Shown here piece by piece: positions 1 through 34,301 of a stretch of DNA of 34,301 bases. The translations under genes and the position numbers were made by a program. The notes beneath the pieces are model-generated. The model had not been told where the DNA came from, made no database searches, and was given only the letters and a program-made list of their open reading frames with translations. The stretch spans positions 1-34,301 of the forward strand of contig MFIM01000012.1 in the NCBI GenBank assembly GCA_001780725.1, read 5' to 3'. This DNA is from Candidatus Giovannonibacteria bacterium RIFCSPLOWO2_02_FULL_45_28 (lineage in GTDB: Bacteria; Patescibacteriota; Minisyncoccia; UBA11713; 2-01-FULL-45-33). The stretch's first letter is position 1. The number at the start of each line of letters is the position of its first letter.

Positions 1-84
1 ATCTTTTTTATGAGATTTATGCTGGTAATATCCCCTTAATCCTACCAGCGACGGCGCCGCAGGGGTATTACCGATGTATCTCAT
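1..84 (-). CDS. Possible partial ORF running off the left edge (MRYIGNTPAAPSLVGLRGYYQHKSHKKD...)
   Basis: Minus frame open from ATG at 84 to window start; overlaps a large imperfect inverted repeat; no family recognised. Confidence 0.25.
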   Translation of the reverse strand, partial: MRYIGNTPAAPSLVGLRGYYQHKSHKKD

Positions 85-110
85 CTTCTTCAGTCTCATT
101 TTTCAACAAA

Positions 111-311
111 TCATACATGCGCAATCTCATCCGTCAGCGCCGGATGAGTCGTCTGATCGTCATAAGCAAAAGAAACCGCAGGCAACAATAACAATAAAAA
201 GAGCAAGCCGAATATTCTTGAGCGGGTTTTGCCACCAGGCAACCCCGAGAGCCGCTTCGGCCGCGAGGAAAGCAAAATAATATTTGGCTTGTTCTTGCAC
301 ATTAAACCCAA
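111..311 (-). pseudogene. Secreted-protein N-terminal fragment (signal peptide ...LLFLLLLLPAVSFA-YDDQTTHPALTDEIAHV), probably frame-disrupted
   Basis: Clear signal peptide but the ORF stops after ~66 aa; an overlapping frame continues as YDLLKNETEEDEIHR. Confidence 0.4.
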
Positions 312-354
312 CTAAGCAAAATCTACTTGAGTGGTCAAGCTCAAAGCGCCCGCT

Positions 355-645
355 CTATTTTCTTCTGCCCATATACACTCCGAGAAACGCACCCACCAAA
401 GAAACCACGATGTCCAAAGCCCCGATAATCACAATAAAAACCGGCGCCACCACCAGCACCCCCAGTATCCCCAAGCCGGTTTTTTCCAAATGAACAAAAG
501 CAAAATAAACCCACACATTTACCCCAGCCGCAAAAATCCCCAAAAACGGCGCTGCAAGTAAGGTCCAATATCTTTTTATTTTAAATCCAATCAAATAGGA
601 AACTCCGAACACCGCCGAAAACAAAATCCAAAATATGTAATTCAT
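355..645 (-). CDS. Small multi-pass membrane protein, hypothetical
   Basis: 96 aa ORF with several hydrophobic helices. Confidence 0.65.
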   Translation of the reverse strand: MNYIFWILFSAVFGVSYLIGFKIKRYWTLLAAPFLGIFAAGVNVWVYFAFVHLEKTGLGILGVLVVAPVFIVIIGALDIVVSLVGAFLGVYMGRRK

Positions 646-682
646 ATTCTCCTAATTTTTTGTTGGCCAGAACATAAATCCA

Positions 683-1162
683 CTAAATCGTAATGGATTC
701 TGAGTTTTTATTCAAGCTCGTTTTTGATTTTGACTGGAGATTATAATTTTTTATTATCTCTAAACAATCTTTGTACGCTTCTGCCTTGCCGCAAATAAAT
801 TCATTCATTCCAAATTCTACTATTTTCTTATTATCTGGAAATTTCTTTTGGCAAGCATTTTTATAGCTGCGAACTAATTTAAAAATTTGTAATTCCAAAG
901 ATTTTTTATTGATTTTTTCTAAAAATCCTTTGGCCATAAACTCGATGGTTGACTCATCCAAATTTTTTAAATTTTCCCAAAGCTGAAAGGTCTGATATTT
1001 ATCGTCCAGCTTGATATTCTTCCATTCGTTTGGTTCAATTTCTACAAAATCATCATCTTCTTCGGAGTATTCGCGATTCATAACAATAAATGGGAAATAA
1101 AAATTTTTATTTGTATCTAAATATTCTAATATTTGAATTGCCAATTCTCTACTAATATCCAT
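683..1162 (-). CDS. Hypothetical protein, acidic, 159 aa
   Basis: Complete ORF in the same orientation as its neighbours. Confidence 0.65.
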   Translation of the reverse strand: MDISRELAIQILEYLDTNKNFYFPFIVMNREYSEEDDDFVEIEPNEWKNIKLDDKYQTFQLWENLKNLDESTIEFMAKGFLEKINKKSLELQIFKLVRSYKNACQKKFPDNKKIVEFGMNEFICGKAEAYKDCLEIIKNYNLQSKSKTSLNKNSESITI

Positions 1163-1209
1163 ACCCGATCCTTGATCGTTTTAGTACAATAGTCAAAAGT
1201 GGATAACTA

Positions 1210-1980
1210 TTACCGTAAACAATAACGTCCTTGTCCCATAAATTGCAGATAGCCCTTATCTCTTAAAATCTGCAACTGTTGACGGATTTTGTCTTTGACA
1301 TGTCGGTTGCCGGGGTGTTTGTTGCCCAATTCGCGTTCAAACGCATATACATCGTCCAAAATGAAATTGACCCGATTGAGCTTCTCAATGCATTTCATAA
1401 CATCCAACACCCACCCGCGTGCGCCAATTTCTTTCTCCTCGCGCAAAAACAAGGTTTTCTGCCATTGCGAAAGCACTTTCTTTTTCGGTTCAATAACATG
1501 ATTTTTAATAAAAAATATTTTTCCTGCAGATGGGATATTTTGAAAAGAAATATTGCAGCCAATCCAGCCAGCACGCCTCGCCGTTTGTGAAAGCGGCTTG
1601 CGTTTTTCGATTATCTCGGGGACGAAAAAATGTTTCGGTACAACCAAAAAATTTGACACATCAAAATTAGCCGAGTTATAACTCAATAAAAACAAATTTG
1701 GTATCACATTGCTTCGTAGACGCTCCATCATTGTCCGATATGCGCCATCGACAATTTTTGTGCCAAAATTTTCCTGTTTACTTTTTAATTCGTAGTCCTC
1801 ATTACAGTTTGAGCAATAAAAATCCGCAACAGGCCGATTATTTGGATACTTGTCAATGTTTAAGCGCCCGCAATTAGGACAGAAGGCGACATTATCAACC
1901 CACGCTTCCGTCAAAACACGCGCTTTTTGTTGAGCACTTTTATAATTTTTCGCAAGTTTTGTATCAAAGGTTAGTTGCAT
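1210..1980 (-). CDS. dpnC: DpnI-like type IIM (methyl-directed) restriction endonuclease
   Basis: Strong recall-based match to DpnI: YKSxxQKARVLTExWV, FCPNCG, NRPVADFYCxxCxEDYELKSK, DGAYxTMMxR, RRAGWIGCNI, C-terminal HVKDKIRQQLQILRDKGYLQFMGQGRY. Start placed at internal Met (MQLTFDTKL). Confidence 0.92.
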   Translation of the reverse strand: MQLTFDTKLAKNYKSAQQKARVLTEAWVDNVAFCPNCGRLNIDKYPNNRPVADFYCSNCNEDYELKSKQENFGTKIVDGAYRTMMERLRSNVIPNLFLLSYNSANFDVSNFLVVPKHFFVPEIIEKRKPLSQTARRAGWIGCNISFQNIPSAGKIFFIKNHVIEPKKKVLSQWQKTLFLREEKEIGARGWVLDVMKCIEKLNRVNFILDDVYAFERELGNKHPGNRHVKDKIRQQLQILRDKGYLQFMGQGRYCLR

Positions 1981-2016
1981 GGAAACGTTTGATGAAATTG
2001 TCAACATCCAATCAAA

Positions 2017-2499
2017 TTACAAATCCAAAATTTTCCAAACGCCATTCGGGCCCCTAGCAATATCTATAGCCAAAGCCAGTTGATTAGAATCATTATAAAT
2101 ATAAAAGGTAAAACGTGTATCACTAAGCGCTTTTTTTTCTTTAGGCCTATTTAAATCAGATGCCATAAGACCTAGTTGATTTTTATTTTTGATTTCTATT
2201 AATTTCCCTCTCCACTTTTCCTGTTCATCAATCACAAAATATTTCGCTGCCAAATCGGTGTCGCCTTTTTTGAGGGCGTCAATGAAGAAGGCGAGGGTTT
2301 CTTCGGGCGTTTTGCCGCCGTAAGTGTCCTCGGTGTAACGCTTTTGCGTGGCGTCGTATGCCGCTTGCTGGCGCGCCTGCTCGCGCTGAATTTTGTATTT
2401 CGCGTAAAAATTAGTTCCCGAAACCACCAAAAACCCGAGCGCCACCAGCCCCAACAGCCCCGCAAAAAATTTCCAAAAATGTTTATTAAGCAAACTCAT
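2017..2499 (-). CDS. Single-pass membrane protein, hypothetical (DUF4878-like shape)
   Basis: N-terminal TM helix then ETLAFFIDALKKGDTDLAAKYF-type domain. Confidence 0.6.
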   Translation of the reverse strand: MSLLNKHFWKFFAGLLGLVALGFLVVSGTNFYAKYKIQREQARQQAAYDATQKRYTEDTYGGKTPEETLAFFIDALKKGDTDLAAKYFVIDEQEKWRGKLIEIKNKNQLGLMASDLNRPKEKKALSDTRFTFYIYNDSNQLALAIDIARGPNGVWKILDL

Positions 2500-2564
2500 G
2501 GTTATTTTCTAACCCTAGCTCCGGTCACCCTTTCCGTCAAGCCGCCCACCCCCCACCTCTCCAC

Positions 2565-2604
2565 AAAAACATTCCGACATTCTCAAGAATGTCGGAATGT
2601 TTTT
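2565..2604. repeat. Palindrome copy 1: AAAAACATTCCGACATTC-TCAA-GAATGTCGGAATGTTTTT, 18-bp arms
   Basis: Perfect inverted repeat with flanking A/T runs; stop codon of the ArsR-like gene lies in its loop. Confidence 0.9.
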
Positions 2605-2870
2605 AGAAAGCTGGAGAAAATTTTGCCGTATGGAGAAAGTGTGTGGATAACGGATCGACCTCTGTATTCTTTGTTGATGAGTCCGGCGTGAGCAAGACGC
2701 CGGGTATGCTCCGAGATGGTTTTGAAATTACAATTTAAACTATTCGCGATTTCCTCAACCGTAAGACTATCGTTTTGGGAAACCAACAATAAAATATCAA
2801 TCCTCCGGTGGTTAGCAACCCCCTTGAAATGCCGTTCCATCTGTTTTGCTGTTTTTAAATTTTTCGCCAT
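2583..2870 (-). CDS. ArsR-family winged-helix transcriptional regulator
   Basis: NHRRIDILLLVSQNDSLTVEEIANSLNCNFKTISEHTRRLAHAGLINKEYRGRSVIHTL is an ArsR-type HTH. Confidence 0.8.
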   Translation of the reverse strand: MAKNLKTAKQMERHFKGVANHRRIDILLLVSQNDSLTVEEIANSLNCNFKTISEHTRRLAHAGLINKEYRGRSVIHTLSPYGKIFSSFLKTFRHS

Positions 2871-2883
2871 ACCCTACTTTACC

Positions 2884-2921
2884 ACAACATTCCGACATTC
2901 TCAAGAATGTCGGAATGTTGT
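2884..2921. repeat. Palindrome copy 2: ACAACATTCCGACATTC-TCAA-GAATGTCGGAATGTTGT, 17-bp arms
   Basis: Perfect inverted repeat directly upstream of the ArsR-like gene; same core as 2565-2604. Confidence 0.9.
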
Positions 2922-2940
2922 ATGCGGTTGTATGCAGAGA

Positions 2941-3189
2941 TTAGATTTTATAAATTCTATGCCACCAGTATTTACCTTGCCGGAAACCCAGATATGCGCC
3001 CGCCAAAAAAACGACAACCGCACCGATGTTATGTATCAAAACCCACGTCTCCCACGTCATCCCGAGGCCGTATGTCGCGAAATTATTAATCAAAAGATTG
3101 ATATACCAAATTTCAATAATTGCGTGTGCCAAAAACTGCAAAATAATCCCAAGGAGAATGAATAAAATTATGTAGATGGTCTTTTTCAT
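2941..3189 (-). CDS. Small membrane protein, hypothetical (82 aa)
   Basis: MKKTIYIILFILLGIILQFLAHAIIEIWYINLLINNF..., start at internal Met of the longer ORF. Confidence 0.7.
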   Translation of the reverse strand: MKKTIYIILFILLGIILQFLAHAIIEIWYINLLINNFATYGLGMTWETWVLIHNIGAVVVFLAGAYLGFRQGKYWWHRIYKI

Positions 3190-3219
3190 GTGTGACGCTA
3201 TAATGGATACAGAACAAAA

Positions 3220-3393
3220 ATGCGTATGAAAAAATTTCTGTGGTGGTTCGTATTTGACATCATTGACCCGATTTTGAGCCAATTCATGCTTTGGTACATG
3301 CGCTTTATAGTCGTTGCGGTTGCATCGGTATTTATTGTGCATTTTCTAAAAGTCATTTTTGGAATAGATTTGATTGCATACTTTTTTCAATAA
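3220..3393 (+). CDS. Small membrane protein, hypothetical (MRMKKFLWWFVFDIIDPILSQFMLWYM...AYFFQ)
   Basis: 57-codon ORF preceded by CGCTATAAT and followed by a terminator; below the ORF-track cutoff. Confidence 0.6.
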   Translation: MRMKKFLWWFVFDIIDPILSQFMLWYMRFIVVAVASVFIVHFLKVIFGIDLIAYFFQ

Positions 3394-3421
3394 TATCACG
3401 AAACGTTTTTGATCAAATTAA

Positions 3422-3446
3422 AGTCCGCTTGAGCGGATTTTTTTTA
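3422..3446 (+). terminator. Intrinsic terminator
   Basis: TCCGCT-TG-AGCGGA followed by a T run. Confidence 0.75.
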
Positions 3447-3503
3447 CTGCAGTTTGTAAATATTAAAAATTAATTTGATAATCTTAAAAATTTTCATAAT
3501 TTT

Positions 3504-4073
3504 TTATCCGCCGCCCTGCCAGCGCAAAATCGCTTTAAACGGATAAATCAGCATAATGATGTTTAACGCAAGATTGTCGCGAATGTAATAGCCCACAAAA
3601 AGCTCCAGTCCGATTGCGATTAAAACAATCGTCCACATCGGCATGCGCCAAGCCATCCAGAACCCCAGAACCATAAAAAGCGCGTCAAAAACCGAATTAA
3701 TAACGCTGTCTCCGTAATAATCCAAAGAAATCGTGGTTTCGCGGTATCTGTTTATAGTAAAATCCGTATTTTCAAAAATTTCCCAGCCAACCTCCACAAA
3801 CAAAGCGAGTAAAAATCTCAAACCGAGCGACCAGCCGCGCTTCCGGCCAATACGCCAGAAAAACCAATAAAAAATAAAGCCGTGAATGATATGTGAAAAA
3901 GAATACCAATCGGAAAGATGCTGGGAATTTTCGGAGCTTACAACCACGCCCTGCCAAAGCTTTACATAACCGCATTTGCAAATCGGCACCCTTCCCATCC
4001 AAAGCAAAATAGCGGCAAACACCAAAAGAACCGCAATTGCGGCAGTAAACCAAAACCAAGAAAAGCTTTTCAT
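3504..4073 (-). CDS. DUF2585 (UPF0314-like) membrane protein
   Basis: GWEIFENTDFTINRYRETTISLDYYGDSVINSVFD motif. Confidence 0.75.
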   Translation of the reverse strand: MKSFSWFWFTAAIAVLLVFAAILLWMGRVPICKCGYVKLWQGVVVSSENSQHLSDWYSFSHIIHGFIFYWFFWRIGRKRGWSLGLRFLLALFVEVGWEIFENTDFTINRYRETTISLDYYGDSVINSVFDALFMVLGFWMAWRMPMWTIVLIAIGLELFVGYYIRDNLALNIIMLIYPFKAILRWQGGG

Positions 4074-4093
4074 TTATTCATATTAGCACAAAT

Positions 4094-4120
4094 AAAAAAG
4101 CGCCCGCTGGAGCGGGCGCA
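4094..4120 (-). terminator. Intrinsic terminator of the 4121-4891 gene
   Basis: GCGCCCGCT/AGCGGGCGC hairpin plus T run on minus strand. Confidence 0.8.
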
Positions 4121-4891
4121 CTAATTTACTACAAATTTTGCCTTGAGATGACGCAGCGTAGAAAGGCGGTAATTGCCTGCAAGGGTGGCTAAAATTTCCG
4201 TTTCTTTTTTTGTTAATTTTGGCTTTGTAAGAAAATCGCGAGCGAGAAGCATTAGATCGTATCTAGGCGCTCCCAAAATCGCTTGAATGTATCTGGAATT
4301 CTCCCGCAAAAAATCGGATAGCTCGTCGTAATCAATATACAAAGAAGAATCTCCGAAATCAATCCGCTTCCAACAGCGGTTAAGTTTGAGCCGACCGTAG
4401 CGCCACATCTGATGCACAATATTTTGAGATTTTTTGCCGTTTTCCGAATCGGTAACATCTTGGCTGACGGCTATGCCAGCTTTGCTAAAATAAAAAACGA
4501 ATTCGTCCCATTCGTGTATTTTTACCGTACCCTCTCCGGGATATTCCCGCAAAAAATAATCTGTGCCTTCAACCCACTCGTAAAGATAAGCCTCTTCTTT
4601 TTCTTTCTGGTCGCTTACGGAACCCAACGGTCTGGCGATGTGCGGAAAAGTGTATCGGCCGACTTGGCAAAAATAATCATCCAGTTTTTTTAATATTAAA
4701 TGCTTGAAAAACAAACGGTCGCCCATGCCGGGATTCGGCGAAAAACATTTTCTGTAAGCCGCTATCGCAATCTCATTGCTTCGCATCGCTCCGCCCCAGC
4801 CCGGAAAAAAATTGCGGGCTTCCGCAGACACTTCGGCTTCTTCACCAGCTCCACCTTCATCAAGCGGATCAATCACAATGTGATTCTTCAC
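4121..4891 (-). CDS. Hypothetical protein, 256 aa
   Basis: Complete ORF with its own terminator; no family recognised. Confidence 0.65.
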   Translation of the reverse strand: MKNHIVIDPLDEGGAGEEAEVSAEARNFFPGWGGAMRSNEIAIAAYRKCFSPNPGMGDRLFFKHLILKKLDDYFCQVGRYTFPHIARPLGSVSDQKEKEEAYLYEWVEGTDYFLREYPGEGTVKIHEWDEFVFYFSKAGIAVSQDVTDSENGKKSQNIVHQMWRYGRLKLNRCWKRIDFGDSSLYIDYDELSDFLRENSRYIQAILGAPRYDLMLLARDFLTKPKLTKKETEILATLAGNYRLSTLRHLKAKFVVN

Positions 4892-5055
4892 AGAATGTCA
4901 CAATTCTCTAATCCAAAAATAACACAAATTCGCGCACAAGCCAAACCAAAAACCGTCTTCGAAAAATCAAAAAGGGCACGCTGGTGCCCTTTTAAATTTC
5001 TCTACATCAAAATATAAAGTCCGGAGAGATAAGAAATGAGCCAAGCCAAAAAATA

Positions 5056-5082
5056 AAATAGCGCGTTTCGCGCTATTTTGCT
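5056..5082 (-). terminator. Terminator of the phoH-like gene
   Basis: AAAATAGCGCG-AAA-CGCGCTATTTT-type hairpin. Confidence 0.7.
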
Positions 5083-6490
5083 AGGTTTGTGTTCTTTGTT
5101 TAGCCCGCTCAATCATGTCCTGCACCACATCATCCCTTTCCGAAATGGGCATATTAAGATGGCCGTAATATTCCGCGCCTGCAAGCAACGCAATGGTGCT
5201 TACAAGGCCATTGGATATTGAATCCAGATGTGGACGGACAATTTGAGTCGGATCGCCGGTAAAAACTATTTTTGATCCCTCTCCTAGGCGCGTCCTGACA
5301 ATCTCCGCTTCCTTTGGGGTTATATTTTGAGTTTCATCTGCGATCACGAATTGATTGAAAAACGTGTCTCCCTGAAGATACATAATTGGACCAATCTCTA
5401 AAGAGTCTCCCAAAGACGCTTCAGTAATTTCTAAATCACTAGATCTGGATTTTTTAGAAGATTTTTTCTTATCATCTTTTGCCGGATGACCAAGCATTCT
5501 ATTAAATAATTTTAAAATCGGCTTTTTCCAATCCTTAAATTTTTCGTGCAAGTCTCCAGGCATAAAACCAAGCTCCAAACCAACTCCTGCAGGCGTGCGA
5601 AAAACTGTAAGTTGGTTATATAAGCCTCCTAGTTGTTCTATGCCCGCGCATAGGCTCATAAGCGTTTTGCCAGCTCCAGCAACCCCACACAGAGTCAGAA
5701 CGCGAACAGAAGGATCCGTAAGCAGCGCGTAAGCAAACCACTGATACATATTTCTCGGAATGAGTTCGTCGGCTGTTTTTTTGCTACGCGGTTTTACCAA
5801 AACAAACGTGTGAGCCTGTTTTTTATAAATCGCCATGGCTTCTTGGCCATCGCTGTTGCGGATTAGGCAGCACTGGTTTGGATGCAAATTCAAATCGGAA
5901 GCAAGCGCATCTTTTATAAAACTTTCGTCCAAAGATCCAACCTTCAAAAGCTCCGCCACCGCCCCAAGCTCGTCTTTTTCCAACACAATGGTTGAAAAGC
6001 CGGAATAAAGTTCGTTTAAAGACGACACAAGCTTATCGTGCTTATAGTCTTGAGCGAGAAGCCCGCACGCGTTTGCTTTTATGCGCATGCTGTTTTCTTT
6101 GCTGACAACAATAACTTGCCGACATGGATTCGCATTTTGAAGTTTCTTGGCCAGCAAAATCATCCTGTTATCATTGGTTTTTTCCAAACCAACAGGCAAA
6201 AGCTGGAAATCCTCATCAGAAGTATAAGAAATGAAAATCCTGCCGCCGCCGCGCGTAGGCACGCCATTTGTAAGCGATCCTTGATCGGAGAAGGCCACGA
6301 TTTTTCTTAAAGCGGCTCTGGCTGATGCGCCCTTTTCTCCATCCGCCTTTTTCAAACCCTCTAGCTCCTCAACAACGGCTATGTGCAAAAAAACACAGTT
6401 GTCTCCAAAATTCTCCAAAGCCTCATCTTCATGCATCGGAACGCTTGTATCCACAACGTAAATCTTTGGCGTCTCTGGTGTATCGCTCAA
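5081..6490 (-). CDS. PhoH-family protein with N-terminal PIN domain (PhoH2-like PIN-ATPase)
   Basis: N-term IYVVDTSVPMHEDEALENF...ALRKIVAF (PIN), C-term GVAGAGKTLMSLCAGIEQ and FVIADETQNITPKEAEIVRTRLGEGSKIVFTGDPTQI (PhoH). TTG start chosen because AGGAGGT lies 5 nt upstream. Confidence 0.88.
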   Translation of the reverse strand: MSDTPETPKIYVVDTSVPMHEDEALENFGDNCVFLHIAVVEELEGLKKADGEKGASARAALRKIVAFSDQGSLTNGVPTRGGGRIFISYTSDEDFQLLPVGLEKTNDNRMILLAKKLQNANPCRQVIVVSKENSMRIKANACGLLAQDYKHDKLVSSLNELYSGFSTIVLEKDELGAVAELLKVGSLDESFIKDALASDLNLHPNQCCLIRNSDGQEAMAIYKKQAHTFVLVKPRSKKTADELIPRNMYQWFAYALLTDPSVRVLTLCGVAGAGKTLMSLCAGIEQLGGLYNQLTVFRTPAGVGLELGFMPGDLHEKFKDWKKPILKLFNRMLGHPAKDDKKKSSKKSRSSDLEITEASLGDSLEIGPIMYLQGDTFFNQFVIADETQNITPKEAEIVRTRLGEGSKIVFTGDPTQIVRPHLDSISNGLVSTIALLAGAEYYGHLNMPISERDDVVQDMIERAKQRTQT

Positions 6491-6644
6491 AAAGCACCTC
6501 CTGATGCTAGACTTCTTTGTCAAAAAGCCTTATTTGTAAGATTAAATTATTGTGAGAATTTGTCAAATTGTATTTGACTTCGATCTTAAAGTATGCTAGG
6601 GTAAAACAAGAAAGAAAAAGGCTTGGTCAGGAAGGAGATTTGCA

Positions 6645-7565
6645 ATGGGATTAGTTGAACATTGTGAAAATTTGGGGTGGGAGGGGTGTATTAATATAGA
6701 CAAAAAACCGGAAAGCGTTTTGCTTGTTAAAAACCTCTTGCGTAATACAAAGATCAATGAGGAGCTTAAAAAACACAGGTGGCCTAACACTCGCTATTAT
6801 GTTGATATGGTTACAGCCGAGCTTGAAAAAAACGGCGAGCTGCAAAAGCCGTGGCGGTGGGAACTTGCCGGATCCGGAAAAATCTCATGGTGGGCCGGGA
6901 ATGAAACTCTGCAAGAAGAGTTTCAAGCGCTCGCGCTGGAAGTAAAAGTTAAATTTTCTAAGAAATCAAAATTCAATATCGATAGCCCAGCGCAGAAAGA
7001 ATTTTTAAGTCATGTCGCGGAGCGCGTCCTGCAAGATGATACACTGCTTTTGCGGGCGGCGGATGCCACAGTAGAGTGCGAGAGTCTTGAAGAAACAGGC
7101 CTTCAAATTACGGAAAAAGAGCTCATTCACCGATTCACCGGCAAAAACAGGGACAGCGGCGGTCCATATCCGAAATTTCTTTATTTAGTTAAATCTGCAG
7201 AAGGCGAATTACGCAACGAACCAGTTAAAACAACTATTTCAGCGCCGAAATGGGTTAAGCTCCGAGATCTCTATGTGTGGAAAGATCGCGATGTTGAAGA
7301 AGAGCAGTTTTTAATTCACAAGAGCCACTTAGGAGCGATATTAATAGCTCTTAAGAAATTTATAGACGGCGGTGAACCAAAATTCCAGCATCTAGCCAAT
7401 TTGCTTGAAAAGAGAATGGTCAGACCGTACTACAATAATCCACGCGCCGCCGAACAGGAAAAAGCCATTAGAGCGCCAGAAGAAGAAAAGCAGACTCCGG
7501 CAATCAATTACGAAAGCTGGAGGGAGGTAGCCGAAGACAGCAAAATCAAGCCGCTACGCAAGTAG
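6645..7565 (+). CDS. Hypothetical protein with degenerate NUDIX-like region
   Basis: AADATVECESLEETGLQITEKELIHRF resembles a NUDIX box; good SD (GGAAGGAG). Confidence 0.6.
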   Translation: MGLVEHCENLGWEGCINIDKKPESVLLVKNLLRNTKINEELKKHRWPNTRYYVDMVTAELEKNGELQKPWRWELAGSGKISWWAGNETLQEEFQALALEVKVKFSKKSKFNIDSPAQKEFLSHVAERVLQDDTLLLRAADATVECESLEETGLQITEKELIHRFTGKNRDSGGPYPKFLYLVKSAEGELRNEPVKTTISAPKWVKLRDLYVWKDRDVEEEQFLIHKSHLGAILIALKKFIDGGEPKFQHLANLLEKRMVRPYYNNPRAAEQEKAIRAPEEEKQTPAINYESWREVAEDSKIKPLRK

Positions 7566-7576
7566 CGGCTTTTATT
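7551..7576 (+). terminator. Intrinsic terminator
   Basis: AGCCGCTAC-GCAA-GTAGCGGCT then T-rich. Confidence 0.8.
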
Positions 7577-7577
7577 T

Positions 7578-7716
7578 ACCCCCACACCAATTGAGTTATT
7601 GCAAATTTTCTGTGGGAATAGTTACTAACAGTTTTCAATGCAAAATATTAAGCGAGGTTTAGGCAAGTAAATATAAATTTGCGTCAGCCACAGAATACCT
7701 CAATTGGTGTGGGGGT
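7578..7716. repeat. 139-bp inverted-repeat element, 23-bp termini (ACCCCCACACCAATTGAGTTATT / AATACCTCAATTGGTGTGGGGGT)
   Basis: Termini match with one mismatch; internal arms GCAAATTT/AAATTTGC and TTCTGTGG/CCACAGAA. Confidence 0.85.
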
Positions 7717-8409
7717 TTATCCCCAATTTTTCACTTTTAGCGCGGCCTCGGCGGCACTTTGCTGCGCCATCTGTTTAGACGCGCCTTCGCCTTCGGCTAC
7801 CAACTCCTTCCCCAAATAAACTCCGACAATAAAATGCTTGTCGTGATCCGGCCCCCATTCTTTAATAACTTGATAAGTAGGAGTAATCCCGACGCGCTCT
7901 TGGGCTTCTTCTTGAAAAAGACTTTTTGCGTCCCTGTAGAGTTTTTTTTCTAAAATTTCTGAAAGTTTCGCGGTCAAAACTCTTAAAATAAAATCCCGCG
8001 TCGGGTTGTAACCTTGGTCAAGATAGATCGCCCCTACAACCGCTTCAAAGGTGTTTGCTAAAATGTACTGCCTCGCACGGCCTATGTCTTTCGCCTCGCC
8101 GCGCGAAAGCAGCAAAAAATTATTAAAATCCAGCTCGCTCGCCACAGCCCCAAGCATATTTGCGTTAACCAAAGAAGCGCGCAGAGCCGTCAAATCGCCC
8201 TCCGGTTTTTCCGGAAATTTTTCATAGAGATATTCGGTAATCACAAGCTCTAAAACCGCATCTCCTAAAAACTCAAGCCGCTCGTTGTGTCCGCCACCCA
8301 TATTCGGGTTCTCATTTAAATAAGAACGGTGAGTTAAAGCTGTACGCAAAAGATCTTTGTTATGAAAAACAATGCCCAATGTTTCTTCAAATTTTGATAA
8401 GTTAAGCAA
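7717..8409 (-). CDS. rnc: Ribonuclease III
   Basis: NERLEFLGDAVLELVITEYLY, ANTFEAVVGAIYLDQGY, C-terminal dsRBD. Confidence 0.97.
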   Translation of the reverse strand: MLNLSKFEETLGIVFHNKDLLRTALTHRSYLNENPNMGGGHNERLEFLGDAVLELVITEYLYEKFPEKPEGDLTALRASLVNANMLGAVASELDFNNFLLLSRGEAKDIGRARQYILANTFEAVVGAIYLDQGYNPTRDFILRVLTAKLSEILEKKLYRDAKSLFQEEAQERVGITPTYQVIKEWGPDHDKHFIVGVYLGKELVAEGEGASKQMAQQSAAEAALKVKNWG

Positions 8410-8419
8410 GTTAAGTGAA

Positions 8420-9313
8420 TTAAGTTGTTAAACCAAGCTCTTTGAGAGCTGATTCCAAAATCGGCTTAATGTCCGAATACATTTTAAGTCCTCTAACTTC
8501 GTCCAGCGTAAACCAGCGCACGTCATCCAATCCGCCGGAGCTTTCAAGTTTTAATTCCTTATCTTTTGTCTCGGCGAGAAAAAAATTTACATGCCGCCTG
8601 GTCGGGCCGGTCTCCGGATCGGAGGCGATATATTCATTTTCGCCTATTTTTTTAATAATATTCAGATTTTTTAGACCAATTTCTTCCTTAGTTTTTCTGA
8701 CAGTGCCCTTTTCAACATCTTCGTTTTTATTCAAATGTCCTTTTGAAAAAGTCCAGTAGCCGAAGACGTCGTGCACTAAGGCAAATAAAATTTCCTTTCC
8801 GTCTCTGCGGATAACCACCGCTCCGCCCAAATCTTCTTTGGGTAGTTTTGCCAAATCCAATTCGTAATGTTTTTTGCCTTTTCCGTCTTTTCCCGGCTCG
8901 CCGAGTTCCCTGTAAACGGTTCCCAAAACGCCGTTAACAAACCTGCCGGAAGAATCTCCACCGAAAGTTTTTGCAAGCTCAATCGCTTCATTAATCGCCA
9001 CCTTTTGCGGCACCTCTTTGTGATTTCCGAAAAGCAATTCGTAAAGGCCTATGCGAAGAACATTCCTGTCCACGGGCGCAATCTGCGCAATCGGCCAGTC
9101 CGGCGCGGCTTTTTCAATGATGCCGTCTATTTCTTCTTTGCGCTTAACCACGCCTTCCGCCATTTTTTTAGCAAAACCGCCGTCTTCCAATCCGGGTCCG
9201 AATTCGGAAATATCACGATCCAAAATCGCGCCGATTTTACTTTTCCCGCCGTAGAAATCCCATTCAAAAAGGGACTGCATGACGATTGATCTTGAAAGGT
9301 GCCGGTTGGCCAT
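8420..9313 (-). CDS. nusB: NusB antitermination factor fused to a C-terminal NUDIX hydrolase domain
   Basis: N-term NusB (APVDRNVLRIGLYELLF, VAINEAIELAKTFGGDSSGRFVNGVLG); C-term GGAVVIRRDG...WTFSKGHLNKNEDVEKGTVRKTKEEIGL (NUDIX) in one uninterrupted ORF. Confidence 0.92.
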   Translation of the reverse strand: MANRHLSRSIVMQSLFEWDFYGGKSKIGAILDRDISEFGPGLEDGGFAKKMAEGVVKRKEEIDGIIEKAAPDWPIAQIAPVDRNVLRIGLYELLFGNHKEVPQKVAINEAIELAKTFGGDSSGRFVNGVLGTVYRELGEPGKDGKGKKHYELDLAKLPKEDLGGAVVIRRDGKEILFALVHDVFGYWTFSKGHLNKNEDVEKGTVRKTKEEIGLKNLNIIKKIGENEYIASDPETGPTRRHVNFFLAETKDKELKLESSGGLDDVRWFTLDEVRGLKMYSDIKPILESALKELGLTT

Positions 9314-9338
9314 AAGTGTTTTAGATAAATCAGAATAG

Positions 9339-9421
9339 TTTTTACGGTTGGCCTATTAATTAAGTCAAACTAAATAATTTTTACTAAAAGAAGCCAACCG
9401 TAAAAATTATTTAGTTTGACT
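9339..9421. repeat. Nested inverted repeats between rpmF and nusB, pseudoknot-capable
   Basis: Perfect 21-bp pair 9363-9383 / 9401-9421 and perfect 14-bp pair 9339-9352 / 9393-9406 sharing sequence. Confidence 0.85.
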
Positions 9422-9643
9422 GGTCTCTAATTCTCTTGTTTTCTCCTTGCGTTCCTTTTTTGTTAATTTTTTAAGCACATCAATTACCTCCCGCCCTTTA
9501 TAAAACCCACAGTTTTGGCAAACCGTGTGCGGCGGTGTTTTTGCCCCGCATTTCTGGCATTTCGCAAGACTCCCAAGCTTTAAAGCGTGGTGAGACCTGC
9601 GGTGTCCTGTATGGGAAGGGGTGTGCCTCATTCTGACTGTCAT
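9407..9643 (-). CDS. rpmF: 50S ribosomal protein L32
   Basis: [21 protein letters not shown]... with CxxC...CxxC zinc ribbon. Confidence 0.93.
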
Positions 9644-9668
9644 AAAGCATATTCTAGCATAAAAAAGA

Positions 9669-9706
9669 AAAGCCCGCAAACTTGCAGGCCAAAAGCGGGC
9701 TTTATT
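9669..9706 (-). terminator. Intrinsic terminator (downstream of rnhB)
   Basis: AAAGCCCGC...GCGGGCTTTT. Confidence 0.65.
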
Positions 9707-9822
9707 TTACTGGCAAAAATTTTTGATCAAATCTTATTACCAAAAGCCAATTATCTATGAACCGCTTATCAGCGCTACCGTTAATATGCATCTTTGAGGC
9801 TCTGTCTTGTTTTAGACTAGCA

Positions 9823-10419
9823 TTAAACAAAATTATGACAAAAGCTAAGGCGGTGGATAGATGATAAGCCGTGTTTTTTTATTGCTTGTCGATGGAGTTT
9901 CGTGCCATAACCCTTGTGAACAGCAAGGCCGTATTGCGGAAACAACTTATGCAGCCGCGTCATTTTTCTGTCGCGGTAAACTTTAGCGACAATGGATGCG
10001 GCGGCAATCAGCGGAATTTTTTCATCGCCCTTGATTATTGTCTTTTGGTTCAAATATGTTCTGGGGGCATAGAGACTGCCGTCCAGCAAAATTTTGTAGT
10101 TTATGGTTGATAGTTGGTAGTTGGTAGTTAATTTGCGCAGGCACCTGCTGACAGCCAAACGCGCCGAGGCAGATATGCCAATTCTATCTATAATTTGCGA
10201 ACCGACCGAAGCAATAGCAAAGCCGAGTGCTTTATGCCGTAAGCCATACGCCTTAATTTTGGATTCCCAAACTTTGCGCTGCTTTGCGCTTAATTTTTTG
10301 GAATCTCTGATGCCGCGAAAATTAACCGCGCGCCGCATTAAAACCGCGGCAACGGTCAATGGACCCGCAAGACATCCTCGCCCAACCTCGTCAATTCCTA
10401 CAATAAATTTTCTTGCCAT
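9823..10419 (-). CDS. rnhB: Ribonuclease HII
   Basis: VGIDEVGRGCLAGPLTVAAV, DSKKLSAKQR, AAASIVAKVYRDRKM. Confidence 0.96.
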   Translation of the reverse strand: MARKFIVGIDEVGRGCLAGPLTVAAVLMRRAVNFRGIRDSKKLSAKQRKVWESKIKAYGLRHKALGFAIASVGSQIIDRIGISASARLAVSRCLRKLTTNYQLSTINYKILLDGSLYAPRTYLNQKTIIKGDEKIPLIAAASIVAKVYRDRKMTRLHKLFPQYGLAVHKGYGTKLHRQAIKKHGLSSIHRLSFCHNFV

Positions 10420-10443
10420 ATTAAAATCCTATCACAACCCCAC

Positions 10444-10472
10444 ACATGTTAGACGCCGAGCTTCTAACATGT
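10444..10472. repeat. REP-like hairpin, left copy (ACATGTTAGACGCCGAGCTTCTAACATGT)
   Basis: Inverted repeat just upstream of the RAYT gene. Confidence 0.85.
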
Positions 10473-10485
10473 TAGCATAACACCA

Positions 10486-11148
10486 ATGAGAACAACGCCA
10501 ATTGCGCCCGGAGAATATTACCACATCTTTAATCGAAGTAATGATAAACAACCAATCTTTTACGAAACAAAAGACTGGGTGCGCTTCTTGTTCCTTATTT
10601 TACATATGCAATCTCCAGAAATATTTTATAACATCGGCCGCAATATCTCCAAATTTGTTAGAAGCCGAGCTTTTAACATAAATGGCGAAATAATGTCTGA
10701 AATAATCAAAAACCGTACCGTAGAATTAGTTTCTTACGCTTTAATGCCTAATCATTTCCACCTGACAGTTAAAGAAGTTAAAGAAAATGGTATTTCACAG
10801 TACATGCAGCGTGTTTTGACAGCTTACCCAAAATACTTCAACACAAAATACAATAAATCAGGTCATTTATTTCAAGGGCCGTATAAAATCGTACACACGG
10901 AAGATAACAAGCAACTTTTATATCTCTCTGCGTACATTCATAAAAACCCTCGAGAACTAAAGGAGTGGAGACAAAAGGAACATAATTATCCTTGGTCCAG
11001 CTACCAAGATTATGTTGGCGAAAACAGATGGGGGAATTTATTATCGCAAGACATTATTTTGGATCAGTTTGAAAACAAATCCGAATATTACAACTTTGTA
11101 AAAACAAATACCGCAAAAATGTTAGACGCCGAGCTTCTAACATTTTAA
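10486..11148 (+). CDS. REP-associated tyrosine transposase (RAYT, Y1/IS200-like)
   Basis: YYHIFNRSNDKQPIF, YALMPNHFHLTVKE (HUH), YLSAYIHKNPRELKEW...YPWSSYQDY. Confidence 0.9.
   Translation: MRTTPIAPGEYYHIFNRSNDKQPIFYETKDWVRFLFLILHMQSPEIFYNIGRNISKFVRSRAFNINGEIMSEIIKNRTVELVSYALMPNHFHLTVKEVKENGISQYMQRVLTAYPKYFNTKYNKSGHLFQGPYKIVHTEDNKQLLYLSAYIHKNPRELKEWRQKEHNYPWSSYQDYVGENRWGNLLSQDIILDQFENKSEYYNFVKTNTAKMLDAELLTF
10656..10678. repeat. REP-like hairpin inside the RAYT coding region (TGTTAGAAGCCGAGCTTTTAACA)
   Basis: Same core as flanking REPs. Confidence 0.75.
11119..11145. repeat. REP-like hairpin, right copy (AATGTTAGACGCCGAGCTTCTAACATT), encoding the RAYT C-terminus
   Basis: Identical core to left copy; encodes MLDAELLTF. 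Confidence 0.85.
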
Positions 11149-11162
11149 GTCAAAAAAATAAG

Positions 11163-11187
11163 CAAAAAGACGGGTGCGCCCGTCTTA
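11163..11187. terminator. Intrinsic terminator
   Basis: AAGACGGG-TGCG-CCCGTCTT. Confidence 0.65.
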
Positions 11188-11682
11188 ATCTAAAACCTCA
11201 TAGCCATGTTTTTTCCAATAAAGTTTTAACCTTCTCCAGTCGTTCGAAATAAAGTTTTTTAGCCATTCCTCTGTTCTTGATTTGTCATCAGCCCCGCACA
11301 TATCAACCACAGCCTCGCTGCCATCAGCATGTTTCGTTGGCCAAATGCCTCCAAAAAACATAGGTTTACAACCACCGACTAAATTGCTGCTACCCAGCAA
11401 GGCATTAACCTGTTCTGACTCAAGCGGCTGACCATAAATATAAATTGGCCGGTGGCTCAATTTCTTAACATTGGTTATCAAATCCTTAATTTGGCCACGA
11501 ACTGTCTGGTCAGATGCATCATAAAATTTCATAGATACTGCCAAGCCCCTTATGCCGTCCTTTTTTGAAACTGCATTCTGTAGTTCGTCAAAAGAAGCCA
11601 CAAAAGAAATATCGTCTTCTGCTCCTAAAGCCGGGTTGCCAAACAAAAAGAGTGCAAATAAAACCGCAATTACCGTTTTCAT
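11185..11682 (-). CDS. Secreted hypothetical protein
   Basis: Signal peptide MKTVIAVLFALFLFGNPALGA; SD AGGAGG. Confidence 0.75.
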   Translation of the reverse strand: MKTVIAVLFALFLFGNPALGAEDDISFVASFDELQNAVSKKDGIRGLAVSMKFYDASDQTVRGQIKDLITNVKKLSHRPIYIYGQPLESEQVNALLGSSNLVGGCKPMFFGGIWPTKHADGSEAVVDMCGADDKSRTEEWLKNFISNDWRRLKLYWKKHGYEVLD

Positions 11683-11745
11683 GAAACCTCCTAATCTGCT
11701 AAAAGCCTAGCGCAATTAAAAATTTTTGTCTAGAATGGTATCATT

Positions 11746-14700
11746 ATGTCTTTCGTTCATCTCCATACACACTCCCACTACTCTCTCTTGGACGGGCTTT
11801 CCAAGATAGACGATATTGTGCAGCTCGCAAAAAAGCACAAAATGCCGGCAATTGCCATTACCGACCACGGCGCGATGTACGGCGTAATTGAATTTTATTT
11901 AAAATGCCAAAAGCAAGGCATAAAACCGATTATCGGAGTTGAAGCATATGTCGCCAACCGTTCCAGATTCCAAAAAGAACCGCACGTGGACAACAAGCGC
12001 TACCATCTTACGCTTTTGGCCAAAAACAACGCCGGATACCAAAATTTGATAAAGCTTACAACGTCCGCGCATCTTGAAGGATACTATTATAAACCGCGCG
12101 TGGACAAGGAACTTCTCCGAAAGCATTCGAAGGGGCTTATCGCGCTATCCGGATGCCCCGCGGGCGAACTCGGCCGCGCAATACAATCCGGAAACATTGA
12201 AAAAGCCGAAGCTGTCATAAAAGAATATCGGGAAATTTTCGGGGAAGAAAATTACTATTTGGAAATTATGCACCATCCGGAATTGCCGTATTACAGCGAA
12301 TGGAGGGCCTCGCTTATAAAGCTCGGGCGCAAACTCGGCGTGCCTCTGGCTGCAACACAGGACTCGCATTATCTCCATCCGGAAGACAAACTCGCGCACA
12401 AAACTCTTGTCGCTATTTCAACCAACTCCGATCTTGAGGATACTGCCATCTTTTCTGAAAACGGCGACTATCATTTAATTTCTACCGAAGAGGCCAATGA
12501 ATACTTCAAAGACATCCCGGAAGCGGTCAAAAATACGGAAAAGATCGCGGAAGTATGCAACGTAAATCTCACGTTAGGCAAATTCATTTTCCCCAATTTC
12601 CCCTTAGAACCCAAAAAAACGGCCGACCAAATGCTGGAAGATTTGACATTGAAGGCGGCTAAAGAACACGACTTGAACAAAAACAGCGAAGCAACGGAGC
12701 GTTTGCAATACGAGCTCGGAGTAATAAAAGAAAAAGGGTATTCAACTTATTTCCTGGTAGTAGCGGACCTCATACGCTTCGCCCGGGAAGCAAAAATTTA
12801 CACCACGGTTCGCGGCTCGGTAGCTGGCTCCCTGGTCGCGTATCTGTCTGGCATTACCAATGTAAATCCTCTAGAATTTCAGCTGCCTTTTGAACGCTTT
12901 TTAAATCCTTTTCGTCCGTCGGCTCCGGACATAGACATGGATTTTGCGGATAACCGCAGGCAAGAAGTAATTGATTACGCCAAAAGCAAATACGGAGCCG
13001 ACAAAGTCGCGCAGATCGGCACGTTCGGCACCATGCTGGCAAGGGGCGCCGTGCGGGATGTTGCCCGCGCGACCGGAAAATCCTACGAAACCGGAGATCG
13101 GATTGCCCGCTTAATACCGATGGGCTCCCAAGGATTTCCGATGACCATTGAACACGCCATGGAGCTTGAGCCGGAGCTGAAAAAGCTTTATGAAAATAAT
13201 CCGGAAGCGCGCGAAATAATTGATACGGCAAAAAAACTAGAGGGCACCGTCCGCCATGTTTCAGTTCACGCTGCCGGAGTGGTAATAGCCCCCGAGCCGC
13301 TTACAGAATACGTACCAATACAATACGATCCAAAAGGAACCGACAACATCATAACACAATATGACATGTATACCGTCGGCGAGGACGGCGTTGGGCTAAC
13401 CAAGCTTGATTTTTTAGGCATCCGCAACCTGGCCATTTTGGAAAACGCAGTAAGTTTGGTACTGGAGTATCGCGGCATAACAATTGATATTGAAAAAATT
13501 CCATTCAACGACGATAAAACTTTTACGATGCTTGCAAGAGGAGAAACAGAGGGCGTGTTCCAGTTAAACGGGGCCGGAATGACCAAACATCTTATGGAAC
13601 TTAAGCCGTCAACCGTATACGACATTAACGCTATGATTGCGCTTTACCGGCCGGGGCCGATGAACAACATTCCAGAATACATAGCGCGCAAGCACGGCGA
13701 ACGGAAAGTAACTTACTTTCATCCCAAAGTCGCAAAGTTTCTTGAAAAATCATACGGCATTTTGGTTTATCAGGACGACCTTTTGTTTACGGCAATGGAA
13801 TTGGCCGGATACAACTGGGAATCGGTGGATAAATTCCGCAAAGCCGTTGGCAAGAAAATACCGGCGGAAATGGCAAAACAGCATGAAATTTTTGTAAAAG
13901 GATGCCAAGAACATAGCGGCATGACAAAAGAAGAAGCGGAGAATGTCTGGAAATTATTTGAGCCATTCCAAGGGTATGGATTCAATAAAGCCCACGCAGC
14001 AAGCTACGGCCGGGTGGCTTACCAAACTGCGTATATGAAAGCCAATTATCCGGGGGAATATATGTGCGCAATACTTACTGCCGAAGCTGGAGATACCGAA
14101 AAAATCGGCCAGATAATAACCGAGTGCAAAAGAATGAATATACCCGTACTTCCTCCGAGCATTAACTTCTCCAACAAAGATTTTACTTTAATTAAAAGCG
14201 GCGGCAATCCTCCGCCAGCTGGCGGACGGGATCAGATTCGTTTTGGGCTTTTATCAATTAAAAACGTTGGCGCTGGCATAGTTGAAGCCATTATTGCAGA
14301 AAGAAAAAGAGGCGGAGCGTATAAAATGTTGGCTGACTTTTTGGAAAGGGTTGAGTCAAGGGATTTAAACAAAAAGTCCGTTGAATCGCTGGCAAAAGCC
14401 GGCGCGCTGGATGAATTTGGCGAAAGAAACAAAATCTTAAAAAATATGGACCGCATTTTAGAATACGCGCGCGAGTCTCATCAAACCAAGGCGCGCAACC
14501 AATCATCGCTTTTCAGCGTAATGGCGGATGCTTCGTCCGTCCCGCCGCTTCGCCTGGAAAAAACCCCGTCGGCGACACTTGAAGAAAAATTAAAATGGGA
14601 GCACGAGCTTTTGGGGCTTTACGTTTCGGGACATCCGTTGGAAAAAACTTTGGAGGCTGTCAAAAAAAGCCAAAACGGCAAAGCGATGACCATTGAAGCG

Positions 14701-14964
14701 TTCAAATTAAATAAACCTCCGAGCACCGTAGCGGTTCCCGTCCTTATTACGCAAACCAGAAGAATCATAACAAAAAACGGGGACGCGATGATGTTCGTTA
14801 AACTTCAGGACATGACCGACGAAATAGAGGCGGTCGTTTTCCCCGGCGCACTACGGGACTACGGCGAGCATATTTTGGAAGGAAACTGCATTATAATCCG
14901 CGGCCGCTACTCCTTCCGCAACGATTCTCCGTCAATAATCGCCGAGGAGATTAGGAAGATATGA
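11746..14964 (+). CDS. dnaE: DNA polymerase III subunit alpha
   Basis: FVHLHTHSHYSLLDGLSKIDD (PHP), RGSVAGSLVAYLSGI, PSAPDIDMDFADNRR, ALYRPGPMNNIPEYI, VSVHAAGVVIAP, C-terminal OB domain. Confidence 0.98.
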   Translation: MSFVHLHTHSHYSLLDGLSKIDDIVQLAKKHKMPAIAITDHGAMYGVIEFYLKCQKQGIKPIIGVEAYVANRSRFQKEPHVDNKRYHLTLLAKNNAGYQNLIKLTTSAHLEGYYYKPRVDKELLRKHSKGLIALSGCPAGELGRAIQSGNIEKAEAVIKEYREIFGEENYYLEIMHHPELPYYSEWRASLIKLGRKLGVPLAATQDSHYLHPEDKLAHKTLVAISTNSDLEDTAIFSENGDYHLISTEEANEYFKDIPEAVKNTEKIAEVCNVNLTLGKFIFPNFPLEPKKTADQMLEDLTLKAAKEHDLNKNSEATERLQYELGVIKEKGYSTYFLVVADLIRFAREAKIYTTVRGSVAGSLVAYLSGITNVNPLEFQLPFERFLNPFRPSAPDIDMDFADNRRQEVIDYAKSKYGADKVAQIGTFGTMLARGAVRDVARATGKSYETGDRIARLIPMGSQGFPMTIEHAMELEPELKKLYENNPEAREIIDTAKKLEGTVRHVSVHAAGVVIAPEPLTEYVPIQYDPKGTDNIITQYDMYTVGEDGVGLTKLDFLGIRNLAILENAVSLVLEYRGITIDIEKIPFNDDKTFTMLARGETEGVFQLNGAGMTKHLMELKPSTVYDINAMIALYRPGPMNNIPEYIARKHGERKVTYFHPKVAKFLEKSYGILVYQDDLLFTAMELAGYNWESVDKFRKAVGKKIPAEMAKQHEIFVKGCQEHSGMTKEEAENVWKLFEPFQGYGFNKAHAASYGRVAYQTAYMKANYPGEYMCAILTAEAGDTEKIGQIITECKRMNIPVLPPSINFSNKDFTLIKSGGNPPPAGGRDQIRFGLLSIKNVGAGIVEAIIAERKRGGAYKMLADFLERVESRDLNKKSVESLAKAGALDEFGERNKILKNMDRILEYARESHQTKARNQSSLFSVMADASSVPPLRLEKTPSATLEEKLKWEHELLGLYVSGHPLEKTLEAVKKSQNGKAMTIEAFKLNKPPSTVAVPVLITQTRRIITKNGDAMMFVKLQDMTDEIEAVVFPGALRDYGEHILEGNCIIIRGRYSFRNDSPSIIAEEIRKI
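14211..14226. repeat. Mini-palindrome TCCGCCAGCTGGCGGA inside dnaE
   Basis: Encodes PPAGG in an apparent insertion (SGGNPPPAGGRDQ); same 16-mer at 31707-31722. Confidence 0.8.
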
Positions 14965-14973
14965 ACTGAATAA

Positions 14974-15390
14974 TTAGCGGCTTACCAAATAAGTTTTAAT
15001 AAACTTTTGAATCGCCAAAAGAGTTTCGGCTTTGAGTTTGGAGTTGCTTGCCGCAACCCATTTGGCAAAGTTGTAAAGCTCTTGGTTATCTACTTTCAGC
15101 CACTTTTTGTTTTTATATAAAAAATAAAAAAGCGCAGTCATGGCAATGCGCTTATTGCCGTTTTGGAACGGGTGATTTTTAATCATTAAATAAAACAACG
15201 CCGATGCGCGCGGAATAAGCCCTTTGTAAAGATTTTTGCCGCCGAAAGTATGAAATAGCGCGGCCAAGCAGCTTTCTAAAACATTCGGAAATCGCGAGCC
15301 GAAATCGGGAATTGGCTCATCCCAACTCAGAAGTTCTTTGGCTAAACTATAAGCAATATATTCAACCTCAACTATTGAGATTGTTTTCAT
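14974..15390 (-). CDS. Fic/Doc-family toxin
   Basis: HPFQNGNKRIAMTALFYFLY matches the HPFx(D/N)GNKR motif; overlaps the upstream gene by 4 nt. Confidence 0.88.
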   Translation of the reverse strand: MKTISIVEVEYIAYSLAKELLSWDEPIPDFGSRFPNVLESCLAALFHTFGGKNLYKGLIPRASALFYLMIKNHPFQNGNKRIAMTALFYFLYKNKKWLKVDNQELYNFAKWVAASNSKLKAETLLAIQKFIKTYLVSR

Positions 15391-15641
15391 TCTTGGCCGA
15401 GTAATTTTAATGTTTCGCCGTATTCTCGGACAACCCGCTTTACCGCGGAGGCAATTTCCCTCTTTTTATCTTCAGTCAATACTTTTCCTAAAATAACCGG
15501 CAAATCTTTTCTGTGTACAACGAAATTGCGGCCGGCTCTAACCGCCTTTATTTCTCCGGATTTAATCTTCTTAAACACCGCAACCCGGCTGATTCCCAAT
15601 ATCTTAGCCACTTCGCTTGTAGAAAACAGCTCTTTTGTCAT
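15387..15641 (-). CDS. HTH antitoxin (MerR/excisionase-type helix-turn-helix)
   Basis: LFSTSEVAKILGISRVAVFKKIKSGEIKAVRAGRNFVVHRKDL; coupled to the Doc-like gene. Confidence 0.82.
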   Translation of the reverse strand: MTKELFSTSEVAKILGISRVAVFKKIKSGEIKAVRAGRNFVVHRKDLPVILGKVLTEDKKREIASAVKRVVREYGETLKLLGQE

Positions 15642-15645
15642 ATAG

Positions 15646-15696
15646 AATAATGATAATCCCTGTTAACTGATGTGTCAATTGTTAACAAATGTTAAC
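15646..15696 (-). promoter_or_regulatory. Toxin-antitoxin promoter with three GTTAAC operator half-sites
   Basis: Minus TTGACA-N17-TATCAT; GTTAAC at 15662, 15681 and 15691, one within the spacer. Confidence 0.65.
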
Positions 15697-15704
15697 TAAA
15701 ATAT

Positions 15705-15736
15705 AAAAAACGGGCTTACTTTTGCCCGTCTTTTTT
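15705..15736 (-). terminator. Intrinsic terminator of the 15716-16021 gene
   Basis: ACGGGC/GCCCGT hairpin flanked by A/T runs. Confidence 0.7.
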
Positions 15737-16021
15737 AGAAACGTCTATTTTTGAATATGGTTTATAAAAGCCATTAAAACTACAGCCATCGCCGTGAAAT
15801 CCACCGCTTAAATCGCTGCCGCATTCCAAACAGGCGTTGTTGGCCGTATCCAAAACTGACTTTGAAATTTCCTTCGCTACCACAAATGAGTAGCGAAATC
15901 CCATGTTTTCTTTATGCCACTTTTCGGCTTTCTCGCTTGCTTCCCCGTCGCTCTGCGCCTTAATTCGCTCAACATAAACATCAGGATATTTACTTGAAGT
16001 AGCAATAGCCCAATAAACCAT
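15716..16021 (-). CDS. Hypothetical protein with two cysteine pairs
   Basis: 101 aa ORF. Confidence 0.6.
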   Translation of the reverse strand: MVYWAIATSSKYPDVYVERIKAQSDGEASEKAEKWHKENMGFRYSFVVAKEISKSVLDTANNACLECGSDLSGGFHGDGCSFNGFYKPYSKIDVSKKDGQK

Positions 16022-16117
16022 TGATTCTCCTTTCTATCCTATCTGAAAATTAGCAAGTACTCTTTGTAAAGTCAACGGTGCTCGCTCTATTCTACAATTC
16101 GCGCGAATCGGGGAATC

Positions 16118-16153
16118 AAACATTCCGACATTCTTGAGAATGTTGGAATGTTT
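16118..16153. repeat. Palindrome copy 3: AAACATTCCGACATTCTTGAGAATGTTGGAATGTTT
   Basis: Same family as 2565 and 2884, opposite orientation, one C-to-T change. Confidence 0.85.
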
Positions 16154-16189
16154 TGGAAGTGAAAAGCCCGCGGGGCGGGCTCGTGATTC

Positions 16190-16618
16190 TTACATTCTTA
16201 GGGATTTGCTGATTGTCCGGCACCAATCGCATTTGCAAACTATGCGCTCGGAAATAATTCTTGCAACCTCGCGCGCGTCCAAAATCTGTTCGGTTGTAAA
16301 ACGGCTTAAAATTTTTTCTTTCACGATTTCTGTTGCGTCTTGAGTTATGCCAAACGCGTGAAATTCCCCGTCTTGCTTTATCATTCTGGAAAGCGACAGC
16401 CATCTAAACGCCTCGTCCAGCTTCTCCGACCAGACTTGCGGCCAGCGCGTATCAAAGCCGTCAAATTCTCTAAGGATAGGGTGATAAGCTCTCAACTCTC
16501 CAAATAATGTATGAACTTTTTCGCGGCCGGCAATTCTTGCAAAATCCGGCACTAAAGCCAAGATAGCCGCGAGTAATTCTGATGTGGTTATTTTTTCACC
16601 AAACTTATCAGTAAGCAT
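16190..16618 (-). CDS. Hypothetical protein, 142 aa
   Basis: ORF followed by a GC-rich hairpin (AGCCCGC-GGG-GCGGGCT). Confidence 0.6.
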   Translation of the reverse strand: MLTDKFGEKITTSELLAAILALVPDFARIAGREKVHTLFGELRAYHPILREFDGFDTRWPQVWSEKLDEAFRWLSLSRMIKQDGEFHAFGITQDATEIVKEKILSRFTTEQILDAREVARIISERIVCKCDWCRTISKSLRM

Positions 16619-16752
16619 AGCGCCATATTTCCTGCCAGAAATGATAGCAAATTCTTATTAAAAACTCAACAATCGCAACAACATTGCGCATGTTAATCTG
16701 CCATCTCCCTTATCACCAAGGAAATTGGTGGGGGTTAAATTTATATAAAAAT

Positions 16753-17715
16753 TTATTTTATGAAAAAATCGTCGTAGGGAATATTTGGCACCAAGCCAAA
16801 TTCTATGGCTTTTTTGATTGCCATCTTATGGACTTCCGGATCCCAAGAATCCGGTATAACCCGCTTAACGTCATTTTTGGCGACCTCCAGTCCTTTTTCT
16901 GTTTTTATGCCAAGCATATCTTTGTAATCAGCAACTATTTCCGGGTGCTCAAAAACATATTTTTCCGCCTCTAAAAACACCCTGCTGACTTTTTTGAAAG
17001 TTTCCGGATGGGCGTCTATCCAACTTTTATGCGCAGACATCATTGCAAATGACATACGCGATCCGGTCGTGTTCCGCCATCTTGATTCCAGATCAAGCAC
17101 TGTTCTTACTTTGCCTTCCGCGATAAGATCGGCGCCGCCGAAAGGCACAGAGAGAACTGCGTCCACTTCTTTTTTAAAAAACGATGCTAAATTGTCAGGA
17201 ATAGAACCGAACGTTAATCTGTAGTCCTTTTCCAAATTAAATCCGGCGACTTTCATTGCCAACGCCAAGCTTTTGTACGCAGCTGATACTTTCGGCCTAA
17301 TTGCCACTCGCGCGCCCTTGAGATTGTCCAAACTCTGGTAATGCGAATTTGCGTCAACAATAAAGTCCAGGCTTCCCCAAATGAGAGGCGCGAAAGCCAC
17401 AAGGTCGTGCCCCTTGGAATTTACCTCAACCAATGAAAGCGTTGGAATACTGCCCACTTCCACGCCACCGACTTTTTCGGAAATGACTCTTACTGTTTCC
17501 CCGGGAGCCGTATAGCTGAATTCAATATTTAAGCCGTTTTTTTTATCAAAACTCTTGTCTTTTATAACCCTGGTGATTAATTTATCCACAGGCGCATCCG
17601 CAGACGACACTTTTAACGGCTCTATCACAACTTCGCTCTTGTAATTGCGATAAAAATAAAAACCTATAGCTATGGCTAATAATAGAACAATCCCAACCTT
17701 ATATAAATTTTTCAT
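16753..17715 (-). CDS. ABC transporter substrate-binding protein, NMT1/SsuA-like
   Basis: Signal anchor, GLNIEFSYTAPGETVRVISEKVGGVEVGSIPTLSLVEVNSKG, LKGARVAIRPKVSAAY...VDAVLSVPF. Confidence 0.72.
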   Translation of the reverse strand: MKNLYKVGIVLLLAIAIGFYFYRNYKSEVVIEPLKVSSADAPVDKLITRVIKDKSFDKKNGLNIEFSYTAPGETVRVISEKVGGVEVGSIPTLSLVEVNSKGHDLVAFAPLIWGSLDFIVDANSHYQSLDNLKGARVAIRPKVSAAYKSLALAMKVAGFNLEKDYRLTFGSIPDNLASFFKKEVDAVLSVPFGGADLIAEGKVRTVLDLESRWRNTTGSRMSFAMMSAHKSWIDAHPETFKKVSRVFLEAEKYVFEHPEIVADYKDMLGIKTEKGLEVAKNDVKRVIPDSWDPEVHKMAIKKAIEFGLVPNIPYDDFFIK

Positions 17716-17778
17716 ATAAATCAATTATAGCACCGAAATCCTCTTTCTGTAAAACCCAAAAAGTGCTAGCATAAAACC

Positions 17779-18978
17779 ATGCCTGAAAGCAAGAAACACA
17801 GAGACCATCGCGAGTTGGGACAGGAAATGGACCTTTTTTCATTTCATGAAATCGCACCGGGGGCGCCTTTTTGGCATCCCAAGGGAATGATAATTTTCAG
17901 GGAACTTGAGAAAAAAGCGCGCGAGATAAACGACCGCGAAGGATACGATGAAATTTCCACGCCGATAATGGTAAAAAGGGAAGTTTTTGAGAAATCAGGC
18001 CATTGGGAGCATTACCGCAACAATATGTTTTGGTTTAAAAATCCCGTGGATGAAAACGAAACGCTTGCCATAAAACCGATGAATTGTCCCGAATCAACTT
18101 ATATTTATAATTCAAAAATCAGAAGCTACCGCGATCTGCCTTTGCGCCTAGCAGAAATCGGTAGACTGCACAGAAACGAACTTTCTGGAACTTTGGGCGG
18201 GATGTTTAGGGTGCGGCAAATCACGATGGACGATGCGCACATTTACGTGCGCCAAGATCAGGCTGAAACGGAAATTTTAAAGGTGATACAAACAATCAGC
18301 GAATTTTACAAAAGTCTTGGCTTTGAAACAGAGTATTATCTGGCTACCCGCCCGGACAAGGCGCTGGGCGAACAAAAAGAATGGGAACTTGCGGAAAAAG
18401 CGCTTGAGAACGGGCTTGGGCGGTCTAAAATAAAATATAAGCTTGCCAGGGGCGAGGGCGCTTTTTACGGGCCAAAAATTGAAGCACATATCAAAGACAG
18501 CCAGGGGCGGGATTGGCAATTGGGAACAGCCCAGCTGGATTTGGTCATGCTGCCTGACAAATTTGATTTAGCGTACACGGATGAAGCCGGTAAAAAACAA
18601 AAACCGTGGGTAATACACCGCGCGATTTTCGGTTCTTTTGAAAGATTTATCGGGATTTTACTGGAACATTTTGACGGGGCTCTCCCTTTTTGGCTCTCGC
18701 CAGTACAAGTAGCGGTTCTTACAATAAACGAAAAAGTTTTGGGCTACGCTCAAAACGTAACCGCAGAGCTTCAAGGTAAAAATATTAGAACCGAATTAGA
18801 TTCTAGAAATGAAACAATCGCCAAAAAAATCCGCGAGGCGGAAATCCAGCACGTTCCGTACATTTTAGTGGTAGGCGAAAAAGAAATGAAAGAAAATAAA
18901 GTTGCCGTGCGCGAACGCGGCAAGGGAGATATTGGGATAATGAATATTGACGAGCTTATTAAAAAGGTTTTAAGCTAA
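17779..18978 (+). CDS. thrS: Threonyl-tRNA synthetase lacking N-terminal TGS and editing domains
   Basis: Starts at HRELGQEMDLFSFHEIAPGAPFWHPKG; has MNCPEST, RLAEIGRLHRNELSGTLGGMFRVRQITMDDAHIY and anticodon-binding domain. Confidence 0.95.
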   Translation: MPESKKHRDHRELGQEMDLFSFHEIAPGAPFWHPKGMIIFRELEKKAREINDREGYDEISTPIMVKREVFEKSGHWEHYRNNMFWFKNPVDENETLAIKPMNCPESTYIYNSKIRSYRDLPLRLAEIGRLHRNELSGTLGGMFRVRQITMDDAHIYVRQDQAETEILKVIQTISEFYKSLGFETEYYLATRPDKALGEQKEWELAEKALENGLGRSKIKYKLARGEGAFYGPKIEAHIKDSQGRDWQLGTAQLDLVMLPDKFDLAYTDEAGKKQKPWVIHRAIFGSFERFIGILLEHFDGALPFWLSPVQVAVLTINEKVLGYAQNVTAELQGKNIRTELDSRNETIAKKIREAEIQHVPYILVVGEKEMKENKVAVRERGKGDIGIMNIDELIKKVLS

Positions 18979-18998
18979 AGTTAGATTTAGAGAAGTTT

Positions 18999-19529
18999 GT
19001 GGCAAAATCCATAGGGCTCCGCGTCACAGTGGTTATTTTGAGCACCCTCCGCCAAGAAACAAGGTCAGATGAGATTGCATATCAAAACAAAAATCTGATT
19101 ACTGTGCATGAAATCTTGAGGCATTTTGCGATCAACAAGCCTCAAGGTAACAATAAAATTTGGATAAAACGCGCCGACCCGGGCACTTTTCGGGAAACGC
19201 CCTACGAAATGGGTTCGCAGCTCCCGTGGGAATCTTTCAATAACTGCACAATGGTGCTTGCGCCAACACTTGCAAAGGCGATGGCGGCTTTAAATCCGCA
19301 AGCAAAAACGGCCATTGATTCAGATGCGGCGTATCAAAAAAAATTAGAAGAACAGGTAGAGCTTTGGCGGGAAAAGAAAGAACTAAAAGAAAAACGCGGC
19401 CAGCGCCTCCCCCGCTCAATTGAACTCAAACGGCAAAAATTGTTGGTAATTAGAAAAAGGAAACGCAAAGCCAGAATTGAAATTTTAAAAAAAGAAAACG
19501 AAAACAAAGAAAAACCCCCCGCCTCTTAA
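18999..19529 (+). CDS. Hypothetical protein, basic C-terminus
   Basis: GTG-start ORF followed by a terminator. Confidence 0.55.
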   Translation: MAKSIGLRVTVVILSTLRQETRSDEIAYQNKNLITVHEILRHFAINKPQGNNKIWIKRADPGTFRETPYEMGSQLPWESFNNCTMVLAPTLAKAMAALNPQAKTAIDSDAAYQKKLEEQVELWREKKELKEKRGQRLPRSIELKRQKLLVIRKRKRKARIEILKKENENKEKPPAS

Positions 19530-19544
19530 CGGGGGTTTTGATTT
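19511..19544 (+). terminator. Intrinsic terminator
   Basis: CCCCC/GGGGG stem followed by TTTT. Confidence 0.65.
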
Positions 19545-19552
19545 ACTATTAT

Positions 19553-19984
19553 TCAAATAGACACACTTTTCTTGTCATTCATCGCATGCAAAGCGTGTCT
19601 TGCCCAATTAGCGTATTGCCACAACGTCATCGGTCTAAGCAAATCCGCCCTAAAGCTAACATCAATCATACAATCTCCACCGGTTTCATAAAGCCCGTCA
19701 GGAAGCATAAGCACATAAATAAGATCTTTATCTCCTTCTCTTGGTGCATGCACCAAGATGCCGGTGAGCAAAACTTCATGAAAAACAGAGCCGTGTTGAA
19801 CAGAAAAGGTCATTTTTGGAAAATTATCCTCAAACAGCTCTTTGGCAACACTAACAAGAAGTGCTTTAATTACTTGTCCTTTTTCGCCTTCAATATCGTG
19901 AAACGCAGCGAAAGCCCGCTCCACAGACGGCACATACCTGTTAGATAAAGCTTCACTCTCTAAATCGCCCATATCAACCTCCAT
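19553..19984 (-). CDS. Hypothetical protein, 143 aa
   Basis: Complete ORF. Confidence 0.55.
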   Translation of the reverse strand: MEVDMGDLESEALSNRYVPSVERAFAAFHDIEGEKGQVIKALLVSVAKELFEDNFPKMTFSVQHGSVFHEVLLTGILVHAPREGDKDLIYVLMLPDGLYETGGDCMIDVSFRADLLRPMTLWQYANWARHALHAMNDKKSVSI

Positions 19985-20024
19985 TTTCTTGTATAAATTT
20001 CTTCCGTAATGCTAGCATTTGGCT

Positions 20025-21092
20025 ATGAAAGAGTCAAGGATTATTGTGATTGTCGGGCCGAACGCGAGCGGGAAATCAGAATTGGGAGTGAAATTGGCCA
20101 AGAAATTAAACGGCGAGATTATCTCCGCCGATTCGCGGCAAGTGTATAAAAAATTGGATGTTGGAAGTGGGAAAGTTAGAGGTAGATGGAAAAAAGGAGT
20201 TTTCATTTATAAAAACGTCACCCATCGTTGCATAGACATTGCCGATCCGAAAAAAGTTTTTACCGCGCTGGATTTTAGAAAATGCGCAGAGAAAGCTATT
20301 GCGGATCTTTTAAGCCGCGGGAAAACGCCAATTATAGTAGGCGGCGCTGGTTTTTATATTGACGCAGCGCTTGGACGCATAAAATTAGGCGGAGTTCCGC
20401 CGGACCCAGTGCTCCGCAAAAAACTTGCCGACTATTCAACCACTCAACTACTCAACTATTTAACTGAATTAGATCCCGCGCGCGCCAAATCAATAGAACA
20501 AAAAAATCCGCGGCGGCTGATTCGGGCAATTGAAATAGCGTCAGCAAAGCATGACTCTTCTCCAAAAAAGCGCTGCGGTGTTGATTTTGCTAGCAGAGGA
20601 GAAACTAATGACCCTCTGAACGGGTTTTTCGCCCTTTTTGGCACGGTCCCCAAGCGTAGCGAGGGGCAAAAAGGTGCGAAACCCTCGGAGCCCCGCGCTG
20701 GCGGAGCGAGAATGAGTGAAGAGGGTGCATTAGTTTCTCCTAAAAACATTCTCTGGTTAGGCATCAAACGCATGCCGGAAGAGCTTAAAAAACGCATTCG
20801 TACGCGTTTAATCAAACGCCTTCTCGGAATTATTCGCGAAGTAAAGAAGCTCCGCCGAAGCGGAGTTTCTTGGAAAAGGCTCTATGATTTTGGGCTGGAA
20901 TACAGATACATATCGCTATATCTGCGCGGCAGGTTGGACTATAAACTAATGGCTACTCAACTACAAACTGCCACATGGCACTATGCAAAACGCCAGATGA
21001 CATACTTCAAAAAAAACAAGGAGATCCGCTGGATTTCCGCAAACAAAGAAGCACTCCGAAGAGTGCCAATATCAATCAAGGACGGGAAATAA
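20025..21092 (+). CDS. miaA: tRNA dimethylallyltransferase
   Basis: IVIVGPNASGKSELGVKLAKKLNGEIISADSRQVYKKLDVGSGK; contains a ~50 aa repeat-encoded insertion. Confidence 0.95.
   Translation: MKESRIIVIVGPNASGKSELGVKLAKKLNGEIISADSRQVYKKLDVGSGKVRGRWKKGVFIYKNVTHRCIDIADPKKVFTALDFRKCAEKAIADLLSRGKTPIIVGGAGFYIDAALGRIKLGGVPPDPVLRKKLADYSTTQLLNYLTELDPARAKSIEQKNPRRLIRAIEIASAKHDSSPKKRCGVDFASRGETNDPLNGFFALFGTVPKRSEGQKGAKPSEPRAGGARMSEEGALVSPKNILWLGIKRMPEELKKRIRTRLIKRLLGIIREVKKLRRSGVSWKRLYDFGLEYRYISLYLRGRLDYKLMATQLQTATWHYAKRQMTYFKKNKEIRWISANKEALRRVPISIKDGK
20597..20741. repeat. 145-bp multi-hairpin inverted repeat inside miaA
   Basis: Outer arms AGGAGAAACTAATGACCCTCT / AGAGGGTGCATTAGTTTCTCCT; inner arms GGGTTTTTCGCCCTTTTTG / CAAAAAGGTGCGAAACCC; central CCCC...GGGG hairpin. 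Confidence 0.85.
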
Positions 21093-21109
21093 CCCCGTAT
21101 TTACTTTTA

Positions 21110-22714
21110 TTATACTCCTCCTATTATTTTTGTCAATACCTCCCTAATCATCTCCGGATTTGCGGTGCCTTTAGTTTCTTTCATCACTTGACCGACCAGA
21201 AATTGGAGAGATTGCTGTTTCCCCTTTTTAAAATCCTCAACCGCTTTTGGATTTTGAGAAATTGTTTTTTTAGCGATTTCCGAAAGAGCTGATTCGTCCC
21301 CTACTTGTTTTAGCCCCTTGGATTCTATGATTGTAGACGGGTCGCCGCCATGCTCAACCATTATTCGCAAAACATCTTTGGCGACGCGCGAATTAATTTC
21401 TTTTTTATAAATCATTTTAATCAGTTCTGCGAAATTTTCCGGATCAACCAAAAGTTCGTTCGGCGGAATTTCTTTTTCTTTCATTAATCCCAAAAGATCG
21501 GAGGTAAAATAATTAGCAGCCAATTTGTAGCTTTCCTCCTCAACACTACCCGGCTCCTCGAAACCTGGTTTTGAGACTGCCAAAAAACCAGGTTTCTTCC
21601 CGCCGGGCAGTGTTTTCCCGGAAAGCCATTCCCGCAATTCAGAAATAACTTTTTCCCAAAAAGCTGAAAGCGAGCGTTCACGAACCAAAGTCTCAACTAA
21701 ACCGGCCGAAATTCCGTATTCCTCCGTAAATCTTTTTCTCTTCCCTGCGGGCAACTCCGGAATAGTCGCGCGCAATTCCTCAATATAATCATCCGAAAAC
21801 TCCATCGGCGGCAAATCCGGTTCAGGAAAATAACGGTAATCATGCGCTGATTCCTTGGAGCGCTGGGAAAAAGTTGCTTCTTTATTTTCATCCCATCCGC
21901 GCGTTTCCTGTACGACCTTTTTACCCGATTCTAAAACCTCAATTTGCCGTTTTGCTTCGTATTCAATCGCTTTTTCAACCGAGCGAAAAGAATTAAGATT
22001 TTTTACCTCAACCTTTGTACCCAAGGTCGCAGAATTACGCTGATCTGACGCAGAATTACGCAGAACAGAATCAGTTCCGCGACCTTCTGCGCCCATTCCG
22101 CGTTGTTCGGCGGTTTCAGTTTTTTTAACTGAAACATTGGCCTCGCACCTCATTTCCCCTTTTTCCATGTTTGCTTCGGAAACGCCAAGATACTGAAAAA
22201 CCAACTGCAGTTCCTCGGCAAATTCACGCGCTTGCCTTGCTGAAGTCATATCCGGTTCAGTAACTAATTCCATTAACGGAATCCCGGCTCTGTTGAAATC
22301 CACAAGACTTGATGTTTCGTGTTTCGTGCTTCGTGCTTCGTGAATTAATCTGGCAGTATCTTCCTCCAAATGCACCCTTGTAATCCTTACGCCTTTTAAA
22401 TTGCCGCCAAACACCAATGGGTGTTTATATTGCGAAATTTGATAGCCCTTCGGAAGATCCGGATAAAAATAATTTTTGCGGTCAAAACGCGAAAATTTCT
22501 TAACCTCGCCACCCAAAGCCAACCCGACCCGCTGGACATGCCGCACCGCCTCTTCGTTTATCACAGGAAGCGTCCCCGGGTGCCCCATGCACACGGGACA
22601 AATGTTTATGTTTGGGTGTTTCTCATCCGGATCGTTCTTGGAAGCGCAAAACATCTTCGTTTTTGTGCGAAGCTCCGCGTGTATTTCCAGACCGATTGTC
22701 GCTTGATATTCCAC
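21110..22714 (-). CDS. gatB: Asp-tRNA(Asn)/Glu-tRNA(Gln) amidotransferase subunit B
   Basis: IGLEIHAELRTKTKMFC, CPVCMGHPGTLPVINEEAV, SLVDFNRAGIPLMELVTEPD, KVEVKNLNSFRSVEKAIEYE; GTG start. Confidence 0.96.
   Translation of the reverse strand: MEYQATIGLEIHAELRTKTKMFCASKNDPDEKHPNINICPVCMGHPGTLPVINEEAVRHVQRVGLALGGEVKKFSRFDRKNYFYPDLPKGYQISQYKHPLVFGGNLKGVRITRVHLEEDTARLIHEARSTKHETSSLVDFNRAGIPLMELVTEPDMTSARQAREFAEELQLVFQYLGVSEANMEKGEMRCEANVSVKKTETAEQRGMGAEGRGTDSVLRNSASDQRNSATLGTKVEVKNLNSFRSVEKAIEYEAKRQIEVLESGKKVVQETRGWDENKEATFSQRSKESAHDYRYFPEPDLPPMEFSDDYIEELRATIPELPAGKRKRFTEEYGISAGLVETLVRERSLSAFWEKVISELREWLSGKTLPGGKKPGFLAVSKPGFEEPGSVEEESYKLAANYFTSDLLGLMKEKEIPPNELLVDPENFAELIKMIYKKEINSRVAKDVLRIMVEHGGDPSTIIESKGLKQVGDESALSEIAKKTISQNPKAVEDFKKGKQQSLQFLVGQVMKETKGTANPEMIREVLTKIIGGV
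21542..21614. repeat. 73-bp double inverted repeat inside gatB
   Basis: AACACTACCCGGC / GCCGGGCAGTGTT and AAACCTGGTTTT / AAAACCAGGTTT. Confidence 0.85.
22023..22091. repeat. CGCAGAATTACGC direct repeat (two copies) within an 8-bp inverted repeat inside gatB
   Basis: Copies at 22028-22040 and 22049-22061; AAGGTCGC 22023-22030 / GCGACCTT 22079-22086. Confidence 0.75.
22315..22342. repeat. Four tandem 7-bp units (T/C)TTCGTG inside gatB
   Basis: TTTCGTG TTTCGTG CTTCGTG CTTCGTG. Confidence 0.85.
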
Positions 22715-22740
22715 TAAATTTAATATACAATTTTTTCAAC

Positions 22741-23352
22741 ATGTTGTCATACACCGATTTAACAAAGGGGACAATGTTTGAGATGGACGGCGAGCCATAT
22801 CTTGTTTTGGAGTACACTTTTTTGCGCATGCAGCAGCGCAAACCCACCGTGCAAACCAAGCTCAAAAATCTGATTACGGGCAAAATCGTTGCCAAATCTT
22901 TCCAAGGAAGCGACGCCTTTCCCGAAGCCGAAATAGAAAAACAGCCGATAATTTTCCTCTATTCCAACAAAGGAGAATTTTGGTTTTGCGAAAAAGGCAA
23001 TCCCCCGCCTCGCCTTGACGATCAAGGCGAGTCGAGGCGGGCAAAAACCGTCCGCTTTTCTATGAAAGAAGAGCAATTGGGCGACATTGCAAAATTTTTA
23101 AAACCGAATACAGAGGCAATCGCTTACAAATTCGGAGAGAAAATCATCAATATAGAGCTTCCGGTAAAAATGGATTACAAAGTCGTTGAAGCCCCGCCTT
23201 CTTACAAAGGCGATACCGCCACCGGCGGCTCAAAAACCGTCAAATTAGAAAACGGCCTTATGGTGCAAGTCCCGATGTTTATCAACGAAGGCGACATCAT
23301 CCGCATAAACACCTCAACCGGCGAATACGTTGAGCGCGCCGAGAAAAAATAA
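22741..23352 (+). CDS. efp: Elongation factor P
   Basis: MLSYTDLTKGTMFEMDGEPYLVLEYTFLRMQQRKPTVQTKLKNLITGKIVAKSFQGSD... C-term FINEGDIIRINTSTGEYVERA. Confidence 0.95.
   Translation: MLSYTDLTKGTMFEMDGEPYLVLEYTFLRMQQRKPTVQTKLKNLITGKIVAKSFQGSDAFPEAEIEKQPIIFLYSNKGEFWFCEKGNPPPRLDDQGESRRAKTVRFSMKEEQLGDIAKFLKPNTEAIAYKFGEKIINIELPVKMDYKVVEAPPSYKGDTATGGSKTVKLENGLMVQVPMFINEGDIIRINTSTGEYVERAEKK
23004..23041. repeat. 38-bp nested palindrome inside efp (CCCGCCTCGCCTTGACGATCAAGGCGAGTCGAGGCGGG)
   Basis: Outer CCCGCCTCG/CGAGGCGGG, inner CGCCTTG/CAAGGCG. Confidence 0.85.
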
Positions 23353-23354
23353 AA
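23333..23354. repeat. 22-bp direct repeat copy A (AGCGCGCCGAGAAAAAATAAAA), at the efp stop
   Basis: Identical to 23705-23726. Confidence 0.9.
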
Positions 23355-23365
23355 GCGCAAAAATG

Positions 23366-23398
23366 CAAAGGGGCTGTCAAGGACAGCCCCTTTTAAAA
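23366..23398. terminator. Bidirectional terminator shared by efp and the convergent ncRNA
   Basis: AAAGGGGCTGTC-AAG-GACAGCCCCTTTT. Confidence 0.85.
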
Positions 23399-23576
23399 TG
23401 GAGATGCGGCGAGATTGCATCACGTATTTCGCCTCTTGGTCAGCTCGTCAGCTGACGGTCTAGGCCGCTCCCCAAGTAGGAACGCCGGTTTCACTTGCGA
23501 CGTAGCGCTTTTCGCATGCCCATTAGTTCCAGCTCTGGGCCAGCATAGTCCCTCCTCTGTGCAACTCGGTAGAGAC
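23370..23576 (-). ncRNA. Candidate structured non-coding RNA, family not identified
   Basis: No ORF; TATAAT at 23583-23588 (minus); closing stem 23560-23568 / 23410-23419; internal stems GTCAGCT/AGCTGAC and CGTTCC/GGAGCG; ends at a terminator. Confidence 0.55.
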
Positions 23577-23704
23577 ATGGGTATTATAACACAATACGCA
23601 AATTAGAGCTCAACTTTTATCCATCTAAAATTGCAAGTTTGAGCGCTATAGCTGTCAGATTTGTAATTTAACAAACTCATCCGATCGGTCAAAATTGTTA
23701 AATC

Positions 23705-23726
23705 AGCGCGCCGAGAAAAAATAAAA
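23705..23726. repeat. 22-bp direct repeat copy B, followed by a second terminator
   Basis: Identical to 23333-23354. Confidence 0.9.
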
Positions 23727-23727
23727 A

Positions 23728-23748
23728 CTCCGACGGTGTCGGGGTTTT
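23728..23748. terminator. Intrinsic terminator
   Basis: CCGAC-GGT-GTCGG then GGTTTTT. Confidence 0.65.
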
Positions 23749-24060
23749 TCACTCACCAAACTTTAGATACCATTTAATTCTATGACAACACATCAAAATG
23801 GTTTTATGTGCTTTAGTTAAACAACCATCATCATCCCGAATTGCGTTTGGGCCGCAACAATATTCGTGCCCGCCTGTAACGTACTCTATGAATTTTTTCC
23901 AAACCTTAGGGCGTTGTTCAGCCACAAGCCTTGAAAATTCTTCTTCAGCTACTGGATCACTAGCCTTTGCTGTTTTTAAATATTGTAAAAGCGCCTCAAA
24001 TACCGTCCTGCCAGAAATTGTGCTGTCCATCAGCATTTTCGTGAATGTCTCTTTATCCAT
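23749..24060 (-). CDS. Hypothetical protein
   Basis: MDKETFTKMLMDSTISGRTVFEALLQYLK...; start at internal Met. Confidence 0.55.
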   Translation of the reverse strand: MDKETFTKMLMDSTISGRTVFEALLQYLKTAKASDPVAEEEFSRLVAEQRPKVWKKFIEYVTGGHEYCCGPNAIRDDDGCLTKAHKTILMCCHRIKWYLKFGE

Positions 24061-24116
24061 TGAAATTCCGCCGTATCCCTTCTGGATAAAAAATAGCACA
24101 ATTTCATTATTTTTGT

Positions 24117-25928
24117 CTAGAGCTCCAGTTTTTCGCCGGGGCGGAGGGTGCCAGAACTGGAAGAACCCTCCCCCTCTCCCCCTCTCTTAGGGAGGGGGTT
24201 GGGGGGTGGGTTATCTACCTCTTGCGAAACATTTTGTTTTTTTGATTCTAGTGATTTCTTCAGCGCCTCGCGCAAAACTTGGAGATTTTCCGGGCGCCGG
24301 AAAGGCTGATGCATTTCAACACGCTGCGGGCGAAAATCTCTGCGTTCCGGCGGACGCCCTTCAAGTTCTCTTAAAGATGCTGTGCGCTCTGTGGGTCTCG
24401 CCGAAAATTCACCGGTACTTGGCCGAGGTGGCCTCGGTGGTTCGCGGCGCGGCATTTGCTGTTTATATTGTCCGGCCATTCCGATATGCTCTTTGCAAAA
24501 TACCGGCCTGTTCGGATCCGGCTGAAAAGGCACTTTTGTGAGCTTTCCGCAAACAAAACAGGTAGCGTCATATAACTGCGCTTGAGGCCGGGCATCTTCC
24601 CCAAATTCGCGCGGCGCAGCCGCAGTCTTTTTTTCCGCAGCGACCTCCATTTCCTCCATCCACTTGTTTATTTTGTCCGAAACATCGGCCTTAGGAGCGC
24701 CGTAATTTTTACGTGAAAATTCAATAATTTGGCTGCGAAAAGATTCGTCCGGTTTCTTTATCGGCGGCAAAGTCGCGGCCGAAAAAGGCCGCGAAGCTAC
24801 CCCGTCAATCATAAGTTTTAAATAAATATTTGCGAAGCCGATATTAACAATGTCCTGCACTTCAAATTCGGGAGAAAATTCTTTTTCCAAAAGCTCGGCG
24901 TCTTCCGCGCCAATCCGGAAAGTTACTGTAGTGCCGACGTTTCCGAAAACCGCATCCCTCACTTTTTCGTCCATTTGCGCAACATATTGATGCGTAAGTA
25001 TTAAAGACAAGCGGTATTTTCTCGCCTCCGAAAGAATATTGGCAAAAGATTCCGAAGCGAAGTTTTGAAACTCGTCTACATACAAAAAGAAGTCCGGGCG
25101 CGCCGCCTCCTGCGTATCCACGCGGCTCATCGCCGAAAGATAAATTTTGGTAACAAGCATGGCGCCGATTAGCCTTGAGTTGTCCTCCCCAACCATCCCT
25201 TTGGAAAGATTGACTATAATTATTTTTTTTTCGTCCATGGCCTGGCGCATATTAAAAGAAGATTTCGGCTGGCCTATGATATTTCTAATCAGCGGATTTG
25301 AAACAAATTGCCCGACTTTATTTTGAATCGCCGGAGTCGCCTCGGCAGCGTATCTGTCGGTATATTTGGCAAATTCCTGCGTCCAAAAGGCTTTTACGAC
25401 CGGATCGGTTATATGCTCAATCACTTTTTTTCTGAAATCCTTATTTATCAGCATCTGATTAATTCCCAAAAGCGTGGAATCCGGATATTCCAAAAGCGCC
25501 AAAATCGTATTATTTAAAATATATTCCATGCGCGCCGACCAGACATCCTGCCATAATTTTTTAAAGACACCCATCAAGCCATCTGCAACCAAATGCCGGC
25601 GCTCTGAATCAATGTTCTCCATAATATTAAAGCCAATAGGCCAATCAGTATCGGCGGGGTTAAGATAAATGACGTCGCCAATTCTTTCTTTTGGCACAAA
25701 ATCCAAAAGGCGGTCTGCGGTATCTCCGTGAGGATCAATAAAAGCCACTCCCTCGCCGGATTGGATGTCCTGTACTGCCATATTTTCCAAAAGAGTGGTT
25801 TTTCCCATGCCGGTCTTCCCGATCACATACATATGCTTCCTGCGGTCTATGTTTTTTATGCCAAATTTCTTCAGCTGATTTCTGAAGTTGGTCTCTCCAA
25901 AATATGTGGTTTTTTGCTCGTCGTTCAT
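24117..25928 (-). CDS. VirD4/TraG-like (DUF87/HerA-type) DNA-translocating ATPase
   Basis: HMYVIGKTGMGKTTLLENMAVQDIQSGEGVAFIDPHGD (Walker A), FFLYVDEFQNFASESFANILSEARKYRLSLILTHQYVAQM (Walker B). Confidence 0.85.
   Translation of the reverse strand: MNDEQKTTYFGETNFRNQLKKFGIKNIDRRKHMYVIGKTGMGKTTLLENMAVQDIQSGEGVAFIDPHGDTADRLLDFVPKERIGDVIYLNPADTDWPIGFNIMENIDSERRHLVADGLMGVFKKLWQDVWSARMEYILNNTILALLEYPDSTLLGINQMLINKDFRKKVIEHITDPVVKAFWTQEFAKYTDRYAAEATPAIQNKVGQFVSNPLIRNIIGQPKSSFNMRQAMDEKKIIIVNLSKGMVGEDNSRLIGAMLVTKIYLSAMSRVDTQEAARPDFFLYVDEFQNFASESFANILSEARKYRLSLILTHQYVAQMDEKVRDAVFGNVGTTVTFRIGAEDAELLEKEFSPEFEVQDIVNIGFANIYLKLMIDGVASRPFSAATLPPIKKPDESFRSQIIEFSRKNYGAPKADVSDKINKWMEEMEVAAEKKTAAAPREFGEDARPQAQLYDATCFVCGKLTKVPFQPDPNRPVFCKEHIGMAGQYKQQMPRREPPRPPRPSTGEFSARPTERTASLRELEGRPPERRDFRPQRVEMHQPFRRPENLQVLREALKKSLESKKQNVSQEVDNPPPNPLPKRGGEGEGSSSSGTLRPGEKLEL
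24162..24213. repeat. GC-rich inverted repeat at the ATPase C-terminus, encoding DNPPPNPLPKRGGEGEG
   Basis: CCCTCCCCCTCTCCCCCTCTCTTAGGGAGGGGGTTGGGGGGTGGG. Confidence 0.7.
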
Positions 25929-27211
25929 ATCGGCAAATTAGGAGGAGGGGCGCCGCGTTTGGCTTCTATGCGCGGAGTTGTCGGGGCGGCGACTACCATG
26001 CCCGGGAAATGATAAACCGTAGCCAGTTCTGAAGAAGAGAGCACAAAAGGTTTGCTGCGTCTTTTGTACGGGGGTAAAAAAACAGAGCGCAGTTTGTAAG
26101 ACTTAAAAAGCCTCTGTTTTCTTTTTGGTTCGCGGTAATTTTTAAAAAAATAATCAATGCTGACTGTAATTTTCTTATTCGTCTTAAAGCCGTTCAACGA
26201 CTGCGAAGAAAATTGTTTAAAAATCCCGAACATCGCGGGCACCGCCAAAAAATTATATACATCCCTCTTTGCCAAATATATCCAGCGGATGCAAACCTCA
26301 AAACCAATTTTGGCAATATTGCGTTCAATTGCCTCAATGGTAGTGCGCTCGCCGGGAGAAAGATTGAGCATCCTGAACTGATCAGATTCTTTTTTTGTTG
26401 GCTTGGATTCTGCAGAAACTCCCAAAATGGTTTTAACCGTGTCGTGGATCGCGTCAACCAGTTGCGTTATGAGTGGGCTTTTACTTACGGCTTTTTTCCC
26501 GGTCATCTTAGCCACCAACACTTCGCCCTCCTTTTTCCATTTATCATCCGCGGCCCTCACCAACATTTGTATCCACAGCCGCTCACCGGGCCTCAATTGC
26601 CCAAAAAATTCAAAAAGTGAAGACAGCGGATCAATTTTTCGCTCCTCTTCTTTAGAACTAATATCTTCCAAAACAAAATCTTCATACGTGCGAATCGGAT
26701 AAGCATCCGGTTTGGTCAAAACAAATTCCGTTCCCCACAAATTCCAGTCTTTGTCTGGTAAAACCGCAGGCAAACTTTTTGTATAATCTTCCACAACCCT
26801 AACTTCGCTTGAGGGGTACTGTGCATAAATCTGCGCCTCAAACATTCTTTTAAAAAACTCCATCGTCCATATGTAAAAATGAATGCCTGTTTCGTCTCCT
26901 ATTACCTCCAAAGAAAACCAAGGAGTAACCCATCCATCCCAATACCTGTCTATTAAATTTCCTTTACGCGCCGCGCCGTGTATGCCAGCGAAAATACTCT
27001 CCATAGCCTTGGGGCTTTTTGACACTTCTCTTGGTATTCTTACTTCAAGCAAAATGTACTTTTTGGTAGAAATAAAATTTGCGCGCACGTAATGCAGCCA
27101 GGAGTCGCGGAAAATAAAAAAAAACAGAATAGGCATCCACAAAAACCAGGTTCTGCTCGCCCAAAAAATGAACTCCTTTACGACGGGGTCATTTAAGATT
27201 ATATCTGCCAT
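25925..27211 (-). CDS. Hypothetical membrane-anchored protein, partner of the ATPase
   Basis: N-terminal TM; stop overlaps the ATPase start. Confidence 0.65.
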   Translation of the reverse strand: MADIILNDPVVKEFIFWASRTWFLWMPILFFFIFRDSWLHYVRANFISTKKYILLEVRIPREVSKSPKAMESIFAGIHGAARKGNLIDRYWDGWVTPWFSLEVIGDETGIHFYIWTMEFFKRMFEAQIYAQYPSSEVRVVEDYTKSLPAVLPDKDWNLWGTEFVLTKPDAYPIRTYEDFVLEDISSKEEERKIDPLSSLFEFFGQLRPGERLWIQMLVRAADDKWKKEGEVLVAKMTGKKAVSKSPLITQLVDAIHDTVKTILGVSAESKPTKKESDQFRMLNLSPGERTTIEAIERNIAKIGFEVCIRWIYLAKRDVYNFLAVPAMFGIFKQFSSQSLNGFKTNKKITVSIDYFFKNYREPKRKQRLFKSYKLRSVFLPPYKRRSKPFVLSSSELATVYHFPGMVVAAPTTPRIEAKRGAPPPNLPI

Positions 27212-28223
27212 CAGCTAACTTTTTGAAATATTTTTTGTTTTCCAGATTAATAAACACAGTGTTTGGCTTCACGATTCGCTGGCGCAAAACAGCCGAAATT
27301 ATTTTATCTTTAGCCATTGGGCCGTCTTTTTTGAGCACCTCCGTAATCACATCTTTAACCACCCCAGGAGCATATCCCCAGTTTTTAAGCGCGTAAAGAC
27401 CCCTACCCACCAAAACAAAGCGGTCGTCTTTAATAAGTTCATTGTGCACGGTTTGCGTGTGTACCGGCTTGCCAACCAATTTGCCGATTTTAGAAGCGAC
27501 CTCGGAAAAATGCAGTGGCTTGCCGTGCCGCACAAGCACCATGTGCGAAAGATCCCGCACGCCTCTGGGCTTTATTTCCGGAAATTCCGTAAGACCCCAC
27601 TGGCCGAAATAATTTTTGGCAATCAGCTTGGAAAGGCCGAGCCAATTCGCCAAAACGATATTGCTTACTTCCCCGCCAGTAATATGCCGCGCGGACGAAG
27701 AAAGCGTTTCAAACAGCCCGCTTTCTTCCACCGGGTGGCCTGTTTTGCGCAATTCCTCAACCGCGTGAGAAAGGGATTTCTGAGCGCGTTCTTCGGCCCC
27801 TTCGCCATATGCCCAACGATCGCAAAGCTCGTCGTTTTCATGAAATCTTAAGAATGGGTTGTGCAAAGAAAGCAAAAAATACACATGGTTTTCGTGTTTT
27901 GGATGCGGTGCAAGATTTTTCAAAACATGCTCCTCTTTTAAAACACGCCCCTCGTGTTCAAAATACTCCTCCAAGGCCGTAAAAACCACCGTCAGCTCCT
28001 GCATTTGCGGAGATTTTCTAATGCGATTAAAGCCATCTGCTTCAACCTGCCGCACCCGCTCGCGGGTAATGCTGTATTTTTGGCCAATTGCCTCCAAAGT
28101 CATTCGCCTTGGATTTTTACTCAAACCAAAACGCTGCTCCAATATATCTTTGGTCCGCTTTGGCAAAACCATAAACAGCTTTTTTGTGACCTCCTCCGGA
28201 TGAACCGGTAATGCGTATTTCAT
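27189..28223 (-). CDS. Sigma-70 region 4-like HTH fused to HARE-HTH-like domains
   Basis: RTKDILEQRFGLSKNPRRMTLEAIGQKYSITRERVRQVEADGFNRIRK (sigma region 4); C-term LHFSEVASKIGKLVGKPVHTQTVHNELIKDDRFVLVGRGLYAL (HARE-HTH-like). Confidence 0.8.
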   Translation of the reverse strand: MKYALPVHPEEVTKKLFMVLPKRTKDILEQRFGLSKNPRRMTLEAIGQKYSITRERVRQVEADGFNRIRKSPQMQELTVVFTALEEYFEHEGRVLKEEHVLKNLAPHPKHENHVYFLLSLHNPFLRFHENDELCDRWAYGEGAEERAQKSLSHAVEELRKTGHPVEESGLFETLSSSARHITGGEVSNIVLANWLGLSKLIAKNYFGQWGLTEFPEIKPRGVRDLSHMVLVRHGKPLHFSEVASKIGKLVGKPVHTQTVHNELIKDDRFVLVGRGLYALKNWGYAPGVVKDVITEVLKKDGPMAKDKIISAVLRQRIVKPNTVFINLENKKYFKKLADGRYNLK

Positions 28224-28305
28224 ATGTTTAAATAAACACTAGCAAACTTATAAAAAAGTGTCAAATCCATGTCACCTTCAGCCTAACAAGAGCACCAAAA
28301 TCATG

Positions 28306-29466
28306 TCAAGCCCCCAAAATACCTTCTTTGTAGCGCTCTTCCCCACCAAGCAAAATGCCTTTTTTGTGTAAAGAAAAGCTTTCCAAAATGCCTAAAGCTA
28401 AAAACAAAGTAATCAGGCTTGAACCGCCGTAACTTAAAAACGGCATTCCCAAACCGGTGATCGGCAAAACTCCGGAATTCATGCCAATATGAATCCCCGC
28501 CTGAAAAGATAAAAAAATGGCAAGCCCTGTCGCGTAAAGTTTCTCAAAATTAGATTCACCGTAAATCCCCGCGCGCAAAATCCGCCAAACAACTAAAGAA
28601 AAAAATAGCAGTAAAATTAAAATACCTAAAAATCCCCATTCCTCCGCAAAAGCCGCGAAAATAAAATCAGTCTCGTGCTCCGGCAAAAACTCAAGACGCG
28701 ATTGGGTTCCGAAACCTATACCCTTTCCGAAAATTTGCCCGGAACCTATTGCAATAACCGATTGAATTGCGTGATAACCCCTGCCGCTAACATCGCTTTG
28801 GGGATTTAAAAAAGAAATGACGCGCGCCTTTTGATACGGCAGAAGAAAATAGCTCCAAAATATCAAAGCGGCAACCGCGCCTAGAACAAAAAGCGCCAAA
28901 AGATGTTTGAGCTTTATTCCGCCAACCAAAGCCATACCGAGCCAAATCGCTCCCAAAACCAAAGCCGAGCCGAGATCTGGCTGCAACGCAACCAAAACCA
29001 TCGGCAACGCCGCGTATAAAAAAGATATTGCCAAATGGAGAATTCGCGCAATTTCAATGTGCCGCTTAGAAAAATACTTAGCCAAAATTAAAACAATGAT
29101 CAGCTTAATCAATTCAACCGGCTCAACGCTGGTTCCGCCAACCTTGAGCCAGCTTGCGGCCCCTTTTATTGCGCGGCCCGCCAATATCAGAAACACAAGA
29201 GTCAAAATTAAAATTAGATAAAGTATCATCAAAAATATGCTGTTTGTTTTTAAAAAGCTCCAATCTATGAAAATCGCGCTCACAAAAAAAACCGCAAGCC
29301 CTACGAATATCCAGACAATTTGCCTGTTAAAAAAATAGTCGCCGCCCTGTTCTCCGCCAATCGGCGGGCTAAATGATTTCATCGTTGTAAGCCCCAAAAA
29401 AACCAGCGTAAGAACGCTTAAAATAAGCACCCAATCCAAACGTTTAAATGCCTGCGCTGGGTTCAT
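28306..29466 (-). CDS. rodA: RodA/FtsW/SpoVE-family protein, probably RodA
   Basis: WLKVGGTSVEPVELIKLIIVLILAKYF, GRGYHAIQSVIAIGSGQIFGKGIGFGTQSRLEFLPEHETDFIFAAFAEEWGF. Confidence 0.9.
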   Translation of the reverse strand: MNPAQAFKRLDWVLILSVLTLVFLGLTTMKSFSPPIGGEQGGDYFFNRQIVWIFVGLAVFFVSAIFIDWSFLKTNSIFLMILYLILILTLVFLILAGRAIKGAASWLKVGGTSVEPVELIKLIIVLILAKYFSKRHIEIARILHLAISFLYAALPMVLVALQPDLGSALVLGAIWLGMALVGGIKLKHLLALFVLGAVAALIFWSYFLLPYQKARVISFLNPQSDVSGRGYHAIQSVIAIGSGQIFGKGIGFGTQSRLEFLPEHETDFIFAAFAEEWGFLGILILLLFFSLVVWRILRAGIYGESNFEKLYATGLAIFLSFQAGIHIGMNSGVLPITGLGMPFLSYGGSSLITLFLALGILESFSLHKKGILLGGEERYKEGILGA

Positions 29467-30230
29467 GGAATCGGTCTGAAAAAGATTTCCGCCTTAAAAA
29501 CCCCCTCTATGGCCTGCGGCCACGTAAAGGTCACGCCTCTTTCTTCAAAAATATTTAATTTATCAATAACTGTTTTGGAGGCGCCCAAACTCTCGCCTTC
29601 TTTATTTAGCAAAACAGCGCTGGTTTCTATTTTTTGATAAACTTCGCTGTTTGATTGGTTTTTTACTCCGATCTCCAGCCGCGGGGCAATCGCATCAGTA
29701 AGAAACAGGTCCTTTTTTAAAACATCAATTCGGAGCGGATCCGACCTGCTGGATTCCCAGCTTACGGCGCGCATTTCCAAAACTGCATTTTTCGGCGTCC
29801 GGTTTTGGGTTACAATACTAGGCTCAAAAACAAGAAACTTTTCTCCCGGCAAAATAAAAGTTGAGTTTTCGCGGATAGCAATTAAAACATTGTTTTCATC
29901 ATACAGTTTGACAGCGTAAACAAATTTTTGGGCTTTGAGAAATTGGTTGCCGTTATTCAAAAGCGCAGCGATGTCATATACGCCCTCTCTGACCGGAAAA
30001 AATCTCGTCCATAAAATCGTGAGGTCGTGAATTTTTTCCGAGCAAGGCGCGCAGCGCGCGACCTCGCCGCCGCAATCCACGCCTTCTTCATCCTGATTTT
30101 GGCGGTTGTCAAAACAAGTAGGCTGCGGTCGGAGATAATAAATAACGCCGAAGACAATCAGCAAAACAACTATTGCAAAAACAGAAAAAATGGCGAGCTG
30201 TCTCCGGAGTCCCCAAGTAAAAAACGGCAT
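29463..30230 (-). CDS. Single-pass membrane protein, hypothetical
   Basis: N-terminal TM plus CFDNRQNQDEEGVDCGGEVARCAPC motif. Confidence 0.65.
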   Translation of the reverse strand: MPFFTWGLRRQLAIFSVFAIVVLLIVFGVIYYLRPQPTCFDNRQNQDEEGVDCGGEVARCAPCSEKIHDLTILWTRFFPVREGVYDIAALLNNGNQFLKAQKFVYAVKLYDENNVLIAIRENSTFILPGEKFLVFEPSIVTQNRTPKNAVLEMRAVSWESSRSDPLRIDVLKKDLFLTDAIAPRLEIGVKNQSNSEVYQKIETSAVLLNKEGESLGASKTVIDKLNIFEERGVTFTWPQAIEGVFKAEIFFRPIP

Positions 30231-30275
30231 AACTCCAGTATATAAAATTTAACGCAAAAATACTATAATACCCTT

Positions 30276-31214
30276 ATGGCTACGCGGGCGAAAATATTGG
30301 TAATATCGCTTTTGGCTTTTGCATTGACTTATTGGACCGGCTTTTCATATTTAGGCACCGCGCTTGAAACTCCGGCTTACTATATTGCGAGTTTGATTTT
30401 TGAAAAGACGACGTCGCCGCAAGAATTGATTAAAAAATACGAAAAGGGCAACATAAAAATTCTGATAGTCCCCGGACATAACAAAGAAAGTTACGGGGCG
30501 CAATACCGCGGGGTCACGGAGGCGAGCCTAAATGCCGAATTGGGCAGTCAGCTCTTTGAATATTTCAGAAGCGACCCAAAATTTACCGCGTTCATTACAA
30601 ATAAAAACACCGGGGAGTATAATGACTGGATTTCGGATTATTTAAAAAACCAAGAAACGGCAATCAACACTTTTAAAGAAAAGGTAAAATCAATTTTTAA
30701 AAACGCCGTGAAAATAGGGGCGATTAAAATAGAAACAAAAGTTTACCACAACCCCGCGGCTGATAATTCTTCAAAACTTCTTTATGGCATAAACAAGTGG
30801 GCAAATGATAGTGGTGTAGACATAGTTTTGCATCTGCATTTCAACGATTACCCCGGCAGAAAATACGACATGCCGGGCAAATACAACGGTTTTGCGATAT
30901 ATATTCCGGACGATCAACTTCCTAATCATCAGGCAAGTTTAGAGATTGCAAAATCAATAAGAAAAGAGCTCAAAAAAATCCAGACCGAGAGCAATTTTCC
31001 AAAAGAAAAAGATATTATCATAGAAGATCAGCAGTTAATAGCAATCGGCTCCAACGCCTCGCGCGACGGAGTTTCTATTTTGGTGGAATACGGATATATC
31101 TACGAACCTGAATTTTATGACAAAGAAATCCGCCCATACGCCCTGCGTGACGCGGCTCTCACAACATACCAAGGCGTCAAAAACTTTTTTGAGAAAAAGT
31201 CTGTCCGAAACTAA
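30276..31214 (+). CDS. N-acetylmuramoyl-L-alanine amidase (Amidase_3-like)
   Basis: ILIVPGHNKESYGAQYRGVTEASLN, VDIVLHLHFND, GVSILVEYGYI. Confidence 0.75.
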   Translation: MATRAKILVISLLAFALTYWTGFSYLGTALETPAYYIASLIFEKTTSPQELIKKYEKGNIKILIVPGHNKESYGAQYRGVTEASLNAELGSQLFEYFRSDPKFTAFITNKNTGEYNDWISDYLKNQETAINTFKEKVKSIFKNAVKIGAIKIETKVYHNPAADNSSKLLYGINKWANDSGVDIVLHLHFNDYPGRKYDMPGKYNGFAIYIPDDQLPNHQASLEIAKSIRKELKKIQTESNFPKEKDIIIEDQQLIAIGSNASRDGVSILVEYGYIYEPEFYDKEIRPYALRDAALTTYQGVKNFFEKKSVRN

Positions 31215-31302
31215 GTTTAGGACATTGTAAAAAGCAAGGGCGATGCAGGAATTTTTCTCCCCGCACCGCCCCATAGAAACTATCCGTGCAACCATCGTAG
31301 CG

Positions 31303-31563
31303 CTAGAAGTTTGCCTTAGCGCGCCGATTCTTCTCCTCGTGGCCTTCGATCATGCTATGGAGCCAGAGAACAAGAATCGCTGCAAAAGTAGCCAGATAAA
31401 TACCGCTGCCAAGAAGCGGAACCCCGAGAGATTTCTCGCCAGCTATCATGTAGGCAGCGATGGTCATCTCTAAACCGCCATTAAACACCAGAAACAAATC
31501 GACCAAAAACCCACATGTCGCCACCGCGACAACCCATGAACCAAACATTGTTATGGTTTTCAT
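31303..31563 (-). CDS. Small membrane protein, hypothetical
   Basis: MKTITMFGSWVVAVATCGFLVDLF...; SD AGGAGGT upstream. Confidence 0.65.
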   Translation of the reverse strand: MKTITMFGSWVVAVATCGFLVDLFLVFNGGLEMTIAAYMIAGEKSLGVPLLGSGIYLATFAAILVLWLHSMIEGHEEKNRRAKANF

Positions 31564-31654
31564 AATCGGCACCTCCTGTTGTGAGTTTATCATAGAAATT
31601 ATGATTTGTCAATAGCGCAAAAGCCTTATTTTATAAGGTATTTTTGAGTAGTTA

Positions 31655-31679
31655 CACTTGGCGGTGGCACCGCCAAGTG
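31655..31679. terminator. Strong hairpin (CACTTGGCGGT-GGC-ACCGCCAAGTG), terminator or cruciform
   Basis: 11-bp perfect arms. Confidence 0.5.
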
Positions 31680-31699
31680 GTTAGCGCAAAAAATGAAAA

Positions 31700-31727
31700 A
31701 GCCCCGTCCGCCAGCTGGCGGAGAGGC
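31700..31727 (-). terminator. Terminator of the 5S/tRNA-like transcript, containing TCCGCCAGCTGGCGGA
   Basis: Minus: AGCCTCTCCGCCAGCTGGCGGACGGGGCTTTTTC. Confidence 0.65.
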
Positions 31728-31733
31728 TGAATA

Positions 31734-31875
31734 TGGTGGGAGCGGTCCCGCTTAGCAGGACAGCGTGCAGCCGAGCCGGAAAGGAGGCCGCCTTTCAATG
31801 AGTGGCGGTGGGGATTTGAACCCCAAGGCAGTTTTTACTGCCAACGACTCTTGAGCCACAGCCAAAACCGCTCCC
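31734..31875 (-). ncRNA. tRNA-like structured RNA with acceptor-like stem and encoded CCA; not a standard tRNA
   Basis: Minus GGGAGCGG...CCGCTCCCACCA; canonical T arm TGGGG-TTCAAAT-CCCCA followed by ~62 nt before the acceptor 3' strand; no 7-nt anticodon loop in the expected place. Confidence 0.5.
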
Positions 31876-31910
31876 ATAAAACACAGACTACCATATAAAT
31901 TAAATCCTTT

Positions 31911-32020
31911 CAATCGGCGGCTGCCTACTTTCCCCCAAAAGGAGTATCATCGGCAGTACAGCGTTTTACTTCTCTGTTCGGAATGGGAAGAGGTAGTTCC
32001 ACCGCCTCAAGCCACCGAAT
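31911..32020 (-). rRNA. rrf: 5S ribosomal RNA
   Basis: Minus TCGGTGGC...CCCATTCCGAACAGAGAAGTAAAACGC...GCCGCCGA. Confidence 0.9.
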
Positions 32021-32194
32021 GAAAAGATTCAATATTTTTTGTAATTCATAAGCGCATTTCCTAACAAGACGGATAAATCTTATCAGGTTTGTTTGATCTA
32101 TTAGTACTCCACGGCTGAAATCCTTGCGGATCTTACACCTAGAGCCTATCAACCTCGTAGTCTTCAAGGGATCAGATTCCTAATCTTGGGGCAT

Positions 32195-32225
<31 letters not shown>

Positions 32226-32433
32226 ACTTGGCGACTTAGCGACCCTGCGGTGCCCTTGGCAGGACAGCAGGTAAACCAGAGGTCACCTCCTTCCGGTCCT
32301 CTCGTACTAGGAAGAACCCCCCTCAAGAATCAACGAGTGCAGTAGATAGGAGACCAACCTGTCTCACGACGGTTTGAACCCAGCTCACGTACCTTTTTAA
32401 TTGGCGAACAGCCAAACCCTTGGGAGCTCGTTT

Positions 32434-33070
32434 CTTTGTTATCTTGCGTTACCGCAAGTATCAGACTATTCCATCACCGTTTCTGTCTTTGTTACCAAAG
32501 AAGAAGTAGGTGCAAGCCGTGTTATACCCCCGCTTAGCGGGGCATATCTCATGTTGTAACTAAAATTACAACAATCAGTCGTTAGGGGAGATAAATAATT
32601 AGATCATTGATGCATAATTTTTGCGGCGATTTTTAGATCGTACATTAAATCGCGACAATGCATCCGCCAATCTCGCCATGCGAATCAAATCGACCTTGGT
32701 TTGAATATCTATATTCAAAATTTGTATAGCCAATTTAATTTGCTTTTGTTTAGCCAAAGAATACGGCGAAATAAAATTAAGTATAATTCTGAGTAATTTT
32801 TATTTCCAACCGAACTCTAAAACCAAACTTTTTCTCGCTGTGTTTTTCGATGGTAGCCATAATAGCCCCGTCACCATCAATCAAGCCAGCAAGATAGGCT
32901 CGACCAGCTTCATTACTTATCTTTCCCACGGCGTTAGCCTTCATGTGCGTGAATTGTATCACACCTGGGACCTGCGAGAAACTTCGCAGATCGCATGAAT
33001 AGGCCTTCACCGTTTTGAGCTTGTTTATTACTCCGATGTTTCCATCGGAGAGAGAAGTTTTGTTTTCTCC
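32434..33070 (-). other. Group I-like intron 1 in 23S rRNA (637 nt, boundaries inferred)
   Basis: Interrupts CTGGGGGT|AAACGAGCTCCCAAGGG; 5' exon ends in U, intron ends in G; contains GGAATAGTCTGA (P7-like) and LAGLIDADG remnant. Confidence 0.75.
32612..33010 (-). pseudogene. LAGLIDADG homing endonuclease, truncated and frameshifted
   Basis: AGRAYLAGLIDGDGAIMATIEKHSEKKFGFRVRLEIKITQNYT* then, in another frame, ILNFISPYSLAKQKQIKLAIQILNIDIQTKVDLIRMARLADALSRFN; only one LAGLIDADG motif and short spacing. Confidence 0.75.
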
Positions 33071-33281
33071 ACCCCCAGGATAAGATGAGCCGACATCGCT
33101 GTCGTATTTGTCTTCTATTACTAGAAGGATCGGACTATATCTTCACCCTGCTCCGCCGGCTGGCGGATGCTGGGGTTGGCGTCTTAGCCGCGCATTATGT
33201 CTGCGCCGCTCTCTCCGATGTACATCGGAGAAGTCTCTACGGGGTCAATCCACTCAAAATTTTGGAATCAAGCCTTGATAC

Positions 33282-33309
33282 TTGACAAATTAATTGTATA
33301 TGCTAAACT
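33282..33309 (+). promoter_or_regulatory. Promoter for the intron-borne antisense ORF
   Basis: TTGACA-N16-TAAACT. Confidence 0.5.
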
Positions 33310-33328
33310 CCCTTAAGGAGGGTGAGAA

Positions 33329-33583
33329 ATGAAAAAAATTATTTTTGTGTTAACTTCGGTTTGTCTCAACACACATTGGTCTAAACCTAATTATTCGCTT
33401 GATCCAGTCGGTCCATTTTTTCATGAAAAGGCCGCAAAAAAATGGGTTAAGAAATTCAAGGCGTTCTGTCGTAGTCACAATGAAATTGAGTATGTCTATT
33501 GTAAAATAACTGAGTTGAATACGAGAGCCAAACGAGCTCCAAAATCATTCCTCACTAATTTTCTTAGCGAATATGGCTCTTAA
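33329..33583 (+). CDS. Hypothetical protein encoded antisense inside 23S intron 2
   Basis: 84 aa ORF MKKIIFVLTSVCLNTHWSKPNYSLDPVGPFFHEKAAKKWVKKF...; AAGGAGGGTGAGAA-ATG RBS; terminator after stop. Confidence 0.65.
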   Translation: MKKIIFVLTSVCLNTHWSKPNYSLDPVGPFFHEKAAKKWVKKFKAFCRSHNEIEYVYCKITELNTRAKRAPKSFLTNFLSEYGS

Positions 33584-33603
33584 CACATTTCTGTTCTATC
33601 TAT

Positions 33604-33632
33604 CATGACCGTTAGCATGCGGTCATTTTTTT
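33604..33632 (+). terminator. Terminator of the intron-borne ORF
   Basis: ATGACCG-TTAGCATG-CGGTCAT followed by T7; no T run on the minus side. Confidence 0.75.
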
Positions 33633-34301
33633 ATTCTATTTTTCCAAAATTTTGAGTAGACGACTTCCCACGGTATTGTCCAAATAAATTTCCTATCATT
33701 TATTTTTTGGAGTCCACCGTTATAAGCCAAATTTTTATTCGGGCAAATTTAATTGCCCCAGGAATGAAATTACTTTCATTGCGCCCCGATTTGAGGTGCC
33801 GAACTCCGTCGTCGATATGGACTCTTGGACGGAACTAGCCTGTTATCCCCGGAGTAGCTTTTATCCGTTAATCTTCCGTGGCATCGAGTGCCAACGGTCG
33901 GTTCACTATGTTCTGCTTTCGCATCTGGTCGTCATGTCCGACTTCCAGTCAAGCCAGCTTATGCCATTGCACGACTAGCGCGGTGTCCATCCGCGCCTAG
34001 CTGACCTTAATAAACGCCTCCGTTACTTTTTAGGAGGCTTGCGCCCCACACAAACTGCCCAGCAGCTACTGTCCCCATCCGGTTTTGCCGGACAGGTTAG
34101 ATTTTACATTTTTAAAAATGGGTATTTCATTGGCGGCTCCACGCCTCCCGAGAGAAACGCTTCAAAGCCTCCCCACTACGCTACGTATTAAAAACATAAA
34201 GCCAATAACAACTTACAGTAAAGCTTCCGGGGTCTTTTCGTCTAACTGCACTTAACCGGCATCTTCACCGGTATCGCATTTTCACCGAGTAAATCCCCGA
34301 G

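Follow-up and report, generated by a model that had tools for sequence, protein, structure and literature searches.

The window (the whole 34,301-nt stretch of DNA that was analysed, from a Candidatus Giovannonibacteria contig) includes thrS, which encodes a short threonyl-tRNA synthetase of 399 aa (17779..18978, + strand). Its mRNA is predicted to be leaderless: an extended -10 element, TGCTAGCAT, is found at 17764..17772 (+), 6 nt before the ATG at 17779. The same element is at 20010..20018 (+), 6 nt before the ATG at 20025 of miaA (20025..21092, +; also predicted leaderless), and this ATG lies 6 nt inside the mechanically called ORF, which begins with TTG. Four genes on the minus strand have similar elements. 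These are rnhB (9823..10419, predicted leaderless; TGATAGGAT at 10426..10434, spacing 6), rpmF, encoding bL32 (9407..9643, with its start ATG at 9643; TGCTAGAAT at 9651..9659, spacing 7), a gene for a DUF2585-like membrane protein (3504..4073, predicted leaderless; TGCTAATAT at 4080..4088, spacing 6), and a gene for a substrate-binding protein (16753..17715, with its start ATG at 17715; TGCTATAAT at 17724..17732, spacing 8). The names of the last two proteins are putative and come from a preliminary description of the window.

A seventh motif, TGTTAGCAT at 10470..10478 (+), is 7 nt before the start of a RAYT (REP-associated tyrosine transposase) gene, and it is ambiguous as a -10 site because it adjoins a REP-like palindrome, ATGTTAGACGCCGAGCTTCTAACAT. 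Copies of this palindrome flank the gene (10447-10478 and 11119-11145), and the apparent -10 abuts the upstream copy. Two more sites lack the TG: TATAAT at 30264..30269 (+), 6 nt before the ATG at 30276, and TATACT at 30237..30242 (-), 6 nt before the ATG at 30230.

The preliminary description had listed these nine sites as extended -10 elements, and a script confirmed the positions of all of them (9/9). The extended form, with TG, held for 7 of the 9, and only a plain -10 box is present at 30264 and 30230. Four other genes had been described as having clear Shine-Dalgarno (SD) motifs, and this held too, with AGGAGG or AAGGAG 4-8 nt before each start. These motifs are AAGGAG at 6632..6637 (+) for the gene at 6645 (part of our contrast set), and AGGAGG at 6497..6502 (-) before the TTG start at 6490 of a PhoH-like ATPase, at 11687..11692 (-) for the gene at 11682, and at 31572..31577 (-) before the ATG at 31563.

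Overall, the window has 8 TGnTAnnAT sites at 6-8 nt before an ATG, while 200 simulations with an order-2 Markov model gave a mean of 0.72 and a maximum of 4. At control spacings of 16-18, there were no such sites in the window. The window also contains two copies of an inverted repeat, acattccgacattctcaagaatgtcggaatgt (2570-2605 and 2884-2922), and, at 7575-7720, a long one around ccccacaccaattgag. As for thrS itself, its best matches have open frames of about 400-430 aa in the same family and in some other families of the class, versus about 580-650 aa in most other families, so this short form lacks N-terminal domains, which are probably the TGS and editing domains.

A spacing peak between the -10 motif and ATG

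We analysed the whole genome (G000) of this tiny, uncultured bacterium rather than the window alone. The assembly has 886,299 bp in 29 contigs, with 44.6% G+C, and is 98% complete, with an estimated contamination of 0.29%. We called 737 genes with a simple home-made caller that is blind to upstream motifs. For comparison, we used G006, a member of the same GTDB family (contig C17 of G006 includes sequence MFHU01000017.1 of Candidatus Giovannonibacteria RIFCSPHIGHO2_12_FULL_44_22), and two thirds of the genome of G141, a relative from a different family that has no anti-SD in its 16S gene. As controls, we used the same motif at the wrong spacing (such as 16-18 or 18) in place of reversed patterns.

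Across G000, the distance from TGnTAnnAT to ATG was 6 nt in 67 cases, 7 in 26, 8 in 20, and 9 in 15, with about 7 cases at each distance elsewhere. These counts were anchored on the motif first, without any gene prediction, so the peak does not depend on how starts were predicted. A peak was hinted at for GTG as well (9 cases at both 6 and 7), and the counts for TTG, AAG, CTG, and GTA in G000 were flat. The preliminary description had said that the lack of a genome-wide spacing peak would refute its prediction of leaderless transcripts; the peak is there and it is strong. With the -10 hexamer at -12 to -7 and a spacing of 6, the +1 position falls on the A of the ATG.

Under a strict test for a -10 at spacings of 6-8, 137 of the 737 genes in G000 had the motif, versus 13 at control spacings of 16-18. 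The peak was seen again in the two relatives, with 109 of 516 genes (18 for the control) in G006 and 84 of 347 (11 for the control) in G141. In other words, about a fifth of the genes in G000 seem to have a promoter so close that the predicted mRNA starts at the AUG, although this is inferred from sequence alone. Genes with the motif accounted for 23% (111/480) of genes that are single or first in their operon, versus just 5% (7/140) of overlapping genes. Most genes in G000 (530/737) had neither a -10 nor an SD motif under the strict test. These genes are A/T-rich near the start and many are internal to operons; the A/T-rich starts would fit initiation on unstructured mRNA or coupled initiation, which is a possibility only.

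Several observations concern the nature of the motif. In the spacing-6 set from G000, a -35 element that had not been selected for is visible (T, T, and G at frequencies of.57,.54, and.46 at -35 to -33), which gives the pattern TTGnnn with a 17-bp spacer. The TT of this element can be seen in G006 and G141 too. TG at -15/-14 was present at frequencies of 0.66-0.75, but this was partly selected for. Also, 18 of 60 genes with SD motifs in G000 have TGnTAnnnT 30-44 nt upstream, which implies that these genes have short leaders. Given the unselected -35 element and the presence of the motif well upstream of SD genes, we conclude that the motif is a promoter.

The -10 bases are also under selection between genera. 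Among 35 orthologues from G000 and G006 that have the same start, and which were chosen by the motif in G000 only, identity was.71,.77, and.71 at positions -12, -11, and -7 and.57 and.54 at the TG, versus about.30 in the flanks. In 49 pairs of orthologues, both genes were classified as leaderless; no pair had SD motifs in both. For thrS, the -10 element is tgttagcataaagccATG in G002, tgctaacataaatccATG in G003, and tgataatattaataaATG in G004, with a spacing of 6 in all three, and it is TAAAAT at a spacing of 7 in G006. For the gene at 30230, G006 keeps TATACT 6 nt before the ATG and does not keep a nearby GGAG. The predicted leaderless transcripts are thus supported by the spacing peak, the -35 element, selection on the -10, conservation at thrS, and depletion in overlapping operons. 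No RNA data or mapped 5' ends exist, so it remains an inference that these sites, which fit sigma-70-type extended -10 promoters, yield leaderless transcripts.

More broadly, in 96 genomes from across the phylum, the median number of hits was 20 at a spacing of 6 and 6 at a spacing of 18. Spacing 6 had more hits than spacing 18 in 88 of the 96 genomes (P = 4e-16, Wilcoxon test), and so leaderless promoters are common in Patescibacteria. For example, G058, which has a normal anti-SD, had 43 hits at a spacing of 6 and 5 at 18.

The 3' end of the 16S rRNA gene

In G000, the 16S gene lies on the minus strand of contig C9. Its helix 45 is intact and folds, and the helix is followed by GAGTTTCATTTTTAAT in place of GATCACCTCCTTT. 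CCTCC is absent after helix 45 from the 16S genes of G000, G006, and G008. The gene in G000 lacks part of its 5' end, but its 3' end agrees with the two relatives. Where a 16S gene was found, each genome of the family had just one.

To see how widespread this is, we compared a 33-mer from helix 45 of G000, without the tail, to 84,980 species genomes. This gave at least 80 readable contigs from named organisms. They carry the names Nomura-, Kaiser-, Zambryski-, Giovannoni-, Vogel-, Niyogi-, Staskawicz-, Campbell-, Taga-, and Yonathbacteria, or are from unnamed Parcubacteria. None of these 80 Parcubacteria contigs with the same helix 45 had CCTCC or CTCC in the 20 nt after the helix. Nor was CACCTCC found within 250 nt 3' of helix 45 in any of 78 contigs, so no intron hides the anti-SD, and we rejected that possibility.

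In a sample from the class, with 55 genomes whose tails could be read, the anti-SD is gone from 29 tails, 6 retain CTCC, and the other 20 are canonical. The class therefore shows a graded decay, in which CCTCC gives way to CTCC and then to nothing, and there are intermediates such as GGAACATCTCCTTTCT. Outside of the class, 27 of 28 tails were canonical, and the other one reads CCGCC. We sought bS21 as an explanation for the loss of the tail and obtained only weak matches (60/93 genomes). Era, which binds GAUCACCUCC, is also lost in most CPR (PMC10582724).

Some other features of these genes are worth recording. The 16S gene of G000 (around 69345-70329 of C9) has introns, one of which has a probable homing-endonuclease ORF, as well as a 217-nt tandem duplication that is perhaps a misassembly. 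It is followed by a tRNA-Ile on the opposite strand and not by 23S. Many tails that lack the anti-SD have a short palindrome, TTCCAATTGGAA or TTCAATTTGAA, in the usual place of the anti-SD; G000, G006, and G008 have instead a conserved block of two hairpins that ends with GGGACAAAAGAAAAAGTG.

Genes with Shine-Dalgarno motifs

The preliminary description also claimed that two modes of initiation coexist, and at the level of motifs this held. What it had not foreseen is that most of the SD genes are accessory, and that the anti-SD is missing from the 16S gene. The contrast genes of G000 have an SD motif at 4-10 nt, but the complementary 16S tail is absent. SD motifs outnumbered their controls in G000 (69 vs. 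23), but G006 has almost no SD signal (15 vs. 10) and G141 has none (5 vs. 6). The SD genes of G000 are mainly first in their operons. Orthologues in G006 exist for just 6 of the 60 (the gene at 6645 is among those without one), as compared to 62 of the 111 genes classified as leaderless (P = 1e-9), and the coding scores of the SD genes are lower (P = 3e-4). No gene in G000 has both a -10 and an SD motif, but this has no value as evidence because both occupy the same bases. Our reading is that many of these SD genes were acquired from lineages that use SD motifs; without an anti-SD, such motifs may or may not still have any effect.

We also considered a simple trend, in which loss of the anti-SD leads to more leaderless genes and fewer SD motifs. 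The median leaderless count was only slightly higher in genomes that lack the anti-SD than in canonical genomes (21 vs. 16.5), and the comparison to canonical and CTCC genomes together gave P = 0.036, without correction for kinship. The excess of AAGGAG across the class did not drop with loss of the anti-SD. As the first half of the trend is weak and the second half is absent, a link between anti-SD loss and leaderless initiation is not established, and we do not retain the simple trend.

Four genomes of the class, all from family f141 (G304, G327, G346, and G365), have a canonical CCTCC in 16S, yet AAGGAG is not in excess before ATG in any of them. They are the mirror image of the genomes that have an SD excess and no anti-SD. 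Separately, contigs C25 and C28 of G000 have SD-rich stretches that encode proteins resembling citrate synthase, thiolase, and a mutase with a B12 domain, which we recognised by eye. Such proteins are unusual for the phylum, and the stretches are perhaps acquired metabolic islands.

Leaderless initiation without an anti-SD as the likely explanation

Taken together, the explanation that we favor combines promoters at the start codon, leaderless mRNAs, and loss of the anti-SD from the 16S gene. As a whole we consider it very likely, but the start sites of transcription and leaderless translation are inferred parts of it. A sigma-70-type extended -10, TGnTAnnAT, usually with a TTG at -35 that is 17 bp upstream, would place +1 at the start codon, so that transcription would begin at the A of the AUG or 1-2 nt before it. 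mRNAs that begin there would therefore be leaderless, without a ribosome-binding site. Translation would start by direct recognition of the 5'-terminal AUG, and the ribosome that recognises it most likely carries the initiator tRNA already. This step is by analogy: in other bacteria, leaderless mRNAs are translated by the ribosome carrying initiator tRNA (PMC10783764). Since CCTCC has been lost from the 16S gene in this lineage of Paceibacteria/Parcubacteria, leaderless starts are the only start signal that we can recognise on core genes. As for the strong SD motifs of G000, most of the genes that have them are accessory and have short leaders, and the 16S gene contains no anti-SD to match. 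The motif, the spacing peak, the -35 element, the conservation, and the loss of CCTCC from the gene are shown. The sites of transcription initiation, leaderless translation, and the fate of the mRNAs with SD motifs are inferred from sequence alone.

The alternative that survives best, and which we still consider unlikely, is that the SD genes of G000 are from contaminating contigs, so that the mix of two modes is an artefact of binning. In its favor, the SD genes are accessory and are clustered on C25 and C28. However, SD genes and leaderless genes lie side by side on C1, C9, C16, C12, and most of the larger contigs, and the estimated contamination is low (see above).

Second, the anti-SD might not be lost: it could be supplied after an intron or by a second, unassembled copy of 16S, or it could be hidden by a misassembly. 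The 16S introns, the tandem duplication in the G000 copy, the real SD motifs in G000, and the persistence of the AAGGAG excess in other genomes without an anti-SD would all fit this idea. Against it, the 80 independent genomes all agree, all 78 downstream stretches lack CACCTCC, the family has a single 16S gene per genome where one was found, the class shows graded decay, and there are hardly any SD motifs in G006 and G141. We therefore think that retention of the anti-SD is very improbable.

Third, the motif might be a translation signal rather than a promoter: ribosomes could bind it as an A+T-rich element, or it could be a variant SD that pairs with the altered 16S tail. The fixed distance to the ATG, the A/T-rich starts of genes with neither motif, and the A+T-rich non-SD sites that are known in Bacteroidota (PMC9581028) are consistent with this. 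But a translation signal does not account for the unselected TTG 17 bp upstream, and TGnTAnnnT also occurs 30-44 nt before SD genes, where a ribosome site is impossible. Pairing with a variant anti-SD in G141 was rejected, as 5-mers complementary to its 16S tail were not enriched before starts. This alternative seems highly unlikely as well.

Finally, chance matches in an A+T-rich genome with loosely chosen starts are all but excluded: TAnnnT by itself occurs often (26,799 sites in G000), but chance does not explain the 67 cases at a spacing of 6 as against about 7 elsewhere, the 8 sites in the window as against 0.72 in simulations, or the conservation of the -10 in orthologues and at thrS.

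Leaderless promoters with strict spacing have precedents, and our favored explanation, promoters at the start codon of leaderless mRNAs, resembles them in part. Zheng et al. (2011; PMC3160421) described bacterial leaderless genes in which a TA-like signal precedes the start by about 12 nt. As in G000, this signal has a TANNNT core and is read as a -10 box, and a TG extension was reported where G+C is low. Unlike those cases, G000 is dominated by the extended -10 at 44.6% G+C and has a 16S gene without an anti-SD. The groups named there include Actinobacteria, Deinococcus-Thermus, Aquificae, Chloroflexi, and Firmicutes, and a search by term found no entry for a candidate division. In Deinococcus-Thermus, a -10 box adjoining the ORF drives leaderless mRNAs, with strict spacing, for about 30% of ORFs, and this was tested experimentally (PMC12340547). 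The -10 next to the ORF and the coexistence with an RBS motif are alike in G000, but G000 also shows TG and -35 contacts and its 16S anti-SD is gone.

Bacteria whose 16S tails lack CCUCC after helix 45, as in G000, are concentrated in Bacteroidetes, Tenericutes (Mycoplasma), and Carsonella, where SD motifs are absent too (Amin et al. 2018, PMC6107228; PMC10783764). Here, in contrast, the loss affects much of one class, it is graded, and G000 keeps SD motifs on accessory genes. The relevant sections of those two papers name no Patescibacteria among the cases without CCUCC. In the open-access literature that we searched, we found no report of leaderless starts or of anti-SD loss in Patescibacteria. 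Leaderless initiation was already known; that it occurs together with loss of the anti-SD across a clade, here in Paceibacteria, appears to be new, although priority was not fully checked.

The loss of the anti-SD from the 16S gene in Giovannonibacteria and their relatives was unexpected, and the graded decay is seen in one of the most conserved sequences of bacteria. A bolder reading is that much of Paceibacteria has ribosomes that naturally lack an anti-SD, that leaderless initiation is the default for core genes, and that SD motifs are present only on acquired genes and do not pair with the 16S rRNA; we see no strong reason to bet for or against it. Patescibacteria make up a large share of bacterial diversity and have barely been cultured, and the gene finders and expression tools that are applied to them assume SD signals. 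An AUG that is 6 nt after TGnTAnnAT offers a rule for correcting gene starts. If our explanation is true, then a natural lineage without the anti-SD would make a debated question testable: whether bacterial ribosomes that lack the anti-SD can run a cell on leaderless and unstructured mRNAs.

Follow-up and report, generated by a model that had tools for sequence, protein, structure and literature searches.

The window, i.e., the whole stretch of DNA analyzed here (contig G000:C12, 34,301 bases), ends within a 23S rRNA gene on the minus strand. When its exons are mapped to the E. coli 23S, this gene is seen to contain two introns, one after U2500 and one near position 2533. The U2500 intron is 695 nt long, or ~290 nt without the cassette module described below. 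Its copy in the window matches Rfam RF00028 with 36.8 bits (E=3e-7, insert included), a score below the 50-bit cut-off of that family; three shorter, cassette-less relatives at the same L2500 site score 59-66 bits as group I introns, above the cut-off. Conserved group I elements, i.e., the P7 pairing GAGACT/AGTC and the S element AAGATATAGTCC, are present, and 30 of the 56 pairs of the core fold show compensatory change in a 12-intron alignment with the inserts removed. The uninterrupted site, GGCACCT followed by CGATGTCGG, is found in family members G003, G004, and G006, and this empty site fixes the exact ends of the intron. The boundaries read GGCACCT/C...ACAG/CGATG (slashes mark the splice sites), the 5' exon ending with U and the intron with G, matching the group I requirement. 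Judged from these features the host is a group I intron, predicted to splice. The second intron lies ~33 nt beyond the first, at about 33066-32432 on the same strand, and holds a decayed LAGLIDADG gene, in which the motif AYLAGLIDGDG and the C-terminal part are in different frames and the middle is missing.

On the strand opposite to the rRNA, the U2500 intron carries a small gene with signals of its own (Table 1). The sequence-only reading had described an antisense unit within a 23S intron, with promoter-like TTGACA/TAAACT, Shine-Dalgarno AAGGAGG, and an 84-codon ORF, and every one of these parts was found at the coordinates it gave. The -35 box occupies 33282-33287 and the -10 box 33304-33309, with a spacer of 16. 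The terminator hairpin ATGACCG-TTAGCATG-CGGTCAT (33605-33626) has seven perfect pairs in the stem (the terminator scan counted eight) and is followed by TTTTTTT in the direction of the cassette; a scan of the intron on the rRNA strand showed no terminator-like site. The proposed span of 33282-33632 covers the promoter to the terminator but misses two conserved arms on either side, and the full module, both arms included, is 33254-33655. As RNA, the two arms pair over ~19 bp and form an extension of P6 that closes the cassette loop.

Table 1. Features of the U2500 intron and of the antisense cassette within it.
Feature	Position	Strand	Basis or remark
Group I intron after 23S U2500 (E. coli numbering)	33099..33793	-	Rfam match, exon mapping, empty sites, covarying fold
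S element AAGATATAGTCC, P7 3' strand	33132..33143	-	
3' strand of P6 and R/P7 5' element, GACCCCGTAGAGACT	33232..33246	-	
Right arm of module, TCAAAATTTTGGAATCAA, adjoining the promoter	33254..33271	+	Conserved in 10 modules
Promoter-like TTGACA-16-TAAACT, extended -10 (TG)	33282..33309	+	
Shine-Dalgarno AAGGAGG, 7 nt before ATG	33315..33321	+	
ATG ORF, 84 aa	33329..33583	+	
Predicted intrinsic terminator	33605..33633	+	Oriented in the direction of the cassette only
Left arm of module, CCAAAATTTTGA	33644..33655	+	
Intron core GGACAATACCGTGGGAAGTC, P5/P4 and 5' strand of P6	33662..33681	-	Sequence and relatives

The complete ordered cassette did not appear in any of 3000 dinucleotide shuffles of the 416-nt insert. 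Its single parts appeared at different rates, i.e., an ORF of at least 84 aa in 81, a terminator in 22, and a Shine-Dalgarno-led ORF of at least 60 aa in two of the 3000 shuffles. By host codon usage the frame of the ORF ranks top of the six; among real gene pieces its codon score ranks at the 6th percentile, among out-of-frame pieces at the 96th, and the ORF is AT-richer than the host (35% versus 45% GC). From the architecture and the codon statistics the ORF is predicted to be coding. The predicted protein is basic (pI 9.7) with no transmembrane segment. Homologues were found neither in Pfam, PHROGs, NCBIfam, PADLOC, and PDB nor in phages, plasmids, IMG/VR, or GTDB genomes. Weak tblastn matches in seven genomes were rejected, as they span stop codons or are short stretches at chance level, and so was a PDB match to trypanosome mS71 (E 4.5e-4), which consists of three weak fragments with a best-domain E of 0.2. 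AlphaFold2 from the single sequence gave a pLDDT of 56, and Foldseek found no match. Most probably the 84-aa orphan has an accessory role that has nothing to do with splicing or homing.

L2500 introns were surveyed by pattern in 84,980 species genomes, with relatives added, and the segment between GGGAAGTC and GACCCCGTAGAGACT was measured as the P6 loop. The scan found 111 introns with both exons in view, of which 106 could be parsed. The P6 loop is at least 440 nt long in 46 of the 106, all 46 with LAGLIDADG motifs on the sense strand; in another 45 it is shorter than 110 nt, and in the remaining 15 its length lies between these limits. The window cassette is one of these 15 intermediate P6 inserts and therefore occupies the exact position of the homing endonuclease gene (HEG). 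In HEG-bearing relatives the conserved core overlaps the first LAGLIDADG codons (MDNTVGS), and the bases equivalent to 33662..33681 encode DNTVGS, the first HEG codons.

This position raises the question whether the cassette is an antisense gene for a homing endonuclease or maturase, either decayed or unusual, since it occupies the site that the HEG has in this lineage and antisense homing genes are known in nuclear rDNA introns, e.g., the homing endonuclease gene of the Didymium S956-2 intron (PMC3679873). However, no LAGLIDADG, GIY-YIG, or HNH motif or profile match was found in the 84-aa protein, which bears out the earlier statement that it is not a recognizable homing endonuclease, and in this lineage the LAGLIDADG gene in P6 is read in the same sense as the rRNA; we consider a HEG origin very improbable. 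The Didymium gene resembles the window cassette in lying opposite to the rRNA strand inside an rRNA group I intron, and differs in that it encodes a eukaryotic homing endonuclease, whereas the window gene shows no nuclease match. To our knowledge the Didymium gene has no arms, no cargo exchange, and no bacterial promoter or terminator.

Other material was seen in the P6 loops of 23S introns. At least eight L2500 introns (L005, L036, L068, L094, L104, L106, L124, and L138) carry a conserved structured RNA element of the type GTAAGAAAGCGATCACTC...GAGAGCTG...GTAATTAC in the place of the HEG. Small sense-strand ORFs of ~54-86 aa, several of them highly charged, are present in the P6 loops of L157, L154, L025, and L119; they have no terminator of their own, and G004 and G003, close relatives of the window's genome, are among the genomes with them. 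The P6 insert at L109:6287-6498 ends in a tRNA-like stretch, GGTTCGAGTCCTTGCACCCAACGCCA, in which ARAGORN calls no tRNA.

The search for the cassette in other rRNA introns, raised by the sequence-only reading, turned up the same architecture in related introns. Ten arm-bounded modules were found in eight CPR genomes, all antisense to the rRNA, at 23S sites of about L1931, L2254, L2500, L2593, and L2657. At L2500, three other introns have an antisense promoter-terminator unit in the P6 loop, i.e., L130 with an ORF of 92 aa, L075 with one of 63 aa, and L142a with none. Further antisense units lie at L2593 (L018, L024, L160, and L054), at about L1931 (L142b and L042), at about L2254 (L172 and L173), and at about L2657 (L174). 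L160 and L142b are weaker cases, with a poor Shine-Dalgarno or promoter, and the L142b ORF reads through its own terminator. In 45 non-HEG inserts, a strict detector applied to either strand found five antisense and zero sense cassettes, with 0.0 expected from shuffles. Apparent cassettes that a looser detector placed inside HEG ORFs were of lower quality and were discarded, and an antisense peptide in L154 was set aside as overlapping a sense ORF.

Two of the units, L042 and L142a, combine a near-consensus promoter and a strong terminator in antisense with no ORF, and we regard them as candidate small RNAs; in some cassettes what matters may be the transcript and not a protein. One could extend this to the whole set, with an antisense RNA as the product, one that would modulate the splicing or maturation of the 23S by pairing with the intron, the more so as any such RNA is necessarily complementary to the P6 loop. 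Against this, most modules have a Shine-Dalgarno-led ORF, one cargo is conserved at the codon level, and the complementarity is confined to the loop and arms, outside the catalytic core, and we consider an RNA product distinctly improbable as a general explanation.

The arms follow the inverted pattern TCAAATTTTTGG[A/G]GTCAA ... CCAAAAATTTGA. The insert ends match TCAAATTTTTGG ... CCAAAAATTTGA in seven of 237 intron inserts, and all seven are antisense cassettes, from three sites; the association gives a Fisher p of about 1.6e-11, to be read as descriptive only, as the 237 inserts include related sequences. Three further cassettes (L130, L054, and L142a) have no clear arms. An arm probe, TCARAWTTTTGGRRTC, matched ten places in 63 CPR genomes, i.e., seven modules in 23S introns, among them the newly found L172, L173, and L174, and three isolated arms, and the reversed arm as a control matched none in the same 63 genomes. 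Eight IMG/VR contigs with an arm match have no promoter or partner arm and were assigned to chance. Across the ten modules, the promoter-side arm near TCAAATTTTTGG[A/G]GTCAA is followed by the -35 box within a few to about 30 bases, and in nearly all of them the T-run of the terminator leads towards or into the other arm. One inverted pair, in L046, encloses a GIY-YIG-like ORF outside P6 and is not a P6 module; this ORF (L046:1775-2080) sits in a 23S insertion near 1705-1737, within an unrelated perfect inverted repeat, CCAGCTCCAATTTTGGG.

The two arms, inverted relative to each other (33254-33271 and 33644-33655 in the window), bring to mind a transposon-like element, such as a mobile insertion cassette or MITE, with the arms as terminal inverted repeats and the transposase supplied in trans, and the varying passenger genes and the several sites per genome would fit such an element. 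The distribution speaks against it: in the arm search complete modules were found only in P6 of 23S introns and elsewhere just the three isolated single arms. The flanks are the complementary strands of P6. By eye, and with no empty-P6 sister intron for comparison, no target duplication in the form of direct repeats was seen at the module edges. We consider a transposon-like element unlikely.

The cargo of the arm-bounded modules ranges from 39 to 84 aa and includes several membrane peptides. Nine of the ten carry eight different ORFs; the tenth, L042, has none. The common cargo belongs to L075 (L2500) and L142b (L1931), from two genomes, with 58% amino acid identity over 57 residues. Changes between the two fall on the three codon positions as 20/11/26, and dN/dS is 0.23 (NG86) or 0.42 (LWL85), values from a single pair with synonymous sites near saturation. 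Codon-level conservation in related introns, one point of the refutation test named in the sequence-only reading, is thus seen for this cargo, not for the window ORF. The two modules align over 365 columns, and the 5' intron cores around them have only ~19 nt in common; the L2500 intron of L142 itself carries a different cassette from its L1931 one. A profile of the L075/L142b cargo run against 384 genomes gave two weak membrane-type matches, in surroundings without 23S. Genomes G212 and G305 each have two modules, in two introns with different cores and with different cargo, and the P6 flanks of each pair are alike (GGGAAGTCTTCCGTTCAAATTTTTGG ... CCAAAAATTTGAACGGAATGACCCC), with one base differing in one G305 arm flank. 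Because different cores surround the same module or the same P6 flanks (L075/L142b; G212 and G305), the P6 domain with its gene appears to move between introns, and because the cargo differs inside the same P6 flanks (G212 and G305), genes appear to be replaced within the frame of the arms.

Several cargoes are peptides of 39-63 aa with one strong hydrophobic segment, and complementary RNA is built into every module by its layout. Both features are compatible with an addiction gene, i.e., a toxin that the abundant intron RNA, being complementary, would repress in the manner of a type I toxin-antitoxin system and that would maintain the intron in the population. The window protein is, however, a soluble basic 84-mer with no hydrophobic segment and no toxin family match, and as an explanation of the module addiction is distinctly unlikely. 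Another view is that of a safe harbor, in which random fragments land in the dispensable P6 loop and harmless antisense genes persist with no dedicated module. The P6 inserts are indeed highly varied (HEG remnants, repeats, small sense ORFs, and other elements), the cargo is orphan and unrelated, and the arms are not clear in three of the cassettes. Yet the arms are conserved at five sites and tied to cassettes, sense cassettes are absent, the spacing from arm to promoter and from terminator to arm is close, and one cargo is under purifying selection; taken together, such debris is unlikely to be the origin of the cassettes.

We favor, with a probability of roughly 0.78, the reading that the window cassette belongs to a wider family of P6 modules, exchangeable among CPR 23S group I introns. 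The anatomy, the recurrence, the antisense bias, the arm conservation, the one constrained cargo, and the differing cores are seen in the sequences, which come from metagenome assemblies; transcription, translation, splicing, and the exchange route are predicted from them. A P6 module is built from a pair of inverted arms, which lengthen the P6 helix, and, in the loop, a predicted monocistronic antisense gene with its own promoter, Shine-Dalgarno, small ORF, and one-way intrinsic terminator. In the rRNA direction the whole module would be a looped-out P6 extension, lost on splicing; in the opposite direction it would be an independent gene, with a promoter of its own to drive transcription and a translated product. 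The antisense orientation would be favored because a terminator in the sense direction would truncate the 23S rRNA. Modules would pass among introns with different cores, the simplest route being recombination in P6 and the conserved flanks (GGGAAGTC ... GACCCC), while over time one cargo would give way to another between the arms. Such recombination would suffice for the exchange, and a dedicated enzyme may also take part.

It would follow from this layout that intron RNA and cassette mRNA are complementary, so that the cassette may be expressed chiefly at times of low rRNA synthesis. Extended further, pre-rRNA or excised intron, in large excess during growth, would silence the cassette mRNA as a built-in antisense RNA, and rRNA polymerases would collide head-on with the cassette promoter, so that the gene would be on only when 23S transcription drops, e.g., on starvation or detachment from the host cell. 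A cargo system gated by ribosome synthesis in this way and swapped among CPR rRNA introns via the arms and P6 flanks is a tentative proposal, and we would not press it.

According to its main text, a survey of CPR rRNA insertions (Tsurumaki et al. 2024, PMC11270868) describes LAGLIDADG ORFs, at sites including 1931, 2593, and 2657, together with many ORF-less introns, 222 of the 23S group I introns being ORF-less by Pfam annotation; antisense genes are not mentioned in that main text. As far as described there, the LAGLIDADG introns are the same host introns with the HEG in the same P6 loop, and the P6 modules differ from them in a non-endonuclease cargo that runs antisense, has its own promoter and terminator, and lies between arms. 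IStrons, composed of a group I intron and an IS605 element (PMC3984707), likewise have a foreign gene module carried by a group I intron. Unlike an IStron, a P6 module has no transposase, resides in an rRNA host, and carries a single small gene as cargo; in the window intron no IS605-type transposase was found, and the only notable ORF is the 84-aa orphan. Integron cassettes mostly lack a promoter and come with a single attC site and an integrase, and mobile insertion cassettes insert at many places. Both share with the P6 modules a conserved frame with exchangeable passenger genes, but the P6 modules are complete genes with their own promoters between two inverted arms, as opposed to integron cassettes, and, as opposed to mobile insertion cassettes, they are always in P6 of a 23S intron. 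These known parallels, the antisense homing genes included, differ from the P6 modules in defining features, and we found no description of swappable antisense gene modules in rRNA introns in the open-licence literature. If all intron-borne ORFs are counted as one kind, the P6 module is a variant within that kind.

Group I introns abound in CPR 23S genes, and part of the intron material regarded as ORF-less appears to be a recurrent module carrying an antisense gene. The modules can be searched for by their signature (arms plus P6) and offer a number of uncharacterized small proteins, and reading them as P6 modules predicts expression of the cassettes opposite to rRNA synthesis. If this is true, the introns of the most essential gene would be an integron-like platform in otherwise minimal genomes.
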